Shown: piece by piece, positions 1-64,000 of the stretch | Layout of the letters: every line of letters begins with the position of its first letter | Numbering within the stretch: the stretch's first letter is position 1 | Origin: Arcobacter suis CECT 7833 | GTDB lineage: Bacteria; Campylobacterota; Campylobacteria; Campylobacterales; Arcobacteraceae | Direction of reading: 5' to 3' | NCBI RefSeq assembly: GCF_003544815.1 | Contig: NZ_CP032100.1 | Span: 1,860,001-1,924,000 of the forward strand | DNA length: 64,000 nt | Position numbers and translations under genes: made by a program | Notes under the pieces: model-generated | Told to the model about the DNA's origin: nothing | Database searches by the model: none | The model's input: the letters and a program-made list of their open reading frames with translations, nothing else

Positions 1-2210
1 CTCTCTTCTTTATCAGAAATTTCAATTATTCTTGCACTTCCAATATTTGAAGTTAAAATAATAATTGTATTTTTAAAATCAACTGTTACACCTTTGTTAT
101 CAGTTAATCTTCCATCATCTAAAACTTGTAATAAAATATTAAATACATCAGGATGAGCTTTTTCAACCTCATCAAATAAAATTACACTATAAGGTTTTCT
201 TCTAACAGCCTCTGTTAATTGACCGCCCTCTTCGTACCCAACATAACCTGGAGCTGCACCTACAAGTCTTGAAACAGCGTGTTTTTCCATATATTCACTC
301 ATATCAAATCTAATAAGTGATTTTGGGTCATCAAATAAGAATTTTGCTAAAGTTTTTGCACTTTCAGTTTTTCCAACTCCAGTTGGTCCTAAAAATAAGA
401 AACTTCCAATTGGTCTATTCGTTTCACTTAGTCCAGCTTTATTTCTTTTTATTGCTCGGCTAATTGCTTTTAATGCTTCATCTTGTCCTATTACATCTTT
501 TTTTAGAACTTCTTCAACCATTAAAACTTTTTGTTTTTCTGAGTCCATCATTTTATTAACAGGAATTCCTGTCCATCTTGAAACAATACTTGCAATTGCT
601 TCTTCATCAACAGAATTTCTTAAAAGAGTTCCCTCTTTTTGCATTCTTTTCCATTTTTCTTCATTCTCTTTTATTTTTGCTTCTAAAGTTGGAATTTCTC
701 CATACTCTATTTGAGCTGCTTTTTCAAAGTTTGATTCTCGTTTTGCGATATTTGCTCTATTTTTTAATTCATCAATTTTTACTTTTAACTCACTTGTTAT
801 GTTAAAAGTCTCTTTTTCATTTGCAAATCTTGCTTCTAAATTTTGTTTTTCTTCATTTTTATCGGCAAGTTCTTTTTCTATTTGAACAATTCTTTCTTCA
901 TTTTTTTTGCCCTCTTCCATTTTTAGAGCTTCTTTTTCAACATTTAAAGTTTGAATCTCTCTTTTTATAGAAGATAAGGCATTTGGTTCACTCTCAATTT
1001 GCATTTTAAGTTCAGCCGCTGCTTCATCTATTAAGTCAATTGCTTTATCTGGTAAAAATCTATCTGTAATGTATCTATTTGATAATTTTGCAGCTGCAAC
1101 CAATGCACTATCATTTATAGTTACATTATGGTGAGTTTCAAGTTTTTCTTTTATTCCTCTTAATATTTGCAAAGCTTCATTAACACTTGGTTCATTTACA
1201 TTTATTGGTTGAAATCTTCTTTGCATTGCTGTATCTTTTTCAAAATACTTTCTATACTCTTTTAAAGTTGTTGCACCAATTGTATGTAATTCACCCCTTG
1301 CTAATGATGGTTTTAAAATATTAGCTGCATCCATAGAACCTTCACTTGCACCTGCTCCAATGATTGTGTGAATCTCATCAATAAATAAAATTATATTTCC
1401 AGCTTTTTTAACTTCATCAATAACTGATTTTAGTCTATCTTCAAATTCACCTCTATATTTTGCACCTGCAATCATTGAACTCATATCTAAAGTAATTACT
1501 CTTTTATTTAATAGTGATGTAGGAACATCTTTATTTACTATTTTTTGAGCAAGACCTTCAGCGATTGCTGTTTTTCCAGTTCCTGGTTCTCCAATTAAAA
1601 TTGGATTGTTTTTTGTTTTTCTAATTAAGATTTGCATCATTCTGCTGATTTGTTCATCTCTTCCAATAACTGGGTCAAGAAGTCCATCAATTGCTTTTTT
1701 ATTTAAATCTATTCCATATTTATTTAAAGCTTCAAGATTTTCATCTCCACTATTACTATCAATAGTTTTCCCAGCACGCATTGCTTCAAGTTCTTTTTTT
1801 GCTTCTTTTAAATCTACATATTTTCCTAATACATCTTTGATTACAGAAGAATCAAGATTTGAAATAAGCCATGTATCAACAGCTATAAATTTATCTCCAA
1901 AACTTGCCATTAATCCTTCTGCATTTTGTAAGGAAGAAAGAAGATTTCTTGATAATTTTATACTCTCTTTTGTAACACTTGAAACACTTGCTAGTTTTGA
2001 AGTATATGATTTTGCTTCAAGTTCAATTGCTACTTTATTTACATTCATTTTATTTAATAACTGATTTAAAACCGAATTTGTATTTGATAACAATGCCCAA
2101 AGTAAATGTATTACTTCAACCTCTTGGTTTTTATTGTGTAAAGCTAAAGCTATACTTGAGTCTATTGTTTCTGTAAGTTGATTTGTTAGTTTTTCAAAAA
2201 TTTTATTCAT
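1..2210 (-). CDS. clpB: ClpB ATP-dependent protein disaggregase, 3' end beyond the window
   Basis: Hsp100 chaperone that works with DnaK to resolubilise aggregated protein in the cytoplasm. The frame is open from an ATG at 2208-2210 (after an AGGAG ribosome site) down to base 1, so the C-terminus is missing. Translation shows the N-terminal Clp repeat domain, a first AAA+ module with Walker A GEPGTGKT and Walker B ILFIDEIH, a long charged coiled-coil middle domain (typical of ClpB, absent from ClpA), and a second AAA+ module with GPTGVGKT and the following [14 protein letters not shown] segment. It is a single gene with its own promoter. The upstream sequence carries HspR- and HrcA-type operators (separate entries), so heat-shock control is likely. 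Family identity is certain; only the last part of the second AAA+ module is unseen. Confidence 0.97.
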
Positions 2211-2212
2211 AT

Positions 2213-2239
2213 CTAGCACTCCTTTAATTTAACTGCTAA
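2213..2239. promoter_or_regulatory. CIRCE-like HrcA operator at the clpB transcription start
   Basis: Left arm CTAGCACTC (2213-2221), nine-base spacer, right arm AACTGCTAA (2231-2239). The CIRCE consensus is TTAGCACTC-N9-GAGTGCTAA. Arms match 8 of 9 and 7 of 9 with the exact spacer length. It lies at or just after the predicted +1 and contains the ribosome-binding sequence. The match is imperfect, so HrcA binding is an inference. Confidence 0.55.
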
Positions 2240-2243
2240 TAAA

Positions 2244-2272
2244 ATTATATCACTTGAGTCAATGATTGTCAA
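2244..2272 (-). promoter_or_regulatory. Sigma-70 promoter of clpB
   Basis: Read on the minus strand there is a perfect -35 TTGACA (2272-2267), a 17-base spacer and a perfect -10 TATAAT (2249-2244). The predicted start of transcription lies near 2237, about 27 bases before the clpB ATG. A full -35 box is unusual in Campylobacterota, where sigma-70 promoters usually lack one. Confidence 0.85.
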
Positions 2273-2273
2273 G
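2253..2273. promoter_or_regulatory. HAIR-like HspR operator overlapping the clpB -35 box
   Basis: CTTGAGT (2253-2259), seven bases, then TGTCAAG (2267-2273). The known HspR site is CTTGAGT-N7-ACTCAAG. The left half matches fully and the right half matches 5 of 7. It covers the -35 box and much of the spacer, the place where HspR would exclude RNA polymerase. HspR control of clpB is known in Helicobacter and Campylobacter. Confidence 0.7.
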
Positions 2274-4421
2274 TTATATAATATAATCCTCTAAATCCTG
2301 ATTTTCTTTTATTGGTAAAACAATTACTAAAGAGCATCCTTTATAATTTTTTTTATCTTTAATAAATTCGATATTTTTAGCATAAATACTTCCTTTCATA
2401 TGTTCAACTACTATTTGGTGGGACATATAAAGCCCTATTCCTGTTCCTTGAGATTTGTGTTTTGTTGTAAAATAAGGATCAAATATTTTTGAAACTATTG
2501 TTTCATCAACTCCACCACCATTATCATTTACTTCTATAACACATCTTTTATTTTTAATAAAAGTTTTAATATTCATAAATCTTGCATTTACATCTTGTGT
2601 CATTAAAGCATCTTTTGCATTATTTATAATATTTACCAAAACTTGTAAAAATTCATTTGGATAACCATTTATAATCAAATCTTCATTTAAATGGGTTTCT
2701 ACTTGAATATTATGATTTTGTATACTTGATTTTAAAAGTTTCAACACTCTTAAAATACTCTCATTTATACAAAAGTCTTCTATCATTTTATCTGCTTTAA
2801 AAAAATTTCTAAAATCATCAATAGTTTTTGATAAATATTGAGTGTTTTCAACTATTAAATCCAAGGATTCATACAATCTTTCATCACTAATTTGATTAAA
2901 TTCTTTTTCAAATTTGATTCCACTAGCACAAGTACTAATTACACTTAATGGTTGTCTCCATTGGTGGGCAATATTTCCTATCATTTCTCCCATTGATGCC
3001 ATTTTTGATTGTTGAAAAAGTAATTTATCTTTAGCTTTTAATTCTGTTATATCTATAATTGTTGAAAGTTTTACTTTTTTTCCATTTAATTTAATAAATT
3101 TTTCTTGTCCTAAACAAGTATGTTTTATCCCTTTTACAATAATATCAAACTCATAAGGTAAAGTATTTTTTTTATAATTTTTTATTAATAAATCTTTATA
3201 TTTATCATCAATAAATTCTAATAGATCTTTTCCTATTAGCTCACTTTTAGTATTTAATTTTAGAAATTTTATAGCGACATTATTTGCATCAACACATATT
3301 CCTTTATCATGTATTACTATAACTTCCATTGTTGAGTTAAATAAAGATTTAAAACTACTCAAAGATGCTTCTAGGGAATCTTCTCTTTTATCTATTTCTA
3401 TTTTCATTTTATTAAAACTATTTAATAAAATATTAAATTCATTGTAATATGATTTTCTGATGTCAATATTATAATTTCCATTGGCAATACTTGCTGTAGT
3501 TTGTTGTAAATCATCAAAAGATTTAAAAATTCTTTTTGAAATTTTTAAAGATAAAAGTGTTGCAACTATTACAAAAGTTATCATACTAAAAATCATTCCA
3601 AAAATAATACTATTTAATGATTTTAATATAAGTTCATAACTTTCTCGTACAACTATTTTCCAACCTGTTTTTTCAATAGAAGTATAAGTTCCGTATTGCT
3701 CATTTTCAAATGAATTTGAATAAAACATTGCAAAGTCATAAGGTTCTAAAATATCAATCAATTCTGTAAATACTTTTTGACTTTTTTCGTTAAATCTTTG
3801 TAAAACTAAATCAGGATTATTTGGATTTAAAATTACAGTTCCACTACTATCAAAAATTTTAACCATATGAGTATTATCTTGATTTTTAAATCTTGAAATG
3901 AAATCAGAAATTTCTTTTAATTGAACCATTAAAACAACTACTTTATCATCAAGTCTAAAACTGTATGAAATTGCTGCTTCTTCATCAACTGTTGATAAAA
4001 AAACATTTGACCAATAATCATCATTTTCTTTAATACCTTTGAAATATTCTTGATTTGAATAATCAAAACCTTTATAAATTTTCAAATTAGTCGCAGCATA
4101 AAAATCTTCTATAATTCCATCTTTATTTAAGACTAAAATACTAGAAATATTTGTATTTGTATCAACAATATTTTTTAACAATGTATTATTATCTTGATAA
4201 TTACTTTTTATATAAAAAGAGATTTTATATATTTTAGATAAAAACTTATCCATTTCAGATTCAATTTGATACAAAATTTGTTTTTGATTATGCTGGATAA
4301 TATTTAATTTAGAAAAATAAAAGTTTATCATTGCTATTAATCCAACACTAATTGCAATAAAAATTGAAAATGATATTAAGATTATTAAAATCTCTTTTTT
4401 TAAGCTTTTTTCTTTTCTCAT
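2274..4421 (-). CDS. Sensor histidine kinase with periplasmic Cache domain and PAS domain
   Basis: Membrane sensor kinase, 715 residues. Order: membrane segment about 12-34, extracytoplasmic double-Cache-like region about 40-265, second membrane segment about 270-292, HAMP about 295-345, PAS about 355-460, then an H-box NIAHQWRQPL with the phospho-accepting His486. The ATPase domain has N-box NIINNAKDAL, G1 DNGGG and G2 GTGIGL, so the kinase looks intact. The start codon overlaps the stop of the upstream periplasmic binding-protein gene by 4 bases, so the two are probably translated together and the binding protein may present ligand to the Cache region. No response regulator is adjacent. Its stop codon lies at the edge of the clpB promoter region. 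Confidence 0.93.
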   Translation of the reverse strand: MRKEKSLKKEILIILISFSIFIAISVGLIAMINFYFSKLNIIQHNQKQILYQIESEMDKFLSKIYKISFYIKSNYQDNNTLLKNIVDTNTNISSILVLNKDGIIEDFYAATNLKIYKGFDYSNQEYFKGIKENDDYWSNVFLSTVDEEAAISYSFRLDDKVVVLMVQLKEISDFISRFKNQDNTHMVKIFDSSGTVILNPNNPDLVLQRFNEKSQKVFTELIDILEPYDFAMFYSNSFENEQYGTYTSIEKTGWKIVVRESYELILKSLNSIIFGMIFSMITFVIVATLLSLKISKRIFKSFDDLQQTTASIANGNYNIDIRKSYYNEFNILLNSFNKMKIEIDKREDSLEASLSSFKSLFNSTMEVIVIHDKGICVDANNVAIKFLKLNTKSELIGKDLLEFIDDKYKDLLIKNYKKNTLPYEFDIIVKGIKHTCLGQEKFIKLNGKKVKLSTIIDITELKAKDKLLFQQSKMASMGEMIGNIAHQWRQPLSVISTCASGIKFEKEFNQISDERLYESLDLIVENTQYLSKTIDDFRNFFKADKMIEDFCINESILRVLKLLKSSIQNHNIQVETHLNEDLIINGYPNEFLQVLVNIINNAKDALMTQDVNARFMNIKTFIKNKRCVIEVNDNGGGVDETIVSKIFDPYFTTKHKSQGTGIGLYMSHQIVVEHMKGSIYAKNIEFIKDKKNYKGCSLVIVLPIKENQDLEDYII

Positions 4422-5536
4422 TCTACTTTTTCAAACTTTCCATTTACTACTTTAAATGTATCAAATTTCCTAACAACATCCCCATATTGGTCAAAAACAA
4501 TAATATCCTGCAAACCTTTGAATTCTTTTTTTATTAATAAATTCTTCTTAAGTTCAGTTTGCTCTCCCATTTTTAGAAGTTCAATTACAACTCTTGCTAA
4601 TTCATAACCTTTTGAAGCGTATAAAGAGGGTTCTATATTATATTTGTTTTTAAATTTGTTAGAAAAATTAATAAAATCTTCACTTTTTGAATTTTCATCA
4701 TAATCAATATTAAAAATAATTCCTTCACTATATTTCCCTGTATTTTCAATAAAAGCAGGTGTCATAGCCCATTCAGAAGAGGCAATTTGTGTCTTAATAC
4801 CTTTAATTCTGAGATATTGAACAACTCTTGATGCATCAAGGGAATTTGCACAAATCAAAACTAAATCTGGATTTAAATTATTTATATCAAGAACTAAATC
4901 ATCTAAATTCTCATCTGTTTTAGCATATTTTATAAAATTTTCACCGCCATTAGATATAAAACTTTTTTCAAAATTTTCTAAATAATCTTTTGTATATGTA
5001 ATATTACCTGGGTCGTAAATTCCATATATTTTTTTATAATTATTATCTTTTACATATTTTGTAAAAGTTGAAAATCTTTGTTCATTATTTGCCACATGAA
5101 CTCTAAAAAATTGATCATCAATTCCTGAAAATTCATTACTAGCAGATGCTGCTGAAATCATAAACATATCTTTATGCTTATTTATTATAGACATAGAAAT
5201 TTTTGACATACTACTTGTCACATTTCCCATAACTATTTTTATACCTTGATTTATAAAATCATTTACAATTTGCCTATTTACTTCTTCATCTTTTTTATCG
5301 TCTTTAAAAATAAGTTCAATTCTTTTTCCATTGATTTCATATTTTTCTTCTTCAAAAGCTAAAATAATTCCATTCATCATAGGATTTCCTAAATCAGAAT
5401 ATTTTGCAGTTAAAGCCCCAACAAAACCAATTTTTATAAGTTCTTTGGAATTTTTGAAAAAGAATAAAAAACAAACTCCTGCAAATAGGGCTATTGTAAG
5501 AAATATATAAAGCTTTTTCATAAAGATTCCAATCAA
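4418..5536 (-). CDS. Periplasmic substrate-binding protein, branched-chain amino acid (LivJ) type
   Basis: Type I periplasmic binding protein (Peripla_BP_6 family), 372 residues. An N-terminal hydrophobic signal follows MKK. The better start is probably the internal ATG giving MKKLYIFLTIALFAG, five codons after the longest possible start. The family-typical opening IKIGFVGALTAKYSDLG follows. There are no ABC permease or ATPase genes nearby. Instead the stop overlaps the start of a membrane histidine kinase by 4 bases (ATGA). That suggests a sensory role feeding the kinase rather than uptake, although sharing with a transporter elsewhere is possible. The ligand cannot be named from sequence. 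Confidence 0.85.
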   Translation of the reverse strand: MIGIFMKKLYIFLTIALFAGVCFLFFFKNSKELIKIGFVGALTAKYSDLGNPMMNGIILAFEEEKYEINGKRIELIFKDDKKDEEVNRQIVNDFINQGIKIVMGNVTSSMSKISMSIINKHKDMFMISAASASNEFSGIDDQFFRVHVANNEQRFSTFTKYVKDNNYKKIYGIYDPGNITYTKDYLENFEKSFISNGGENFIKYAKTDENLDDLVLDINNLNPDLVLICANSLDASRVVQYLRIKGIKTQIASSEWAMTPAFIENTGKYSEGIIFNIDYDENSKSEDFINFSNKFKNKYNIEPSLYASKGYELARVVIELLKMGEQTELKKNLLIKKEFKGLQDIIVFDQYGDVVRKFDTFKVVNGKFEKVE

Positions 5537-5577
5537 AAAGTTTTCTATCTCATTATATAATTTTTTTATATAAATGT

Positions 5578-5583
5578 TATAAT
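5578..5583 (+). promoter_or_regulatory. Candidate -10 box for rnhB
   Basis: A TATAAT hexamer lies 31 bases before the rnhB start codon in a T/A-rich stretch with no clear -35, the usual look of a Campylobacterota housekeeping promoter. In DNA this AT-rich, a chance match is possible. Confidence 0.35.
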
Positions 5584-5614
5584 TAAAAAAATAATTATTT
5601 TTATAGGATTTTAA

Positions 5615-6187
5615 ATGTTATGTGGAATTGATGAAGCAGGACGAGGACCAATTGCTGGACCGTTAGTTGTAGCTGGTGCTATTTTAGAAAAAGAAATATT
5701 TGGATTAAATGATTCAAAAGTTTTAAGTGAAAAAAAAAGAGAAAAACTTTTTGAAGAGATAATTGAAAAGTCAAAATATCATATAGTTTTTACAGATGCA
5801 AAAATAATCGATGAAAAAGGTTTGAGTTTTTGCCTTAAAAATTCTATTATGGAAATCATGGAAAATCTAAAAAATAATTGTAATTTGTTTTTAATGGATG
5901 GAAACACAACTTTTGGAATATCAAATTTAACTTGTAAAATAAAAGCAGATGCTACTGTTCCACAAGTAAGTGCTGCTTCTATTTTAGCAAAAGTTAGCCG
6001 TGATAGATATATGCTAAATATTGCAAAAGATTTTCCAAATTATGATTTTCATAAACACAAAGGTTATGGAACAGCAGCACACGTTGAAGCCATAAAACAA
6101 TTTGGAAGAAGTAGTGAACACCGATATAGTTTTAGATTAAAAGCTTTAGGTGAAGAAGATATTGGAGTTCAAAAGAGTCTATTTTAG
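5615..6187 (+). CDS. rnhB: Ribonuclease HII
   Basis: Removes ribonucleotides from RNA/DNA hybrids, for example misincorporated ribonucleotides in the chromosome. 190 residues, normal length for the family. The opening MLCGIDEAGRGPIAGPLVVA holds the DEAGRG metal-binding motif, followed by LNDSK, and the conserved AASILAKVSRDR and HKGYGT segments are present. It is transcribed opposite to its left neighbour and converges with a thiamine-binding-type gene one base after its stop. No oddities. Confidence 0.97.
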   Translation: MLCGIDEAGRGPIAGPLVVAGAILEKEIFGLNDSKVLSEKKREKLFEEIIEKSKYHIVFTDAKIIDEKGLSFCLKNSIMEIMENLKNNCNLFLMDGNTTFGISNLTCKIKADATVPQVSAASILAKVSRDRYMLNIAKDFPNYDFHKHKGYGTAAHVEAIKQFGRSSEHRYSFRLKALGEEDIGVQKSLF

Positions 6188-6188
6188 A

Positions 6189-6503
6189 CTATTTTGAAAC
6201 TTCTCCAATATGTTTTTCAATAGATTCTATTTTGGTTTTTAATCTATTATCTTGTCCTTTTCTAATATCAAATTTTAAAGTTGCATAAACTCTATTACAA
6301 CCTAACTCTTCTAATTTTAGATAACATTTTTCTACTAAAGATAAAGCCTCTTTTAAAGTATCTGTTTCAATTATTGTAGCCATTGCAGTTAGTTGATAAC
6401 TTGCTCCACTTTCTCTTATAATTTTTATAACTTCTGATACTTCTTTGCTTTTACTTTCGCTTTTATCAGTAGGAAACATAGACATTTCTAATAATATTGA
6501 CAT
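6189..6503 (-). CDS. MTH1187/YqgV (DUF77) thiamine-binding-type protein
   Basis: Small cytoplasmic protein of 104 residues resembling the MTH1187/YqgV family, with a ferredoxin-like fold and reported thiamine binding. It shows the family-like start LLEMSMFP, the central SYQLTAMATIIET strand and the repeated beta-alpha-beta pattern, with a charged RKGQDNRL segment near the end. It is monocistronic and converges on rnhB with a one-base gap. Family assignment is by recognition; the physiological role is not established. Confidence 0.75.
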   Translation of the reverse strand: MSILLEMSMFPTDKSESKSKEVSEVIKIIRESGASYQLTAMATIIETDTLKEALSLVEKCYLKLEELGCNRVYATLKFDIRKGQDNRLKTKIESIEKHIGEVSK

Positions 6504-6692
6504 ATAAATAATTCCTTTAAATACAATGTATTGATTTAGTTGTTGGATTATAACATAGCTATTTTATTAAATTCTTATATTAATTTTTTTGACTATAAAT
6601 TATACAAATAGCTTTTAAGGAAGTATATATTTTTTATTTATAATTTAAAATAATTTTGATAACATATATTAGAATTAAATAAAAGGATTAAA

Positions 6693-7031
6693 ATGCAATT
6701 AGAAGTATCTGCTGAAGTAATATTATCTCAATTAGGATATTCAAAAAGTGAAGCTTCACTAAAACAAGCTGAAAAAATGATGGAATCAACAACAAATTTT
6801 GATAAATTTGCAAAACACATTTTCACACTAAATGATCACCTAAAAAAAATGAATGCTTATGTAGGTCTGTCTAACAAATCAAATCATTTAAAAATCAAAT
6901 GTGATGAAAATGACTCTGAAGAAATTTTACAAGAATTTCACGAAGAAGTTTCACATTGGGCTAATAAATACAATGTGAACCTTGAAAAAACAGATAACAA
7001 ACACGTTTACTATATTTTAGGAAGTAATTAA
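6693..7031 (+). CDS. Small hypothetical protein
   Basis: A 112-residue soluble protein I do not recognise. It is rich in charged residues, with no membrane segment or signal peptide. The N-terminal half reads as helices (EVILSQLGYSKSEASLKQAE) and the C-terminal half (KHVYYILGSN) ends in a strand. An AAAGGA ribosome site precedes the ATG by a few bases, supporting expression. Its 3' end overlaps the convergent msrA gene by four bases. It is preceded by about 190 bases of AT-rich divergent intergenic DNA in which I see no further gene. Confidence 0.7.
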   Translation: MQLEVSAEVILSQLGYSKSEASLKQAEKMMESTTNFDKFAKHIFTLNDHLKKMNAYVGLSNKSNHLKIKCDENDSEEILQEFHEEVSHWANKYNVNLEKTDNKHVYYILGSN

Positions 7032-7522
7032 AATATCTTTTTATAACTATGACAATAAGGCATCTTTTGGTGTCTTTCATAGTAATCCTGGTGATACTCT
7101 TCTGCTTCGTAAAATGGCACTAAATCATGTAAAGAAGTAGCAACTTTAAAACCTTTTTCTTCTAGCTGTAAAATTAACTTTTCACTTATAGTTTTTTGTT
7201 CGACATCGACATAAAAAATTGCAGATAAATATTGGCTTCCAATATCTGGACCTTGACCATTTGTTTGAGTAAAATCATGTATTTCAAAAAATAATTTTGC
7301 CAATGCTTCAAAAGAAACAATAGTTTCATCATAAGTGATTTCTACAACTTCTAAATGACCTGAAAATCCTGTACAAACCATTTGATAATTTGGATTTTCT
7401 ATATGTCCACCCATATAACCAGAAATTGCAGATTTTACACCTTCTAATTTTTCAAAATGATACTCAACTCCCCAAAAACAACCCGCTGCAAAATATGCTT
7501 TTTTTATATTTTGATTTTCCAT
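7028..7522 (-). CDS. msrA: Peptide-methionine (S)-S-oxide reductase MsrA
   Basis: Repairs oxidised methionine (S epimer) in proteins. 164 residues, typical length. The catalytic motif GCFWG is at residues 14-18 (AAGCFWGVEYHF), and the family sequences GYMGG, GFSGHLEVVEITYD and YHQDYYERH are all present. It is the last gene of an msrB-NYN-msrA run on the minus strand, only one base after the NYN gene, so stereo-complementary MsrB is co-expressed with it. No signal peptide is seen, so it should act in the cytoplasm. Confidence 0.97.
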   Translation of the reverse strand: MENQNIKKAYFAAGCFWGVEYHFEKLEGVKSAISGYMGGHIENPNYQMVCTGFSGHLEVVEITYDETIVSFEALAKLFFEIHDFTQTNGQGPDIGSQYLSAIFYVDVEQKTISEKLILQLEEKGFKVATSLHDLVPFYEAEEYHQDYYERHQKMPYCHSYKKIF

Positions 7523-7523
7523 T

Positions 7524-8261
7524 TTAATTCCTATTATCCCTTATTAACATTACTGTTTTATTTTCACCTAATATTTTTATATCAAATAATTCAGTAGCTT
7601 TTATTAATTCTCCTAATTTTTTATATCCATAATTAATAGGGGAAAAAGATGAATTTTGATTGATATATAAACCAACAGCAGCGATATTTGACCAACCACT
7701 ATCATCAGAGGTTTGTTCTGCTGCTTTTCTTAAAAGTGCTACAAGTTTTGTATCTTTTCTTAGTTGTACTTTTGTTAATTTATTATTATTTGAACTAGCA
7801 CATGCCACATCTTCTTTTGTATAATCAAAGAGTTTTTCCACATAAATAAACTGCGAACAAGCATTTACGAATGATTCAGGAGTTTTATCTTCTCCATATC
7901 CATAAACTGTAATTCCATTTGATAATATTCTTGAAACCACAGGAGTAAAATCACTATCACTTGTTACAAGAGCTAAAGCTCCAAGATTTCTAGTATAAAG
8001 TAAATCCATAATATCAATAACCATTGCAATATCACTTGCATTTTTACCTTTTGTGTAAGCAAATTGTTGGATTGGTTTTATATTATATTTATGTAAAATA
8101 TCTTCCCAACCTTGAAGTCTTTTATCTTTCCAGTTTCCGTAGGCATTTCTTATATTTATAGTTCCATATTTTGATAAATCATTTATAATACTATCAATAT
8201 ATTTTGCACTTACATTATCACAATCTATAAGCATTGCGATATTTATTTGAGGAATATTCAT
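7524..8261 (-). CDS. NYN-domain (PIN-like) protein with C-terminal OST-HTH/LOTUS-type domain
   Basis: 245 residues. The N-terminal half is a NYN nuclease-fold domain: MLIDCDNVSAKYID holds the first acidic cluster, and ASDIAMVIDIMDLLY and LVTSDSDFTPVV hold the further conserved aspartates. The C-terminal part (about 160-240, with LVALLRKAAEQTSDDSGWSN then INYGYKKLGELI) looks like an OST-HTH/LOTUS RNA-binding domain. The pairing is typical of LabA/YaiL-like proteins believed to act on RNA. Its start overlaps msrB by 4 bases and its stop is one base from msrA, so it is locked into a methionine-sulfoxide repair operon. Nuclease activity is inferred from family only. Confidence 0.85.
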   Translation of the reverse strand: MNIPQINIAMLIDCDNVSAKYIDSIINDLSKYGTINIRNAYGNWKDKRLQGWEDILHKYNIKPIQQFAYTKGKNASDIAMVIDIMDLLYTRNLGALALVTSDSDFTPVVSRILSNGITVYGYGEDKTPESFVNACSQFIYVEKLFDYTKEDVACASSNNNKLTKVQLRKDTKLVALLRKAAEQTSDDSGWSNIAAVGLYINQNSSFSPINYGYKKLGELIKATELFDIKILGENKTVMLIRDNRN

Positions 8262-8620
8262 GCTTTTGCTTCAAAATTTAATGAAATAGAGTTTACACAA
8301 TGTCTTGTGTCTTTTGAAGTTAATCTTTCACCTTCAAAAACATGACCTAAATGCCCACCACAAGAGGCACAAACAATCTCTACTCTTCTTCCGTCTCTAT
8401 CTGGAACTCTTTTTACAGCTCCTTGTATTTCATCATCAAAACTAGGCCATCCACAACCTGATTTGAATTTATCTTCTGATTTATAAAGTTGCGCATCACA
8501 TTTTTTACATGTAAATATTCCTTCTTCATAAAAATCATTATACTTTCCAGTAAAAGGATATTCTGTTCCTTTATTTTCTATTACATATTTTTCTTCATCG
8601 TTTAATTCATTATAATTCAT
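8258..8620 (-). CDS. msrB: Peptide-methionine (R)-S-oxide reductase MsrB
   Basis: Reduces the R epimer of methionine sulfoxide in proteins. 120 residues. Two CxxC pairs (CKKC about 38-41 and CASC about 85-88) form the structural zinc site, GCGWPSF and VEIVCASCGGHLGHVF are family signatures, and RHCVNSISL carries the catalytic cysteine. It leads an operon with the NYN protein (4-base overlap) and msrA. Sixteen bases separate it from the upstream receiver-kinase gene, so read-through from that gene is possible. Confidence 0.96.
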   Translation of the reverse strand: MNYNELNDEEKYVIENKGTEYPFTGKYNDFYEEGIFTCKKCDAQLYKSEDKFKSGCGWPSFDDEIQGAVKRVPDRDGRRVEIVCASCGGHLGHVFEGERLTSKDTRHCVNSISLNFEAKA

Positions 8621-8635
8621 TATATATTTTCCTTT

Positions 8636-9736
8636 TTATTTATCAAATCTTATTATATATTTTATTCCATTTTGCATTTTTTCAACACTTAATAATCCAA
8701 AATTTTTCTCTACAAATACTTTTACTAAATAAAACCCCAAATCGAAATCTTCATTTTGATTATAGTTATTTGCATTATCACTGTAAATTATATAAATTGA
8801 TTCATTTTTATCTTCAAAATTCACATCTATTTGCTTTTTTTCTACAATTTCATTTAATTTAAAATTCTCTATTGATTTAGCTATTAATTTACTAAAAATA
8901 TGTTTTATTTCATCAAAAACAATATTTAAAGATAATAAATTATCTCCTGTTACATTCAAGTCTATATCCAAACTATTAATCTCATCTTTTAATAAAAAAA
9001 GAGCATTATCCAAAGATACTTTTAAATTTACATTCTCTTTATTTTTCTGATTATTAAAAAATTTATGAAAATCTTGCATAATTTCATCTAATTTATCCAT
9101 TTCAAACAATGTTTTCTTAAATATTTCATCTTCTTTAAATTCTTCTATATTTGCCAATTTAAAATCTAAAGATTGTAAATAAAATTTTATTTTATCAATA
9201 GGTTCTCGCCATTGTAAAGATATAACATCAATCAAAGAAGCCATTGCACCAATTTTAGAGTGCTGAACAATTATTTCATCTTTTTGTCTTATTTGTTCAA
9301 CTTGTTCTTTTACTATTTCATTTAAATTTGTATTTACAAGTTCAAGTTCAGTCATAACTGTTGCTAATTTTAAATGAACTTCAACTCTTTTTAGTAAAAC
9401 TTCACTATAAAATGGTTTTGTAATATAATCAACTGCACCTAATTCAAAACCTTTTACAATATCTTTTTCATCATCTTTTACTGTTAAAAAGATTAATGGA
9501 ATTTTTTTTGTTTTTTCATTTGATTTTATTTTTGAACAAACATAATAACCGTCCATTGTAGGCATTACAACATCAAGTAAAATCAAATCAAATTTGTTTT
9601 TTTCTAATAACTCTAAAGCTTTTTCTCCACTTTGTGCATAAATAACATTGTAATCTTTTAAAATATTCATTGCAACTTGTAAATTTTTTGGGTCATCATC
9701 TACTAATAAAATTTTATTTTCATATTTCTTATTCAT
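8636..9736 (-). CDS. Response-regulator receiver fused to a degenerate histidine-kinase module
   Basis: 366 residues. Residues 1-125 form an intact CheY-like receiver (ILLVDDD, phospho-acceptor in LILLDVVMPTMDGY, Lys in ITKPF). After a coiled coil the protein follows the layout of the neighbouring HQWRQPL-type kinases, but the H-box reads SLQWREPI with Leu instead of His. The N-box is replaced by KLIAKSIENF, G1 by SDNANNY, and the G2 glycine loop is gone (DFDLGFYLV). It should therefore neither autophosphorylate nor bind ATP normally. It may act as a phospho-regulated scaffold or dimerisation partner for the hybrid kinase encoded upstream in the same run (hybrid kinase, lone receiver, this gene). 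Confidence 0.85.
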   Translation of the reverse strand: MNKKYENKILLVDDDPKNLQVAMNILKDYNVIYAQSGEKALELLEKNKFDLILLDVVMPTMDGYYVCSKIKSNEKTKKIPLIFLTVKDDEKDIVKGFELGAVDYITKPFYSEVLLKRVEVHLKLATVMTELELVNTNLNEIVKEQVEQIRQKDEIIVQHSKIGAMASLIDVISLQWREPIDKIKFYLQSLDFKLANIEEFKEDEIFKKTLFEMDKLDEIMQDFHKFFNNQKNKENVNLKVSLDNALFLLKDEINSLDIDLNVTGDNLLSLNIVFDEIKHIFSKLIAKSIENFKLNEIVEKKQIDVNFEDKNESIYIIYSDNANNYNQNEDFDLGFYLVKVFVEKNFGLLSVEKMQNGIKYIIRFDK

Positions 9737-9739
9737 ATT

Positions 9740-10150
9740 TTAGCCTTTTAAGATTTCAAATTTATCTTCTAATTGTTTTAATCTAACATAAGAATTTACT
9801 TTAGTAATCAATTCAACTGTAATAAAAGGTTTTACCACATAATCAATTCCACCACTTTCATAAGCTTGTTCAATATCTTGTGAAGAATCTTTCCCTGATA
9901 AAAATATTACTGGAATTTTTTTTGTTCTTGCTTCACTTTTTAACTTTGCACAAACATCAAAACCATTCATATCTGGCATCATTATATCTAATAATATTAA
10001 ATCAAAATCATGTTCTTTTATCAATTCAAGTGCCATTGTTCCACTTTTGGCATAAAACATTTTATAACCTTCATTTTTCAAAATATTCATTGCCATTTGA
10101 ATATTTTTCGCGATATCATCTACTATTAAAATTTTGCTTTCAGTTTTCAA
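9740..10150 (-). CDS. Stand-alone response-regulator receiver domain
   Basis: 136 residues, essentially only a CheY-like receiver: ILIVDDI, phosphorylation-site segment LILLDIMMPDMNGF, conserved Thr/Ser position in FLSGKD and Lys in VVKPF. There is no output domain. Its start lies inside the 3' end of the hybrid kinase gene (11-base overlap) and its stop is 3 bases before the next receiver gene, so all three are one operon. It probably relays phosphate between the hybrid kinase and another protein. Confidence 0.93.
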   Translation of the reverse strand: MKTESKILIVDDIAKNIQMAMNILKNEGYKMFYAKSGTMALELIKEHDFDLILLDIMMPDMNGFDVCAKLKSEARTKKIPVIFLSGKDSSQDIEQAYESGGIDYVVKPFITVELITKVNSYVRLKQLEDKFEILKG

Positions 10151-13100
10151 GTTTAGCCTTTAAATTCTCTATTAATTCTAAAAATGTATTCATTAAATAA
10201 TCAACTTTTTCGATATCAAAAGCTTCTACATTTTTTATTAACTCTTTTGAGTAATCATCCAATAAATATATATCTTCTTTTAGTGCTAATTCATTTAATT
10301 TTAAAGCAAACTCTTCAATCAAAGAAAAATCTCCACCATCTTTTATATTTAGCCATTGTGGTTTAAACTCATTTTCTAACTTATTTATTACCACTTTTAG
10401 TTTTTCTAAATCAATTATTTTATGAGAGTTTTCTTCTTTTAAACTTTTTTGAATGGTTTGATATTTTAAATATTTAGCCAACTCTTCAATTAAATCATCC
10501 AAAATTACTGGTTTTCTTAAATATCCATCAAAACCATATTTTGACACTTTTTCCAAATCTTTTCCCATAACAGAAGCAGTTAAGGCAATCAATGGAATAT
10601 TTTTTAATTTTTCATCTTTTTTAAGAATTGTCGCTGCTTCATATCCATCCATTACAGGCATTCTTAAATCCATTAATATCAAATTTACATTTACATTTTT
10701 TAATAATTCTATTGCTTCTTTTCCATTTTCCGCCATTATTAAATCAATATCAAAATCTTTTAAACTAGCCTGTACCAGTTTTCTATTTTCTAAAACGTCA
10801 TCAACTACAAGTATCACAGCTTTTTCAAACATAATATTTGAAGCTTTTAGTTTTGAAGAGATAACCTCATCTTCCATTGAACTAACTGGAATATCTCTAA
10901 AAATTACTGTAAAAGTTGAACCTTTATTTTTTTGACTCTCAACTTTTATCTCACCATTCATCATTTTAATCAACTTTGTACAAATTGCCAAACCTAAACC
11001 TGTTCCACCATATTTTGCCACATCGTGATTTTCTTGTTGTTCAAAGGCATTAAAAATAGTTTCTAAATTTTTTTCATCAATTCCAATTCCAGTATCTTCA
11101 ACACTAAAAATCAAATCTATTTTACTTTTTATATTATCTTTATAAACATTTTCAACTTTTAGTTTTATATGACCTATTTGAGTAAATTTAATAGCATTTC
11201 CAATTAGATTAAACAAAACTTGTCTAATTCTAACTCCATCCATAATTATATATTTTGGAATGGTTTTATCAATATCAACTATAAATGTGATATTTTTACT
11301 GATTATTTTAGAGTGAAAAATTGACTCTATTTCTAAAAATAAATTTGTTGGATTTAAAGATTCATTTCTAATTTCAAGCTTTCCAGCTTCTATTTTTGAT
11401 AAATCTAAAATATCATTTATGATTCGTAAAAGTGCATTTCCACCTTTTTTTATAGAATCTAAATACTCTTTATGTAGTGGATTTTTTATCTCTTTGTCTA
11501 ATATTTCTGTAAATCCAATTACTGAATTCATAGGTGTTCTTATTTCATGGCTCATATTTGCTAGAAATTCACTTTTTTGTTTTGATATATTTTCTGCTAT
11601 ATCTTTTGCTTTTTTTAACTCTTCATTTAAAGATTGAATATTATTTCGTTCTTTTTCTAACTCTTTTTGGATTTTTTCTTTTTGAGTAATTTCTTCTTTT
11701 AATGTTCGATTCCAATAAAATATAATAGCTAATATGATAATTGAAATAGTTAATATATTCCAAATCAACTCATAATCAATTTTTTGTTCATAATCAATTT
11801 TTATCCATTTTCTATATATTTCGTCTTTTTTTTCAGTTGGAATATTTTCTAATAATTTATTTAAAATAGAAACCAATAATACATCATCTTTTTTTACCCC
11901 AAAACCATAACCATAGTTATAACCAGTTGGTCCAGCTATTTTTAGATTACTCAAACCATGTTTTTTACTATAAAATTCAAATGATGGAATATCTAAAATA
12001 AAATAATCAATTTGAGAATTTGACAACTCTTTTAACCCCTCCAAAGCATTATCATATTCTTTGATATTTTTGATTTGAGGAAAATCTCTTTTTATATCTT
12101 CTATTATTGAATAACCCTTTACAGTTGCTATTTTTTTATTTGTGATATTATTAAAAGAGTTAATATAATTGGTTTCTTTGTTATTGGAAATTATTACTAT
12201 TTCTGCACCAACATATTTATTTGAAAAATTCAAATATTCACTTCTTGAAGCTGAATAAGATATTGAATCAATTAAATTTATTTTTTTATTTTTTATTAGA
12301 CTAAGAGTATCAGCCCAAGAATTAGTTTTTACATACTCTAATTCAAGTCCACTATCTTTAAATACTTCATTTACAATATCTGGAACAATTCCTATATAAT
12401 TCCCATTTTCATCATAAAAAGAGTAAGGAGGCCAGAAAAAATCACCCGAAATTTTGATTTTTGGATTGTTTTTTATCCAAGTAATCTCCTCTTGCGTAAA
12501 ATGAGCTGATTTTTCTTCTTTAAGTTCAAATACCCATTTTTTATTTATCTTCTCTTTTTCATCTTCAATAATTTTTGGCATAACTTTTTGAATAATATTA
12601 AATAAAGTCGTATTCTCTTTTAAAATAGCCATTGATAAATCGATTTTGTCAAAATCTGCTTTAAATTTTACTTCAATATTTGTATATAACTCTTTTTCAA
12701 CAAAATATGAAAATACAGGCATATTTCCTATAAAAATATCAGCTTTTCCATAAGATACAAAATCAAAGGCTTCTTTATTTGATGAAGCAAAAACAAATTT
12801 TACATTTGGGTATTTTTTCATTATTTTTTCATAAACAAAATTACCCTTTTGAACCGCAATTGTGTAGTTTTGTATTTCATCAAAACTTTTAATATTTAAC
12901 TCTTTTTTTGCAATAACAACAACATCTATTGTTAAATAAGGAGAAACATAATTTAAATAATTTTCTCTATCTGATGTTTTTGCAGCACAAGCTAACATAT
13001 CTAGTTTTTTATCTTTGATATTTGAAATTACAGTATACCAATCACTTGCATTTATCTCAAATTTTAATCCAGTATATTTACTAATTATTTCTAAATATTC

Positions 13101-13295
13101 AGAAGCTATTCCTTTATATTCACCTTTTTCGTTTACATATTCAAAAGGTGGCCAATTTGCATCAACACCAACTTTTATAGTTGGATTATTTTTTATCCAT
13201 TGTAATTCTTCTAAAGTAAAAAGGGATTGAGTATTTTTATCAATATTTGAAAAAAGTGTAGAAACAAAAATAATTAAAATAACTAAATATTTCAT
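10140..13295 (-). CDS. Hybrid sensor kinase with two periplasmic solute-binding domains (BvgS/EvgS-like)
   Basis: 1051 residues. A signal peptide is followed by two tandem SBP_bac_3 domains (about 28-250 and 260-505; both open with a W(I)KNNP...WPP-F(Y) pattern), one membrane span about 510-530, a coiled coil, HisKA with MSHEIRTPMNS, and an HATPase with intact NAIKF, DTGIGI and GGTGLGLAI. A receiver domain then holds LILMDLRMPVMDGY. The last 90 residues are a helical segment in the place of an HPt domain, but I see no histidine in an HPt-like context. It probably senses a small solute with Venus-flytrap domains, as BvgS does. The two downstream receiver genes are the likely partners. The start is chosen because the signal peptide begins there. 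Confidence 0.92.
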   Translation of the reverse strand: MKYLVILIIFVSTLFSNIDKNTQSLFTLEELQWIKNNPTIKVGVDANWPPFEYVNEKGEYKGIASEYLEIISKYTGLKFEINASDWYTVISNIKDKKLDMLACAAKTSDRENYLNYVSPYLTIDVVVIAKKELNIKSFDEIQNYTIAVQKGNFVYEKIMKKYPNVKFVFASSNKEAFDFVSYGKADIFIGNMPVFSYFVEKELYTNIEVKFKADFDKIDLSMAILKENTTLFNIIQKVMPKIIEDEKEKINKKWVFELKEEKSAHFTQEEITWIKNNPKIKISGDFFWPPYSFYDENGNYIGIVPDIVNEVFKDSGLELEYVKTNSWADTLSLIKNKKINLIDSISYSASRSEYLNFSNKYVGAEIVIISNNKETNYINSFNNITNKKIATVKGYSIIEDIKRDFPQIKNIKEYDNALEGLKELSNSQIDYFILDIPSFEFYSKKHGLSNLKIAGPTGYNYGYGFGVKKDDVLLVSILNKLLENIPTEKKDEIYRKWIKIDYEQKIDYELIWNILTISIIILAIIFYWNRTLKEEITQKEKIQKELEKERNNIQSLNEELKKAKDIAENISKQKSEFLANMSHEIRTPMNSVIGFTEILDKEIKNPLHKEYLDSIKKGGNALLRIINDILDLSKIEAGKLEIRNESLNPTNLFLEIESIFHSKIISKNITFIVDIDKTIPKYIIMDGVRIRQVLFNLIGNAIKFTQIGHIKLKVENVYKDNIKSKIDLIFSVEDTGIGIDEKNLETIFNAFEQQENHDVAKYGGTGLGLAICTKLIKMMNGEIKVESQKNKGSTFTVIFRDIPVSSMEDEVISSKLKASNIMFEKAVILVVDDVLENRKLVQASLKDFDIDLIMAENGKEAIELLKNVNVNLILMDLRMPVMDGYEAATILKKDEKLKNIPLIALTASVMGKDLEKVSKYGFDGYLRKPVILDDLIEELAKYLKYQTIQKSLKEENSHKIIDLEKLKVVINKLENEFKPQWLNIKDGGDFSLIEEFALKLNELALKEDIYLLDDYSKELIKNVEAFDIEKVDYLMNTFLELIENLKAKLEN

Positions 13296-13352
13296 TTTAA
13301 GCCTACCTTAAAGTTAGTATAAAATTATTATAACATAAAAAGATATTTTTTC

Positions 13353-13967
13353 TTACGATACAAAAAACTCCTCTTCTACAATAATTTTATTCTCAAAAAG
13401 TATCTTTCCAACAAAAATATCACCTTTTTTAAATTCGCCAACGCCAGAGGGTGTTCCACTCATTAAAATATCCCCATCTTCGAAACTCAGAAAAGTATTT
13501 GCTTCTTTTATTATCTGTAATGGTTTATTTATCATCATAGAAATGTCACCTTTTTGTTTTAATTCTCCATTTATAAAAAGCTCTATTCCTAACTTTGAAA
13601 TATCATCTTTGAAACTGATAAATTTTGAAAAAACAGCAGCTCCATCAAATGCTTTTGCACGCTCCCAAGGAAGACCTTTTTGTTTTAATTTATTTTGAAT
13701 TTTTCTTAAAGTTAAATCAAGTCCAAAAGCAACTGCACTTATTTTATTATCTTTAATTAAAAATGAAATTTCAGCTTCATAATGACAAGAGTTTTGATTT
13801 TTTGGGAAAATTAATTTATTTGAAATTGATGAATTTGGTTTAATAAAAAATACCATTTCTTCTGGTATTTCATTTTTTAACTCTTTTATATGTTCTATAT
13901 AATTTCGTCCAATACATACAACTTTTGATGAAAATATTTCATTATCATCTAACAATATTTTATTCAT
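13353..13967 (-). CDS. Fumarylacetoacetate hydrolase (FAH) family protein
   Basis: 204 residues with the FAH C-terminal fold. VVCIGRNYIEHIKEL is the usual opening, CHYEAEISFLI holds the metal-binding E-x-E pattern, and KAFDGAAVF, then LMSGTPSGVG, follow. Members hydrolyse C-C bonds in 2,4-diketo acids or decarboxylate/tautomerise oxaloacetate-like acids; the substrate cannot be decided here. A TauE/SafE-like permease gene ends only 13 bases upstream in the same direction, so the two are probably co-transcribed. It lies apart from the upstream kinase operon (57 bases). Confidence 0.9.
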   Translation of the reverse strand: MNKILLDDNEIFSSKVVCIGRNYIEHIKELKNEIPEEMVFFIKPNSSISNKLIFPKNQNSCHYEAEISFLIKDNKISAVAFGLDLTLRKIQNKLKQKGLPWERAKAFDGAAVFSKFISFKDDISKLGIELFINGELKQKGDISMMINKPLQIIKEANTFLSFEDGDILMSGTPSGVGEFKKGDIFVGKILFENKIIVEEEFFVS

Positions 13968-13980
13968 AATTTTTTCTTTT

Positions 13981-14784
13981 TTAAATAAATGTAAGCAACA
14001 TTTTGATGCTTAGAATCATTAATAAACATGCGAAAACTTTTTTTACAATTTCAACAGGTAAAATATGTACTAATTTAACTCCTATTGGAGCAGTTAAAAA
14101 ACTAAAAAATGCAACAATACCAAATGCAGGTAATGACACATAACCTAACATCAAATTATCTAAATTTGTGTGAGACCAACCATTTATCATATAACCTAAA
14201 GTTCCACTTATTGCAATTGGTAAACCAATTGCTGCACTTGTTCCAATTGCTTTTTTTAACTCAACATTTTGCCATAATAAATATGGAACACTAAGCGATC
14301 CTCCACCAATAGAAACCATTGCAGAAATCGCTCCTATAACAGAAGCTGAGAAAAATTGAATGGCTGGAGCAAAAAGGGTACGACTAGGTTTTGGTTTTTT
14401 ATTTAAAAACATTTGAATAGAAACATAAGCCATAAAAATAGAAAAGAAAATAGCCAAAAACAATGAACTTAAGATTGAAGCTAAAAATGTAGCTAAAAAT
14501 GTTCCAATTAAAACTCCTGGTGCCATCATTTTAACAACATCCCAAAGAACACCTTTTTTCTTATTGTGAGCTCTCAAACTAGAAATAGAAGTAACAACAA
14601 TAGTTGCCATTGAAGTTCCTAAAGCTATATGTACAACATTTTCACTAGAGATTCCTTGAGCTAAAAACAAAGTTGTAAGTACAGGAACTATAATTCCTCC
14701 TCCACCAATTCCTAATAAACCAGCAGCTATTCCCACAAGAATACCTAATAAAACATAAGCGATTAAAAATTCAAATCCAAACAT
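13981..14784 (-). CDS. TauE/SafE-family membrane transporter
   Basis: 267 residues, almost wholly hydrophobic, with about eight predicted membrane spans in two repeats. Each half begins with the family glycine motif (GLLGIGGGGIIVPVL and MVSIGGGSLSVPYLL). The family exports sulfite, sulfoacetate or related organosulfur anions, but specificity is not readable from sequence. It is followed on the same strand by a FAH-family hydrolase after 13 bases. The divergent neighbour 126 bases upstream is a DsrE-like sulfur-carrier-type protein, a hint (no more) of a sulfur connection. Confidence 0.9.
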   Translation of the reverse strand: MFGFEFLIAYVLLGILVGIAAGLLGIGGGGIIVPVLTTLFLAQGISSENVVHIALGTSMATIVVTSISSLRAHNKKKGVLWDVVKMMAPGVLIGTFLATFLASILSSLFLAIFFSIFMAYVSIQMFLNKKPKPSRTLFAPAIQFFSASVIGAISAMVSIGGGSLSVPYLLWQNVELKKAIGTSAAIGLPIAISGTLGYMINGWSHTNLDNLMLGYVSLPAFGIVAFFSFLTAPIGVKLVHILPVEIVKKVFACLLMILSIKMLLTFI

Positions 14785-14909
14785 AAAACTACCTAAAATA
14801 TAATTTCTTTTTATAAGAATTATAATAACACACTATCCCATAAAAATTAATATACTAAAAGATATGGTGATTATTATATAATTCAGAAAAATAATTATAG
14901 GTTAAAGAA

Positions 14910-15251
14910 ATGAAAGATAATTTACTAATAGTTTGGACAAATGGTGATATTGAAGTAGCAAATAAATTTCCACTTTTATATTCATCCGTAATTTTAGAAC
15001 GAGAATATTGGAAAACAGCCCATCTAATGCTTTGGGGATCATCAATAAAATTAGCAAAAGAAAATATTCAAATTCAAGAACAATTAAAAAAAATTCAACA
15101 AACAGGTGTAAAAATGAGTGCTTGTATAGTTTGTGTTGAAGATTACGATGCAACTTCTATTTTAAAAGAGTTAAATATAGAAATAACTCACACAGGAGTT
15201 CTTTTAACAACTGCCCTAAAAGATGAAACTTGGGCAGTTATGACTATTTAA
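14910..15251 (+). CDS. DsrE-family small protein
   Basis: 113 residues, single domain. It opens with a beta strand (NLLIVWTNGD), then ILEREYWKTAHLMLWG, and a central cysteine pair in MSACIVCVEDY where DsrE/TusD-like proteins carry the active or structural cysteine. This looks like the DsrE/DsrF fold, whose members carry persulfide sulfur or bind small ligands. It is divergent from the TauE/SafE permease and its last 4 bases overlap the convergent NUDIX gene. Function beyond the fold is not known. Confidence 0.75.
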   Translation: MKDNLLIVWTNGDIEVANKFPLLYSSVILEREYWKTAHLMLWGSSIKLAKENIQIQEQLKKIQQTGVKMSACIVCVEDYDATSILKELNIEITHTGVLLTTALKDETWAVMTI

Positions 15252-15904
15252 TATTTTTCTAATAAATCTTTTATAATCACAGAAGTAATTCCCCAAATTA
15301 CTTCGCCCTCATATTTATAAACCCAAATCTTATGTTTTTTATTTCCCCATGGTTTTTTATAAGTATCAGGAAGTCCTAACTCTTCAACTGGGAAATAAAT
15401 CTCTTTTTCTCCATTTTCATGAATTTTATAAGGATGAATTTCATGGGCTAAAGTATATTCTTCTGGTTCATTTTCTTTAAAAAAAGAGATTGGAATAAGA
15501 AGAGTTTTTTCAACTTCACTAAAATCTATTTTCATATTTTTATAGGCTTTTTTCTTTACTCTTGCCACAAAAGATTCAATAACAGCACCAATTGGAGCCA
15601 TATAAGTATCAAGTTGTCCTAAAATTTTTATATCTTTTTTAACAATTCCTAGCTCTTCAAAAGTTTCTCTCAAAGCTGTGTCTTTAAAACTTTTATCAAC
15701 TCCAGCTTCAAAACCACCACCTGGAAAACAAATATCTCCACCTTGTCTTATAGTTGCTGCTCTTTTTTGAAATAACAGATGATATTCACCATTCATTTTT
15801 ACAAGGGGAATTAAAACTGCACTATTAAAAAATCTATCTCTTCCTAAAACATTTGGGTATTTTGGCAGATTTGATACTAACTTTTTTAGATTATCTTTTT
15901 TCAT
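15248..15904 (-). CDS. NUDIX hydrolase, CoA pyrophosphatase-like
   Basis: 218 residues. The NUDIX box is complete: GGGFEAG...ALRETFEELGI matches Gx5Ex7REUxEExGU. The preceding LLFQKRAATIRQGGDICFPGG matches the NuBI/CoA-diphosphohydrolase (NudL/YeaB) signature just before the box, so CoA pyrophosphate cleavage is likely. Its ATG overlaps the bioA stop by 4 bases (ATGA), indicating translational coupling with biotin synthesis. It converges with the DsrE-like gene. Confidence 0.9.
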   Translation of the reverse strand: MKKDNLKKLVSNLPKYPNVLGRDRFFNSAVLIPLVKMNGEYHLLFQKRAATIRQGGDICFPGGGFEAGVDKSFKDTALRETFEELGIVKKDIKILGQLDTYMAPIGAVIESFVARVKKKAYKNMKIDFSEVEKTLLIPISFFKENEPEEYTLAHEIHPYKIHENGEKEIYFPVEELGLPDTYKKPWGNKKHKIWVYKYEGEVIWGITSVIIKDLLEKY

Positions 15905-17172
15905 ATATTTTCTTCTATATTTTTAATTGCATCTATCATTGTTTTTACTATTTTTCTTAAGTCATTTTCATTTATCGTATAAGCAACTATTGAATAAACA
16001 AGTTTTCCAAATGGTCTTATCCAAACTCCATTTTTTACACAATAATCTTGAACTTTTTGGGCATAACAATCATCAACTAACTCTATAATTCCAATAGCTC
16101 CAATATTTCTTACATCTTTTACAAATTTTAAATCTTTTGCATTTTGTAATTCTTGAGTAAAAATATTTTCAATATTTTTTACATTATCTTGCCAATTACT
16201 TTCAAGAAGTAAATCAATACTAGCATTTGCAACGCTACAAGCTAGTGGATTTGCCATAAATGTTGGTCCATGCATTAAAACACCAATTTCGCTATTTGAT
16301 ATAATTTCACTTACACTTCGTGAGGTAACCATAGCAGCCATTGTCATATAACCACCTGTTAATCCTTTTCCAATAGTCATAATGTCTGGTTTTATTTCTG
16401 CCCACTCACAAGCAAACATTTTACCCGTATGTCCAAAACCAGTTGCTATTTCATCGGCTATTAATAATACATCGTATTTTGTACATAATTCCCGTGCTTT
16501 TTTAAGATATTCAGGATTATAAATCCTCATTCCACCAGCACCTTGAACTATTGGTTCAACTATAAAAGCAGCTATTTCTTCGTGATATTTTTCAAATGCT
16601 TCTTCTAAAGCTTTCATCTCTTCTCCAAAATCACTTGAAAATCCTAATTTAGGAGCTTTTACAAAAATATTTTCACTTAAATATGAACCATAAATACTGT
16701 GCATCGAATTTTGTGGGTCGCAAACACTCATGGCTCCTAATGTATCGCCATGATATGCATGTTCAAGGGCAAAAAATTTATATTTTTTTAGCCCCTTTGC
16801 TTTTTGATATAAAATGGCAGTTTTTAGTGCAACTTCAACTGAAACCGAACCACTATCACATAAAAAAACACTATGAAGTCCTGTTAAATTAACAAGCTTT
16901 TGAGAGAGTAAACTTGACTGTTCGTGAGCTAATCCTCCAAACATAATATGAGGCATAATCTCAACTTGTTTTTTTAATGCTTCATTTAATTTTGGGTGAT
17001 TATATCCATGAATTGCGCTCCACCAAGAGCTCATTGCATCAATTAACTCTTCTCCTGTTTGCAAAAAAATTGAAGTTTTATTTGTAGAAACAACTGGTAG
17101 TATTTTTGTTTTAGATGGAAGTGAGTTATATGGATGCCAAACATGTTCGTTGTCGATTTCTAGCCAAGTCAA
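15901..17172 (-). CDS. bioA: Adenosylmethionine-8-amino-7-oxononanoate aminotransferase
   Basis: PLP enzyme of biotin synthesis: transfers the amino group of S-adenosylmethionine to KAPA, giving DAPA. 423 residues, full length. It opens with the BioA-typical EHVWHPY segment, has WWSAIHGYNHP, the aspartate region LLIADEIATGFGHTGKMFACEW, and the PLP lysine in TIGKGLTGG. It is the first gene of a two-gene operon with the NUDIX hydrolase. No other bio genes are present in the window. Confidence 0.96.
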   Translation of the reverse strand: MTWLEIDNEHVWHPYNSLPSKTKILPVVSTNKTSIFLQTGEELIDAMSSWWSAIHGYNHPKLNEALKKQVEIMPHIMFGGLAHEQSSLLSQKLVNLTGLHSVFLCDSGSVSVEVALKTAILYQKAKGLKKYKFFALEHAYHGDTLGAMSVCDPQNSMHSIYGSYLSENIFVKAPKLGFSSDFGEEMKALEEAFEKYHEEIAAFIVEPIVQGAGGMRIYNPEYLKKARELCTKYDVLLIADEIATGFGHTGKMFACEWAEIKPDIMTIGKGLTGGYMTMAAMVTSRSVSEIISNSEIGVLMHGPTFMANPLACSVANASIDLLLESNWQDNVKNIENIFTQELQNAKDLKFVKDVRNIGAIGIIELVDDCYAQKVQDYCVKNGVWIRPFGKLVYSIVAYTINENDLRKIVKTMIDAIKNIEENI

Positions 17173-17240
17173 TAGTATTTCCTAATAATTTTATTAGGTG
17201 GATTATATCTAAAGATTATTGCAGAACAATTAAAGATTAT

Positions 17241-19859
17241 TTAATCATTTTTTATTATATCTTCTAAAATAATTCTTGTTAAAGTACCTTTATAAATTTT
17301 ATTTTTATCTTCGAAACTTGTATTTATGATATTTATTTGTCCATTCATATGTTTATTTATAATCTCTTTACACATAAACAAACCAATTCCCGTCCCTTGA
17401 GTTTGATGTTTTGTCGTAAAATATGGCTCAAAAACTTTATCGATAATTTCTTCTTCTATTCCACCAGCATTGTCTTTAATTTCAATAACAGCTTTATTAT
17501 CTTCCCTAAAAATATCAATAAAAATAAACTTTTCATTCTCATTTAGAAATTCCAAAGCATCTTTTGAATTGTTTAAGATATTAATTAAAACTTGAATAAG
17601 TTCAGTTTCGTATCCACAAACTTGGATATTTTCTATTTTATAAGTTATTTGAATATCTTTATTTGAAAAATTTGGATTCATTAAATCTATTGTTTTTCTA
17701 CAACATTTTTCTAAATAAAAATTTTCTTTCTCTTTTTGTGGTTTAAAAAAATATCTAAAATCATCTATTGTATTTGATAAATATTTTGAAGTATTTAAAA
17801 TTGAATCTAATGTTTTATAAAAAAAATCATCATCCAAATCATTTAATTGTTTTTTTAATTTTATTCCACTAACACCCGTTGTAATCAAAGATAAAGGTTG
17901 TCTCCATTGGTGAGCAATATTTTCAATCATTTGTCCCATAGAAACCATTTTTTGTTGTTGAGATAAAAGTCTGTCTTTTTTTAAATTATCTTCAACTTCT
18001 TTTTTAATTCTAATTTCTAATTCATTATTTACTTCTCTTAATTCTTTAGTTTTTTCTTCAACTTTTTCTTTTAAAGAATTATTTACATCTCTTAAAAGTT
18101 TTTGTTTATATATAACTGCTATAAAAATTACTGAAAGTACAAAAAAGATTTTCCATAAAATAGAATAATCAAACTCTTTTTTATACTCTATTGATACCCA
18201 TTTATTAAGTATTTCATCTTTTAGAAAATCATCAATACTTAAAACTGATTTTTGAAAAATTTCAAATAAAACATTATCATCATTTCTTACAGCTATTGAT
18301 ACTTTAGAAACTTCATCTAATTTAGCAGATACAGAAAGTTGTGTTAAATACTTAGTTTGTAGTTTATACCAAGCAGTTGAAATAGCATCAATATGACCAA
18401 AAGTTTCACCACTTAAAACTTTTTCTAATCCTTCATCAATATTTTTAATAGTTACAAACTCTAGATTCTTATACTTATTTTTTAATATATCCATCATTGC
18501 ATAATCTTCAACAATAGAAACTTTTTTGTTTTTTATACTTGATAAATTATTTATAAATGAAGTTCCACTTTTTGTTAAAAGAACAAAAGGAATATCAATA
18601 TATGATTTTGTAAAATTAAATTCATTTTCTCTTTCTTTTGTCTCTACAATAGATGATAAAATATCACATTTTCTTGCTTTTGCAAATGCTAAAGATTCTG
18701 TCCAACTTTTTGTAGGAACTAAAGTTATTGGTTTTTTTATTTTATTTTCAATTATACTTATATAATCAGCAACAAAACCCACAAATTTTCCATCTTTTAT
18801 ATCACTATATGGCATAGAATTTGGCATTACACACATTTTTATAGTATCTTTTTCTTCAATATATTTTATCTCATCTGGAGAAAAAGTAAAGCTACTTAAA
18901 CTATTTATATCAAAAATAAATTTATCTAAATTTACAGCAGATGGAACTAATCCCATAACATTATATAAATCATAAATTCTTTGAATTTTATCTTTTCTAA
19001 TTTCACCTAAATTTGCAGTTTTAAAATATGAAAGTTTTTTTAACTCTTTCGCTTCATATAATAATTCTTCTTTTTCTAAATTTTGAGTATTGTATTTTTC
19101 ATATATTACATCAACACTCTCTTGCATATTTGAATAGGCATATTCCCAACCTTTTAGAGATGCTTTTTTAAATAATAAAACTGTATTTAAATCATAACTT
19201 ATAAGATTTTGATTTGTATATAACATATCACTATACATATCAAAATCATATTTTTTAGGGTCAAAAATATTGTATTCAACACCTTTTTTCTGTAAAGTAT
19301 ATGGAGCTTTAGAGATATATGCAGAAATTACATCAGTATTTTTATTTATTAAATCGTCAATATTGTGAGAATGTTTTAAAAAAGTAAGGTTTTCAAGTTT
19401 TATTTTATTTGAACTAATCATGGCTTTTAATGAAACTTCGCTAGCATCATCAATAGTTGTCATTATTTTTTTATTAGAAAAATCATTTATATTATTAATA
19501 CCCGATTCTTTAGTGCTTAATAAAACAAGAGGTGTTGATTGGAAAATAGCATATAAAGCCACAATATTGGGATTTTTTATTCTTTCCAAAATTAAAGTTT
19601 CACGTCCTACTGCAAAATCTATTTTCCCATCATTTACCTCTTTTGGAATATCAATACCAAAAGCAAAAGGTTTTATTTCAACATCAAGCCCCAATTCTTC
19701 ATAAAAACCTTTTTGTTTTGCCATATAATAGCCAGCAAATTGAAATTGATCTAACCAAGATAATTGAAGAGTAACTTTTTTTAATTCTTTTGCAAATAAA
19801 GTATGAGAAAGTAAGATTATTAGTATGAATATAGTTCTAATTCTTTTTGAATAACTCAA
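17241..19859 (-). CDS. Sensor histidine kinase with NMT1/THI5-like and SBP_bac_3 periplasmic domains
   Basis: 872 residues. A signal peptide leads into an NMT1/SsuA-like solute-binding domain (about 28-300, starting LQLSWLDQFQFAGYYMAKQKGFY), then an SBP_bac_3 domain (about 330-550), a membrane span about 560-578 and a coiled coil. The kinase core has an NIAHQWRQPL H-box, NILNNSKDAL N-box, DNAGGI and GTGIGLFM. All catalytic boxes look intact. The dual binding-domain front is a Campylobacterota-type sensor of small periplasmic solutes; the ligand is unknown (pyrimidine- or sulfonate-like by family, not provable). No adjacent regulator. Single-gene unit. Confidence 0.92.
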   Translation of the reverse strand: MSYSKRIRTIFILIILLSHTLFAKELKKVTLQLSWLDQFQFAGYYMAKQKGFYEELGLDVEIKPFAFGIDIPKEVNDGKIDFAVGRETLILERIKNPNIVALYAIFQSTPLVLLSTKESGINNINDFSNKKIMTTIDDASEVSLKAMISSNKIKLENLTFLKHSHNIDDLINKNTDVISAYISKAPYTLQKKGVEYNIFDPKKYDFDMYSDMLYTNQNLISYDLNTVLLFKKASLKGWEYAYSNMQESVDVIYEKYNTQNLEKEELLYEAKELKKLSYFKTANLGEIRKDKIQRIYDLYNVMGLVPSAVNLDKFIFDINSLSSFTFSPDEIKYIEEKDTIKMCVMPNSMPYSDIKDGKFVGFVADYISIIENKIKKPITLVPTKSWTESLAFAKARKCDILSSIVETKERENEFNFTKSYIDIPFVLLTKSGTSFINNLSSIKNKKVSIVEDYAMMDILKNKYKNLEFVTIKNIDEGLEKVLSGETFGHIDAISTAWYKLQTKYLTQLSVSAKLDEVSKVSIAVRNDDNVLFEIFQKSVLSIDDFLKDEILNKWVSIEYKKEFDYSILWKIFFVLSVIFIAVIYKQKLLRDVNNSLKEKVEEKTKELREVNNELEIRIKKEVEDNLKKDRLLSQQQKMVSMGQMIENIAHQWRQPLSLITTGVSGIKLKKQLNDLDDDFFYKTLDSILNTSKYLSNTIDDFRYFFKPQKEKENFYLEKCCRKTIDLMNPNFSNKDIQITYKIENIQVCGYETELIQVLINILNNSKDALEFLNENEKFIFIDIFREDNKAVIEIKDNAGGIEEEIIDKVFEPYFTTKHQTQGTGIGLFMCKEIINKHMNGQINIINTSFEDKNKIYKGTLTRIILEDIIKND

Positions 19860-19927
19860 GATAATCCTCTTTATGAAATTGTTAGAGTATAGCTAAAAAT
19901 TATTGAAAATGTATGAAAAAAATATTT

Positions 19928-19957
19928 AAATAACATCATAAATTTATGATGTTATTT
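19928..19957. terminator. 30-bp palindrome, probable terminator
   Basis: Perfect inverted repeat with core AACATCATAA/TTATGATGTT centred near 19942 and A/T tracts on both sides. It sits 10 bases beyond the stop of a decayed purH 3'-end copy, the same relative place that the real purH terminator occupies. Confidence 0.55.
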
Positions 19958-19966
19958 TATTAAAGA

Positions 19967-20020
19967 TTAGTGTAAAAAGTGTCTAATTCAGCAGAAGGAT
20001 AAAGGTATACTGTATTTATT
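19967..20020 (-). pseudogene. Decayed duplicate of the purH 3' end
   Basis: On the minus strand this stretch translates NKYSIPLSFC*IRHFLH*, against [17 protein letters not shown] at the true purH end (21176-21229). Over the last 42 bases I count 32 identities, including an exact 19-base run (TGTAAAAAGTGTCTAATTC on the plus strand at 19971-19989 and 21180-21198). One glycine codon is now TGA. It lies on the far side of the PIN-like gene from purH, so that gene is flanked by two copies of the purH tail. Confidence 0.75.
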
Positions 20021-20043
20021 TTTAAAAAATTATCTATTTTAAT

Positions 20044-21075
20044 CTACTTTTCTAACTCATAATACTTTTCTAAAAAAGTTTCTACCGAGCATACAATAGT
20101 ATTTACTCCAGAATATTCATAACTTGCAATTGCTTTCATACAAAATGCATAATCATTTGAAATTAAAAAACTGGTATTAGAAGCTAAAATTGCATGTTGC
20201 ATATCATTGTTAGATGCTCTAAATCTATCAGTATTTTTTTTAATTTTATCAAAATCATCTGGATAATATCCAGCCCAATTCATAAGAGTATATGCCATAG
20301 ATATTCCATTCTCTATTGAATCTTCAAACGAATCTCTCCAATTAAATTCATTATTTTTATTACAAATTTTTTCAATAGCCAAAACCACTTCACAACTAGG
20401 TAATTCAGAAATATTTAGACTTTTTATTGGCTCATATTCTCTAAAAGGTTTTGGACCTAAGGGAATACTATCAAATTTTGCTAATTTATTTATACTTTCT
20501 AACCTCTTATTTAATAATATTGGTAAATCCTTTTTCATTTGTTCCATGTAACTTTTAATTTGCGAAATATTACCTTTATACTCTTCTTTTAAATTATTTT
20601 CATCAATATCAATATCTAGCAAATTAATAATTTTATTTGAAAGATTTTTTATACTATCTTCTAAACTTTCACCTATTTTTTCAAAACTATTATTATTGGG
20701 AAGTCCTGATGATTTTCTAGATAAATTATCAAGAGTTAATGCCAAATTTTTAAAACCTAAAATATCATTTTCAATGTTTAAATACTCAACATAATCAATC
20801 CATATTTGGCTTGGTTTTTTATCACTAATTTTTTTGTTTTTTGGTTCAATATATTTAGCATTAAGTTCTTCTAAAACATCAAGATGTTCCTTTTTATATT
20901 CATCATTAGATATTTGATTTATTTCAGCTAGAGTTATGTGAGAATATACAACCTGAATATTAAATTTTAATAAAAAATTCTTAAATAGTACAAAATAATT
21001 ATCAGCAGTTTCTTTAAGTTTCCTAGATCTCAAGTCACTTAGTATATTTTGATCTAAATAGATTAATTTATTCAT
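20044..21075 (-). CDS. PIN-like domain protein of unknown function
   Basis: 343 residues, no recognised close family. The start LIYLDQNILSDL has the D in a strand-then-helix setting typical of PIN nucleases. VVYSHITLAEI supplies a conserved Glu, and near the C-terminus NNDMQHAILASNTSFLISNDYAF gives a D...SND pattern matching the last acidic residues of PIN folds. A long helical, charged insert (about 70-250) separates these. There is no partner antitoxin-like gene. It stands alone between the purH terminator and a decayed purH tail, so it looks like a horizontally acquired cargo gene. PIN-type nuclease activity is inferred from motif layout only; a defence or toxin role is speculation. Confidence 0.7.
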   Translation of the reverse strand: MNKLIYLDQNILSDLRSRKLKETADNYFVLFKNFLLKFNIQVVYSHITLAEINQISNDEYKKEHLDVLEELNAKYIEPKNKKISDKKPSQIWIDYVEYLNIENDILGFKNLALTLDNLSRKSSGLPNNNSFEKIGESLEDSIKNLSNKIINLLDIDIDENNLKEEYKGNISQIKSYMEQMKKDLPILLNKRLESINKLAKFDSIPLGPKPFREYEPIKSLNISELPSCEVVLAIEKICNKNNEFNWRDSFEDSIENGISMAYTLMNWAGYYPDDFDKIKKNTDRFRASNNDMQHAILASNTSFLISNDYAFCMKAIASYEYSGVNTIVCSVETFLEKYYELEK

Positions 21076-21141
21076 TAGTACAACCTTTATAAAACTATCT
21101 GCTAATAAAGGTATTGTATATAAAAGAAGTTTAAAAATATC

Positions 21142-21170
21142 AGAAAGATTGATTAATAATCAATCTTTCT
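21142..21170 (-). terminator. purH terminator
   Basis: Stem AGAAAGATTGAT / ATCAATCTTTCT (12 bp, 5-base loop), located 5 bases past the purH stop in the minus direction, followed by a moderately T-rich stretch. Confidence 0.65.
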
Positions 21171-21175
21171 ATTTT

Positions 21176-22708
21176 CTAATGTAAAAAGTGTCTAATTCCT
21201 GAAAAATATAAAGCCATTCCATATTCATTTGCCGCTTCAATAATTTCATCATCTCTGATACTTCCACCTGGTTCAATTACACATTTTACACCAGCTTGTG
21301 CAGCTGCGTCAATACTATCTCTAAATGGGAAAAATGCTTCAGAAGCTAATACAGCACCTGTAACATCAATTCCCATATCTTCTGCTTTTCTTAAAGCAGC
21401 TTTTGAAGCATCAACTCTTGAAGTCATACCCATACCAACAGCAACCATTGCAGAATCTTTTACATAAACTACACAGTTTGATTTTGTTAATGAAGCAATT
21501 TTATAAGCTATTTCCATATCTTTTACTTCTTGTTCAGTTGCAATTCTTGTTGATTTTAACTCAGAATTTCTAACTTCATCATCTGCTACTTTATCAGCAT
21601 CTTGGAATACAAATCCACCATCAACTCTTTTAAAGTCAATTGCATCATTTGCAAGTTCTAAGAATTGTGTTCCTTGCTCAAATAGTTTAATTCTTTTTTT
21701 GCTTTCAAATACAGCAACCGCTTCTTCTGTGAAACTAGCAGCAAATACAACTTCTAAGAAAATCTCATTCATTTTTTCAGCTAACTCTTTATCAACTGTC
21801 CCATTAACTGCAACTACTCCACCAAAAGCAGAAACTGGATCACATTTTAGTGCTTCAATATAAGAATCTAATAATGTATCTTTAATAGCAAAACCACAAG
21901 GATTTCCATGTTTTACAATACAAACTGCTTTATCTTTTCCAAATGCAGCAGCAATTCTTGCAGCTCCTGAAATATCACCCATATTATTAAATGACGCTTC
22001 ACCTTTTACAGTTTTAAATTTATTTGTAAATTGTGCATCAAACTCATATAATGCACCTTTTTGATGAGGATTTTCACCATATCTTGTATCAAATACTTTA
22101 GAACCCACGATAAATTGTTTAGCTCCAAATCCACCATTAAATCTTTTGTTCATATAATTAGCAATCATTGAATCATAAGCAGCTGTGTGTTCATAAGCTT
22201 TAATCATCATATCTCTTCTAAACTCAACTGTGTTAGTGTCATTTTTTAGGTTTTGTAAAACTAAATCATAATCAGCAACATCTGTAACAATAATTACTGA
22301 ATCAAAGTTTTTTGCAGCCGACCGAACCATCGCTGGTCCACCAATATCAATGTTTTCAATAATCTCTTCAAAATCATCAGTTTTTTCAATAGTTGCTTTA
22401 AATGGATATAAGTTTACACAAACTAAATCAATTCCCTCAACACCAAGTTCTTTAGCTTGATCAAGGTGAGATTGTTTATCGCGTCTGTGAAGAATTCCAC
22501 CATGAATATAAGGATTTAAAGTTTTAACTCTTCCTTCAAAACACTCAGGAAATTTTGTAACTTCATTTGCTTCAATTACAGCAATTCCTGCATCTTTTAA
22601 TTTATTATATGTTCCACCAGTTGAAATAATTTCATATCCTAAAGATACTAGTACTTTAGCAAAGTTTTCAACACCACTTTTATCACTTACTGATATTAAT
22701 GCTCTCAT
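21176..22708 (-). CDS. purH: Bifunctional AICAR transformylase / IMP cyclohydrolase
   Basis: Catalyses the last two steps of de novo IMP synthesis. 510 residues, complete. The N-terminal IMP cyclohydrolase (MGS-like fold) opens [16 protein letters not shown]; the C-terminal transformylase shows [14 protein letters not shown] and [12 protein letters not shown] with the catalytic Lys-His pair, and ends [15 protein letters not shown]...[13 protein letters not shown]. It follows purL by 81 bases with a strong terminator between them, so it has its own promoter despite sharing direction and pathway. Its 3' end is duplicated 1.2 kb downstream (separate entry). Confidence 0.98.
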
Positions 22709-22743
22709 TTAATTTTCTCCTACTATATATTTACAAATAAAAA

Positions 22744-22775
22744 AAGCCAAACTTCCATAAAAAGAAGTTTGGCTT
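22744..22775 (-). terminator. purL rho-independent terminator
   Basis: Stem AAGCCAAACTTC / GAAGTTTGGCTT (12 bp) with an 8-base loop, directly followed on the minus strand by a run of seven T. It lies between purL and purH and separates the two transcripts. Confidence 0.85.
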
Positions 22776-22789
22776 AAAGGTTTTAAATC

Positions 22790-25003
22790 TTATAAATCTT
22801 GTTCTATCACTTGTTTAAATCTATTGAAATAAACGTAACTTGCTTTTTCTAAATCTTTATAAATGTCATTTATAGAAATTTTATCCCCTGTTACTTGACC
22901 AATTTTGCTACACTCAATATTGAATGAATTTGCAACTTTTTCAAATGCTTCACAGTTTTCAGGTCTTACTTCAACTATTGCTCTACTTAAAGACTCAGAA
23001 AAAATATCTTTTGAGTCATTTAATGAAATAGAAATTTCTATTCCTTTATTACCCACAACTGCCATTTTAGAAGCACTTATTGCAATTCCACCAATGTTTA
23101 CATCTTTTGCAGATTTTAATAAACCTAATTTATTTGCTTCAATAACAGTATTCCATAAAGCTAACTCTTTTTCAAAATTTACTTCTGGATGAATTCCTGC
23201 AACTTTTCCATACATTTTTTTCATATAAAGTGATGCACCAAACTCTGATTTTGTTTCACCTAAAATATATAAAATATTTCCATTTTCTTGAACACAAGAT
23301 GGTAATACTTTATTTGCATCTTCATTAACTCCAACCATTGCAATTGAAGGTGTTGGGAAAACTCCCACTCCATTTGTTTCATTGTATAAAGATACATTTC
23401 CACCAATAACTGGAGTATTTAACTCTCTACAAGCTTTTTTAATTCCTTCACAAGATGCAGCAAATTGCCACATAACTTCAGGGTTCGTAGGATTTCCAAA
23501 ATTTAAACAATCTGTGATTGCTTTTGGAACTGCTCCTGTCATTGCAACATTTCTTCCAGATTCCATAACAGCAGCTGCAGCTCCTAATTCTGGATTGATG
23601 TAACATAATCTTGTATTACAATCAGCACTCATTGATAATGCTTTTCCTGTTTCTTTGATTCTGATACTCGACCCATCAAGTTTCCCTGGACCTTTGATTG
23701 TATTTGTTTGAACCATTGAATCATATTGAGAATAAACCCAAGATTTATCAACAACTTCCATGTCAGAGAATAAATCATCAAATGCAGCTTGATTTGAAAT
23801 CTCTTTATCTAAAGTAATATTTTCAATTCCATCTAAATAAGCTGGTTTTTTTGTTGGTCTATCTAAAACTGGCGCTTGTTCAGATACTGGTTGAACTGGA
23901 ACTTCTGCACATTTTTCACCATGCCAGAATAGTTCCATATTTCCTGTATTTGTAACTTCACCAATAACAGCAACATCTAGTTCCCATTTTTCAAAGATGT
24001 CAATAACACCCTGTTCACAACCTTTTTTAGCACAAATAAGCATTCTTTCTTGAGATTCTGAAAGCATAAAGTCATAAGGAGTCATACCCTCTTCCCTTGC
24101 AGGAACTTTATCTAAATGCATAATCATCCCAGAACCTGAACGTCCAGCCATTTCAAATGAAGAAGAAGTAAGCCCAGCAGCACCCATATCTTGAATACCA
24201 ATAATTAAATCAGCTTTGAATAACTCTAAACAAGCTTCTAAAAGTAGTTTTTCAGTAAATGGATCTCCAACTTGAACAGTTGGTCTTTTTGACTCACTAT
24301 CTTCTGTAAATGCTGCACTTGACATAACAGCTCCACCAAGTCCATCTCGCCCAGTTTTACTTCCAACATACATTACAGGATTTCCTAATCCTTCAGCTTT
24401 TCCTAAGAAAATTTCATCAGATTTTGCAAGTCCTATTGTAAATGCATTTACAAGGTTATTTCCAGCATAACACTCTTCAAAAGTAGTTTCTCCACCAATT
24501 GTTGGAACTCCCATACAGTTACCATATCCACCAATACCAGCAACTACACCTCTTAATAAAAATCTGTGTTTTGCAGCTGTTTCACTATTTCCTTCAATTG
24601 AAGCAAATCTTATTGAATTCATATTTGCAATAGGACGTGCTCCCATTGTAAATACATCTCTTAAAATTCCTCCAACTCCAGTTGCAGCACCTTGATAAGG
24701 CTCAATAAATGATGGGTGATTGTGTGATTCCATTTTAAATACAGCAGCATATCCATCACCAATGTCAATAACACCAGCATTTTCACCAGGACCTTGAATA
24801 ACCCAAGGAGCTTTTGTTGGAAAACCACTTAAATATTTTTTACTTGATTTATATGAGCAGTGCTCAGACCACATAGCAGAGAAGATACCAATTTCTACAT
24901 AGTTTGGTTCTCTTCCTAAAATTTCTTTGATATTTTCAAATTCTTCAAGTGTTAAAGAGTGAGCAAGTGCTATCTCTTTAAGGTTCATCTCTTGTTTTTG
25001 CAT
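22790..25003 (-). CDS. purL: Phosphoribosylformylglycinamidine synthase subunit PurL
   Basis: ATP-dependent amidation of FGAR to FGAM in purine synthesis. 737 residues, matching the small-type PurL that works with separate PurQ and PurS (not in the window). [16 protein letters not shown], the [22 protein letters not shown] nucleotide/metal region, [18 protein letters not shown] and the DCLNFGNP repeat are all present. Followed by its own terminator, then purH. Confidence 0.98.
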
Positions 25004-25066
25004 CTTTCGCCTTAAAATATGGTTGTTATTTAGGGCGATTATATCTAAAAAGAGTTAAATTTTATT

Positions 25067-26038
25067 TTAATCCTCTGATAGAATTTTCACTTGATTATTT
25101 GCTATTTCTAAAAACAGCTCTTTTTTTCCATTAAATTTTACACTTGGACTTATATATTCTTCATCCATTAAAACTTTAAACATGTTTTTTCCTAATGAAT
25201 TTGGATAAGGAGAAACATCTATATTTGTAAATTTAATTGTTTTATCTTCTTTTTTAGCAAATATTGATTTTTTTTGCTCTTTAAAAAAACTAAAATCTGT
25301 TTTATTTGCTCTTTTAAAATCATTAGAATAAAAAGATAAATATTCTTCTATATCTGAATATTTCCAAGCATCTTTCCATTTAAATATACTACTTAATACT
25401 AATGCCATTTCATCTTTTGTTGCTTTTTTAGAATCATTCCCAAATGTTAACAAAATAGATTTATTTAAGTCTATATTTTTTTCTAAATTTTCAAGCTCAT
25501 TATTTGCTAAAGCAATACAGCCTTTTGTAAAATTTTCTCTTTCAGAATAAAGAGGCATACCATGAATCCAAATTCCTGAACCTTTTTTATCTAAACTTTG
25601 ATCAAAAATATTTGGATAAGAAGTCACTAACGCAAAAGGTCCATAAAAACTATCAAGTCCTACTTTTTTTTGAATTAATTCATAAGCACCTTCAGGAGTT
25701 TTTTTGTCACCTTCAGTATATTTATCACCTTTGTTTTCACCCACAATTACATTGTTTTTCGATAATAATTTATAATCATTATCCACTTTTTCGTAAACTG
25801 CAATTTCTAATTGATTTTTTTGTGTTACGAGTATATATTTTTTAAATTCATAATAACCATAATCTACATTTTTGTCTTTTAAGTATTCCTGCCAGTATGT
25901 CATATCTTTTAACTTTTTTTCTATCTCTTTTTCAACAGAACTAATACCCTCGTATCTATATAATGTCACTAAATCTTGTGCATACATATTAAAGGCAAGT
26001 AATAAAAAAATTATAAATTTAAACAAATATTCCTCCAT
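25067..26038 (-). CDS. pgp2: Pgp2/Csd6-like L,D-carboxypeptidase (YkuD fold)
   Basis: 323 residues. A signal-like hydrophobic N-terminus (FIIFLLLAFNMYAQ) is followed by a YkuD/L,D-transpeptidase catalytic domain, with the catalytic segment IWIHGMPLY then TKGCIALANNELE (His and Cys). The C-terminal about 110 residues resemble the NTF2-like domain of Helicobacter Csd6 and Campylobacter Pgp2. Those enzymes trim tetrapeptides to tripeptides and are needed for helical shape. The gene is divergent from a Csd3/Pgp3-like endopeptidase 67 bases away, which strengthens the assignment. The true start may be a few codons in, at the signal peptide. Confidence 0.85.
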   Translation of the reverse strand: MEEYLFKFIIFLLLAFNMYAQDLVTLYRYEGISSVEKEIEKKLKDMTYWQEYLKDKNVDYGYYEFKKYILVTQKNQLEIAVYEKVDNDYKLLSKNNVIVGENKGDKYTEGDKKTPEGAYELIQKKVGLDSFYGPFALVTSYPNIFDQSLDKKGSGIWIHGMPLYSERENFTKGCIALANNELENLEKNIDLNKSILLTFGNDSKKATKDEMALVLSSIFKWKDAWKYSDIEEYLSFYSNDFKRANKTDFSFFKEQKKSIFAKKEDKTIKFTNIDVSPYPNSLGKNMFKVLMDEEYISPSVKFNGKKELFLEIANNQVKILSED

Positions 26039-26105
26039 GTTAATCTTTAAGTTGTAGCATTGTATAATGTTTGCCCTAATTATTAAATAAAAAAGCGAAT
26101 AAACT

Positions 26106-27293
26106 ATGAGAAGAATTATTTTATCAATTATTATTTTTTTTAATTTTTTATATTCAGCACAAGTTGAAGAGCTAAATTGGCCAAAAGGAGAGACTTTTTT
26201 GACCTTTTTGGATAAATATTCAATCTCCCAAAAGTTGTATTTTGATTTGGAGAAAGAAGATCAAGAGTTGTGTTCTGAAATAACAGCCGATAGAAGATTT
26301 TATCTATATACAGATGATGATGGCAAATTAAATCAAGTTTTAATTCCCGTTTCAGATGATATACAACTACATATTTACAAAGATAGTAATAACGAATATA
26401 AATTCCAAACACTACCTATTAACTACACAGAATATACAGAAATGGTTGCTATTGAAATTACAGAATCTGTATCTTATGATATATCAAAAGCAACTGGAGA
26501 TGTAACTTTAGCTGCACTGCTAAAATCAATTTTTAATGAAGGTGTAAATTTCAGAAAAATGCAAAAAGGTGATTTTATTGCCTTAGAATATTCTCAAAAA
26601 GCTTATTTAGGAAGACCTCTTGGAATGCCAGATTTAAAAGCTGCAATGGTTCAAATAGATGGAACTTCTTACTTTAGATTTAAAAACTCAAAAGACGATA
26701 AATATTATGATGAAAAAGGTACAGGATTTACAAAATCTTATTTTTTCCAAATTCCAGTAGCTTTTAAACAAATTTCTAGTGAATTTACAAATAAAAGATG
26801 GCATCCTGTTTTAAAAAGATATAGAGCCCATTTAGGAACTGATTTTTCAGCACCAGTAGGAAGAACAATATATGCAGCAGCAGATGGAAAAATAGAATTT
26901 CTTGGAATAAAAGGTGGTTATGGGAAAACTACTATCATAAATCACAATAATGGATATAAAACATTATATGCTCATCAAAGTGATTTTGCAAAAGGTGTTA
27001 AACAAGGTATAAACATTAAAAAAGGTGAACTTATAGGATATGTAGGAAATACAGGATTAAGTTCTGGTCCACATCTACATTTAGGTTTATATAAAAATGG
27101 AACTGCAATTGATCCTTTAACAGTTATAAATAAACCTAGCACCGATGGATTAGATGGAAAAGAAAGAAATGCATTTTTAGCAACTGCTCAAACTACTCAG
27201 AAAAAAATCGAAAATGAAATCAAAAAAGAAAAAAGAAACATTCCTACAAAATTAGAAAGAATTACAGATAGAAGTGAAATTAATATTTTTTAG
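26106..27293 (+). CDS. pgp3: Pgp3/Csd3 (HdpA)-like M23 peptidoglycan hydrolase
   Basis: 395 residues, close to the length of Helicobacter Csd3. A short signal peptide (LSIIIFFNFLYSAQ) is followed by N-terminal regulatory domains to about 220 and an M23 LytM zinc peptidase domain. Its metal ligands are in RAHLGTDFSAPVG (H...D) and SSGPHLHLGLY (HxH), and GKIEFLGIKGGYGKTTIINH is also typical. Such enzymes cut DD-crosslinks and pentapeptides in the periplasm and set helical cell shape. Divergent from the pgp2-like gene, so both may share a control region of 67 bases. Convergent with folE. Confidence 0.88.
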   Translation: MRRIILSIIIFFNFLYSAQVEELNWPKGETFLTFLDKYSISQKLYFDLEKEDQELCSEITADRRFYLYTDDDGKLNQVLIPVSDDIQLHIYKDSNNEYKFQTLPINYTEYTEMVAIEITESVSYDISKATGDVTLAALLKSIFNEGVNFRKMQKGDFIALEYSQKAYLGRPLGMPDLKAAMVQIDGTSYFRFKNSKDDKYYDEKGTGFTKSYFFQIPVAFKQISSEFTNKRWHPVLKRYRAHLGTDFSAPVGRTIYAAADGKIEFLGIKGGYGKTTIINHNNGYKTLYAHQSDFAKGVKQGINIKKGELIGYVGNTGLSSGPHLHLGLYKNGTAIDPLTVINKPSTDGLDGKERNAFLATAQTTQKKIENEIKKEKRNIPTKLERITDRSEINIF

Positions 27294-27299
27294 ATAAAC

Positions 27300-27317
27300 C
27301 AATAGAAAATTCTATTG
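27300..27317. terminator. Small stem-loop between pgp3-like gene and folE
   Basis: CAATAGAA / TTCTATTG separated by two bases, between two convergent stop codons, with T-rich sequence on the plus-strand side. Weak but in the right place for a shared terminator. Confidence 0.4.
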
Positions 27318-27319
27318 AT

Positions 27320-27892
27320 TTATTTATGAAGTGATTGAGCAACTATTGATAAAAACTCATCTTTAGTTGTTTTATTAGATTTAAATAATCCTCTTAAAGC
27401 TGAAGTTACAGTTGTTGAACAAATCTTTTCAACTCCCCTCATTTCCATACACATGTGCCGTGCATCAATCATAACAGCAACACCTTTTGGTTTTAAGTGT
27501 TCATTTAAAGCATCACAAATTTGTTCAGTTAATTGTTCTTGAATTTGTAATCTTCTTGCAAATACATCTACAACTCTTGGAATTTTTGAAAGACCAATTA
27601 CTTTTCCATTTGGAATATATGCAACATGAGCTTTTCCAATAATTGGTAACATATGATGTTCACATTGAGAATAAAATTCTATATCTTTTACTACAACCAT
27701 TTCATCATTTGTTGAAGTAAATAAAGCCTTTTCAATTATCTCTTTTGGGTCTTGTTTATAGCCACTACACATAAATTCATAAGCTTTTCTCACTCTTTTT
27801 GGAGTATCAATTAAACCTTCTCTGTTTATATCTTCTCCAACGTGTTCAAGCATTTTTTTTATGGCATTTTCAAATTCTATTTCGCTACTCAT
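27320..27892 (-). CDS. folE: GTP cyclohydrolase I
   Basis: Converts GTP to 7,8-dihydroneopterin triphosphate, the first step of folate (and queuosine-type) synthesis. 190 residues, normal for type IA. Zinc ligands are visible in [11 protein letters not shown] and in the [10 protein letters not shown] segment (Cys). [18 protein letters not shown] and QEQLTEQI are the family signatures. Stand-alone on the minus strand, 42 bases from corA. Confidence 0.97.
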
Positions 27893-27934
27893 TAAATTCT
27901 TTTTCCTTTAAATTTTTTTATATAATTTTTAATA

Positions 27935-28888
27935 TTAAATCCAACCTTTTTTCTTAAAAATCAGAATCGGTGTAATTGAAGCAATTACCATAAATACCAC
28001 AGATATTAAATATCCATATTCCCAATGAAGTTCAGGCATAAAATCAAAGTTCATTCCGTAAATACTTGCAATTAGTGTAGGTGGAAGGAAAATTACATTT
28101 ACAATTGTAAATATTTTTATAACCTTATTTTGTTCAATACTTAATATACCAATAAAGATATTTTGTAAATAATCAAGTCTTTCAAAATTAAAATTCGTAT
28201 GGTCAATCAGAGACTTAATATCCTTTAACATAATTGGTAATTCATGTTTATCATCCACAAACTTTTGTGATTTTAAAAGTGAATTTAATATTCTTTGTTT
28301 ATCCGTTAAATTTTCTCTAATTTTCATATTTAAATCTTCAAATGTAGAGATTTTTTCAAGAATCTCTTCATCATCATTTGAGTAATCTGTAAATACGTGT
28401 TTTCTAATTTTTGTAATCTCTTTTGATAAATTCTCAATAGTATCAGCATCGGCATCAATTCTAATATCAATAATTTGACAAAAAATTGAGTAACCTGTTT
28501 TAAACTCTCTTGGAGAAATCAAAAGTTTTTTTGTAAAGGTATCGAAACTTTGTAATTTTTTATATCTAACAGAAATTAAAAGTGACCCTTGTAAAATAAA
28601 AGAAACCGTTTCATTGAATGCCGATTTATTATCATTTATCAAGAAATAACTGTTTATTTCTATTCTATTATTCTCTTCCCAATATCTAGAACTCAGCTCA
28701 ATCTCTTCTGTTTCTTGTTTTGTGGGAAATTGCATATCAAACATATTTTCAACAGCTCTTACTTCTTCAATAGTTGGAAGAAGCATATCAATCCAAATTA
28801 CACTATTTTTATCTTCGTTGCTTTCAAGAAAATCTACTCCCTCAAAAACATTAAGTTTATTTCCTTTTTTGATGTAACAGTTAATCAA
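27935..28888 (-). CDS. corA: CorA-family magnesium/divalent cation transporter
   Basis: 317 residues. A soluble, acidic N-terminal domain is followed by a long helix and two C-terminal membrane spans (about 255-275 and 290-310). The hallmark YGMN motif lies at the end of the first span (ASIYGMNFDFMPELHWEYGY). Pentameric Mg2+ channel of the inner membrane. The gene starts 13 bases after a GspF-like gene stop, so it may be transcribed with the secretion-type operon upstream although its function is unrelated. Confidence 0.93.
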   Translation of the reverse strand: MINCYIKKGNKLNVFEGVDFLESNEDKNSVIWIDMLLPTIEEVRAVENMFDMQFPTKQETEEIELSSRYWEENNRIEINSYFLINDNKSAFNETVSFILQGSLLISVRYKKLQSFDTFTKKLLISPREFKTGYSIFCQIIDIRIDADADTIENLSKEITKIRKHVFTDYSNDDEEILEKISTFEDLNMKIRENLTDKQRILNSLLKSQKFVDDKHELPIMLKDIKSLIDHTNFNFERLDYLQNIFIGILSIEQNKVIKIFTIVNVIFLPPTLIASIYGMNFDFMPELHWEYGYLISVVFMVIASITPILIFKKKGWI

Positions 28889-28901
28889 AGTTAACTCCTT
28901 T

Positions 28902-30101
28902 TCAAACTTTTATCATATTTCCCATATCCCATATAGGCATAAAAATCGCTAATACAATCCAAAGTATTAAACCCATAATAACTATTAAAAATATGGGTTG
29001 TATTAGTGATGTTAGTAAATTTATTTTATCATTAAATCTATTTTTATAAATCTTTTTTATCTCATCTATTGTAATAGCCAAAGAATTTGAAACTTCTCCA
29101 GTATTTATTAGATTTAAAACAATATCATCGAACATTTGTGTTTTTAAAAAAGAATCCTTGATACTTTTTCCATTTTGTAATAAATTATCAATTAAGTGCA
29201 TTTTATCCAATAGATATTTGTTTTTTAATAAAATTTTTGAAGAAATGAAAGCTTTGTGAAATTCGTAATTTGATTTCAGCATAATATCTATAACTAAAAA
29301 TAATTTATATAGTTGCATATTTAGATATATTTCTTTTATTAAAAATATTTTTGTTACCAAAAACTTGTCACAAAAATAGTTAAAAGCACTATTTTGTCGA
29401 TATAAATAGAAAAAAAAGATAATAAAAAAGCAAAAAACTAAAAAAATTGAGAAAAGATAATTCTCTAAAATATACTGAGTTTTTAGTAACATTTTGGTTG
29501 CAAAGGGAAGTTCTTGAGTTGATTGAGAAAAAATCATTTGGAACTTGGGAATTACAAAAAAGAAAATTGATATTAAAGACAAAATAAAACTTATAATTAA
29601 AATTATAGGATATGAAATAGCTTTAATAAAATTTCTTTTAATTTCATAATTTTCTAGCAATAAATTACTTAAAGCTTTGATATTTAAAACTATATTTCCA
29701 TTATTTTGAGAGAGTTTTAAAAAAGCGAATACTAAATTATTTATTTTAAAATCATTTAGATTTTCTTCTATTGGTTTTGCATTTGAAAAACTATATTTTA
29801 AAAGTTGCAAAAAATCAATAATATTTTTATCTTTTTTATTTTTAATCAAAATATCAAGGGCTTCACTAAGATTTATATTCGCTTGTAACATTAAATTTAA
29901 TTCATAAAAAAGTAGATTTATTTTTTTGTCGTTTATTCTTTTTTTTCTAAAAAATCCAAAATCGAAATAGTTTTTATACTCTTTTATTTCTATTATATTT
30001 GCTGGTATTTTTTCATTTGAAAGATTTGATGTTTCAAGAATTATCTCTTTTATTTCATTTTTATTTTGGTATTTGATTTTATATTTTTTCATCAAAAACA
30101 A
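28902..30101 (-). CDS. GspF/PilC-type inner-membrane platform protein (CtsF-like)
   Basis: 399 residues with two T2SSF domains (about 65-185 and 270-385) and membrane spans near 165-185, 215-235 and 370-390, the layout of type II secretion/type IV pilus platform proteins. Its start overlaps the upstream GspE-like ATPase by 10 bases. In Campylobacter jejuni the equivalent pair CtsE/CtsF acts in natural transformation, and no separate export substrates are encoded here. DNA uptake is therefore the best guess; type II secretion or pilus assembly remain possible. Confidence 0.85.
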   Translation of the reverse strand: MFLMKKYKIKYQNKNEIKEIILETSNLSNEKIPANIIEIKEYKNYFDFGFFRKKRINDKKINLLFYELNLMLQANINLSEALDILIKNKKDKNIIDFLQLLKYSFSNAKPIEENLNDFKINNLVFAFLKLSQNNGNIVLNIKALSNLLLENYEIKRNFIKAISYPIILIISFILSLISIFFFVIPKFQMIFSQSTQELPFATKMLLKTQYILENYLFSIFLVFCFFIIFFFYLYRQNSAFNYFCDKFLVTKIFLIKEIYLNMQLYKLFLVIDIMLKSNYEFHKAFISSKILLKNKYLLDKMHLIDNLLQNGKSIKDSFLKTQMFDDIVLNLINTGEVSNSLAITIDEIKKIYKNRFNDKINLLTSLIQPIFLIVIMGLILWIVLAIFMPIWDMGNMIKV

Positions 30102-31453
30102 GCAACTTTATAAACTTCATCTAAGGAAGTTTGATTTTGTTCAACTTTTTGTTTTCCATCATCTAAAATTGTTTTAAAATTGATATTTTCAAGATAAGTT
30201 TTGAGTTCATTTATATCTGATTTTTTAAATATCATCGAAGATATTTTTTCATCAATTTTTAAAACTTCAGCAATCGTTGACCTATCATAATATTTTGTAT
30301 AGTTGCACTTTTGGCATCCAACTGAACCACAAAATTTACAATAATTCAAAACCAATCTTTGAGCCATTACAAGTTTTAAAGTACTTGAGATTAAGAATGG
30401 GTCAGCTTGTAAATCTATAAGCCTTAAAATCGTCTCAACAGCACTATTAGCATGAATACTGGCAATCACTAAATGTCCAGTTAATGAAGCTTGCAGGGCA
30501 ATATCCAAAGAAAACTTATCTCTAATTTCTCCTATAAAAATAATGTCTGGGTCTTGCCGAAGAATGTTTTTTAAAACCAATTCAAAACTAAGACCAATTT
30601 TAGAGTTTATTGGAATTTGACAAATTGAATCAATTTTATATTCAATTGGGTCTTCAACTGTAATTATCTTTTTTTCTTCACAATTTAACTCTTGCAAAAT
30701 TGAATATAAAGTTGTTGTTTTTCCGCTTCCCGTTGGTCCTGAAATCAAAATCAAACCTTGAGTTAATTTCAAAGTTTGATTTAAAATCTCTAATAAGTTT
30801 TTTGATAATCCCAAAGTTTGAAGATTTTTATCTATATTTTTATTATCCAAAATTCGTAAAACTATTGATTCCGCTTCTAATGTTGGCATCGTTGAAACTC
30901 TAAAATCATATTTTTTATTTTCTATATTTAAAGAAAATCTTCCGTCTAATGGAAGACGGCACTGCGTCATATCCAAAGATGAAATCAATTTTATATAAGA
31001 AGAAATTAGTTTAAAAAACTCTTTTTCAAAAGCAAAAAAAGTTTTTAGTCTTCCATCAATTCTAAACTTAAATAAAACCAACTCTTTGTATTGTTCAATA
31101 TGAATATCACTAGTTCGTAAATCTATGGAAAAAAATATTAGTTCTTGTAAAAATTTATCAATATATTTTTCAAAACTATTTTGAGAAATGGCTTTTAAAG
31201 CAAAGAAATATAATAAAATTTTTCTATTTATATGACTTAAAATAAATAAAAGTTCTAACTCATCAACTTCTATAAAACTTATTAATTTAGAAAAATCATC
31301 TTTTATTGTTTGTAAATTTGAAGTTTTACAAATAGCAATTTTTATACTTATATCATTTTCAGAAATTGGTAAAATTTTATTGTTTACAAAATAATCTTTA
31401 TCATATTTTTCAAATAAAGAGTAATCAATTTGGCTTTTTAAAATACTCTTCAT
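30092..31453 (-). CDS. GspE/PilB-type assembly ATPase (CtsE-like)
   Basis: Cytoplasmic hexameric ATPase, 453 residues. Walker A is ISGPTGSGKTTTLYSIL, then VEDPIEYKI (Asp box), IGEIRDKFSLDIALQASLTGHLV (Walker B) and the His box. A cysteine cluster CKFCGSVGCQKC gives the four-Cys zinc site of GspE/PilB. The usual N1E domain is short and divergent. It overlaps the upstream small membrane protein gene by 29 bases and the GspF-like gene by 10, a tightly packed operon. It should power pseudopilus assembly, most likely for competence as in C. jejuni ctsE. Confidence 0.9.
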   Translation of the reverse strand: MKSILKSQIDYSLFEKYDKDYFVNNKILPISENDISIKIAICKTSNLQTIKDDFSKLISFIEVDELELLFILSHINRKILLYFFALKAISQNSFEKYIDKFLQELIFFSIDLRTSDIHIEQYKELVLFKFRIDGRLKTFFAFEKEFFKLISSYIKLISSLDMTQCRLPLDGRFSLNIENKKYDFRVSTMPTLEAESIVLRILDNKNIDKNLQTLGLSKNLLEILNQTLKLTQGLILISGPTGSGKTTTLYSILQELNCEEKKIITVEDPIEYKIDSICQIPINSKIGLSFELVLKNILRQDPDIIFIGEIRDKFSLDIALQASLTGHLVIASIHANSAVETILRLIDLQADPFLISSTLKLVMAQRLVLNYCKFCGSVGCQKCNYTKYYDRSTIAEVLKIDEKISSMIFKKSDINELKTYLENINFKTILDDGKQKVEQNQTSLDEVYKVACF

Positions 31454-32123
31454 TATTTAACTCCAATATTATTTTTTTATTTTCATTTTCTAACACAACA
31501 AAATCCTTTTCTATTTGTACAAGTTTTAAATCATCGATATTTTCATCTTTTTTAAGCCAAACATCATTTATAAAAGCATATTCAGAGATAATTGCATTTA
31601 TTTTATATCCTTTTGATTTTTCATCATTTTTTATTTCAAGTTTTTGTTCTAAAGCTTTATTATCAAGCTCTTTTTCCATTTTTTTAATATAAAATTTATT
31701 TAAATCAACTTCCATTTCTAATATATAATTTTCTAAATCCGCTTTAGATAAAGTCAAACTTTTTATCTTTGAGAAATTATTAATATTTTCTATTTTTTTA
31801 ATAAATTTTTGGATATTTGATAAGTTAGATTTAGCTTTTAGAAGAATTATTTTTTTATTATTTGTCAAAGTAAAAATTACAATTTGATTTTTTAAAGCAT
31901 AATCTTCAAGTTTTGAAAACAAATTTAAAAAAGAGTCTTTGAACTCTTTAGTTGAAGAATTAACATCAACTTTTGATTTAATCTCTTGAATATTTGAATT
32001 TTCATTTAAACTAAATTCTAGAAAAAAATAACAAAGATATAAAAGCAATAAAGGAAGTAGATATAACTCTATTTTAGTTTTAATTGAACTATTTATAAAT
32101 TTATTATTTAGATAATTTAACAT
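31425..32123 (-). CDS. Single-span membrane protein, GspM/PilO-like position
   Basis: 232 residues. The short cytoplasmic N-terminus is followed by a membrane span about 21-40 (LYLLPLLLLYLCYFFLEF), then a periplasmic region with one compact alpha/beta part (about 60-135) and a charged C-terminal region. This is the size and topology of PilO/GspM components. Sequence alone does not give homology I would defend; the call rests on topology and on its place upstream of the ATPase and platform genes. It overlaps both neighbours (20 and 29 bases). In Campylobacter the equivalent slot holds ctsX/ctsP-type genes. Confidence 0.6.
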   Translation of the reverse strand: MLNYLNNKFINSSIKTKIELYLLPLLLLYLCYFFLEFSLNENSNIQEIKSKVDVNSSTKEFKDSFLNLFSKLEDYALKNQIVIFTLTNNKKIILLKAKSNLSNIQKFIKKIENINNFSKIKSLTLSKADLENYILEMEVDLNKFYIKKMEKELDNKALEQKLEIKNDEKSKGYKINAIISEYAFINDVWLKKDENIDDLKLVQIEKDFVVLENENKKIILELNNEEYFKKPN

Positions 32124-32988
32124 AAATCACCGATTCATAAATTTTTTCATTCTCAAAATAATTGATCTCTTGGGAAATTAAATTATCTTTTAATTCATTA
32201 AAAAAAGAGTAAATATCTGATTTAGAGCTAGAAAGAAGAACAATTTTTTGTTTATTTTCTTTATACTCAAAAGATTTCAAATTTAAATTATGTTTTTTAA
32301 TCAGTTCAAGTAAATTGTCAAAATCAGGAGAAATTGAACTAAAATAATACTCTTTTTTTAATTTTTCAAAATTATTTTCTATTTTTATCTCATTGTTTTT
32401 TTCACTACTTATTTGATTATCATATAAATAAAAAGAGAAAGAAAAAAGTATAATTAATACATACGCTACATAAATTTTAAAAGCATAATTATTTTTTATA
32501 TTAAAATTTTCAAGATTATTATTAAGGTTTTTTTCTACATATTCATTTTTTAAATCTTCAAAAGATTTTTTGTCAAGAACTTTGAAGTTATCGAGTTTTA
32601 TAGAAAACTTTTTATTTATATATTCAATCAAATCTTCAATAAAAATTTGTGATTGGATACTTTGAAAATAGTAGAATTTCCCATTTTTATATAAACAAAA
32701 AAAATCATTTGTAAAATATAAATCAAATGTATTTAAATCATTTTTGTCCAAATAATATAACTCAAATATCTGAAAAATTGCATTTTTATGCTGATTAGGT
32801 AAACATAAAACTTGATATTGTTTTAGTTCAGAAATAAAATTTACATGAACAAAATCATTTTTATTTATTTCGAAATTATTGAGTTTTAAAGAAGTAAAAA
32901 TAAATTTCTTTAAATTCTTATTTTCTATTTCTTCAGAAACATCGATAAATAAAGATTTAATTTCATCACAAGGAGTATAATCTGACAT
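32104..32988 (-). CDS. Bitopic membrane protein, GspL/PilM-N-like position
   Basis: 294 residues: a cytoplasmic N-terminal domain of about 165 residues, one membrane span about 172-190 (VAYVLIILFSFSFYLYD) and a periplasmic C-terminal domain of about 100 residues. This copies the GspL layout (actin-like cytoplasmic half joined to a ferredoxin-like periplasmic half), though I see no conserved ATP-binding motif. It is the first gene of the four-gene secretion/competence-like operon and overlaps the second by 20 bases. Identity beyond topology and context is not certain. Confidence 0.6.
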   Translation of the reverse strand: MSDYTPCDEIKSLFIDVSEEIENKNLKKFIFTSLKLNNFEINKNDFVHVNFISELKQYQVLCLPNQHKNAIFQIFELYYLDKNDLNTFDLYFTNDFFCLYKNGKFYYFQSIQSQIFIEDLIEYINKKFSIKLDNFKVLDKKSFEDLKNEYVEKNLNNNLENFNIKNNYAFKIYVAYVLIILFSFSFYLYDNQISSEKNNEIKIENNFEKLKKEYYFSSISPDFDNLLELIKKHNLNLKSFEYKENKQKIVLLSSSKSDIYSFFNELKDNLISQEINYFENEKIYESVIYVKLSK

Positions 32989-33096
32989 AAAAAATCCATT
33001 TATATAATTTATTATATTATTTAAATGAGTATATTAAATTATTGCTTAATTTAATTAGTAAAATTGTAAATTATTTTTATTGAGAAAAAGTGAGAT

Positions 33097-33120
33097 TAAA
33101 AGAGAAAAAATTCTCTTTTA
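33097..33120 (-). terminator. era terminator
   Basis: TAAAAGAGAA / TTCTCTTTTA stem with an AAAA loop. The stem begins inside the era stop codon (33118-33120), so gene end and terminator overlap. Confidence 0.6.
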
Positions 33121-34002
33121 AAAAGTTACATCGTAACCTAGTTCTTTAAGACCTTGTTTGTTTTTTGTCCAACCTTTTTTGATTGAAACAAAAAGTTCAA
33201 GATAACATTTTTTGCCAGTTAATTTTTCGATTTTAAGTCTTGCATCTTTTCCTATTCTTTTAATAGCAGTTGCATCTTTTCCGATAATCATACCTTTTTG
33301 AGTACCTTTTTGCACAATTATTGTGGCTTTAATAACATCAACACCTGGTTTCTCATCAACTTTATTTATCATAACATCAGTTTCATAAGGTATTTCATCA
33401 CTAATATTATCAAAAATTGACTCTCGGATAAACTCTTTAAAAATATCTCTTAAATGCTCAGTTGTCATAATTTCAGGGTCAAATAGATATGGATGAACTG
33501 GCAGATGTTTAACAACATCATTTAAAATATCAGCTTGAGTTGTTTGTTTTTTTATAGAGATAGGAATAATAGCTTCATATTTATCATTATATTTTTCATA
33601 CTCTTTCATTTTCTCTAAAACTTCAGCATTTGATACAAAATCTATTTTTGTAAGTAATAAAATATGTTTTATGCCCTTTTTGTTTTTTACTAAAAAATCT
33701 TCATAGTGTGAAATTTTATCAGTAATTGGAGCTAAAAATAGAATTAAATCACAATCACCCATAGCTTTTAAAGCTTCATCAAGCATGAATTGATTTAATA
33801 GTTTTTCTGTTTCGTGAATACCTGGAGTATCTACAAATACAATTTGATCATCATTGTGCATTACAATTATGTTTGATCTTTTTCTTGTGGCATTTGCTTT
33901 ATGTGAAACCATAGCAATTTTTTCACCAACAAGCCAATTTAAAAGTGAACTTTTTCCTGCATTTGGTCGCCCAACAACAGAAACATATCCGCATTTTGTC
34001 AT
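33118..34002 (-). CDS. era: GTPase Era
   Basis: Essential GTPase that helps 16S rRNA processing and 30S assembly. 294 residues: G domain with GRPNAGKSSLLN (G1), the switch region with ATRKRSN, VDTPGIHE (G3) and LTKID (G4), then a C-terminal KH domain with GMIIGKDATAIKRIG, an intact GxxG loop. It follows comM in the same direction by 50 bases and ends in its own terminator. Confidence 0.97.
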   Translation of the reverse strand: MTKCGYVSVVGRPNAGKSSLLNWLVGEKIAMVSHKANATRKRSNIIVMHNDDQIVFVDTPGIHETEKLLNQFMLDEALKAMGDCDLILFLAPITDKISHYEDFLVKNKKGIKHILLLTKIDFVSNAEVLEKMKEYEKYNDKYEAIIPISIKKQTTQADILNDVVKHLPVHPYLFDPEIMTTEHLRDIFKEFIRESIFDNISDEIPYETDVMINKVDEKPGVDVIKATIIVQKGTQKGMIIGKDATAIKRIGKDARLKIEKLTGKKCYLELFVSIKKGWTKNKQGLKELGYDVTF

Positions 34003-34052
34003 TATTTACCTTTGTTATTTAATGATATATAATACCATAACTAAGCCAAAGG

Positions 34053-35564
34053 TTATCTTCTTCTAAAATTTAGGCTTTGTAACAAATCATTTTTACTAAT
34101 AATTTCATTATCATTTAAATCAGCAATTGTTCTGGCAACTTTCAAAACTTTGTTAATACTTCGAAAGGTTAGTTGATAATTTAATCTAGCTTTTTCTAAG
34201 ATTTTTTTTGCTTCTTCATCTAATATACAATATTTTTTTATCTCTTCTTCTGATAATTTTCCATTTAACTCTTTTTGATTTCTGCTTTTTTGTTTGATAA
34301 AAGCTTTTATTATATTTGAATGAAGTTCTTTCGAACTTACAATATTTTTATTATCACTAAAACTATCATTCATTACCACATATAAATCAATTCGGTCTAA
34401 AAATGGTTCTGATAAACGGTTTTTATATCTTTGAATTTCAAGCTCATTACATCTACACTCTTTTAAACTTGAAAGTAAATTTCCACAAGGGCAAGGATTC
34501 ATAGCAGCAATAAAAATAAATTTTGTTTCATACATAGTTTTGCTATTTACCCTTGAAATAAGTATTTTATTATCTTCAAGTGGTTCTCGCAAAGCCTCTA
34601 AAATTGATTTCGAAAAGTGTGGTAATTCATCAAAAAACAAAATACCATTGTTACTCAAAGCGATTTCTCCCATCTTTGCATTCGAGCTTCCACCGCCAAA
34701 TATTGAAGATTTTGTACTTGAATGATGAGGATTTCTAAAAGCTCTAATTGGAGAAAAATCTATTTCTTTAAAATCCAAAGCTTGAAGTTTTGCTTTTTCT
34801 AAAATCTCTTCTAAACTCATGGGTGGCATTATATACTGCAATCTTTTAGAAATCATAGATTTTCCACATCCAGGACTTCCCTCAAATATAATATTATGAT
34901 TTCCAGCGGCACTAATCATGGCAGCATATTTAGCCATATCTTGACCAATTACATCGGAAAAATCATTTTCATAGTTTGTTTCATAATAATAAACTCCATC
35001 ATTTATAGATAAAGTTTTATACTCTAAAATCTTTTTTTCATATAAAAAATTTTCTTTATTTTTTGATTTTGCAAAAATGATTGCATCTTCAAGATCTTTA
35101 ACACTATAAATTTCTAAATTCTGAATATTTGATAATTTTTCAGCACTTTGTGGGCAAACTAAAACTTTTTTTATTAATCCTTGTTTTACCAAAGATAAAA
35201 CTATTGGGAAAATAGAACTTGTTTCTTTTAGATTTCCATCAAGAGCTAATTCTCCAAAAAAATAAATATCTTCAAAATCAATATTTTTTTCTTCAAAAAG
35301 TGCAATTTGTAATGCAATTGCTAAATCAAAGTGAGTTCCTTTTTTATTTATTTCAGAAGGTGATAAATTTACAGTTATCTTTAGTGGTGGAAATTTAAAC
35401 CCATTTGTTAAAAGTGCCGATTTTACTCTGTCTTTTGACTCACTAATACTTGTACTTATCATTCCAACTATTGTAAATGTTGGTAAGCCTTTTGTAAAAG
35501 TTGATTCAACATCAATACTTATTGCATCAAGAGTGTCTAAAGAAGCTGATTTTATAATTTTCAT
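34053..35564 (-). CDS. comM: YifB/ComM-family Mg-chelatase-like AAA+ ATPase
   Basis: 503 residues. An N-terminal ChlI-like (Lon-protease-fold) domain (VNLSPSEINKKGTHFDLAIAL) is followed by an AAA+ module with Walker A GSPGCGKSM, FFDELPHF (Walker B), and a C-terminal Mg-chelatase domain holding a CPCGN...CRC cysteine cluster. ComM is a helicase that drives branch migration of incoming DNA in natural transformation. It lies just upstream of era and a few kilobases from the Cts-like DNA-uptake cluster, consistent with a competent organism. Complete. Confidence 0.92.
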   Translation of the reverse strand: MKIIKSASLDTLDAISIDVESTFTKGLPTFTIVGMISTSISESKDRVKSALLTNGFKFPPLKITVNLSPSEINKKGTHFDLAIALQIALFEEKNIDFEDIYFFGELALDGNLKETSSIFPIVLSLVKQGLIKKVLVCPQSAEKLSNIQNLEIYSVKDLEDAIIFAKSKNKENFLYEKKILEYKTLSINDGVYYYETNYENDFSDVIGQDMAKYAAMISAAGNHNIIFEGSPGCGKSMISKRLQYIMPPMSLEEILEKAKLQALDFKEIDFSPIRAFRNPHHSSTKSSIFGGGSSNAKMGEIALSNNGILFFDELPHFSKSILEALREPLEDNKILISRVNSKTMYETKFIFIAAMNPCPCGNLLSSLKECRCNELEIQRYKNRLSEPFLDRIDLYVVMNDSFSDNKNIVSSKELHSNIIKAFIKQKSRNQKELNGKLSEEEIKKYCILDEEAKKILEKARLNYQLTFRSINKVLKVARTIADLNDNEIISKNDLLQSLNFRRR

Positions 35565-35759
35565 AATCTCACCATTTTTAATAATTTAGTAAGTTAATAT
35601 ATTATCTATTTTTATATAAAAACAAAATTGTAGGCGAAATGTCATTTTTTCTATATTATTAGTAGAAAATACAGCTATTATTCATTTCATTTAAAGTAGA
35701 ATTACGACCTTTGAATGGGTATTCAATTAATCATTTAATTTATTATAAGGATTCTCTCA

Positions 35760-37535
35760 ATGAATATTAAACAAAAAATTGTTTTAAATAAGTTAATAAC
35801 TCTACTTGGATTTATTACTTTAATAGTTGTATCATTTTTTACTGCACAAAGTGATGTTAAAAAAATTGTAAATATTAATCTCGAATCAATTGCAAATACA
35901 ATGGAAAAAAATTCTATATTTTATGCAAAACAAAATCCAAAAGGTTTTGAAAATGAAGATTTTAAAACTTTAGTAAAAGATATAAAAATAGGAAATACGG
36001 GTTATATCTACTTTCTAGATTCAAAAGGTAAAGCAATCATTCATCCAACAGCTGAAGGAAAAAATATATCAAATGAATCATTTATTAAAACAATTTTAGA
36101 AAATAAAAATGGAAATTTATCTTATACTTTTGAAGGTGAAGAAAAAATTGTTTCATATAGATATATAACAAATTGGGATGTAATAGCTGTTGCAACTATA
36201 AATGAATCTGATTTTTTAGATGATGTAATTAATCATTTTTTATATAACATAGTTTTATTAGGGTTCGTATTTATATTGATAATTGGTATTTTAGCTTACA
36301 AAGTTCTTGGTCTTATTGATTCAAATATAAAAAATTTCAATACTTATTTTGATGAATTCTTAGATTTTATAACTTTTAAACAAAATAAAATTGAAAAAAA
36401 TATTGAAAAAAATGATACAGAATTTTCTCATATGATCAACCGTATTAACGAAGTTGTTGATGAATTTGACACAAAGTTTAAAGAAGATATGAAAGTAATT
36501 GGTGAAATTGTTTTAACAATGGATAAAGTTGAACAAGGAATTTTTAGATGCAGAATAAAATCTAAAACAAAAAATCCAATGATTAATACCTTAAAAAATA
36601 CAATTAATCAATCTTTAGAATCATTAGAACATAGTATGAAAGATTTACAAAGAGTAACTACTTCTTATGCGAATGATGATTTTAAAGATAAAATAGAGAT
36701 TCCATCAAAAATGAAAGCTAGATTATTGGCTGTAATGGAAGGGGTTAATATTTTAGGTGAGACATTAGGGAATGTTGCAAAACAAAACCTTGAAAATGGT
36801 CAAACTTTAGAAAATAATGCAACTTTAATGAAATCATCAATGCATAATTTATCTCAAAAAGCCAGTGAACAAGCTGCATCATTAGAAGAAACGGCAACTG
36901 CAGTTGAAGAAATAACATCTATTACAAGAAATAATGCACAAAATGCAGTTAAAATGGCTACATTAGGTCAAACTGTAAAATCAGCTGTAATAAATGGTCA
37001 AAAATTAGCTTCAAAAACTGCTAATTCAATGGAAGAAATAAATGTAAAAGTTACAGCAATAAATGAAGCAATTACAATAATTGATCAAATTGCATTTCAA
37101 ACAAATATTCTTTCACTTAATGCAGCCGTAGAAGCTGCAACTGCTGGTGAAGCAGGCAAAGGATTTGCCGTAGTTGCAGCAGAAGTACGAAACTTAGCAA
37201 ATAGAAGCGCAGATGCAGCACGTGAGATAAAATCGCTTGTAGAAGATGCTAATGTAAAAGCAAATGAAGGAAAAGCAATATCTAGTGAAATGATAAAAGA
37301 TTATGAAGTATTAAATAATCATATTTCAGAAACAATAAATATAATTCAAGATGTAAGCGTTGCTTCAAAAGAACAAATGAGTGGAATTGAACAAATAAAT
37401 GACACAGTTACAATGCTTGATAGAGTAACACAAGAAAATGCAAATGAAACGAATCAAATTACTTCAATTGCAACAGAAGTTTCAATCATGGCTAATAATT
37501 TAGTAAATGATGCAAAAAATAAAAAATTTAACTAA
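35760..37535 (+). CDS. Methyl-accepting chemotaxis protein with Cache domain
   Basis: 591 residues. Membrane span about 12-30, a small Cache-type periplasmic domain about 35-150 ([23 protein letters not shown] is typical), second span about 155-178, a linker region, then the MCP signalling domain about 350-590. The hairpin tip contains [39 protein letters not shown]. The C-terminus has no CheR-tethering pentapeptide. The PAS-domain gene 5 bases downstream resembles the Aer/CetB PAS, so the pair may form a split receptor like CetA/CetB. About 195 bases of AT-rich DNA upstream show no gene. Confidence 0.95.
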
Positions 37536-37540
37536 GGAAA

Positions 37541-37951
37541 ATGATTATGTCAGCAGGACAAGAAACAATATTAGATGATTATGCTTTTTTAGTTAGTGAA
37601 ACTGATGCTAAAGGAAATATTCTTTTTGCAAATAATGATTTTTGTAAAATTGCAGAATATACTTTAGACGAATTAATTGGAAAACCTCATAGTATGGTAA
37701 GACATAAAGATATGCCTAAAATTGCATTTAAATCTTTATGGGATACGGTTCAAAAAGGTGAAGTTTGGACAGGTTATGTAAAAAATGCAACAAAATCTGG
37801 TGGTTATTATTGGGTTTTTGCAACGGTTTATCCTTTTGAATCTTGTGATGGAGAAAAAGGATATATGTCATGCAGAAGAAAAGCTTCAGAAGCAGAAATA
37901 AATGCAGCCGTAGAACTTTATAAACAATGGAATAAAGAAGAGAGAAAGTAA
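37541..37951 (+). CDS. PAS-domain protein, CetB/Aer-like redox sensor
   Basis: 136 residues, a single PAS domain. It follows the FAD-binding Aer/CetB pattern: AKGNILFANNDFCKIAEYT, then GKPHSMVRHKDMPK, LWDTVQKGEVWTGYVKN and YYWVFATVYP, the usual contacts around the flavin. It lacks membrane spans and an output domain, so it must signal through a partner; the chemoreceptor encoded 5 bases upstream is the obvious one. In C. jejuni CetB works this way with CetA in energy taxis. Flavin binding is inferred. Confidence 0.88.
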   Translation: MIMSAGQETILDDYAFLVSETDAKGNILFANNDFCKIAEYTLDELIGKPHSMVRHKDMPKIAFKSLWDTVQKGEVWTGYVKNATKSGGYYWVFATVYPFESCDGEKGYMSCRRKASEAEINAAVELYKQWNKEERK

Positions 37952-38034
37952 CTACATCTCTTCTCTTTTGTCCTAAGTCTAATTCTTTTTTTAACTTCAC
38001 TTGCTATAATAGGCAAAAAAATCTAGGAATTTTA

Positions 38035-38415
38035 ATGTCATCACTTATAAATTGTCCCGATTGTAACCATGAAATATTATCGAGATTAGGAACTATTTGT
38101 CCAAATTGTGGTCATACTATTGGATATTTTAATGGAGATAAAAAAAGAAAAGTTTATGGTAAATTTTTTGCTTTAACTGTTTTTGTACCTTTTATATCAT
38201 TTATTACAATACTATTTACTTCACAAAATAAATATACAATATATGTAGGAATTGCTATATTTTTTTATTTAGCAATAAAATCTTGTCCTTTATTATTCAA
38301 AAATATCTTTTTTACTAAATTCGAAAAAATATTTTTTTGGTTAATTTGGATTTTATCAACTAGTTTAATATTTTCAATGATTATAAATATATTAAGAAGA
38401 GGATTTGAAGTATAA
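38035..38415 (+). CDS. Zinc-ribbon membrane protein of unknown function
   Basis: 126 residues. The N-terminus has two CxxC pairs (CPDC about 8-11 and CPNC about 23-26), a zinc ribbon. Three hydrophobic segments follow (about 45-66, 71-90 and 102-120). I do not recognise a family beyond zinc-ribbon-plus-membrane. It stands alone after the chemotaxis pair and converges with def, sharing a terminator. Confidence 0.75.
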   Translation: MSSLINCPDCNHEILSRLGTICPNCGHTIGYFNGDKKRKVYGKFFALTVFVPFISFITILFTSQNKYTIYVGIAIFFYLAIKSCPLLFKNIFFTKFEKIFFWLIWILSTSLIFSMIINILRRGFEV

Positions 38416-38422
38416 AATAAAA

Positions 38423-38450
38423 AAAAGATAAAAATTACTTTTTATCTTTT
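38423..38450. terminator. Bidirectional terminator, zinc-ribbon gene / def
   Basis: Stem AAAAGATAAAAA / TTTTTATCTTTT with a 4-base loop, A-tract before and T-tract after, so it can serve both strands. It overlaps the last codons and the stop of def (38435-38437). Confidence 0.75.
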
Positions 38451-38950
38451 GTCCTTTTTTTCCACTCTTTTTCAAATTTTTTTCTTTTGATTATTGATAA
38501 ATTTTCAATAAATAAATGACCTGAAAGATGTTCCATTTCATGTTGCCAAGCAACTGCTAAAAAATCTTCACATTCCATTATTTGTTTATTTCCATTTCTA
38601 TCAAAATATTCAACTATGATATGTTGCGCTCTTGTTACATCTTCACTAAATCCAGGAACACTCAAACATCCTTCTGTAAAAACTTGAGTTCCATTTTTTT
38701 GAATAATCACTGGATTAATTGCCTCAATTAATTCATCTATTTCTTGAATATCTTCTTCATTTGGCAGATTTATAATTAAAACATTTAAAGGAATTGCAAT
38801 TTGAATAGCAGCTAGTCCAACACCACCTTGTGCCATCATAGTATCATACATATCATCTAAAAGAGTGTGCAATTCAATGTCGAATTGCTCCACATCCTTT
38901 GATTTTAATCGAAGTAATTTATTGGGATAAGTTATAACTTCTCTAATCAT
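38435..38950 (-). CDS. def: Peptide deformylase
   Basis: Removes the formyl group from the N-terminal methionine of new proteins. 171 residues. Motifs: GVGLAAIQI (motif 1, GxGLAAxQ), EGCLSVPG (motif 2 with the metal Cys) and WQHEMEHLSGHLF (motif 3; QHExDHL, here with Glu in place of the usual Asp). Last gene of the tig-clpP-def run, 10 bases after clpP. All catalytic residues present. Confidence 0.96.
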   Translation of the reverse strand: MIREVITYPNKLLRLKSKDVEQFDIELHTLLDDMYDTMMAQGGVGLAAIQIAIPLNVLIINLPNEEDIQEIDELIEAINPVIIQKNGTQVFTEGCLSVPGFSEDVTRAQHIIVEYFDRNGNKQIMECEDFLAVAWQHEMEHLSGHLFIENLSIIKRKKFEKEWKKRTKDKK

Positions 38951-38960
38951 AAAAACTTTC

Positions 38961-39545
38961 TTATTTATGCTTTGCTATAACTTCGTCAATTAATCCATAA
39001 GTACAAGCTTCATCTGAACTCATGAAATTATCTCTATCTGTATCTTTTTCAACTTTTTCAATATCTTGACCAGTTTGTGCAGCAATAATTGCATTTAAAC
39101 TATCTTTCATTCTTTGAATCTCTTTCGCTTGAATCTGAATATCAGTAGATTGACCTCTTGCTCCACCTGACGGTTGGTGAATCATTATTCTAGAATTTGG
39201 TAAAGAGTATCTTTTTCCTTTTGTTCCAGAACTTAATAAAAACGCTCCCATAGAAGCCGCTTGTCCTATACAAATAGTACAAACATCTGGTTTGATATAA
39301 TTCATAGTATCATAAATTGACATACCACTTGTAATTACTCCACCTGGAGAGTTGATATATAAATAGATATCTTTATCTGGATCTTCAGCTTCTAAGAAAA
39401 GTAACTGTGCAACAACTGTTGAAGCTACTGCATCATTTATCTCTCCACTTAACATAATAATTCTATCTTTAAGAAGTCTTGAATAAATATCGTAACTTCT
39501 CTCCCCTCTTCCTGTTTTTTCAACTACATATGGTATATAACTCAT
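38961..39545 (-). CDS. clpP: ATP-dependent Clp protease proteolytic subunit
   Basis: Serine protease tetradecamer working with ClpX/ClpA. 194 residues. Catalytic Ser in [14 protein letters not shown], His in [14 protein letters not shown], and Asp near DTDRDNFMS. Located between tig and def with short gaps (16 and 10 bases), the common tig-clpP order. ClpP also degrades tmRNA-tagged proteins, relevant to the ssrA gene in this window. Confidence 0.98.
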
Positions 39546-39561
39546 AATTAATCCTATCTTA

Positions 39562-40863
39562 TTATTTTCCTAATTTTTCATCTAATAATTTAGATATAAC
39601 TTTCTCTTCAATCATAGACATTTTAATTGCAGGTAGGTATCCAGCTTCTTGATATTGTTTTACAATCTCTTGTGGATTTTGTCCCATTTGCATTGCCTCA
39701 TAATAAAGAACTTGCATAACTTCTTGATCAGATACTTGTACATTTTCAGCTTTTGCTAGTGCATCAATAATGAATGTAGCTTTTACAGAATTAACTGCAT
39801 CTTCTTTTAATTCATTTCTCATTTCTTCAACTTTAGATTCATTCTCTCGTAAAGTATTGATTTCATCTTCGCTCATTGATCTTACTTTATTATTTAAAGC
39901 ATAGTTAATCTCTTGATCAACTACAGAATTTGGTAATGCAAATTCTATTCTCTCAACTAAAGTTTCTAAATATGCAGGTTTTAATTCTTCTGTATAATAT
40001 TTTCTCATAACTTCAGATTTCATTTGCTCTTTAATTTTTTCTCTTAAAGTATCAATTGTTACATTTTCTTCACCTGGTAACATTCTTTGTGCAAATTCAT
40101 CATTTAATTCAGCTGCAACTTTTTCTTGAATTTCATGTAAAGTTACTTTAAATGTTGCTTCTTTTCCAGCTAAATCTTTAGCTTGATAAGATGTAGGGAA
40201 AGTTACAACAACATCTTTTTGTTCTTCATATTTCATACCAATTACTTGTTCTTCAAATCCTGGAATAAATGAACCTGATCCTACATGTAATGGATATTTT
40301 TCTGCTTTTCCACCGTCAAATGCAACACCATTAACAAAACCTTCAAAATCAATAACTGCATGATCTCCATCTTTTACAGCTCTTTTTCTACTAAGTTTTT
40401 CTAATGGAGCTGAAGATTTAGCAATCTCTTCTAATCTAGCATCAATCTCTTTTACATCTACAGCTTTATCTTCAACTGCTGGAATTAAAGATTTATAATC
40501 ACCTAAATCAATAGTTGGTTTGCAAGCAACAGAAATTTCTATATCAATAGAACCATCTTCTTTTTTGTCAAATTTAGAGATTGTTGGTTCACCAATTAAA
40601 TCAGCATTTGCAATATTTAATTCTTTTAAAGCTTCACCTAAAACTGTTCTTAAAGCTTCTGCTTCTGCATCTTCTCTTAATTTGTCAGCAAATCTTTGTT
40701 TTACAACAGCTACAGGAACTTTTCCTTTTCTAAAACCTTGAACATTCATTGTTTTAGCAGCTTGTTTTGCTACTTTATCTAGATTTGATTCTACTACTTC
40801 TTTTGCAATAGTTGCAGTTATTACCGCATTTGCACTATCAACTCTGTTTGCGCTAAATTCCAT
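39562..40863 (-). CDS. tig: Trigger factor
   Basis: Ribosome-associated chaperone and peptidyl-prolyl isomerase. 433 residues. The ribosome-binding segment is QGFRKGKVP (canonical GFRxGKxP). A central FKBP-type domain ([14 protein letters not shown]...[13 protein letters not shown]) is followed by the C-terminal chaperone arms. First gene of the tig-clpP-def run; a CGGAGT ribosome site precedes the start. Confidence 0.98.
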
Positions 40864-40997
40864 TAAATTTACTCCGATTGTTATAATTTTAACGCTGATT
40901 TTATCTAAAAATTACTAAGGCTTTTATAAAACATTGATTTTAGAATACTTTGTGTAGAAATTTGTATATTTAAAGAGAGTTTTTTTAAGCAAAAAAA

Positions 40998-41019
40998 CAA
41001 AAGATTTAATAATCTTTTG
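40998..41019 (-). terminator. Terminator after the second ppk2
   Basis: CAAAAGATT / AATCTTTTG stem, 4-base loop, overlapping the stop codon of the upstream minus-strand gene, followed in the minus direction by TTTTTTTGCTTAAAAA. Ends the polyamine/PPK2 operon before tig. Confidence 0.65.
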
Positions 41020-42136
41020 ATTTTCTCATTTGTAGAAGTTCTTTTTGAACAGAGATATTTATCTCTTCATTTGCATCAAAATCTAAAGAATAATTTCTTC
41101 CATCATAATCAACAGAATTTAAAATAATCTTCATTGCTTCAAGTCTTGCTTTATGTTTATCATCACTTCTTACAATATGCCAAGGAGCACTTCTTGAAGT
41201 TGTTCTTCTTAACATTTCATATTTTTTTTCTGAAAATTCATCCCATAAATCTTGAGCTTGCATATCAACTTCTGAAAATTTCCATTGTCTTAATGGATCT
41301 TCAATTCTTCTATCAAATCTTCTTTTTTGTTCTTCTTTTGAAACTGAAAAATAAAGTTTGATTAAAATCATTCCTTGTCTTACTAAATCTTGTTCAAAAT
41401 TTACAATATCTTCCATAAAAATTTCATGTTCTTCTGGTGTACAAAATCCAAAAATTGGCTCAACCATAGCTCTGTTATACCAAGATCTATCAAATAAAAC
41501 TATCTCTCCACCTGTTGGGAAACGCTCTATATATCTTTGTAAAAACCACTGATTTTTTTGAGTTTCTGTAGGTTTTCCTAACGCAACTACTCTATAGTGT
41601 TTATTATTCATATATCTAGTAATTCTTCTAATAGCTCCACCTTTTCCTGAAGCATCTCTTCCTTCAAAAAGAATAATCATTCTTTTATTCTCTTTTTCTA
41701 GATAATTTTGAAGTTTAATTAACTCTATTTGATATTTTTTCAAAGCTTCTAAATCATAAATTTTTTGAATTCCTTCTGTTAAAACATGAGAATTTAATTT
41801 TTCATAATTACCTAAAATTGATTTTAAAAATTCATTTTCTTCTTTTAATTTTTTTAAAACTTCATTATCTTTAACTACCAATTTTTTTTCCTGTAATTTT
41901 ATTTTTTCATCAACTTTTATTTCTGGTTTAAATAAAACAGAATTTTTAAAGGCTTCTAACAAAGAAATAGCATCTTTTTTTGTTAAATTGTCTTTTTTAG
42001 TAAATCCTAAAACTTTTACATATCTTTTTTTATCATGTTGAAATCTTGCTATATATTTATTTCCAAACTCTGGATGAGCTTCTTTTGAAACATATAATCC
42101 ACTATAATTTGTTCTTTCAAAATCACCTAAATTCAT
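41006..42136 (-). CDS. ppk2: Polyphosphate kinase 2 family protein (longer paralogue)
   Basis: 376 residues. The C-terminal about 260 residues are a PPK2 domain: Walker A FEGRDASGKGGAIRRIT, lid region, and Walker B FDRSWYNRAMVEPIFGF. PPK2 enzymes use polyphosphate to phosphorylate nucleoside (di)phosphates or the reverse. An N-terminal extension of about 110 residues (with EFGNKYIARFQHDKKRYVKVLGFTKKD) resembles the SAM-like N-terminal (arm-type) domain of phage integrases and is absent from the paralogue just upstream, 1 base away. Which PPK2 subclass it belongs to is not decidable by eye. Confidence 0.92.
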   Translation of the reverse strand: MNLGDFERTNYSGLYVSKEAHPEFGNKYIARFQHDKKRYVKVLGFTKKDNLTKKDAISLLEAFKNSVLFKPEIKVDEKIKLQEKKLVVKDNEVLKKLKEENEFLKSILGNYEKLNSHVLTEGIQKIYDLEALKKYQIELIKLQNYLEKENKRMIILFEGRDASGKGGAIRRITRYMNNKHYRVVALGKPTETQKNQWFLQRYIERFPTGGEIVLFDRSWYNRAMVEPIFGFCTPEEHEIFMEDIVNFEQDLVRQGMILIKLYFSVSKEEQKRRFDRRIEDPLRQWKFSEVDMQAQDLWDEFSEKKYEMLRRTTSRSAPWHIVRSDDKHKARLEAMKIILNSVDYDGRNYSLDFDANEEINISVQKELLQMRKSKDY

Positions 42137-42137
42137 T

Positions 42138-43082
42138 CTAAGATAACCTCGCTAATTTATTGTCCTGTTCCATATTCTCAATCTCAGTTGTACCACTTAT
42201 TAATATCTCTTTATCTATTTTAAGAAATTCTTTTTCTTCTGTTTTATTTTTATATTCAACATTAGACAATATATATCTAATACAATTTAATCTAGCTCTT
42301 TTTTTATTATCACTTCTAATTACAGTCCATGGGGCAACGTCTGTATTTGAAGCCATCAACATAGAAAATTTTGCTATTGTATATTTATCCCACAAATTTT
42401 GTGATTCTTTATCTACAGGTGAAAGTTTATATTGTTTTAAAGGATCTATTTCTCTTTTTTTAAATCTTTTTGCTTGTTCTTTTTTTGAAACTGAAAAATA
42501 AAATTTCAATAAAATAACTCCAGATTTTACTAACATTTTTTCAAACTCTGGAACTTCCCTTAAAAATTCATGGTGTTCTTCTGTTGTACAAAATCCCATT
42601 ACAGGTTCAACCCCTGCTCTGTTGTACCAAGATCTATCAAAAAATACAATTTCACCAGCACTTGGAAGATGCTGAGTATATCTTTGAAAATACCATTGTG
42701 TTCTTTCAATATCACTTGGCTTTTCTAAGGCAACAACTCTAGCACCCCTAGGATTAAGATGTTCTGTAATTCTTTTTATAGTTCCACCTTTTCCAGCAGC
42801 ATCTCTACCTTCAAAAATCATTAGAACTTTTAGACCTTCTTCTTTTACATGATTTTGAAATTTCAAAAGTTCTATTTGAAGTTTTGTTAACTCTTTTTCA
42901 TACTCTAAAGTCTCTTTCCTAACCCAAATCTGAACTTTTTCTACACCATCTTCACTCTTGTGAGCTAGTTTTTCTCTTTCTCTAGATTTATTTTTAAAAT
43001 TATGTTTTAAAGAATCTTTGCTATCTATAACTTCCATATCAGAAAATTCATTATTAATAATATTTCTTTCGTGCCCCGTCAT
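42138..43082 (-). CDS. ppk2: Polyphosphate kinase 2 family protein (shorter paralogue)
   Basis: 314 residues. PPK2 domain with Walker A FEGRDAAGKGGTIKRIT and Walker B FFDRSWYNRAGVEPVMGFC, both intact, plus the KKREIDPLKQYKLSPVD lid segment. The N-terminal about 60 residues are charged and probably disordered. It sits 8 bases after nspC and 1 base before the longer ppk2, so two PPK2 enzymes are encoded back to back. Tandem retention suggests different nucleotide preferences. Confidence 0.94.
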   Translation of the reverse strand: MTGHERNIINNEFSDMEVIDSKDSLKHNFKNKSREREKLAHKSEDGVEKVQIWVRKETLEYEKELTKLQIELLKFQNHVKEEGLKVLMIFEGRDAAGKGGTIKRITEHLNPRGARVVALEKPSDIERTQWYFQRYTQHLPSAGEIVFFDRSWYNRAGVEPVMGFCTTEEHHEFLREVPEFEKMLVKSGVILLKFYFSVSKKEQAKRFKKREIDPLKQYKLSPVDKESQNLWDKYTIAKFSMLMASNTDVAPWTVIRSDNKKRARLNCIRYILSNVEYKNKTEEKEFLKIDKEILISGTTEIENMEQDNKLARLS

Positions 43083-43090
43083 TTAATCTC

Positions 43091-44248
43091 CTATGAAAGT
43101 CTCATTTTGTAATCATTATAACCAAAGTTTTTTACAATTTGATAACTATTTTCATCATGTTTTATTACAATTGATGGTAATTTTATTCCATTAAATGTAG
43201 TTGTTTTTACCATCGTATAATGAATCATATCTTCAAAAATGATTTTATCTCCTACTTCTAAAGGTTCATCAAAAGAGTAATCACCGATAATATCACCTGC
43301 TAAACAAGTATTTCCACCAAGTCTATAAGTGTATTTTTTTTCACCTGCAAGACCTGAGTTTCTAATCATCGCTCGATATGGCATAGCTAAAGTATCAGGC
43401 ATGTGAGCTTCTGCTGATGTGTCTAAAATAACTAAATCCATACCATTATTTATTACATCAAGAACAGTTCCCACTAAATAACCAGTTTGCCAACCAATAG
43501 CTTCACCTGGTTCTAGATAAACTTTTAAATGTGGGTATCTTGATTTAAAATCTTTTAATAGTTTTATTAAACCCTCAACATCATAATCAACTCTTGTAAT
43601 ATGATGACCACCTCCAAAATTTACCCATTTTAATTTATCGAAATATTGAGAGAATTTATCTTCAAAAGCTGCTAATGCACCCTCAAGTGCATCAACATTT
43701 TGTTCACAAAGAGCATGAAAATGAAACCCATCTAAATACTCCAATTGCGACTCATCAAAATTTGCCTTTGTAGTTCCCATTCTTGAAAACGGTGCACAAG
43801 GATTATATAAATCTACTTCAACGCTTGAATATTCAGGATTTAATCTAATCCCCAATGATGTTTTTCCAAAGGCTTTATCTTTATATCTTTTTAGTTGATT
43901 AAAAGAGTTAAAAACCACATGATTTGATATTGATATTATTTCATCAATTTCATCATCTTTAAAAGCAGCAGAATAAGTATGAACTTCTCCACCGAATTCC
44001 TCTTTTGCCAAAATTGCTTCATGAAGTCCTGATGCACAACAACCTTTTAAATATTTTTTGCATAAATCAAAAGTTGACCATAAAGCAAAACCTTTTAATG
44101 CTAAAAGAATATTTACGTCTGCTTCATCTTGGATTCTTTTTAGAAGTTTTAGATTATTTTCTAAAAGTTTTTCTTCACATACATAACTTGGGCTTGGTAG
44201 TTTGTCAAAACTATCTACTATTATATTATTAGTCTTCAAGTGGCTCAA
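43091..44248 (-). CDS. nspC: Carboxynorspermidine/carboxyspermidine decarboxylase
   Basis: PLP-dependent fold III decarboxylase, last step of spermidine or norspermidine synthesis by the carboxy route. 385 residues. [27 protein letters not shown] with the PLP lysine, [22 protein letters not shown] and [14 protein letters not shown] with the active-site Cys are family features. Translation appears to start at a TTG that lies inside the rubredoxin gene (20-base overlap), preceded by AGAGG; no ATG is available nearby. Same operon as its pathway partner (44413-45606). Confidence 0.95.
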
Positions 44249-44393
44249 AATCCTCTTTACTTACACCACAATCTGGGCATTCCCAATCTTGTGGTAAATC
44301 TTCAAATGCAGTTCCTGCAACAATTCCAGAATCTGGATCACCTATTTCTGGGTCATAAATATAATCACAAATTGTACAAATATATTTTTGCAT
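44229..44393 (-). CDS. Rubredoxin
   Basis: A 54-residue protein, [19 protein letters not shown]... to the end ...DFEPLED, with two CxxC-type iron-binding knuckles ([10 protein letters not shown] and [12 protein letters not shown]). One-iron electron carrier of the cytoplasm. It starts 19 bases after the carboxynorspermidine synthase stop and its last 20 bases overlap nspC, so it is embedded in the polyamine operon. Small rubredoxins often donate electrons to peroxide or oxygen detoxifying enzymes; a specific partner is not visible here. Confidence 0.95.
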
Positions 44394-44412
44394 GATAAAT
44401 TCTATATGAGTA

Positions 44413-45606
44413 TTATAACTCTAAAATTTTCCAAGGAAGACCTTGAGTCATTAATTCTTCCATAAATGGTTTTGCATCAAATTCTTCTATGTTAAATACA
44501 CCTTTATTTTTCCAAATGCCTTTGTAAAGTAATTTAGAACCAATCATTGCAGGAACTCCTGTAGTATAACTTACAGCTTGAGCTCCTGTTTCTTTGTAAC
44601 ACTCTTGGTGGTCGCAAATATTGTAGATGTAAACTTTTTTTGCTTTTCCATCTTTGATACCTTCAATAATACAACCAATATTTGTTTTACCAACAGTTCT
44701 TGGTCCAAGGCTTGCAGGGTCTGGTAATAATGTAGTTAAAAATTCAATTGGAGTAATCATTACACCTTTATGCATAACTGGTTCTATTCCTAACATTCCA
44801 ACATTTTGTAAACAATTCATATGTTGAATATAAGCATCACCAAATGTCATAAAGAATCTAATTCTTTTTAAACCTTTGATATTTTTTACTAGTGATTCTA
44901 ACTCTTCATGGTAAAGTAAATATGATGGTTTAACACCAACTTCTGGATAATCATGATCAACTCTAATTTCTAAAGGAGTTGTTTCAATCCATTGTCCATT
45001 TTCCCAATATCTACCATTTGCAGATACTTCCCTTAGGTTGATTTCTGGATTAAAATTCGTTGCAAATTTATATCCATGATCACCTGCATTACAATCCATA
45101 ATATCTATAGTGTGAATTTCATCAAAAAGATTTTGTTGAGCATATGCACAAAATACACCAGTAACACCTGGGTCAAATCCAGAACCTAAAAGAGCCATAA
45201 TTCCAGCTTCTTTAAATTGATTATCTCTAGCCCATTGTAATTTGTATTCAAATTTAGCTTCGTCTGGATGTTCATAGTTTGCAGTATCTACATAATCAAC
45301 TTTACATTTAGTACAAGCGTCCATAATTGTTAAATCTTGATAAGGTAACGCTACATTTAAAACTAATTTTGGATTTACTTTTTCTATTAATTTTACTAAT
45401 TCATCAACATTGTCAGCATCCACAGAAGCTACATCTATTTTTACACCTTGATTTTTTAAAATATCAGCAGCCATAGATTCACATTTAGAAACTGTTCTTG
45501 ATGCTAATGTAATCTTTTCAAAAGTGTCAATATTCATTGCACATTTTACAGTTGCAACTCTACTTACTCCACCTGCTCCAATAATTAAAATACCTTTTTT
45601 GCTCAT
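44413..45606 (-). CDS. Carboxynorspermidine/carboxyspermidine synthase (saccharopine dehydrogenase family)
   Basis: 397 residues. N-terminal Rossmann NAD(P)-binding motif [19 protein letters not shown], then [34 protein letters not shown] and [18 protein letters not shown], matching the saccharopine-dehydrogenase-like enzyme that condenses aspartate semialdehyde with a diamine. Together with nspC downstream it makes a complete two-step route to spermidine independent of decarboxylated SAM, as known in Campylobacter and Vibrio. First gene of the operon; GGAG ribosome site before the ATG. Confidence 0.94.
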
Positions 45607-45755
45607 TATTCACTCCGATATATTTTTATGTATTTATTGTACTATTTTTAAATATAAGAAAGGATAAAATGGTTTAAAATTACCATTTAGTAACAATTTG
45701 ATTACAATTAACGTGGTTTTAATAATTGCTTATGTAAACTTCACTTTCGAGTTAT

Positions 45756-46144
45756 GGGGAAGTCCTGGCTTCGATTGGAGTGTTTCGGTTTTAGTTGCAT
45801 GTCGGTATGAGCATATCGTTAAAAGGCTCAAAAATGTTTAAATGCAAACAATACAAATTACGCACCTCAAAGGGTAGCAGCTTAATTGCTCTACCCCCGC
45901 TCTCTGAATAGAGGCGGGTGTTGCTTCACCTACAGATTATTCTGTTAGAGTAGGATTCGAAGTATAACAAACAAACAGATATATCTTAATTATTATCTTT
46001 TAAGTTAAGACTAACGCATAAAAGACAGTTTTATTAAAGTTTAATTGTACTTTTCTAAAATTAAATCGAACAATTAAAAAAGCATGTATAGATATTAAAG
46101 TCAAGCATTTTAAGACACGGGTTCGACTCCCGTCTTCTCCACCA
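45756..46144 (+). ncRNA. ssrA: tmRNA (transfer-messenger RNA)
   Basis: Rescues stalled ribosomes and tags the nascent chain for proteolysis. The 5' end GGGGAAGTCCTGGCTTCGAT pairs with the 3' CTTCTCC to form the acceptor stem, and the gene ends GGTTCGACTCCCGTC...CCACCA with a T-arm and encoded CCA. The tag reading frame at 45844-45885 gives ANNTNYAPQRVAA then TAA. Campylobacterota tags usually start A(N/V)N and end in -AKAA or similar, so this one has an unusual -QRVAA end. The T-arm/acceptor 3' end is a classic integration site, and an integrase gene follows 200 bases downstream. Confidence 0.97.
45844..45885 (+). other. tmRNA tag-peptide reading frame
   Basis: Thirteen codons plus TAA, resuming at GCA: A-N-N-T-N-Y-A-P-Q-R-V-A-A. 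The terminal VAA keeps a hydrophobic residue plus two alanines that ClpX-type recognition needs. Confidence 0.9.
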
Positions 46145-46257
46145 ATACTTTGTTCTATGTTATTCTATAAATACCACAGAACCTCCCATTTATCGATTAT
46201 CTTAAATTTTATTTGTTCGTCTTTGTTCGCAAGTATTCAACTAAATTCTCAACTTTA

Positions 46258-46324
46258 TGTTACTCTTAATGTTACTCTATTATAATTTTTATGTTACTTT
46301 TGATTTTTCATAAAATAAGTAACA
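46258..46324. repeat. Four copies of heptamer TGTTACT, probable integrase arm sites
   Basis: TGTTACT occurs at 46258-46264, 46270-46276 and 46292-46298 in direct orientation and inverted (AGTAACA) at 46318-46324, between the ssrA 3' end and the integrase start. Just before this, TTTGTTCG is repeated at 46212-46219 and 46222-46229. Short repeated arm-type sites beside attL are typical for tyrosine integrases. The rest of the 200-base gap (46145-46346) shows no gene. Confidence 0.5.
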
Positions 46325-46346
46325 AAAAATATTAAGGATATGAGTT

Positions 46347-46619
46347 ATGCCCAAAGTAGTTACACCTTTAAATGAAAGAAAAATTATAAATGCAAAACCT
46401 AAAGAATCAAATTACACTTTAACAGATGGAAATGGTTTACAATTATTAATAAAATCATCAGGTGTAAAAATTTGGGAATTTGTTTTCACTTCTCCAATAA
46501 CCAAAAAAAGAAGAAAAAAGACTTTTGGTAGTTATCCTATTATTACCTTAGCAAAAGCAAGAACATTAAAAAATGAATACTTAACTCTTATATCTAATGG
46601 TATAGACCCTGTTGAATGA
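46347..46619 (+). pseudogene. Tyrosine integrase, N-terminal fragment cut by an IS
   Basis: About 90 residues of the DUF4102 (P4-type integrase N-terminal, arm-binding) domain: KIINAKPKESNYTLTDGNGLQLLIKSSG, then KKRRKKTFGSYPIITLAKAR. The frame ends after GIDPVE because the IS end (TGATCC...) supplies the stop TGA at 46617-46619. The catalytic domain (R...HxxR...Y) is missing and is not found elsewhere in the window. Position 203 bases after the ssrA 3' end fits an integrase of an ssrA-targeting element. An AAGGATA ribosome site precedes the ATG. Confidence 0.9.
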
Positions 46620-46676
46620 TCCGGCTACACTAATTCATACTTGGAATTTAAAAACTTCTAAGTTAAAATAATAAGT

Positions 46677-47955
46677 ATGAAAGAAGTAGAAAAAATGAGA
46701 AATAGTAAATATACTAAAGAGTTTAGAGATGAGACTGTTCACTTAATTTTGAATAGTAAAAAGTCAGCAATGCAAATTGCAGCATAGAACGTAGCGTTAG
46801 CAAGAAAAGATCTTGGAATAAATGATAAAACAATTTATAATTGGATTAAAGTTTATAAAAAAGAGAATAATATAACAACTCCTATTGATGAAACTAAAAA
46901 TCAATCTAAATCCTCACAACAAGAATTAGTGGCTGAACTAAAACAGCTACGAGCAGAGAATAAATTACTCAAACAAGAAAGAGATATTCTAAAAAAGGCA
47001 ACAGCATACGCAGCATTTGAAACTCTATCAAAGTATGCTTGGATAAAAGAGCATAGAAAGAGTTTCAATATAAAACTTATGTGTAAAGTTTTTAAAGTTG
47101 ATAAAAGTAGCTATTACAATTGGGTTAAAAATGGTTGTGTAATTCAAAAAGTTGATGAGAAACTTAATGAACTAATTGAAATAATATTTCTTCAATCAAG
47201 ACAAACATATGGTACAAGAAGGATAAAAGATAAACTTCTTGAAAGATATGGTGTAATAGTTTCAAGAAGACGAATTAGAAATATTCTAAAACAATTAGGA
47301 TTGTTTGTAAAAATGAAACGAAGATTTAAAGTTATGACAACAGATTCAAATCATAATTTACCAATAGCTCCCAATATTTTAAATAGAGATTTCTATGCTT
47401 CAAAAGTTGATGAAAAATATGTAGGCGATAGAAGTATTAATAAAAAGATATTAAATATATCTTTTTATTAATACGCGTTATATTCCAACAAGTGAAGGAT
47501 GGTTGTATCTTGCAACAGTTATTGATTTATATTCAAGAAAAATAGTTGGTTGGAGTATGGATGAAACAATGAAAGTTTCACTTGTAAATGATGCTTTAAA
47601 GATGGCTCTTATTTCAAGAAATCCAGAAAAAGGACTAATTTGGCATACAGATAGAGGAAGTCAATATGCTTCTTATGAACATAAAGATTTACTCAAAAGA
47701 CATGGAATAATTCAAAGTATGAGTCGAAAAGGGAATTGTCATGATAATGCAGTTGCAGAAAGTTTTTTCCATACATTAAAAACAGAATTAATCCATCATG
47801 AAATTTATCATACAAAAGAACAAGCAAAAAGATCAATATTTGAATATATAGAAGTGTTTTATAATAGAGAAAGAAGTCATAGTGCAAATAACAATTTATC
47901 ACCAGTAGAGTTTGAAGAAAAACAAAAATTGTTACAAAAAGAAATTGCTGCTTAG
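46677..47955 (+). pseudogene. IS3-family transposase OrfA/OrfB, copy 1, interrupted
   Basis: OrfA starts at 46677 (KYTKEFRDETVHLILNS) but hits TAG at 46785-46787, after which the same frame continues with a normal helix-turn-helix and leucine-zipper (LKQLRAENKLLKQERDILKK). The extra C at 47029 fuses OrfA to OrfB in frame. OrfB then reads to 47471, where a 41-bp palindrome supplies the stop TAA directly after the first DDE aspartate (KYVGD). The remaining DDE core continues as a separate frame (47503-47955) with [10 protein letters not shown] and [13 protein letters not shown] (second D and E). The transposase cannot be made as one chain. Confidence 0.9.
47434..47474. repeat. 41-bp palindrome inside the IS transposase, copy 1
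   Basis: Arms GTATTAATAAAAAGATAT (47434-47451) and its exact complement (47457-47474), 5-base loop. It lies between codons for VGD and for TRYIPT, which are adjacent (VGD-ITYIP type) in intact IS3 transposases, so it is an insertion. The same palindrome is in copy 2. Confidence 0.85.
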
Positions 47956-47995
47956 GGATTATAATTTCTGAGTATGTTTTAGGGTTGACAGATCA

Positions 47996-48365
47996 CTTCA
48001 TTGTTCCTAATTTTAGTAATACCCTACTTAATATTATATTAAAGTATGCCACCTAATATGCCAATTTATTAATATGTTGAAAAATTAAATATCTATATGG
48101 TTCAATGTAAATCATCTAAAGTCAAAATCATTATTTAAATAGCATTCTGACTATATAATTACTTTAATAACTTGATTATATCTTTTGGTTTGTATGCAGA
48201 TATTTTTTACTATAGAATAGTTCCCCTAATTTTATTAATAATAGGAATTAAAGAGAGAACTCTACGCAAAATATCTCTAAAATATAATTATAGCGTCTAA
48301 TAAGTAAATTACATTAGAATCTATTTTTTGATAATCATTTTGCTTTTAGTTTTTTAATTGATTCA
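47996..48365. other. AT-rich intergenic stretch with no gene seen
   Basis: 370 bases between the right end of IS copy 1 and the stop of the methyltransferase gene. I find no open frame of note, no clear inverted repeat and no RNA gene. Confidence 0.6.
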
Positions 48366-49301
48366 TTAATTCAAAGCTAATTCTTCTAAAATCATTTCTA
48401 TATTTGGATTCTTTTTGATTTCATATGGAATAGTTTTTATAGAGAAATCCATATTTCTAATGTGCTCATCAAAATATGAAAAAATTTTATCATCGGTATC
48501 TATCATAATACTATTTCGACCTTCTTCAATACAAACTCTTCCTGTTGTTCCTGAACCGCCAAAAAAGTCTAATACAGTAGAGCCTTCATATGATAAACCT
48601 CTTACAAATCTTCTTATCAGTTCTATAGGTTTTTGAGTAGGATGTCCAACTCTTTCTTTTGAATTTCCATTTAATCTACCTATTTCCCAAACATTAGTAG
48701 GATTTTTTCCTTTTTCAATATTTTCTGGTATTAGTCTTTTATCCCTCAGAGCAGCTTTCTTTTGTTCTTCTGCATATGGAACACGTACAGAATCTAAATC
48801 AAAATAATATTTCTTAGTTTTACTAAGCCAAATTGCTTCTTCATGCCTATTTGCAAAAAATCTGTGAGCAGACATACCATTTTTATAATACCAAATTACA
48901 AGGTTAACAAATCTAAGTTTTGTATGATGTCTTGTATAATGAAGAACTTCAAGTAAATCACCTTTCTTTAAGTCTTGGTACTGAAAGCCACCAAATATAA
49001 CACAATTTCCTGTATCTGATAAAATTCTAAAAATTTCATCTAACCATTGTTTTGCCCATTCTAAATAATTATCATATGTATCCCAATAATCTAAATCTAA
49101 GTTATATGGAGGATCAATTAATATTAGTTGAACAGATGAATCAGGAATTTTCTTAAGAAATTTCACAGAATCTTCTGTAAAAATTGCATGTATTGTTTTT
49201 TTTGGTGACTCATTTTCTATGTGTGAACTATGTTTCTGTCCATCTTTTTTTAGCTTGTTTAAAGCAATATGCCCTTTGTTGAAATGTGATTTATTAGCCA
49301 A
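48366..49301 (-). CDS. DNA methyltransferase, beta-class (N6-adenine or N4-cytosine)
   Basis: 311 residues. The catalytic motif IV LILIDPPYNLDLDYWDTYDNY (DPPY) comes first and the SAM-binding motif I VLDFFGGSGTTGRVC near the C-terminus, the order of beta-class amino-methyltransferases. GHPTQKPIELIRRFV is the usual motif X. All key residues are intact. It is the second gene of a two-gene operon: its start overlaps the helicase-nuclease gene by 8 bases. It is probably the protective modification partner of that protein. Target sequence and methylated base are not readable from sequence. Confidence 0.93.
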   Translation of the reverse strand: MANKSHFNKGHIALNKLKKDGQKHSSHIENESPKKTIHAIFTEDSVKFLKKIPDSSVQLILIDPPYNLDLDYWDTYDNYLEWAKQWLDEIFRILSDTGNCVIFGGFQYQDLKKGDLLEVLHYTRHHTKLRFVNLVIWYYKNGMSAHRFFANRHEEAIWLSKTKKYYFDLDSVRVPYAEEQKKAALRDKRLIPENIEKGKNPTNVWEIGRLNGNSKERVGHPTQKPIELIRRFVRGLSYEGSTVLDFFGGSGTTGRVCIEEGRNSIMIDTDDKIFSYFDEHIRNMDFSIKTIPYEIKKNPNIEMILEELALN

Positions 49302-52020
49302 AAATATAATCCTTTAAATAATAGTCTTCTGTTAAGAAGTTTTTTCCAAAAAGTGTTTTTAGTTTAATTTCATCTTCATCTGAAAATCTATTAACTCTAT
49401 TTTCGATAAAATCTTTTAAATTTTTCATTCTTTCGGTTGTTAATTCTAATGGTTCATCTTGATTAAATTTTAAAGTTGAAGATGTAGCATAAAAAATTAA
49501 AACTTCTACTTCTTGTGTAGTTTGTTTTATTATACCAAGTGATTCCAATAAATTAAATAAAAATGGTACTCTCCTAACTATAACGTCTTCAGTAGGCTCT
49601 TTTAATCCATTCATTTCACAAAATTGTTTAACTTCTGTATGTTTAAAAAATGATTTATATATTGTCTGTTTGGGAATGTTTTTTGACCTATTAACTCTGT
49701 AAAGATAATTTAGAAGTAAAGATAGTGCATCCATATTCAAAAATAAGTTTCTTATATATTGTAAGTTTTTAGAATCAGATTTTAGAAAGTCAAATATTTC
49801 TGTGTTAATCTTATTTAAACTTTCTATACCACTGATAGTTGAGATATCCCATGAAATTTCTTCTGATGCACTAAAAGTAAATGATTTTTCTTTCAAATAA
49901 TTCTCAAAAATCTTATATAGTTTTTCTCCTTCCTCTGTAAAGGAAATTATAAATTCATTTTCTAAACTACTCCCTCTAAAATCTAAAATTATTTTTAATT
50001 CCATTAATGCTTGTAATTTATACTTAGTTTGTCTTTGAAATCCACCAAGAGAACCACTATCATAAGCTCCATTAAATTTGATATATTTTGGTGCTAAATA
50101 ACTTGAGTCGAAATTCTTTTCACCTATATTTTTTAATAGATATAGCACATGACGCATATCTACGCCTTGTGGGAAATGATAGCTAAACTCTGTATGTTCA
50201 TTAATTTTCTTTAAAAAACTACCCCATGAACCAAACATTGATAAATATCTACTCATTTTAAATTCACCAAATTGATTAATATCATCTGGTGTAGGTTTTC
50301 TTTTTAATGATTCTTTTAAATTATAATATGCAACTATTAAATCATTTTCTTCTATATCTAAAAAGCTTAAATCTTGAGAATCTAAAATTTCTTCAACTTC
50401 TGCATCAAATTTTACATTACATTTTGGAGAATATATATATTCTATTTTTTCAATTCTACCATTTCCACCATTTCTAATTTCTTTTGATTTACCATCTGAT
50501 AAATAAGTCCTAATTTTACTTGCTTTCTTATAATTTGTAATAAAATCAAGTACAGTAACATTTTCTTTTGAATTACATAGTCTTAATCCTCTTCCGAGTT
50601 GTTGGAGGAAAATTGTTTTAGATTCTGTTGGTCTTAGAAACAATAGGACTCTTAAATCAGGAAAATCAATACCTTCATTAAACAAATCTACAGTGAAAAT
50701 TACAACAATCTCATTGTTTGTAAATTTATTAATGACTTCATCTCTATTTTTTGATTCAGATGTTAGTGAAACAGAAGGTATACCTTTTTCATTAAAAAAC
50801 TTTGCCATGGCGTTTGCATGTTTTATTGAACAACAAAAACCAACAGCTTTATTCGCTTTTCCTTTTTCAATATATTCTTCATAAATTCTTTGATTTCTTT
50901 CTGGAATAATAAGATATTTATTTAGGTCATTGATATTATATCTTGCTCCATTGTATTTAATTTTTGAATAGTCAATGTTGTCTTTAAGTCCATAATAATT
51001 AAATGGTACTAAAAAACCATTGTTAATTGCATCAAACAATGTGTATTCAAAAACTTTATTATAATCAAATAATTCGAATATATCTTTTCTATCCATTCTG
51101 TCAGGAGTTGCAGTCAACCCTAACATAAAAAATTTTGCTTGAAAATATTCTAAAATAATTTTATAAGAAGGTGCTTGACCATGATGTACTTCATCAACAA
51201 TAATATAATCAAAATAATCATGCACAAAACTTTCTAATATATGTGATGTATTTAATGAATCTTTAGAAGCAAAAAGTATTTTTGAATTATGTAAATTTTC
51301 TTTTACTTCTCCTGTTAATATCCCTATCTTTTCATTTGGATAAACTTCTTCAAAAGCATTTTTAGCTTGTTTCAATATATCTAAACGGTGTACTATAAAA
51401 AGTATTTTTCCATCAGACTTTAATGTATCAAAAGCAGATAAATAAGTTTTTCCAGTTCCAGTAGGTAACACCACTATACCTTTTTTCCAATTATTTTTTC
51501 TACATGCGTCTAATGTTTCTAAAACTTCTTTTTGCAGATAATTAGGATTTATGCTTACATTACCTAATAGTGTAGGTTCTTGTTTTTTTATAAGATATTT
51601 TATACTATCTAATACTTTTTTTCTCCATAAATCAGATTGTAGCTGTGTAAAAGAAAACCTTAAAAGCTTCCATCCTGCTGATAATATTTCATTTTGTCTA
51701 AATAAACTATCATCAAACATATCGCTTGTAATAGCTCCTTCTGCATGGTACGTTTCACCATCAATCTCAAATGCTAACTTTGTGTTGTTATAAATTAATC
51801 CAAAATCTAATCTTCTTGACTTACCCTCTGAGTCTATAAATGGATACTGAGGTACTAAGTATTTAATAAAAGTTTCTCCTAATAATGGATATATGAAGTC
51901 TGAAATAAAAAGTTTTTCACTTTCTTGTGTTATTTGATGTTTATAATAATCGAGATACTCATCAAGAGTAACCTTTTCTAAGTCTATTAATTTATTTTCC
52001 CATGATATTGTATTTGACAT
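49294..52020 (-). CDS. Vsr/DUF559-type nuclease fused to SF2 helicase, restriction-like
   Basis: 908 residues. N-terminal about 40-150: endonuclease-like domain of the DUF559/Vsr group (FEIDGETYHAEG ... FRQNEILSAGWKLLRFSF), with the acidic D/E residues of a PD-(D/E)xK-like core. From about 165: ResIII-type SF2 helicase (COG1061-like) with VLPTGTGKTYLS (Walker A), IIVDEVHHG (DEAH-like box), LGLTATPDR (motif III) and QQLGRGLRL (motif VI). The last about 330 residues are unassigned, possibly target recognition. Overlaps the downstream methyltransferase by 8 bases. In type III enzymes the nuclease follows the helicase; here it precedes it. Restriction of unmethylated DNA is the likely role. Confidence 0.87.
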   Translation of the reverse strand: MSNTISWENKLIDLEKVTLDEYLDYYKHQITQESEKLFISDFIYPLLGETFIKYLVPQYPFIDSEGKSRRLDFGLIYNNTKLAFEIDGETYHAEGAITSDMFDDSLFRQNEILSAGWKLLRFSFTQLQSDLWRKKVLDSIKYLIKKQEPTLLGNVSINPNYLQKEVLETLDACRKNNWKKGIVVLPTGTGKTYLSAFDTLKSDGKILFIVHRLDILKQAKNAFEEVYPNEKIGILTGEVKENLHNSKILFASKDSLNTSHILESFVHDYFDYIIVDEVHHGQAPSYKIILEYFQAKFFMLGLTATPDRMDRKDIFELFDYNKVFEYTLFDAINNGFLVPFNYYGLKDNIDYSKIKYNGARYNINDLNKYLIIPERNQRIYEEYIEKGKANKAVGFCCSIKHANAMAKFFNEKGIPSVSLTSESKNRDEVINKFTNNEIVVIFTVDLFNEGIDFPDLRVLLFLRPTESKTIFLQQLGRGLRLCNSKENVTVLDFITNYKKASKIRTYLSDGKSKEIRNGGNGRIEKIEYIYSPKCNVKFDAEVEEILDSQDLSFLDIEENDLIVAYYNLKESLKRKPTPDDINQFGEFKMSRYLSMFGSWGSFLKKINEHTEFSYHFPQGVDMRHVLYLLKNIGEKNFDSSYLAPKYIKFNGAYDSGSLGGFQRQTKYKLQALMELKIILDFRGSSLENEFIISFTEEGEKLYKIFENYLKEKSFTFSASEEISWDISTISGIESLNKINTEIFDFLKSDSKNLQYIRNLFLNMDALSLLLNYLYRVNRSKNIPKQTIYKSFFKHTEVKQFCEMNGLKEPTEDVIVRRVPFLFNLLESLGIIKQTTQEVEVLIFYATSSTLKFNQDEPLELTTERMKNLKDFIENRVNRFSDEDEIKLKTLFGKNFLTEDYYLKDYIFG

Positions 52021-52251
52021 GTAATTTCCTTCATAAAAAATAAAGCGTACTTGAAATATGTTAATTATTTGCTTAAAATTTATCTTAATAAAAGAGCTTT
52101 ATATTTAATGTTATTGATAAAGAAATTGAAAAGATTTGTATAGATTGTGAAATTTCTTTATTCATACTATATTTTTAAATAACATATTAAATTAATTAAA
52201 AGAAATCAATAAGAATAAATATACCATTTTTTAAAATTTTGCATAGTAGAA

Positions 52252-52284
52252 TTTTAGATAAATAATTATATTCTTTATCTAAAA
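52252..52284 (-). terminator. Stem-loop after the serine recombinase gene
   Basis: TTTTAGATAAA (52252-52262) and TTTATCTAAAA (52274-52284), 11-base spacer, 27 bases past the recombinase stop. It may be a terminator. The surrounding 290-base gap (52021-52310) shows no gene. Confidence 0.4.
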
Positions 52285-52310
52285 AATAGCTCCAATTTTA
52301 ATTATAAGTT

Positions 52311-52913
52311 CTAGATTTTATTTCTAATCCAACTTCTTAAAGAAGGTTGAGTGCCAACACCAATGTACTTAACTATCTTTTGAACAGATAATCCAAGTTT
52401 ATATAGTTCTTCGATTTTATCTTTATGTTCATCATACATTGATTTTACTATTTGACCTTTTTGTCTTCCAAGAATTTTTCCTTTTGCTCTTGCAACTGCT
52501 AATCCTTGTTTTGTTCTCTCACTTATTATTTCTCTCTCTGTTTGAGCAAAATATCCATAAATAGAAATTAGTAAATTTGATAGAGCGGAATTATCAGTTG
52601 AAAGTTCAGGTTGATTTATAAAAATTAGTTTTATATTCTTAGAATTAAATTTTTCTATTAGATTTAAAATCTCTAACATATTTCTTCCAAGTCTTGAAAG
52701 TTCTGTTACAACTAAAGTATCATTAGCTTCTAATTTCAAAAATAAATCATCAATTAATCTTTCTTTTTGATTTTTTCTACTTGATACTTCAACTTCTATA
52801 AAATCTTCAATTTGAATTTTTTTATTAAATGCAAATTCTAAGATTTTATGTTTTTGATTTTCTAAAGTTTGTTTATCTGTAGATACTCTGATATAAGCAT
52901 AATATTTACTCAT
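52311..52913 (-). CDS. Serine recombinase (resolvase/invertase)
   Basis: 200 residues. The catalytic domain opens YYAYIRVSTDKQTLENQ with the nucleophile Ser in RVS, followed by LVVTELSRLGRNMLEIL (conserved Arg) and the helix E region EREIISERTKQGLAVARAKG, then a short HTH at 160-195. This is the Hin/resolvase size class. It lies immediately inside IS copy 2 (33 bases), reading away from the IS end. It could act on the element's own DNA, for example resolving cointegrates or inverting a segment; no paired res or hix sites were found. Confidence 0.93.
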   Translation of the reverse strand: MSKYYAYIRVSTDKQTLENQKHKILEFAFNKKIQIEDFIEVEVSSRKNQKERLIDDLFLKLEANDTLVVTELSRLGRNMLEILNLIEKFNSKNIKLIFINQPELSTDNSALSNLLISIYGYFAQTEREIISERTKQGLAVARAKGKILGRQKGQIVKSMYDEHKDKIEELYKLGLSVQKIVKYIGVGTQPSLRSWIRNKI

Positions 52914-52986
52914 TTTTACCTCTTATAAGTTTAATCCTAATGATTATGATCTGTCAACCCTAAAACATACTCAGAAATTATAATCC

Positions 52987-54264
52987 CTAAGCAGCAATTT
53001 CTTTTTGTAACAATTTTTGTTTTTCTTCAAACTCTACTGGTGATAAATTGTTATTTGCACTATGACTTCTTTCTCTATTATAAAACACTTCTATATATTC
53101 AAATATTGATCTTTTTGCTTGTTCTTTTGTATGATAAATTTCATGATGGATTAATTCTGTTTTTAATGTATGGAAAAAACTTTCTGCAACTGCATTATCA
53201 TGACAATTCCCTTTTCGACTCATACTTTGAATTATTCCATGTCTTTTGAGTAAATCTTTATGTTCATAAGAAGCATATTGACTTCCTCTATCTGTATGCC
53301 AAATTAGTCCTTTTTCTGGATTTCTTGAAATAAGAGCCATCTTTAAAGCATCATTTACAAGTGAAACTTTCATTGTTTCATCCATACTCCAACCAACTAT
53401 TTTTCTTGAATATAAATCAATAACTGTTGCAAGATACAACCATCCTTCACTTGTTGGAATATAACGCGTATTAATAAAAAGATATATTTAATATCTTTTT
53501 ATTAATACTTCTATCGCCTACATATTTTTCATCAACTTTTGAAGCATAGAAATCTCTATTTAAAATATTGGGAGCTATTGGTAAATTATGATTTGAATCT
53601 GTTGTCATAACTTTAAATCTTCGTTTCATTTTTACAAACAATCCTAATTGTTTTAGAATATTTCTAATTCGTCTTCTTGAAACTATTACACCATATCTTT
53701 CAAGAAGTTTATCTTTTATCCTTCTTGTACCATATGTTTGTCTTGATTGAAGAAATATTATTTCAATTAGTTCATTAAGTTTCTCATCAACTTTTTGAAT
53801 TACACAACCATTTTTAACCCAATTGTAATAGCTACTTTTATCAACTTTAAAAACTTTACACATAAGTTTTATATTGAAACTCTTTCTATGCTCTTTTATC
53901 CAAGCATACTTTATAGAGTTTCAAATGCTGCGTATGCTGTTGCCTTTTTTAGAATATCTCTTTCTTGTTTGAGTAATTTATTCTCTGCTCGTAGCTGTTT
54001 TAGTTCAGCCACTAATTCTTGTTGTGAGGATTTAGATTGATTTTTAGTTTCATCAATAGGAGTTGTTATATTATTTTCTTTTTTATAAACTTTAATCCAA
54101 TTATAAATTGTTTTATCATTTATTCCAAGATCTTTTCTTGCTAACGCTACGTTCTATGCTGCAATTTGCATTGCTGACTTTTTACTATTCAAAATTAAGT
54201 GAACAGTCTCATCTCTAAACTCTTTAGTATATTTACTATTTCTCATTTTTTCTACTTCTTTCAT
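52987..54264 (-). pseudogene. IS3-family transposase OrfA/OrfB, copy 2, interrupted
   Basis: Same disabled layout as copy 1: OrfA start at 54264, internal TAG after MQIAA, OrfA ending at the TAA of CTATAA (normal OrfA/OrfB overlap, since the extra C is absent here). OrfB is split by the palindrome at 53468-53508 after the first catalytic Asp, and the rest of the DDE core lies at 52987-53439. OrfB would need the usual -1 frameshift as well as passage through TAG and the hairpin stop. Confidence 0.9.
53468..53508. repeat. 41-bp palindrome inside the IS transposase, copy 2
   Basis: Same arms GTATTAATAAAAAGATAT and complement as in copy 1, at the equivalent place after the first DDE aspartate. 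Confidence 0.85.
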
Positions 54265-54372
54265 ACTTATTATTTTAACTTAGAAGTTTTTAAATTCCAA
54301 GTATGAATTAGTGTAGCCGGATCAAGATAAGATGGGAACTATCTCTTAAACAGCGAAAGGAAAATAAAAACA

Positions 54373-54543
54373 ATGAGCAATTTTTTGAGAATAGTAAAAG
54401 TAATGAAAAAAATAGGAATAGCAAAAAGTACAATTTGGCTATGGGTTGGTGAAGGCAAATTTCATAAACCTATTAAATTAAGTCCTAGAATTACAATTTG
54501 GGAAGAAGAGAAAGTTGATAATAGGATGAAAGAAAAGTTATAA
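54373..54543 (+). CDS. AlpA-family small DNA-binding regulator
   Basis: A 56-residue protein starting MSNFLRIVKVMKKIGIAKST, with the AlpA helix-turn-helix pattern: V-K-x-G-I-A-K-S-T-I-W-L-W-V-G-E-G-K-F, then KPIKLSPRITIWEEEKVD (K..K-L-x-P-R-x-x-x-W). AlpA proteins control the integrase of P4-type elements and act like excisionase regulators. It fits the DUF4102-type integrase fragment at 46347, from which it is now separated by the 7.7 kb IS-bounded segment. A GAAAGGA ribosome site lies before the ATG. The 48 bases between IS copy 2 and this gene could hold the last codons of the integrase, but I cannot prove it. Confidence 0.85.
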   Translation: MSNFLRIVKVMKKIGIAKSTIWLWVGEGKFHKPIKLSPRITIWEEEKVDNRMKEKL

Positions 54544-54568
54544 AATATTTTATGATATAATTGTCACT

Positions 54569-54868
54569 ATGAATAAAAATGAAATCTTAAACAAATTAAA
54601 AGAACTAAAACCAATATATCAAAATGAAGGCTTAGAAATACTTGGAGTATTTGGAAGTTATGCAAAAGATACAAATACTGAATATAGTGATATTGATATA
54701 GCTTATAAATTAGATTATGAGAAATTTTCTAAGAAATATATTGGTGGTTTTTCTAAAATATTAAGAATAGATGAAATAAAAGATGAATTAAAATCTGTCT
54801 TTAAAAAAGAAATTGACTTCGTATCTGATTCAAATAAAAAAATCATTAAAGATTTAATATATGTCTAA
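54569..54868 (+). CDS. mntA: MntA-like nucleotidyltransferase antitoxin
   Basis: 99 residues, minimal nucleotidyltransferase fold. VFGSYAKDTNTEYSDIDIAY gives the GS-x10-DxD catalytic motif exactly. A third Asp is plausible at IDFVS. MntA antitoxins add AMP groups to HEPN toxins and block them. Its 3' end overlaps the HEPN gene by 8 bases, the normal arrangement. Sits just after the alpA-like gene in the element. Confidence 0.92.
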   Translation: MNKNEILNKLKELKPIYQNEGLEILGVFGSYAKDTNTEYSDIDIAYKLDYEKFSKKYIGGFSKILRIDEIKDELKSVFKKEIDFVSDSNKKIIKDLIYV

Positions 54869-55214
54869 AGCAATAAATAGATTAAATAAAATACTAGATG
54901 CAATTGAAGATATTGATTTTATTATAAATGATAATAATCTAAAAATTACTCAAGCAATTAATGATAAAATCATAAAACCTGCAATTAGAATGAATATTAT
55001 AAGAATTGCAGAACAATTTTCTAAATTAAAAGATGATAATGAATTTAAGATATTAGAAAATTTTTCAAATGATGATTTAAAAGGTATTAGTGCAGTAAGA
55101 AATTATATTGCTCATGACTATGATAGTACAGATGATAATATCATAGAAGAAGTAATAAGATATAACTTAGCTATTTTTAAACAGACTATTTTAGATATAA
55201 AAAAAGAATTTTAA
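54861..55214 (+). CDS. hepT: HepT-like HEPN toxin
   Basis: 117 residues, all-helical HEPN/DUF86-like protein. The ribonuclease motif Rx4HxY is in AVRNYIAHDYDST. The tyrosine is the residue that MntA modifies in the studied pairs. Overlaps mntA by 8 bases, so both come from one transcript. Such modules kill or arrest the cell when the antitoxin is lost and often stabilise mobile elements or act against phage. Confidence 0.92.
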   Translation: MSKAINRLNKILDAIEDIDFIINDNNLKITQAINDKIIKPAIRMNIIRIAEQFSKLKDDNEFKILENFSNDDLKGISAVRNYIAHDYDSTDDNIIEEVIRYNLAIFKQTILDIKKEF

Positions 55215-55297
55215 AACTTTACAAATTTAAAATTATAGAGTACTTTTTAGGGGTATATTTAATTTAGTAATCCTATAAATCCTAATATATAGGAATC

Positions 55298-55321
55298 TTC
55301 AATCCTGCAAATCTCCACCAA
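55298..55321 (+). other. Candidate far attachment site: tRNA-3'-end-like sequence
   Basis: TTCAATC-CTGCA-AATCTCC-A-CCA has the exact spacing of a tRNA 3' half (T-loop 7, T-stem 5, acceptor 7, discriminator, CCA). It ends in TCTCCACCAA, identical over 10 bases to the end of ssrA plus its next base (46136-46145). No 5' half of a tRNA is found before it. It lies directly past the MntA/HepT pair, where the element would end. Outside the 10 bases the match to ssrA is weak (15 of 24). The remainder of 55215-55488 shows no gene. Confidence 0.4.
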
Positions 55322-55488
55322 CCTATTTAAAAACCTTATATAATGGGACTTATAGACACTTTACAATGTAGATTTCAATCAAAACTTAAGCTTATCAAAT
55401 GATAATTTGTTAAATAATAAAAATCATCACTTATTTTTACTCCTAAAACTTACGAATAAGTTTTTTCTTTTTTTATATGCAACTTCAT

Positions 55489-57732
55489 TTAACCAGTTTC
55501 ACTCTCTTTTTCTTGTCGTTCTGTTGTTGTGATTGCATATGTCTTTCCATCTTTATCTACTAAAGCACTAGAAATAATATGAATATCTATAATAGAACCA
55601 TCTTTTTTTAAGCGATTTGTTTTGTATGTTTGAAGTATTTTTGAACTGCAAAGTTGAGCTATTTTTTTGGTATCTTTTTCTTGCAACTCTTTTGGTATTC
55701 TATCTTTTGATTGCATTTTAAGGGCTTCTTCTTCACTCCATCCATAAAGTTTTTGTGCTCCTGGATTCCATGCAATAATTTTCCCACTTAAATCTTCAAC
55801 AATAATAGCATCACTTGAATCACGCACTACGATTGCTAAACGAGAAAGTTTATTTAATTCGTTTAATTTTATTTTTATATTATGCATCTCTGTTATATCC
55901 ACAAAAGATATAACAGCACCTTCTATTACATTTTCTAATGTACGATAAGGCTGAATTCTCATCAGATATGATTTTGTATCAATTGTCATAACTTCAATCT
56001 CTTTAGGAACCAAGGTATCAAGAACACTTTGAATATCACTAACTAAACTTCTATAATCAATCATATTAGATACAATATGCCCAATAGGACGTCCTATATC
56101 TGCTAAAATTAAGTTAATAATACGAGTAACAGCTGGAGTAAAACGTAAAATATTAAGCTTATGATCTACAAAAATAGTTCCTATTCCTGTTCCTGCTAAA
56201 AGATTATTCATATCATTATTTGAACGAGATAGATCTGTGACTTTTATATTAAGTTCAGAATTAACAGTTGATAACTCTTCATTAACTGATTGTAACTCCT
56301 CTTTTGAAGTTTCCAACTCTTCATTTGTAGACTGCAACTCTTCGTTCATTGATTGTATCTCTTCATTGTAGGACTTTAATTTTTCATTTGCATCTTGTAA
56401 GAATGATTTTTGAAGTTGAAGTTCTTGTTTTAGTGATTTTATGTTTATATTTTCATGTAAAAATTTAGTATCAACGTCATCAATAATTGGAAGATTTTCT
56501 TCAATAATTTCTTCTTTAGATGTAGATAAATCTTCTTGAATAAGCACAAGATATAAAGGCAGTTCTTGTTTAAATTTTAAGTTGAGATTAATTTCTCGTA
56601 TAGTTATATCAACTATAATAAAACTTTCATTTGTTTTAATTTTCAATCCATATGTATGCACAATTTGTTTTTTACTTTTTGCTTTTTGAAAGCTAAGTAT
56701 TAAATCATTTTTCAAACCCTCTTTAGCCATTTTAAAAATATTATTTGTATCTATTTCTCCTGAGGGTAATTCAAGATACATTCCTGCTTTTCCTTGTATA
56801 TATAAAATATCTCCTTGCTCATTTACAAGTACAGCTGATGGAGCAATTTGTTCAAGGATTGCATTTTCAATTAGTTCTCTAAGGGGTAGTTTTACTCCCG
56901 CTGTTAATTTATTTATTTGAGGTATAGAGTTATATCTTTGATTTGAGGGAAGAAGTCGACTTAACATAGTTGTTTTAATATTATTATGATCTTTTTGGCA
57001 TTCAAAAAGTTTTGATTTTGCGTCTATTACAGTATAAAGATTTTCAAGTTCACCTAAAGTCTCTGAATTGCCAAGAAGAAGAATCCCTTTTGTTTTTAAA
57101 GCATAATGAAAAATAGAAATGATTTTTTGTTGCAATTGAATATTCATATAAATCAATAAATTACGACAACTTATTAGATCTAGTTTTGAAAATGGTGGAT
57201 CTTTAATAACATCATGTACAGAAAAAACAAGCATATCTCGAATGTTTTTATCTATTCTATAACTATTTCCATCGCTATTTTTTATAAAAAATTTTTCTAA
57301 TCTCTCTTTTGAAACATTAGAATCTATACTCAAAGGATAAATACCAGCTCTTGCAGTTGTAATTGCTGTTTCATCTATATCAGTGGCAAAAATTTGTACT
57401 ACAAATCTCTCTTTTATTTTTTGCATATATTCCATTATAAGTATAGCTATAGAATAAGGTTCTTCTCCTGTTGAACAACCTGTTATCCAAACTCGTATTA
57501 TAGAATCTGATGATTTATCTAAAAAAAGTTTTGGAATAGCATTTTTTTCTAAAGAGGCAAAAACCTCTTCATCTCTAAAAAAACTTGTTACTCCTATTAG
57601 TAAATCATTAAAAAGAGTAGTAACCTCATCTTTACTTTCTTTTAAATATTCATAATATTCTTCAATAGTGTCAATTTTATTTACAACTAAACGACGCTCA
57701 ATTCTTCGTCCCATTGTACTTGGCTTGTACAT
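55489..57732 (-). pseudogene. CheR methyltransferase-PAS fragment of a CheB/CheR fusion
   Basis: 747-residue open frame. The CheR methyltransferase part (to about 270) has FFRDEEVF, VWITGCSTGEEPYSIAI (SAM binding) and DLISCRNLLIYM. A long coiled coil (QSMNEELQSTNEELETSKEELQ) and two PAS domains follow (second: IIAWNPGAQKLYGWSEEE), ending abruptly at ESETG. The first ATG has no ribosome site. Upstream codons in the same frame read KKIFLLLESQTSHDFS, the standard CheB-CheR linker, so the true gene was a CheB/CheR fusion whose CheB part is broken (separate entry). Expression as an intact protein is doubtful. Fusion proteins of this kind sometimes continue into a kinase; none is here. Confidence 0.8.
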
Positions 57733-57744
57733 TGAAAAATCGTG

Positions 57745-58190
57745 GCTAGTTTGACTTTCTAATAATAAGAATATTTTTTTAAAATCTCTTCATCATAAGT
57801 AACTATAGGAATTATCGTTTGTATTTTTATATTAGAGTTTGAATACTTTATAATCTTTTTGGCCATCTCATTTGGAGCTAAGATTTCATCAATTATACCT
57901 GTTGCTATTGCACTGCTTGGCATTGCTTCAAAATCAGAAGAGTTAATACTTTGAGCGATGACAAAACCATCTACTGCTTTTATAGCTTTTAGTCCTTGAG
58001 TTCCATCATGTCACATTCCTGATAAGATTATACCTATGGCTTTATTTTGTTTATCAATGGCAAGGGAATTAATTGGTAAATGTAGTCATTTTCTTTTAGG
58101 AAGTTTATCAAGATAAAGAATTCCTTCTGATAGTTTCATATCATAATTTGGAGGGATGACATATACACAGTTTTTTTCAAATATCACTTG
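57745..58190 (-). pseudogene. CheB methylesterase remnant with two stops and a frameshift
   Basis: Minus-strand translation gives NCVYVIPPNYDMKLSEGILYL, KLPKRK*LHLPINS, AIGIILSGM*HDGTQGLKAIK and AMPSSAIATGIIDEILAPNEM, clear CheB catalytic-domain sequence. Two TGA codons stand where glycines (GGA) are expected, one of them in the GMGHDGT catalytic motif. A run of seven A (plus-strand T at 57774-57780) shifts the frame by one just before the CheR part. The N-terminal half of CheB is missing. Upstream to 58320 only a 46-codon frame of no recognised kind is seen. Confidence 0.85.
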
Positions 58191-58348
58191 CTTTATATAT
58201 AGTACTAAAATGACCTTTAGCTATTTGATGACCTAAATAATAAGTTACATTTTTTAATGTTGAACTTTTAAATGGTGCTTGATTATTTTCAGCAATCATT
58301 CTTAGACTAATTTTTTTCATAAAAATCCAATTACTTTTTTCTTTTAAA

Positions 58349-58390
58349 ATAGAATAGATAGTTAAAAAGAATATTAATTATCTATTCTAT
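58349..58390. repeat. Inverted repeat between cheB remnant and autotransporter
   Basis: ATAGAATAGATA (58349-58360) and TATCTATTCTAT (58379-58390), perfect 12-bp arms with an 18-base spacer. May be a second terminator or a binding site; no further evidence. Confidence 0.4.
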
Positions 58391-58406
58391 CTTTTATCAT
58401 TATTAT

Positions 58407-58438
58407 AAAAATCTCAAGAAATAAATCTTGAGATTTTT
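58407..58438 (-). terminator. Autotransporter gene terminator
   Basis: AAAAATCTCAAG / CTTGAGATTTTT (12 bp, 8-base loop) four bases after the autotransporter stop codon, with T residues following on the minus strand. Confidence 0.8.
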
Positions 58439-58442
58439 ATTT

Positions 58443-61238
58443 TTAGAATTTCAACACATATTTTGCTGAAACTACATTATTACTAAAATCTTTTCCTTGT
58501 CCTTGGTAATCATATGATACATTGATATTATTTGTTTTATTTATATCCATTTCATATCCAATTCCAGCTTCATACGACCATCTTCCATTATCTATTCCAT
58601 CTGTCCCAAAGTTAACTCCTGTTGCTCCTTCATAAGCTGAAGTTACAGTTTGGTTTTTATCATGTAAATCATATCCTACATTTAAATTTCCAACTATTTT
58701 TGAATCATCTGTTAATTTATAATGTGCTAATGTTCCGAACCCTACAATTAAATCACTTGATGTAAATTTATCAACATTTAAATTTAGTGCATCTGCTCCA
58801 GTTTCATTATATGCTGGATTTGTAAAATGTCTATATGTTGTATTTACTAATGGTTGTAATAATAAATCTTTATTTACATTCACATCTCTCATTAATTTTA
58901 AATCTAAAGATGCTGTTTTACTTGTATATTTTGATTCTGCTATATCTCCTGTAAACACTGCTCTATCTGTTTGTGTTTTTTGCCAAGCGTATCCAGCTTG
59001 ATACAAGAAGTTTGTTTTATCATCTATTACAGGTACATTTCCATATATTAATGTTGTAAATACATCTAAATCTGCGTTTTGATTCATATTATTTACATCA
59101 ACATTTCCATTTGTATAGAAAAATGCCAATCCTAATTTTTGGTTGTTTTTATATTCTGTATCTGCTCCAAATCCTAACCCATATGTTTTTAAATCAAATC
59201 CATTTATACCATCTTTATCATTTTGAGAACCAATTGATCCAAATGGTTTAATCCAAAGATTATTTTCACTAAACATTCCATCACCTGAGTTCATACCACC
59301 AGAAGAAATATTTGCATTTTGTCTTTGAGTTACTATTCCTGCAATTCCATTTGAAATTTGCGTTGTTGCTCCAACTGTTGCACTTGTTGCTACAGGAGTT
59401 GTACTTTGAGTTGCATTTGCAACTGCACTATCTGTTGAAAGTTTATTAAATGCGCTTTGTATTGCTAGATTATTATTATAAACATTTTGTAGTGCTACTG
59501 CCGCATTTTGTGAGTTTTGATTTCCATTACCTGCTATTGTTGATGATACTATTGTTTTATCTGTTCCATCTTCATTACTAGCTTTTACTACATCTAAATG
59601 AATTGCTCCGGCTTCTTCATTTATCCAGTCATCTGAAGTTTTATATTCAAAATTCAGTAAAGCAGAATTATCTGTTACATTTAATTTTCCATTTATTGTC
59701 AATGCTGTACTCGCTGTTACTACATTCTCTAGTCTTTTTCCTGCTAATAATGATTGATTTGTTGAACTTTTTAATACATTTACATCTAATGTTGAACCAT
59801 TTTCAAATATTGCACTTTCTGTAGTTAATTGTGAATAAGTTGTTCCATTTAGTGTTCCATCTGTTTTTAATCCAATACTCAATTTAGCATTTTCGTTATT
59901 TGTAAAGTTTTCGATATTAGCGCTATCTTCACCAGTTGCATTATATGCTAATTCAATTGTTCCTATATTTGCAACTGAACCCTCCACTTTCATATTACCT
60001 TTTAGAGTCCCACTGTTAATTACAGTACTAATGATATTTAATGAATAAGCATTTCTATCTAGTTCATCATTTATATATGCTTCTATAGTACCATAATTTT
60101 CAATTCTACTTATTCTTCCATCTATGCCAGAAGCACGATAATAACCATAAATATGATTTATGTTTTTTATTTTAGCATTTGCTGTGATTGTTCCTTCATT
60201 TATAATTTCAGAATTATTACTTTCAGCAGTATCTCGGTTAACATGAATAGCTTTTGCAAGAACCTCACCATAATTATATGAATTAGTATCTGCTAATACT
60301 TTAATTTCTCCTGTGTTATTGATTGAAGAATTCTTAAAATCATCCTCTATTTCGATACCATATGCTAACACCTCTTCTGAGTCTTGTGTAGCGATTGTTG
60401 TTATATTCATCGAACCAGTATTAGTATTGTTAATTGTCGAATCTGTTATTATTCCTTCAACATATATACCATAAGCTTCACTATTACTACTAATCTCAAA
60501 AGTGCCATTGTTTGTTATAGTTGAATTGTCAAGATTTATCATAGAAGTATCATCTGACATACGATTTACAACATTAGACCTAATACTCATATAAATACCA
60601 TAAACATTTGGAGTATTACCACCTGCACTAGAGACAATGATATTTCCATTATTTATAATTTGACTATCTATTACTAAATTATAAAGAGAAATACCAGCAA
60701 CATTATTTGTACCACTAACTTTGATACCATAGTCATCTTGACTAGAATTGCCAATATTCATAATCATACTCATACCAAAATTATAATCACTAATCTCTGG
60801 GTAATTAGTGAAACCAAATGCATCACCGTTTCTATTTTCTACATTTAATTTATCAAGATTAATGGTTATTTTCTGAGTATCATTATCTTTATCATATGAT
60901 GCTAAATTATAAATGATAATTCCATTTATAGAGTGAGCTTCTCCCATAGCAGAAATATTACTTCCATTTATTGATAATATATGCTTATTATAGCCATTTA
61001 CCTCAAAAGCAGAACTATCTGCAACAGTTAAATTTTCTATAATAAAAGAGCTACTGTCTTCCATATTTTCATTATAATATGATGTATTACCAGTTACTGA
61101 TATAGGAATAGAAGGAGTTGCATTTACCACTGTTACTGTTCCCATAAGCATTGTACTTATAATAAGAGAAATTTTTCCACCTTTTAGGATTCGGAATCTT
61201 GATTTAAAATCAATATTATCTATATATCTACTAAACAT
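58443..61238 (-). CDS. Autotransporter (type Va) surface protein
   Basis: 931 residues. An extended N-terminal signal region (LKGGKISLIISTMLMGTVTVVNA, cut near residue 40) is followed by a passenger of about 600 residues rich in Asn, Thr and Ser with repeated short INNTG/ITNNGT-type motifs, typical of a beta-helix. A C-terminal beta-barrel domain of about 280 residues ends in ...VVSAKYVLKF with the terminal aromatic residue needed for outer-membrane insertion. The passenger has no protease or other catalytic motif that I see, so adhesion is the most likely role. Stand-alone transcription; a two-component pair reading in the same direction lies 135 bases upstream. Confidence 0.92.
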   Translation of the reverse strand: MFSRYIDNIDFKSRFRILKGGKISLIISTMLMGTVTVVNATPSIPISVTGNTSYYNENMEDSSSFIIENLTVADSSAFEVNGYNKHILSINGSNISAMGEAHSINGIIIYNLASYDKDNDTQKITINLDKLNVENRNGDAFGFTNYPEISDYNFGMSMIMNIGNSSQDDYGIKVSGTNNVAGISLYNLVIDSQIINNGNIIVSSAGGNTPNVYGIYMSIRSNVVNRMSDDTSMINLDNSTITNNGTFEISSNSEAYGIYVEGIITDSTINNTNTGSMNITTIATQDSEEVLAYGIEIEDDFKNSSINNTGEIKVLADTNSYNYGEVLAKAIHVNRDTAESNNSEIINEGTITANAKIKNINHIYGYYRASGIDGRISRIENYGTIEAYINDELDRNAYSLNIISTVINSGTLKGNMKVEGSVANIGTIELAYNATGEDSANIENFTNNENAKLSIGLKTDGTLNGTTYSQLTTESAIFENGSTLDVNVLKSSTNQSLLAGKRLENVVTASTALTINGKLNVTDNSALLNFEYKTSDDWINEEAGAIHLDVVKASNEDGTDKTIVSSTIAGNGNQNSQNAAVALQNVYNNNLAIQSAFNKLSTDSAVANATQSTTPVATSATVGATTQISNGIAGIVTQRQNANISSGGMNSGDGMFSENNLWIKPFGSIGSQNDKDGINGFDLKTYGLGFGADTEYKNNQKLGLAFFYTNGNVDVNNMNQNADLDVFTTLIYGNVPVIDDKTNFLYQAGYAWQKTQTDRAVFTGDIAESKYTSKTASLDLKLMRDVNVNKDLLLQPLVNTTYRHFTNPAYNETGADALNLNVDKFTSSDLIVGFGTLAHYKLTDDSKIVGNLNVGYDLHDKNQTVTSAYEGATGVNFGTDGIDNGRWSYEAGIGYEMDINKTNNINVSYDYQGQGKDFSNNVVSAKYVLKF

Positions 61239-61373
61239 TTATTCTCCGATATTAAAATTATTTGATTGATTGTACTTAACAGAAGTCCCAAAATAATTTC
61301 ATTTCAAAAAATATTTTAAACATTAGTAGAATAGTTTGCTTAACTTTTTAGACTCGATTTTTTTAATTAAGCT

Positions 61374-63239
61374 TCAAATTACTATTGTAAATTTAATACC
61401 TTGTTTAAAATTTTCAATATCAATTTTTCCATTTAATCTATCATTTATTAACATCTTTACAACGGCTAATCCAAATCCACTACTTTTACCATTTTCTTTT
61501 TCTGATACAAAATAATCAAATACGGATTCTATAGGCTTTATTTTGATACCTCCCGCATTATCTACGTATGATATTACGACTCTATCACTGCATTTCTTAA
61601 ATGAAATAAAGATTTCTTTATTTCTATCATCTATTTCAGAAAATACATCTAGAGAATTATCAACTAATACTAAAAATATATTAGACCAAATATGTTCAAA
61701 ACTTTTAATCTTTAAATTAGATGGAATATCTAAATGAATATTTACTTTTTTTAATATAATTTTAGAACTTAATATCTCTAAAACATTTTCTATACATGGT
61801 ATAGGAGAAAAAATTTCCATCTCTTTTTTATTTGAATAATAGTTAGAGAACTCATCTATGGATTTCTTCATTATTTCTATGGAATTTTTAATTAGAGGTA
61901 ATTTATTTCTAAATGTTGTGTTTAATTCTTTTATATTATGTTCTAATACTGTTTCTAAAAGAGTAATTAATGTTCCTAGTTTGGTTAATGGACTTTTCCA
62001 TTGATGAGATATATGTCCAATTGCTTGACCTAGAGAACTAAATTTTGATTGTTCAAGTAATAGAATTTTTGCTTTTTTAAGTTCATTTTGTTCAAAATTA
62101 TTTTTTATAGTTATAGAAATAAGCATAGAAATAATATCTATAATATATGATAATGGAGCTAAATATTTTAATTCCTCATGGTAATTAATTATACCCATTA
62201 TAGCTAAGCTATTTATTATAACAACTATAAATAAAATTGCATTACCTAATAAATAATATAGAGAACCTTGCTCTCTTTTTAAATACATATAAAAAGCAAG
62301 TATAGTTGAATGTATTATTACCATCATTGAATTTAACAATACCAAATAATAGTATTTGTATAAATCATGATTTATAAATTGAGTATAAATTAGAAATAAA
62401 AATAAACTAGTAGAAGTTAATAAAAAAAATAATGAAGAATAAAAAAAATTTCTATATCTATTATTTAATTGAAAAAATGTTATTGAAAATAAAGATATAA
62501 AAAAAGCCCCTATTGTTGTAGCATCCCAAGCAATTGCTGTAATAAAATTTAAATTTAAATTTAAATTCAAAAAATAAAGAATGCCGTTAAAACTATATTG
62601 GTAACTAAATATTGAAAGAGTTATCATACAAATAATAAGATATTCGATTTTTTTGTATGTAAAATATTGTAAAACATTAAATATTAGAAAAAGTATTAAC
62701 ATACCACCAAATATTCCAAATAAAAAAATAATCTTAAATTCTTCATTTGTGAATTTTTCTATACTTGAAACTTCCCAATTTAAATTATTTACAAGATAAT
62801 TATCTAATTTTGATATTATTGTTATCTCTTCATTAGGTTCAAATTTTAAAATGAAACTTGAATACCTGTTAATCAATTCCCTTAAATTTTGTTCTCTTAA
62901 ATCACCTAAAAGTAAAATCTTATCAAGTTTATTATTTTTGATTATATAAACATCGATTTTATTCATCCCTGATAAATTGTTATATATCACTAATTCTTTA
63001 AAATCATTTGTATCATTTTTTATTATTAATTTTGTCCAATAAGTTTTATTAGAATTTTTTAAATTCTTTTTTTCTAATGAAAAAATATCTTTTTTATCTA
63101 TGATATCTTGATAAGTATAATTTTCATCAGTAATATAAGATATATAATCTACGGACTGGTTAGTTTCAATATTAGAAATATTCAATGTTTCTGAATATGT
63201 AAAGCTTATAAAAAATATTATATATAAAAATATTCTCAT
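61374..63239 (-). CDS. 7TMR-DISM sensor histidine kinase
   Basis: 621 residues. A signal peptide and an extracytoplasmic 7TMR-DISM extracellular-2-like domain (about 20-160) are followed by seven membrane spans (about 175-375) and a short coiled coil. The kinase core has an H-box in GHISHQWKSPLTKLGTL with the phosphorylatable His, G1 DNAGGI and G2 SSGFGLAVVKML. The N-box is looser (LVLVDNSLDVF) but keeps the Asn. It is 2 bases after its response-regulator gene, forming a two-gene operon. Probably senses an extracellular small molecule; ligand unknown. Confidence 0.9.
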   Translation of the reverse strand: MRIFLYIIFFISFTYSETLNISNIETNQSVDYISYITDENYTYQDIIDKKDIFSLEKKNLKNSNKTYWTKLIIKNDTNDFKELVIYNNLSGMNKIDVYIIKNNKLDKILLLGDLREQNLRELINRYSSFILKFEPNEEITIISKLDNYLVNNLNWEVSSIEKFTNEEFKIIFLFGIFGGMLILFLIFNVLQYFTYKKIEYLIICMITLSIFSYQYSFNGILYFLNLNLNLNFITAIAWDATTIGAFFISLFSITFFQLNNRYRNFFYSSLFFLLTSTSLFLFLIYTQFINHDLYKYYYLVLLNSMMVIIHSTILAFYMYLKREQGSLYYLLGNAILFIVVIINSLAIMGIINYHEELKYLAPLSYIIDIISMLISITIKNNFEQNELKKAKILLLEQSKFSSLGQAIGHISHQWKSPLTKLGTLITLLETVLEHNIKELNTTFRNKLPLIKNSIEIMKKSIDEFSNYYSNKKEMEIFSPIPCIENVLEILSSKIILKKVNIHLDIPSNLKIKSFEHIWSNIFLVLVDNSLDVFSEIDDRNKEIFISFKKCSDRVVISYVDNAGGIKIKPIESVFDYFVSEKENGKSSGFGLAVVKMLINDRLNGKIDIENFKQGIKFTIVI

Positions 63240-63241
63240 TA

Positions 63242-63940
63242 TTAAATTTCTTTCCTAAAAGAATAACCTAAACTTTGTATATTTTGTATATTGTCTTTAC
63301 CTATTTTAAGTCTAAGTCTGTGTATTATATTTTTAATAGCTTGTTCACTTTTTATTTCATTAGGAGATAAATGAGATTGTATTGTTTCTATCGAAATTAT
63401 TGAATTTGGATTATTTAATAACAATTCTAATAGAATAATTTCACTCTTTGATAGTTTATATTGAGTATTCTTTTTATTATTGATAAGTTCTTTTGTTAAA
63501 AAATTATAGTTAATATCATAATTAATCTGGAAATCATTAAGACTTAATTTATCAATTCTTTTTAGCATATTTTTTAAACAATCAATTAATTCGTTATAGC
63601 TAATTGGTTTTAAGAGATAATTAGTTAGTTCTAAATCTATTAATTTTATTAATTTCTCTTTTTCATAATAATTACTTATTATTGTTACTGGTATATTATA
63701 ATTATTTTTTCTAAGATATCTACAAAATTCTTCACCATCCATAATTGGCATAACATAATCACTAATAATCATATCAATTTTATGGGATTTTAATTTTTCT
63801 ATTCCTTCCATACCATTTTTTGCTAAAATTACTTTTTTGAAAAAAATTGATAAAGTTTGATATAAATTATCTTGTAATTCTTCATCATCTTCTATTAATA
63901 GCATGGACATTTTTTTTAATATTTTTAAATTTAAGTACAC
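63242..63940 (-). CDS. OmpR/PhoB-family response regulator
   Basis: 232 residues. Receiver domain with LLIEDDEELQ, phospho-acceptor Asp in MIISDYVMPIMDGEEF, conserved Ser/Thr in VTIISNY and Lys in LLKPIS. The C-terminal winged helix (about 145-230: YKLSKSEIILLELLLNNP ... IHRLRLKIG ... IQSLGYSFR) is the DNA-binding trans_reg_C domain. Cognate of the 7TMR-DISM kinase gene that follows by 2 bases. Possible targets include the autotransporter downstream, but no binding site is visible. The remaining bases to 64000 hold no gene. Confidence 0.93.
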   Translation of the reverse strand: MYLNLKILKKMSMLLIEDDEELQDNLYQTLSIFFKKVILAKNGMEGIEKLKSHKIDMIISDYVMPIMDGEEFCRYLRKNNYNIPVTIISNYYEKEKLIKLIDLELTNYLLKPISYNELIDCLKNMLKRIDKLSLNDFQINYDINYNFLTKELINNKKNTQYKLSKSEIILLELLLNNPNSIISIETIQSHLSPNEIKSEQAIKNIIHRLRLKIGKDNIQNIQSLGYSFRKEI

Positions 63941-64000
63941 TTTTTCTTCTTTTATTTTTGTAATTACGATTCAAATGGGATATACAACTATATGATTAAC

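Follow-up and report, generated by a model that had tools for sequence, protein, structure and literature searches.

A putative composite HspR/HrcA operator on the clpB promoter of Arcobacter suis is conserved across the Arcobacteraceae

Dual control of heat-shock promoters by the repressors HspR and HrcA is known from two pathogens, where it acts on groESL and hrcA-grpE-dnaK. In Campylobacter jejuni, groESL and hrcA-grpE-dnaK are under cooperative HspR and HrcA control, the two proteins bind each other, and footprints place HspR over the core promoter of clpB and HrcA over +1 of groES and hrcA (PMC7464140). In Helicobacter pylori, groES and hrcA are repressed by both proteins, with HspR upstream and HrcA near or over the -35/-10 region and the start, and the proteins bind independently in vitro (PMC6032397). 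The Bifidobacterium stress regulon uses the same repressors, with a HAIR at clpB and CIRCE at groES, groEL and hrcA, and its regulon table contains no gene with both sites (PMC9004370). clpB is the chaperone gene whose loss affects heat survival of C. jejuni most (PMC12131804), where it is reported to be under HspR only, bound over the core promoter (PMC7464140, PMC12131804). In the open-access literature, which leaves subscription papers outside the scope, we found neither a report of clpB as a dual HspR/HrcA target nor any account of Arcobacter heat-shock operators. Here we report sequence evidence that clpB is probably a further dual target in nearly all Arcobacteraceae, in a different geometry.

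The window analysed is a 64,000-nucleotide stretch of the complete genome of Arcobacter suis (2.64 Mb, roughly 26% GC; Arcobacteraceae). It contains the 5' part of clpB, whose truncated product matches TIGR03346 with 1032 bits. The start codon was assigned to the ATG at 2210, a position kept in relatives; an alternative GTG at 2219 falls within the right arm of the CIRCE. Read along the minus strand, the order of elements is CTTGACA-atcattg-ACTCAAG-TGA-TATAAT-TTTA-TTAGCAGTT-aaattaaag-GAGTGCTAG-AT-ATG (clpB), and the features of the region are as follows.

3..2210, minus strand: clpB, first 736 codons in the window (864 aa frame in the genome), start ATG at 2210
2213..2239, minus strand: CIRCE, predicted HrcA operator; TTAGCAGTT at 2239-2231, N9 aaattaaag, GAGTGCTAG at 2221-2213
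2219..2225, minus strand: Shine-Dalgarno AAAGGAG, with the CIRCE right arm beginning at its GAG
2237, minus strand: predicted transcription start (A), placed from the -10 spacing alone, within the CIRCE left arm
2244..2252, minus strand: extended -10 TGATATAAT; TATAAT at 2249-2244, TG at 2252-2251, 17-base spacer from the -35
2253..2273, minus strand: HAIR, predicted HspR operator; CTTGACA at 2273-2267, N7 atcattg, ACTCAAG at 2259-2253
2267..2272, minus strand: -35 TTGACA, common to the HAIR left arm
2274..4421, minus strand: sensor histidine kinase-like gene (named from sequence reading only), the upstream neighbour of clpB

A first-pass annotation of this DNA had described a consensus TTGACA-N17-TATAAT promoter, overlapped upstream by a HAIR-like and downstream by a CIRCE-like repeat. 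The promoter is as described and has, in addition, the TG of an extended -10. The HAIR does have the exact 7-base spacer and matches CTTGAGT-N7-ACTCAAG at 12/14 positions, but it is not merely upstream: the -35 is part of its left arm, and the right arm sits within the -35/-10 spacer. Both mismatches lie in the left arm, at exactly the positions imposed by TTGACA. The downstream repeat proved to be a CIRCE with the exact 9-base spacer, matching TTAGCACTC-N9-GAGTGCTAA at 15/18 positions (mostly 16 in relatives), its left arm being imperfect at positions 7-9. The two sites are separated by 13 bp, or 37 bp from centre to centre, and a purine +1 at about 2237 would give a 5' UTR of about 27 nt. 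Several parts serve twice: the HAIR left arm is the -35, the CIRCE left arm is the predicted start region and the CIRCE right arm is the ribosome-binding site. The stop codon of the neighbouring gene abuts the HAIR, leaving no free space upstream of the clpB control elements, and in relatives the operator is kept even where bases further upstream differ.

This layout resembles C. jejuni groESL and hrcA-grpE-dnaK in having the same repressors, both sites at one promoter, a HAIR upstream and a CIRCE over +1. However, HspR binds upstream of the core promoter at the C. jejuni dual promoters, as it does in H. pylori, whereas at clpB of the Arcobacteraceae the -35 is part of the HAIR and the core promoter carries both sites. 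The gene concerned also differs, being clpB here but groESL and hrcA-grpE-dnaK in C. jejuni and groES and hrcA in H. pylori. That HspR controls clpB in related genera, as the annotation had stated, is documented for C. jejuni (PMC7464140), and the placement over the core promoter is alike; to this the Arcobacteraceae add a conserved CIRCE over +1 and the ribosome-binding site. Unlike in the Bifidobacterium regulon, HAIR and CIRCE meet at a single gene.

Chance occurrence of the motifs was assessed within the window, where the clpB promoter is the sole exact (6/6) instance of TTGACA-N17-TATAAT. By chance, 64 kb should hold 0.09 perfect 5+5 HAIR cores and 0.47 CIRCE cores with at most one mismatch. 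The best matches in about 3,850 random 128-bp stretches were 11/14 for HAIR (9 cases) and 12/18 for CIRCE (25 cases); the adjacent scores of 12 and 15 at clpB are thus beyond that null. Genome-wide scans relaxed to two mismatches gave HAIR and CIRCE counts at background, with no excess. The strong evidence is therefore conservation, not motif match, and regulons were read from the promoters of known genes instead.

Both repressor genes are present in A. suis, as the annotation's proposal demands. hspR follows cbpA (L001:1345-1734, 129 aa) and its product matches NF047375 with 113 bits, above the cut-off. hrcA precedes grpE-dnaK (L003:2065-2868, 267 aa); the product scores 245.8 bits against the HrcA family model NF003033, just below the cut-off of 248, and its N-terminal, DNA-binding half is homologous to the solved HrcA structure 1stz (E 1.8e-11). 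The Pfam HrcA model PF01628 has no match in the A. suis genome, but to read this as absence of hrcA, and hence as a refutation of dual control, would be wrong; the NF003033 match together with the position before grpE-dnaK settled its presence.

We then examined 89 Arcobacteraceae genomes at least 90% complete, of which hspR is missing from 12 and hrcA from 2; the clpB promoter could be read in 85. A CIRCE is found at 83/85 of these promoters, neither repeat has been lost from close relatives of A. suis, and in all 73 promoters that bear a HAIR the offset from HAIR to CIRCE (start to start) is 33-35 bases. Among these 73, TATAAT occurs in 68 and TG in 51, with a -35/-10 spacer of 17 or 18. The combinations 17+4 (36/40 promoters) and 18+3 (10/33) both lead to an offset of 34, so that changes in the spacer are partly compensated downstream and the offset remains close to 34 (permutation P 0.002, ignoring shared ancestry). 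The arms of the CIRCE at clpB hold 1.68 and 1.93 bits per column, the spacer 0.92.

A broader set of 77 named clpB loci of Campylobacterota was also compared, and the genomes behind 50 of them were searched for repressor genes. HAIR and CIRCE occur together at clpB only in Arcobacteraceae, and these composite genomes all carry both genes; four Arcobacteraceae in the set are CIRCE-only at clpB, all with hrcA and without hspR. A HAIR over the -35 without a CIRCE is found in Sulfurospirillum, Sulfurovum, Nitratiruptor and some Sulfurimonas relatives. Outside the Arcobacteraceae, a CIRCE at clpB is missing from the genomes that lack hrcA and also from several that have it. The simplest reading would be that clpB was first under HspR control and that the CIRCE was a later addition in Arcobacteraceae.

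The presence of the HAIR follows that of hspR. A HAIR in position at clpB is found in 73/74 genomes with hspR and in 0/11 without (Fisher p 5.6e-13, ignoring shared ancestry). The hspR-less genomes represent about four lineages, and the ClpB tree requires four changes, forced by supported branches. In six of the seven hspR-less clpB promoters of group g7, TTGACA is kept and ACTCAAG is gone; retention of the -35 with loss of the other HAIR arm, seen in most genomes without hspR, separates what the promoter requires of these bases from what HspR requires and argues that this arm is there for HspR. Given a layout kept family-wide and a HAIR that vanishes with hspR, both sites at clpB are very likely real operators. 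One might suppose instead that an unusually perfect promoter (TTGACA with TCAAGTG next to an extended -10) produced the HAIR-like repeat incidentally and that it is no HspR site, since its left arm CTTGACA includes the -35 and deviates from the HAIR consensus exactly where TTGACA fixes it. We regard this as very improbable: besides the g7 promoters and the tracking of hspR, the HAIR arms hold 2.00 and 1.74 bits per column compared with 0.61 in the spacer, and the arm at 1.74 is the right one, ACT[CA]AA, where no promoter element is needed.

The only genome with hspR and no HAIR at clpB, G089, comes from an assembly with 7% contamination and also lacks a HAIR at its hrcA promoter; its hspR is probably foreign. 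An 11/14 "HAIR" in G090 was rejected, since it overlaps the CIRCE right arm by coincidence and lies off the promoter position. G097, 99% complete and without hspR, has a HAIR at hrcA (L343) and none at clpB; it may have lost hspR recently, or hspR may be missing through an assembly gap. Four genomes of a reduced-genome genus (G083-G086, 1.3-1.5 Mb) lack hspR, and two of the four have no detectable hrcA. Both sites are missing from two of its three readable clpB promoters (L320-L322): G084, of the two hrcA-less genomes the one whose clpB promoter could be read, has no clpB CIRCE, and G083 has hrcA yet no clpB CIRCE.

We consider it highly probable that clpB is driven by one strong sigma-70 promoter bearing a composite operator for two repressors, with HspR acting at the HAIR, HrcA at the CIRCE, and both repressing. 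HspR would cover the -35 and the -35/-10 spacer, HrcA would cover +1 and the ribosome-binding site, and either could block RNA polymerase. Because the site centres are 37 bp apart, the two proteins would probably be bound together. Cooperative occupancy seems likely, and the fixed offset of 33-35 is suggestive of it; 37 bp corresponds to about 3.5 turns, hence to opposite faces of the helix, and geometry alone does not favour contact between HspR and HrcA. Heat or misfolded protein would reduce the activity of either repressor and so lift part or all of the repression. As in relatives, the signal would reach HspR through DnaK/CbpA-type co-repressors, and HrcA would respond both via GroE and by being thermolabile itself. 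Once derepressed, the consensus promoter would deliver a strong burst of ClpB.

The first-pass annotation had suggested dual or hand-over repression at this promoter. Dual repression is supported by the presence of both genes, the conserved spacing and the tracking of hspR by the HAIR, but a timed hand-over found no support. The hand-over to which the genomes point is evolutionary: hspR-less lineages mostly appear to keep clpB under the CIRCE alone. The Arcobacteraceae also offer a natural experiment, with HspR and HrcA together, HrcA alone and degenerate intermediates, in how repressors replace one another, and their clpB promoter is a clear example of rewired bacterial heat-shock control.

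Within A. suis, a full CIRCE is found at four promoters: groES, htpG, hrcA-grpE-dnaK and clpB. The annotation's expectation that the same two repeats would precede groES, dnaK and cbpA holds for hrcA-grpE-dnaK, where the clpB arrangement recurs, the HAIR overlying the -35 and the CIRCE following 34 bases on. It fails for cbpA-hspR, where there is a HAIR only, and holds in part at groES, where a CIRCE lies at +1 but the HAIR-like repeat further upstream is weak. A near-perfect CIRCE without a HAIR lies before htpG (genome positions 1789591-1789617, L084) and is kept through the Arcobacteraceae (L178-L207); htpG is likely an HrcA-only target.

The CIRCE left arm at clpB is weakened in most of the family, reading GTT or ATT in place of CTC, and the affinity of HrcA for this site may be modest as a result. 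In 66/83 clpB promoters the right arm lies at most 6 nt from the ATG and supplies the Shine-Dalgarno. A C at left-arm position 7 is found in 0/66 of these and in 17/17 promoters with a separate Shine-Dalgarno. From this it could be argued that HspR is the working repressor and that the CIRCE is weak or vestigial, retained mainly as a ribosome-binding site, which would fit the HspR-only control of C. jejuni clpB (PMC7464140, PMC12131804). Such a reading is improbable in view of three observations. The left arm TTAGCA, unneeded for the Shine-Dalgarno, is itself conserved (positions 1, 2, 4, 5 and 6 at 1.84-2.00 bits, position 3 at 1.63). In the 17 promoters from which the Shine-Dalgarno has moved away, the CIRCE persists with a left arm nearer consensus. 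Finally, the same GTT left arm occurs at hrcA-grpE-dnaK, an HrcA target in C. jejuni.

If HrcA does act at clpB, as we favour, the weak arm calls for another account. One, to which we give about an even chance, is that it avoids a strong 5' UTR hairpin that would hide the Shine-Dalgarno in the right arm, symmetry being traded for translation. The distribution of the position-7 C agrees with this, the 17 promoters with C including 7 with hspR and a HAIR. Folding of the natural leaders, for which +1 had to be assumed, gave means of -3.2 kcal/mol with overlapping and -9.8 kcal/mol with separate Shine-Dalgarno, and the right-arm GAG was unpaired at 0.50 and 0.09, respectively, under the same assumed +1; the structures are thus weak in the first group, whereas the second forms strong CIRCE hairpins. 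Moreover, in G116 and group g16 the stronger arm and a separate Shine-Dalgarno occur together at clpB, and hrcA stays weak-armed. Against this, the Shine-Dalgarno has moved in only two to three independent lineages, and in most of the family the hrcA promoters share the weak left arm, even with a right arm located away from the start codon. Overlap with the Shine-Dalgarno as a full account of the weak arm was ruled out on this last ground. The weak hrcA arm suggests that beside HspR a weak half-site for HrcA is acceptable or advantageous.

A second account, possible but in our judgement somewhat short of even odds, is that at composite operators generally the weak arm tunes HrcA to bind stably only beside HspR, making repression co-dependent. 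Weak arms are found at both composite operators, clpB and hrcA, the latter also with GTT, and the CIRCEs of groES and htpG have CTC or CTT; after loss of hspR, the arms at clpB and hrcA read CTC, CTT or CTA in most lineages. The C. jejuni proteins stimulate each other's binding (PMC7464140). The hrcA promoter of hspR-less g7 genomes, which has no HAIR, often carries a second CIRCE about 65-75 bp upstream, which would fit co-dependence. The seven clpB promoters that have hspR, a HAIR and a stronger arm speak against it. Each of these two accounts is compatible with the composite operator, and the family also bears on how operator, promoter and ribosome-binding site share the same bases.

Two-CIRCE hrcA promoters in hspR-less genomes are those of L130, L136, L211, L212, L352 and L353, with the upper CIRCE about 75 bp upstream. 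In other genomes the position of the upper CIRCE holds nothing or a degenerate repeat; in groups g8, g12, g15 and g16, part-degenerate CIRCE-like repeats lie upstream beside a HAIR whose state varies from intact to degenerate. We put forward, tentatively and as rather unlikely in its entirety, that HrcA binding was weakened so that repression needs both proteins, and that repeated loss of HspR was answered by restoration and duplication of the CIRCE. The genomes would then display a stepwise repressor swap at several stages, within a compact operator built of double-duty parts.

Elsewhere in the window, two identical inverted IS3-like copies of about 1.38 kb (46617-47995 and 52947-54324) flank DNA methyltransferase, helicase/restriction-like and resolvase-like genes, named from their translations. 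The segment resembles a composite transposon carrying a restriction-modification system.

Follow-up and report, generated by a model that had tools for sequence, protein, structure and literature searches.

A probable scar left by two integrative elements at the ssrA 3' end in Arcobacter suis

The cryptic prophage CP4So of Shewanella oneidensis resembles the locus described here in its P4-like integrase at the 3' end of ssrA, its AlpA (there the excisionase) and its toxin–antitoxin and restriction-modification genes; in the excerpted account of that prophage, overproduction of AlpA led to excision and deletion of alpA abolished it (PMC5148205). A second likeness is to the genomic islands at ssrA in Dehalococcoides, among which older islands are reported to decay (PMC3146451). 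Oenococcus prophage integrases are comparable in that their N-terminal variants reportedly differ in the arm repeats that accompany them at a single attachment site (PMC8074189). Toxin–antitoxin pairs are reported to stabilise islands (PMC8978831), and MntA is reported to adenylylate the HepT RNase; the Shewanella HepT/MntA pair SO_3166/SO_3165 (type VII), like the pair described below, consists of neighbouring HEPN and MNT genes with the motifs RX4HXY and GSX10DXD, whose definitions we took from the excerpts of that report (PMC7641770). Tandem ssrA islands, AlpA excisionases, stabilisation of islands by toxin–antitoxin pairs and integrase arm specificity are already known, as far as the excerpted sources go (PMC5148205, PMC3146451, PMC8978831, PMC7641770, PMC8074189, PMC6379469, PMC5495459). 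The titles and abstract openings of the literature searched contain no description of ssrA islands in Arcobacteraceae.

We analysed a 64 kb stretch (the window) of the Arcobacter suis CECT 7833 genome (G000; 2.64 Mb, single contig). ARAGORN and Rfam RF00023 place ssrA on the forward strand at 45756–46144, its final 24 bases (46121–46144, +) forming attL. Arm repeats follow at 46256–46302 (+), with TGTTACTCTTAATGTTAC at 46258–46275 and a third copy near 46291–46299, and then an integrase stub at 46347–46619 (+) that matches the integrase of G012 at 60% and comprises the arm-binding domain (PF13356) only. The C-terminal part is missing, as a first-pass annotation of this DNA had stated: no match to it was found in the other copies of the insertion sequence (IS) that cuts the gene or in the rest of the genome, where integrase matches are confined to the stub and a further N-terminal fragment at 122 kb.

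On the far side of the IS-bounded DNA, positions 54325–55321 had been read as the right part of an ssrA-integrated element, with its boundary at the end. We built a right-end profile from the last ~105 bp of the right ends of ten other genomes, with the window excluded. Run with nhmmer against the 64 kb window, this profile gave a single match, at 55222–55319 (+; E 4.5e-12), which covers the arm repeats (about 55232–55259) and attR; the reversed control gave no match at E ≤ 1. Across 60 ssrA-downstream stretches (826,012 bases) it found 14 right ends, distributed over 13 stretches and including the ten of the training set, along with weaker matches to class I left arms (classes are defined below). 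DNA matches of several relatives end at or near window positions 55313–55321, and the aligned right ends have a common arm, AGGGTACTTTTTAGGGGTA, ~50–60 bp to the left of the core. Because a profile built without the window matches it once, and never matches in the reversed control, the right boundary at 55320/55321 is real, and the reading of this DNA as a bounded right part is borne out. The attR core itself, the best 24-mer being CTTCAATCCTGCAAATCTCCACCA, lies at 55297–55320 (+), one base off the 55298–55321 first assigned to it. Its supposed likeness to the ssrA end held in part: it agrees with the tail of the window's own ssrA at just 14 of 24 positions and with the best tail of the family at 21 of 24. 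The low figure would suit a chance resemblance unrelated to integration, a reading that we find scarcely credible in view of the profile match, the empty reversed control and the distance from the HepT stop to the core end, which is 106 bp in the window, in G092 and in G093b (119 bp in G090). Relatives with names that carry such right ends are Poseidonibacter ostreae, P. lekithochrous and an Arcobacter sp. MAG, all Arcobacteraceae.

The gene order in this right part is as first proposed, with AlpA (54373–54543), MntA/HepT (54569–55214) and the tmRNA-3'-end-like sequence in succession. A conserved leader (54326–54372, +) precedes alpA; together with alpA it is 91% identical to G029 over 236 bp. 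The overlooked 56-residue ORF (+) is confirmed as an AlpA (PF05930, E 4e-9; 36.6 bits, above the gathering score of 21). It has T changed to I, P to H and W to R at positions that are uniform in all ten other aligned copies, which fits decay, and the gene looks to be decaying; against G029, dN is 0.068 and dS 0.283. The proposed toxin–antitoxin pair is likewise supported. The candidate MntA nucleotidyltransferase antitoxin (54569–54868, +; PF01909, E 7e-9; PF18765, E 2.8e-9) and HepT HEPN RNase toxin (54861–55214, +; PF01934, E 6.8e-10) are encoded by ORFs that overlap by 8 bases and, as adjacent PF01934 and PF01909 genes, correspond to a Class I HEPN/MNT (type VII) toxin–antitoxin system. MntA keeps GSX10DXD, as GSYAKDTNTEYSDID, and HepT keeps RX4HXY, as RNYIAHDY. 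The NCBIfam equivalog cut-offs of 60 bits were not reached (38.4 and 25.8 bits), so that motif and Pfam family, and not the NCBI naming rule, make the predicted pair a type VII relative. Comparison of MntA with G001 (dN 0.034, dS 0.213) and of HepT with G068 (dN 0.091, dS 0.836) gives low dN/dS, indicating that the predicted pair is kept under purifying selection beside a putative excision gene in decay.

In other right ends, the slot between AlpA and attR varies: it holds a zeta-toxin relative in G064b, Fic pieces in G059 and a nucleotidyltransferase-like pair identified by reading, with no Pfam match above cut-off, as well as several MntA/HepT (slots of G064b, G099, G093b and G059). In G029, HepT is truncated. 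MntA was considered as a core gene of these elements and rejected: among eight genome-collection loci, three have a class I right end and five do not, and many loci had been chosen by similarity to the window region, so that they give no fair estimate of its frequency at right ends. Phage records contained no match to the region; plasmid records gave nine weak ones, only to the nucleotidyltransferase part.

The DNA between stub and right part is bounded by two copies of an IS3-family element. The first (46617–47995, +) cuts the integrase and has a broken transposase; the second is inverted (52947–54325, −). The genome contains five copies of the IS with 99–100% identity, and the second half of its transposase scores 205.1 bits against NF033516, above the cut-off of 160. 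Both window copies, and those at L002 and L007, share an identical upstream stop in the transposase and a long palindromic insert that breaks the frame. Between the copies lie genes for a DNA methylase (48366–49301, −; PF01555), a ResIII/helicase protein (49294–52020, −; PF04851) and a serine recombinase of the resolvase/invertase kind (52311–52913, −; PF00239). Copies of the recombinase gene (52311–52946) at 92–93% are present in G008, G014 and G019 with a common flanking motif, as if it were a small mobile unit. Starting at the very point where the IS begins in the window, G019 has another sequence upstream of the recombinase, and the motif recurs beside the copies in G014 and G008. By eye, no target duplication was visible at any of the five IS copies, nor when the outer and inner flanks were matched crosswise. 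Because target duplications are absent and the resolvase beside the right IS is naturally preceded by other DNA in a relative, the segment cannot be cleanly subtracted. The methylase/helicase/resolvase block is a rearranged insert whose removal restores no ancestral element, contrary to the first-pass annotation. That annotation had also ascribed the loss of the integrase C-terminus to an IS event; the loss is plain, and the five copies bear no target duplication that would identify the IS as its agent.

Elements at ssrA bear repeats beside attL and before attR, and these are of three kinds, which we labelled by eye, before the arm-domain tree, as class I (AGGGTACTTTT), class II (ACGGTAATCTTTACGGTA) and class III (ATGATAC/ATGTTAC). 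The arm-domain classes of the integrases at ssrA go with distinct repeats beside both attachment sites. The kinds are resolved in a 22-row tree of the arm domains of the integrases, with values of 95/94 for class III plus G002, 98/97 for class II and 99/94 for class I. The window stub falls in the 95/94 clade with both other class III integrases (G012 and G093a) and G002. A default label of class I for G063 was dropped, as both its place in the tree and its left arm are those of class II. In G012 the TGTTAC arm is present at either end of a ~43 kb element, and CACATCTCCACCA follows the right arm.

The two ends of the window locus differ in class: the stub and the left repeats (ATGTTAC) are class III, and the right end (AGGGTACTTTT) is class I. 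We aligned left and right arms locally and compared the scores with those of shuffles, using eight control elements with both ends known. Six controls scored above shuffles (p ≤ 0.023), and G053 and G002 failed; the window arms scored 18 against a shuffle mean of 20.3 (p 0.87). The left arm of the window scored best with the right arm of G012 (37), and its right arm with the class I left arm of G060 (46). Of the 12 class I integrases, 10 had a left arm that the class I right-end profile recognised, three of them only at E 0.05–0.1 and with G053 and G031 missed; it recognised the left arm of none of ten other integrases, the window among these. In a whole-genome search for a class III right arm, the pattern was present only at the left end of the window; two one-mismatch matches lie at 809 kb. 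Since the integrase class and left arm are III and the right arm is I, the stub and the right part most likely derive from different elements, and not from the single element of about 1.5 kb that had been proposed.

The mismatch of arms is no proof of two elements by itself, because two of the eight controls fail the arm test, and modules are exchanged between classes, since G029 has an AlpA 86% identical to that of the window beside a class II right arm. Both facts would also suit one mosaic element, in which recombination had joined the integrase end of class III to a right end of class I before integration, and which the IS segment interrupted later. We consider such a mosaic unlikely: integrase class equals arm class in tree and profile, the window ends match ends of their own class elsewhere better than they match each other, and self-integration with mismatched arms would hardly be possible.

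We therefore favour, with a probability of roughly 0.75, the reading that two integrative elements inserted at the ssrA 3' end and were later fused into a single scar. The class I element, with AlpA, MntA/HepT and attR, would be the older and would have integrated first; a younger class III element would then have used this ssrA end as well and come to lie between the gene and the class I element. Later, IS3 copies with a foreign methylase/helicase/resolvase block would have taken the place of all DNA from within the class III integrase up to a point shortly before alpA, so that only the outer left end of the class III element and the outer right end of the class I element survive. By its family, AlpA would be a former excision factor, and MntA/HepT a putative stabilising toxin–antitoxin pair. 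The remnant would no longer be expected to excise, because the catalytic domain of the integrase is absent and the arms belong to two classes.

The outer ends of the two classes stand in the order expected for tandem islands, and the inner junction of class III attR and class I attL is gone. Behind ssrA in G093 an integrase of class III is followed by an attR of that class at +6287 and by a class I integrase at +6475, and a second contig of this genome (G093b) carries MntA/HepT and the class I right end. G093 thus has an intact III-then-I order, a precedent for stacking. In the window we can only infer the stacking, since the inner junction is lost and no empty site was found (see below). According to another history, the class I element first decayed to AlpA, the toxin–antitoxin pair and attR, and the stub arrived later with the IS-bounded block. 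The stub does end exactly at the IS, and G001 illustrates such decay, with a class I element reduced to a left arm fused into a broken alpA, an intact MntA and a shortened, broken HepT. The stub nevertheless starts 202 bp past the ssrA end, within the range of +164 to +206 occupied by 18 of 21 ssrA-proximal integrase frames, and has its own left arm in place, which argues that it integrated at ssrA independently. This makes arrival with the IS block very improbable.

Empty sites were sought in 60 ssrA-downstream stretches from 58 genomes, the window's own included; the stretch of G025 was dropped because it has no tmRNA. None of the 60 joins ssrA to the right flank of the window. The CheR/PAS gene of that flank has a good match in only two of 30 other genomes of the genus (G019 and G022), in both on a different contig from ssrA. 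Genus g9, in which the right-flank gene of G053 recurs, likewise yielded no empty site. G024 was rejected as an empty site: it has a match of ~50 bp to 55402–55451, yet its TraG-like and relaxase-like neighbours, identified by reading, suggest another mobile element. The stretch 55402–55451 shows 84% similarity to the J-domain portion of a DnaJ-like gene whose end lies 128 bp past ssrA in G024, and may be a remnant of yet another element. Nor did accC serve as a guide to the site, as it adjoins ssrA in G028 and in none of 27 other genomes searched. The CheR/PAS protein (55489–57732) lacks an N-terminal part that its G019 counterpart (984 aa) has; a piece of 54 aa (57759–57923) is found upstream, and the gene looks broken.

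As noted, the attR core is closer to the tmRNA tail of other species than to that of its host. Either the element brought this core type with it or the host has since exchanged its ssrA. Species appear to exchange entire tmRNA genes: G007 and G009 have flanks that are 91–95% alike around ssrA bodies that are mostly 43–59% alike (in 75-column steps), and G009 and G017 share ssrA at 100% identity with lys1 at 86%. With little confidence, we suggest that the ssrA 3' end of Arcobacteraceae could act as a recording array of integrase-class arms, and that attR here and in G029 might resemble a tmRNA type that the hosts lost by whole-gene exchange after invasion, possibly evading integrases that target ssrA. 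If so, the class of every past visitor could be read from leftover ends alone.

A very unusual ORF was seen elsewhere in the same genome (L155:1742–3139, ~122 kb). In it, a sequence that looks by eye like a signal peptide is combined with an autotransporter beta-domain (PF03797) and with a ubiquitin domain resembling those of eukaryotes (PF00240, E 3.4e-28). Over 981 bp the DNA of its second half has 98% identity to the gene for a 931-aa autotransporter in the window (58443–61238). The ORF stands after a tRNA-Arg that is itself followed by a further N-terminal integrase fragment. The titles and abstract openings of the literature searched contain no report of a ubiquitin-autotransporter ORF.

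The scar at this locus is real, though of an ordinary genomic kind, and its history is recorded in the sequences of its ends. It illustrates how two fused islands can pass for one small element, and comparing arm repeats with the arm-domain class of the integrase offers a simple test that can be used on scars without a complete integrase. It also documents ssrA as an integration hotspot in Arcobacteraceae. In relation to the described systems, CP4So is, by its excerpted account, one element of 36 kb that still excises, whereas the present locus has two fused arm classes and has lost its integrase (PMC5148205). The Dehalococcoides islands are reported to use a serine recombinase, in contrast to the tyrosine integrases, arm repeats and AlpA of the kind found here (PMC3146451). 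The predicted MntA/HepT pair of the window is only weakly similar to the solved Shewanella pair (best E 0.0087 for HepT and 0.37 for MntA). In Oenococcus, as far as the excerpts describe it, arm specificity served for the comparison of phages, whereas in our case it tells apart the two ends of a single scar (PMC8074189).
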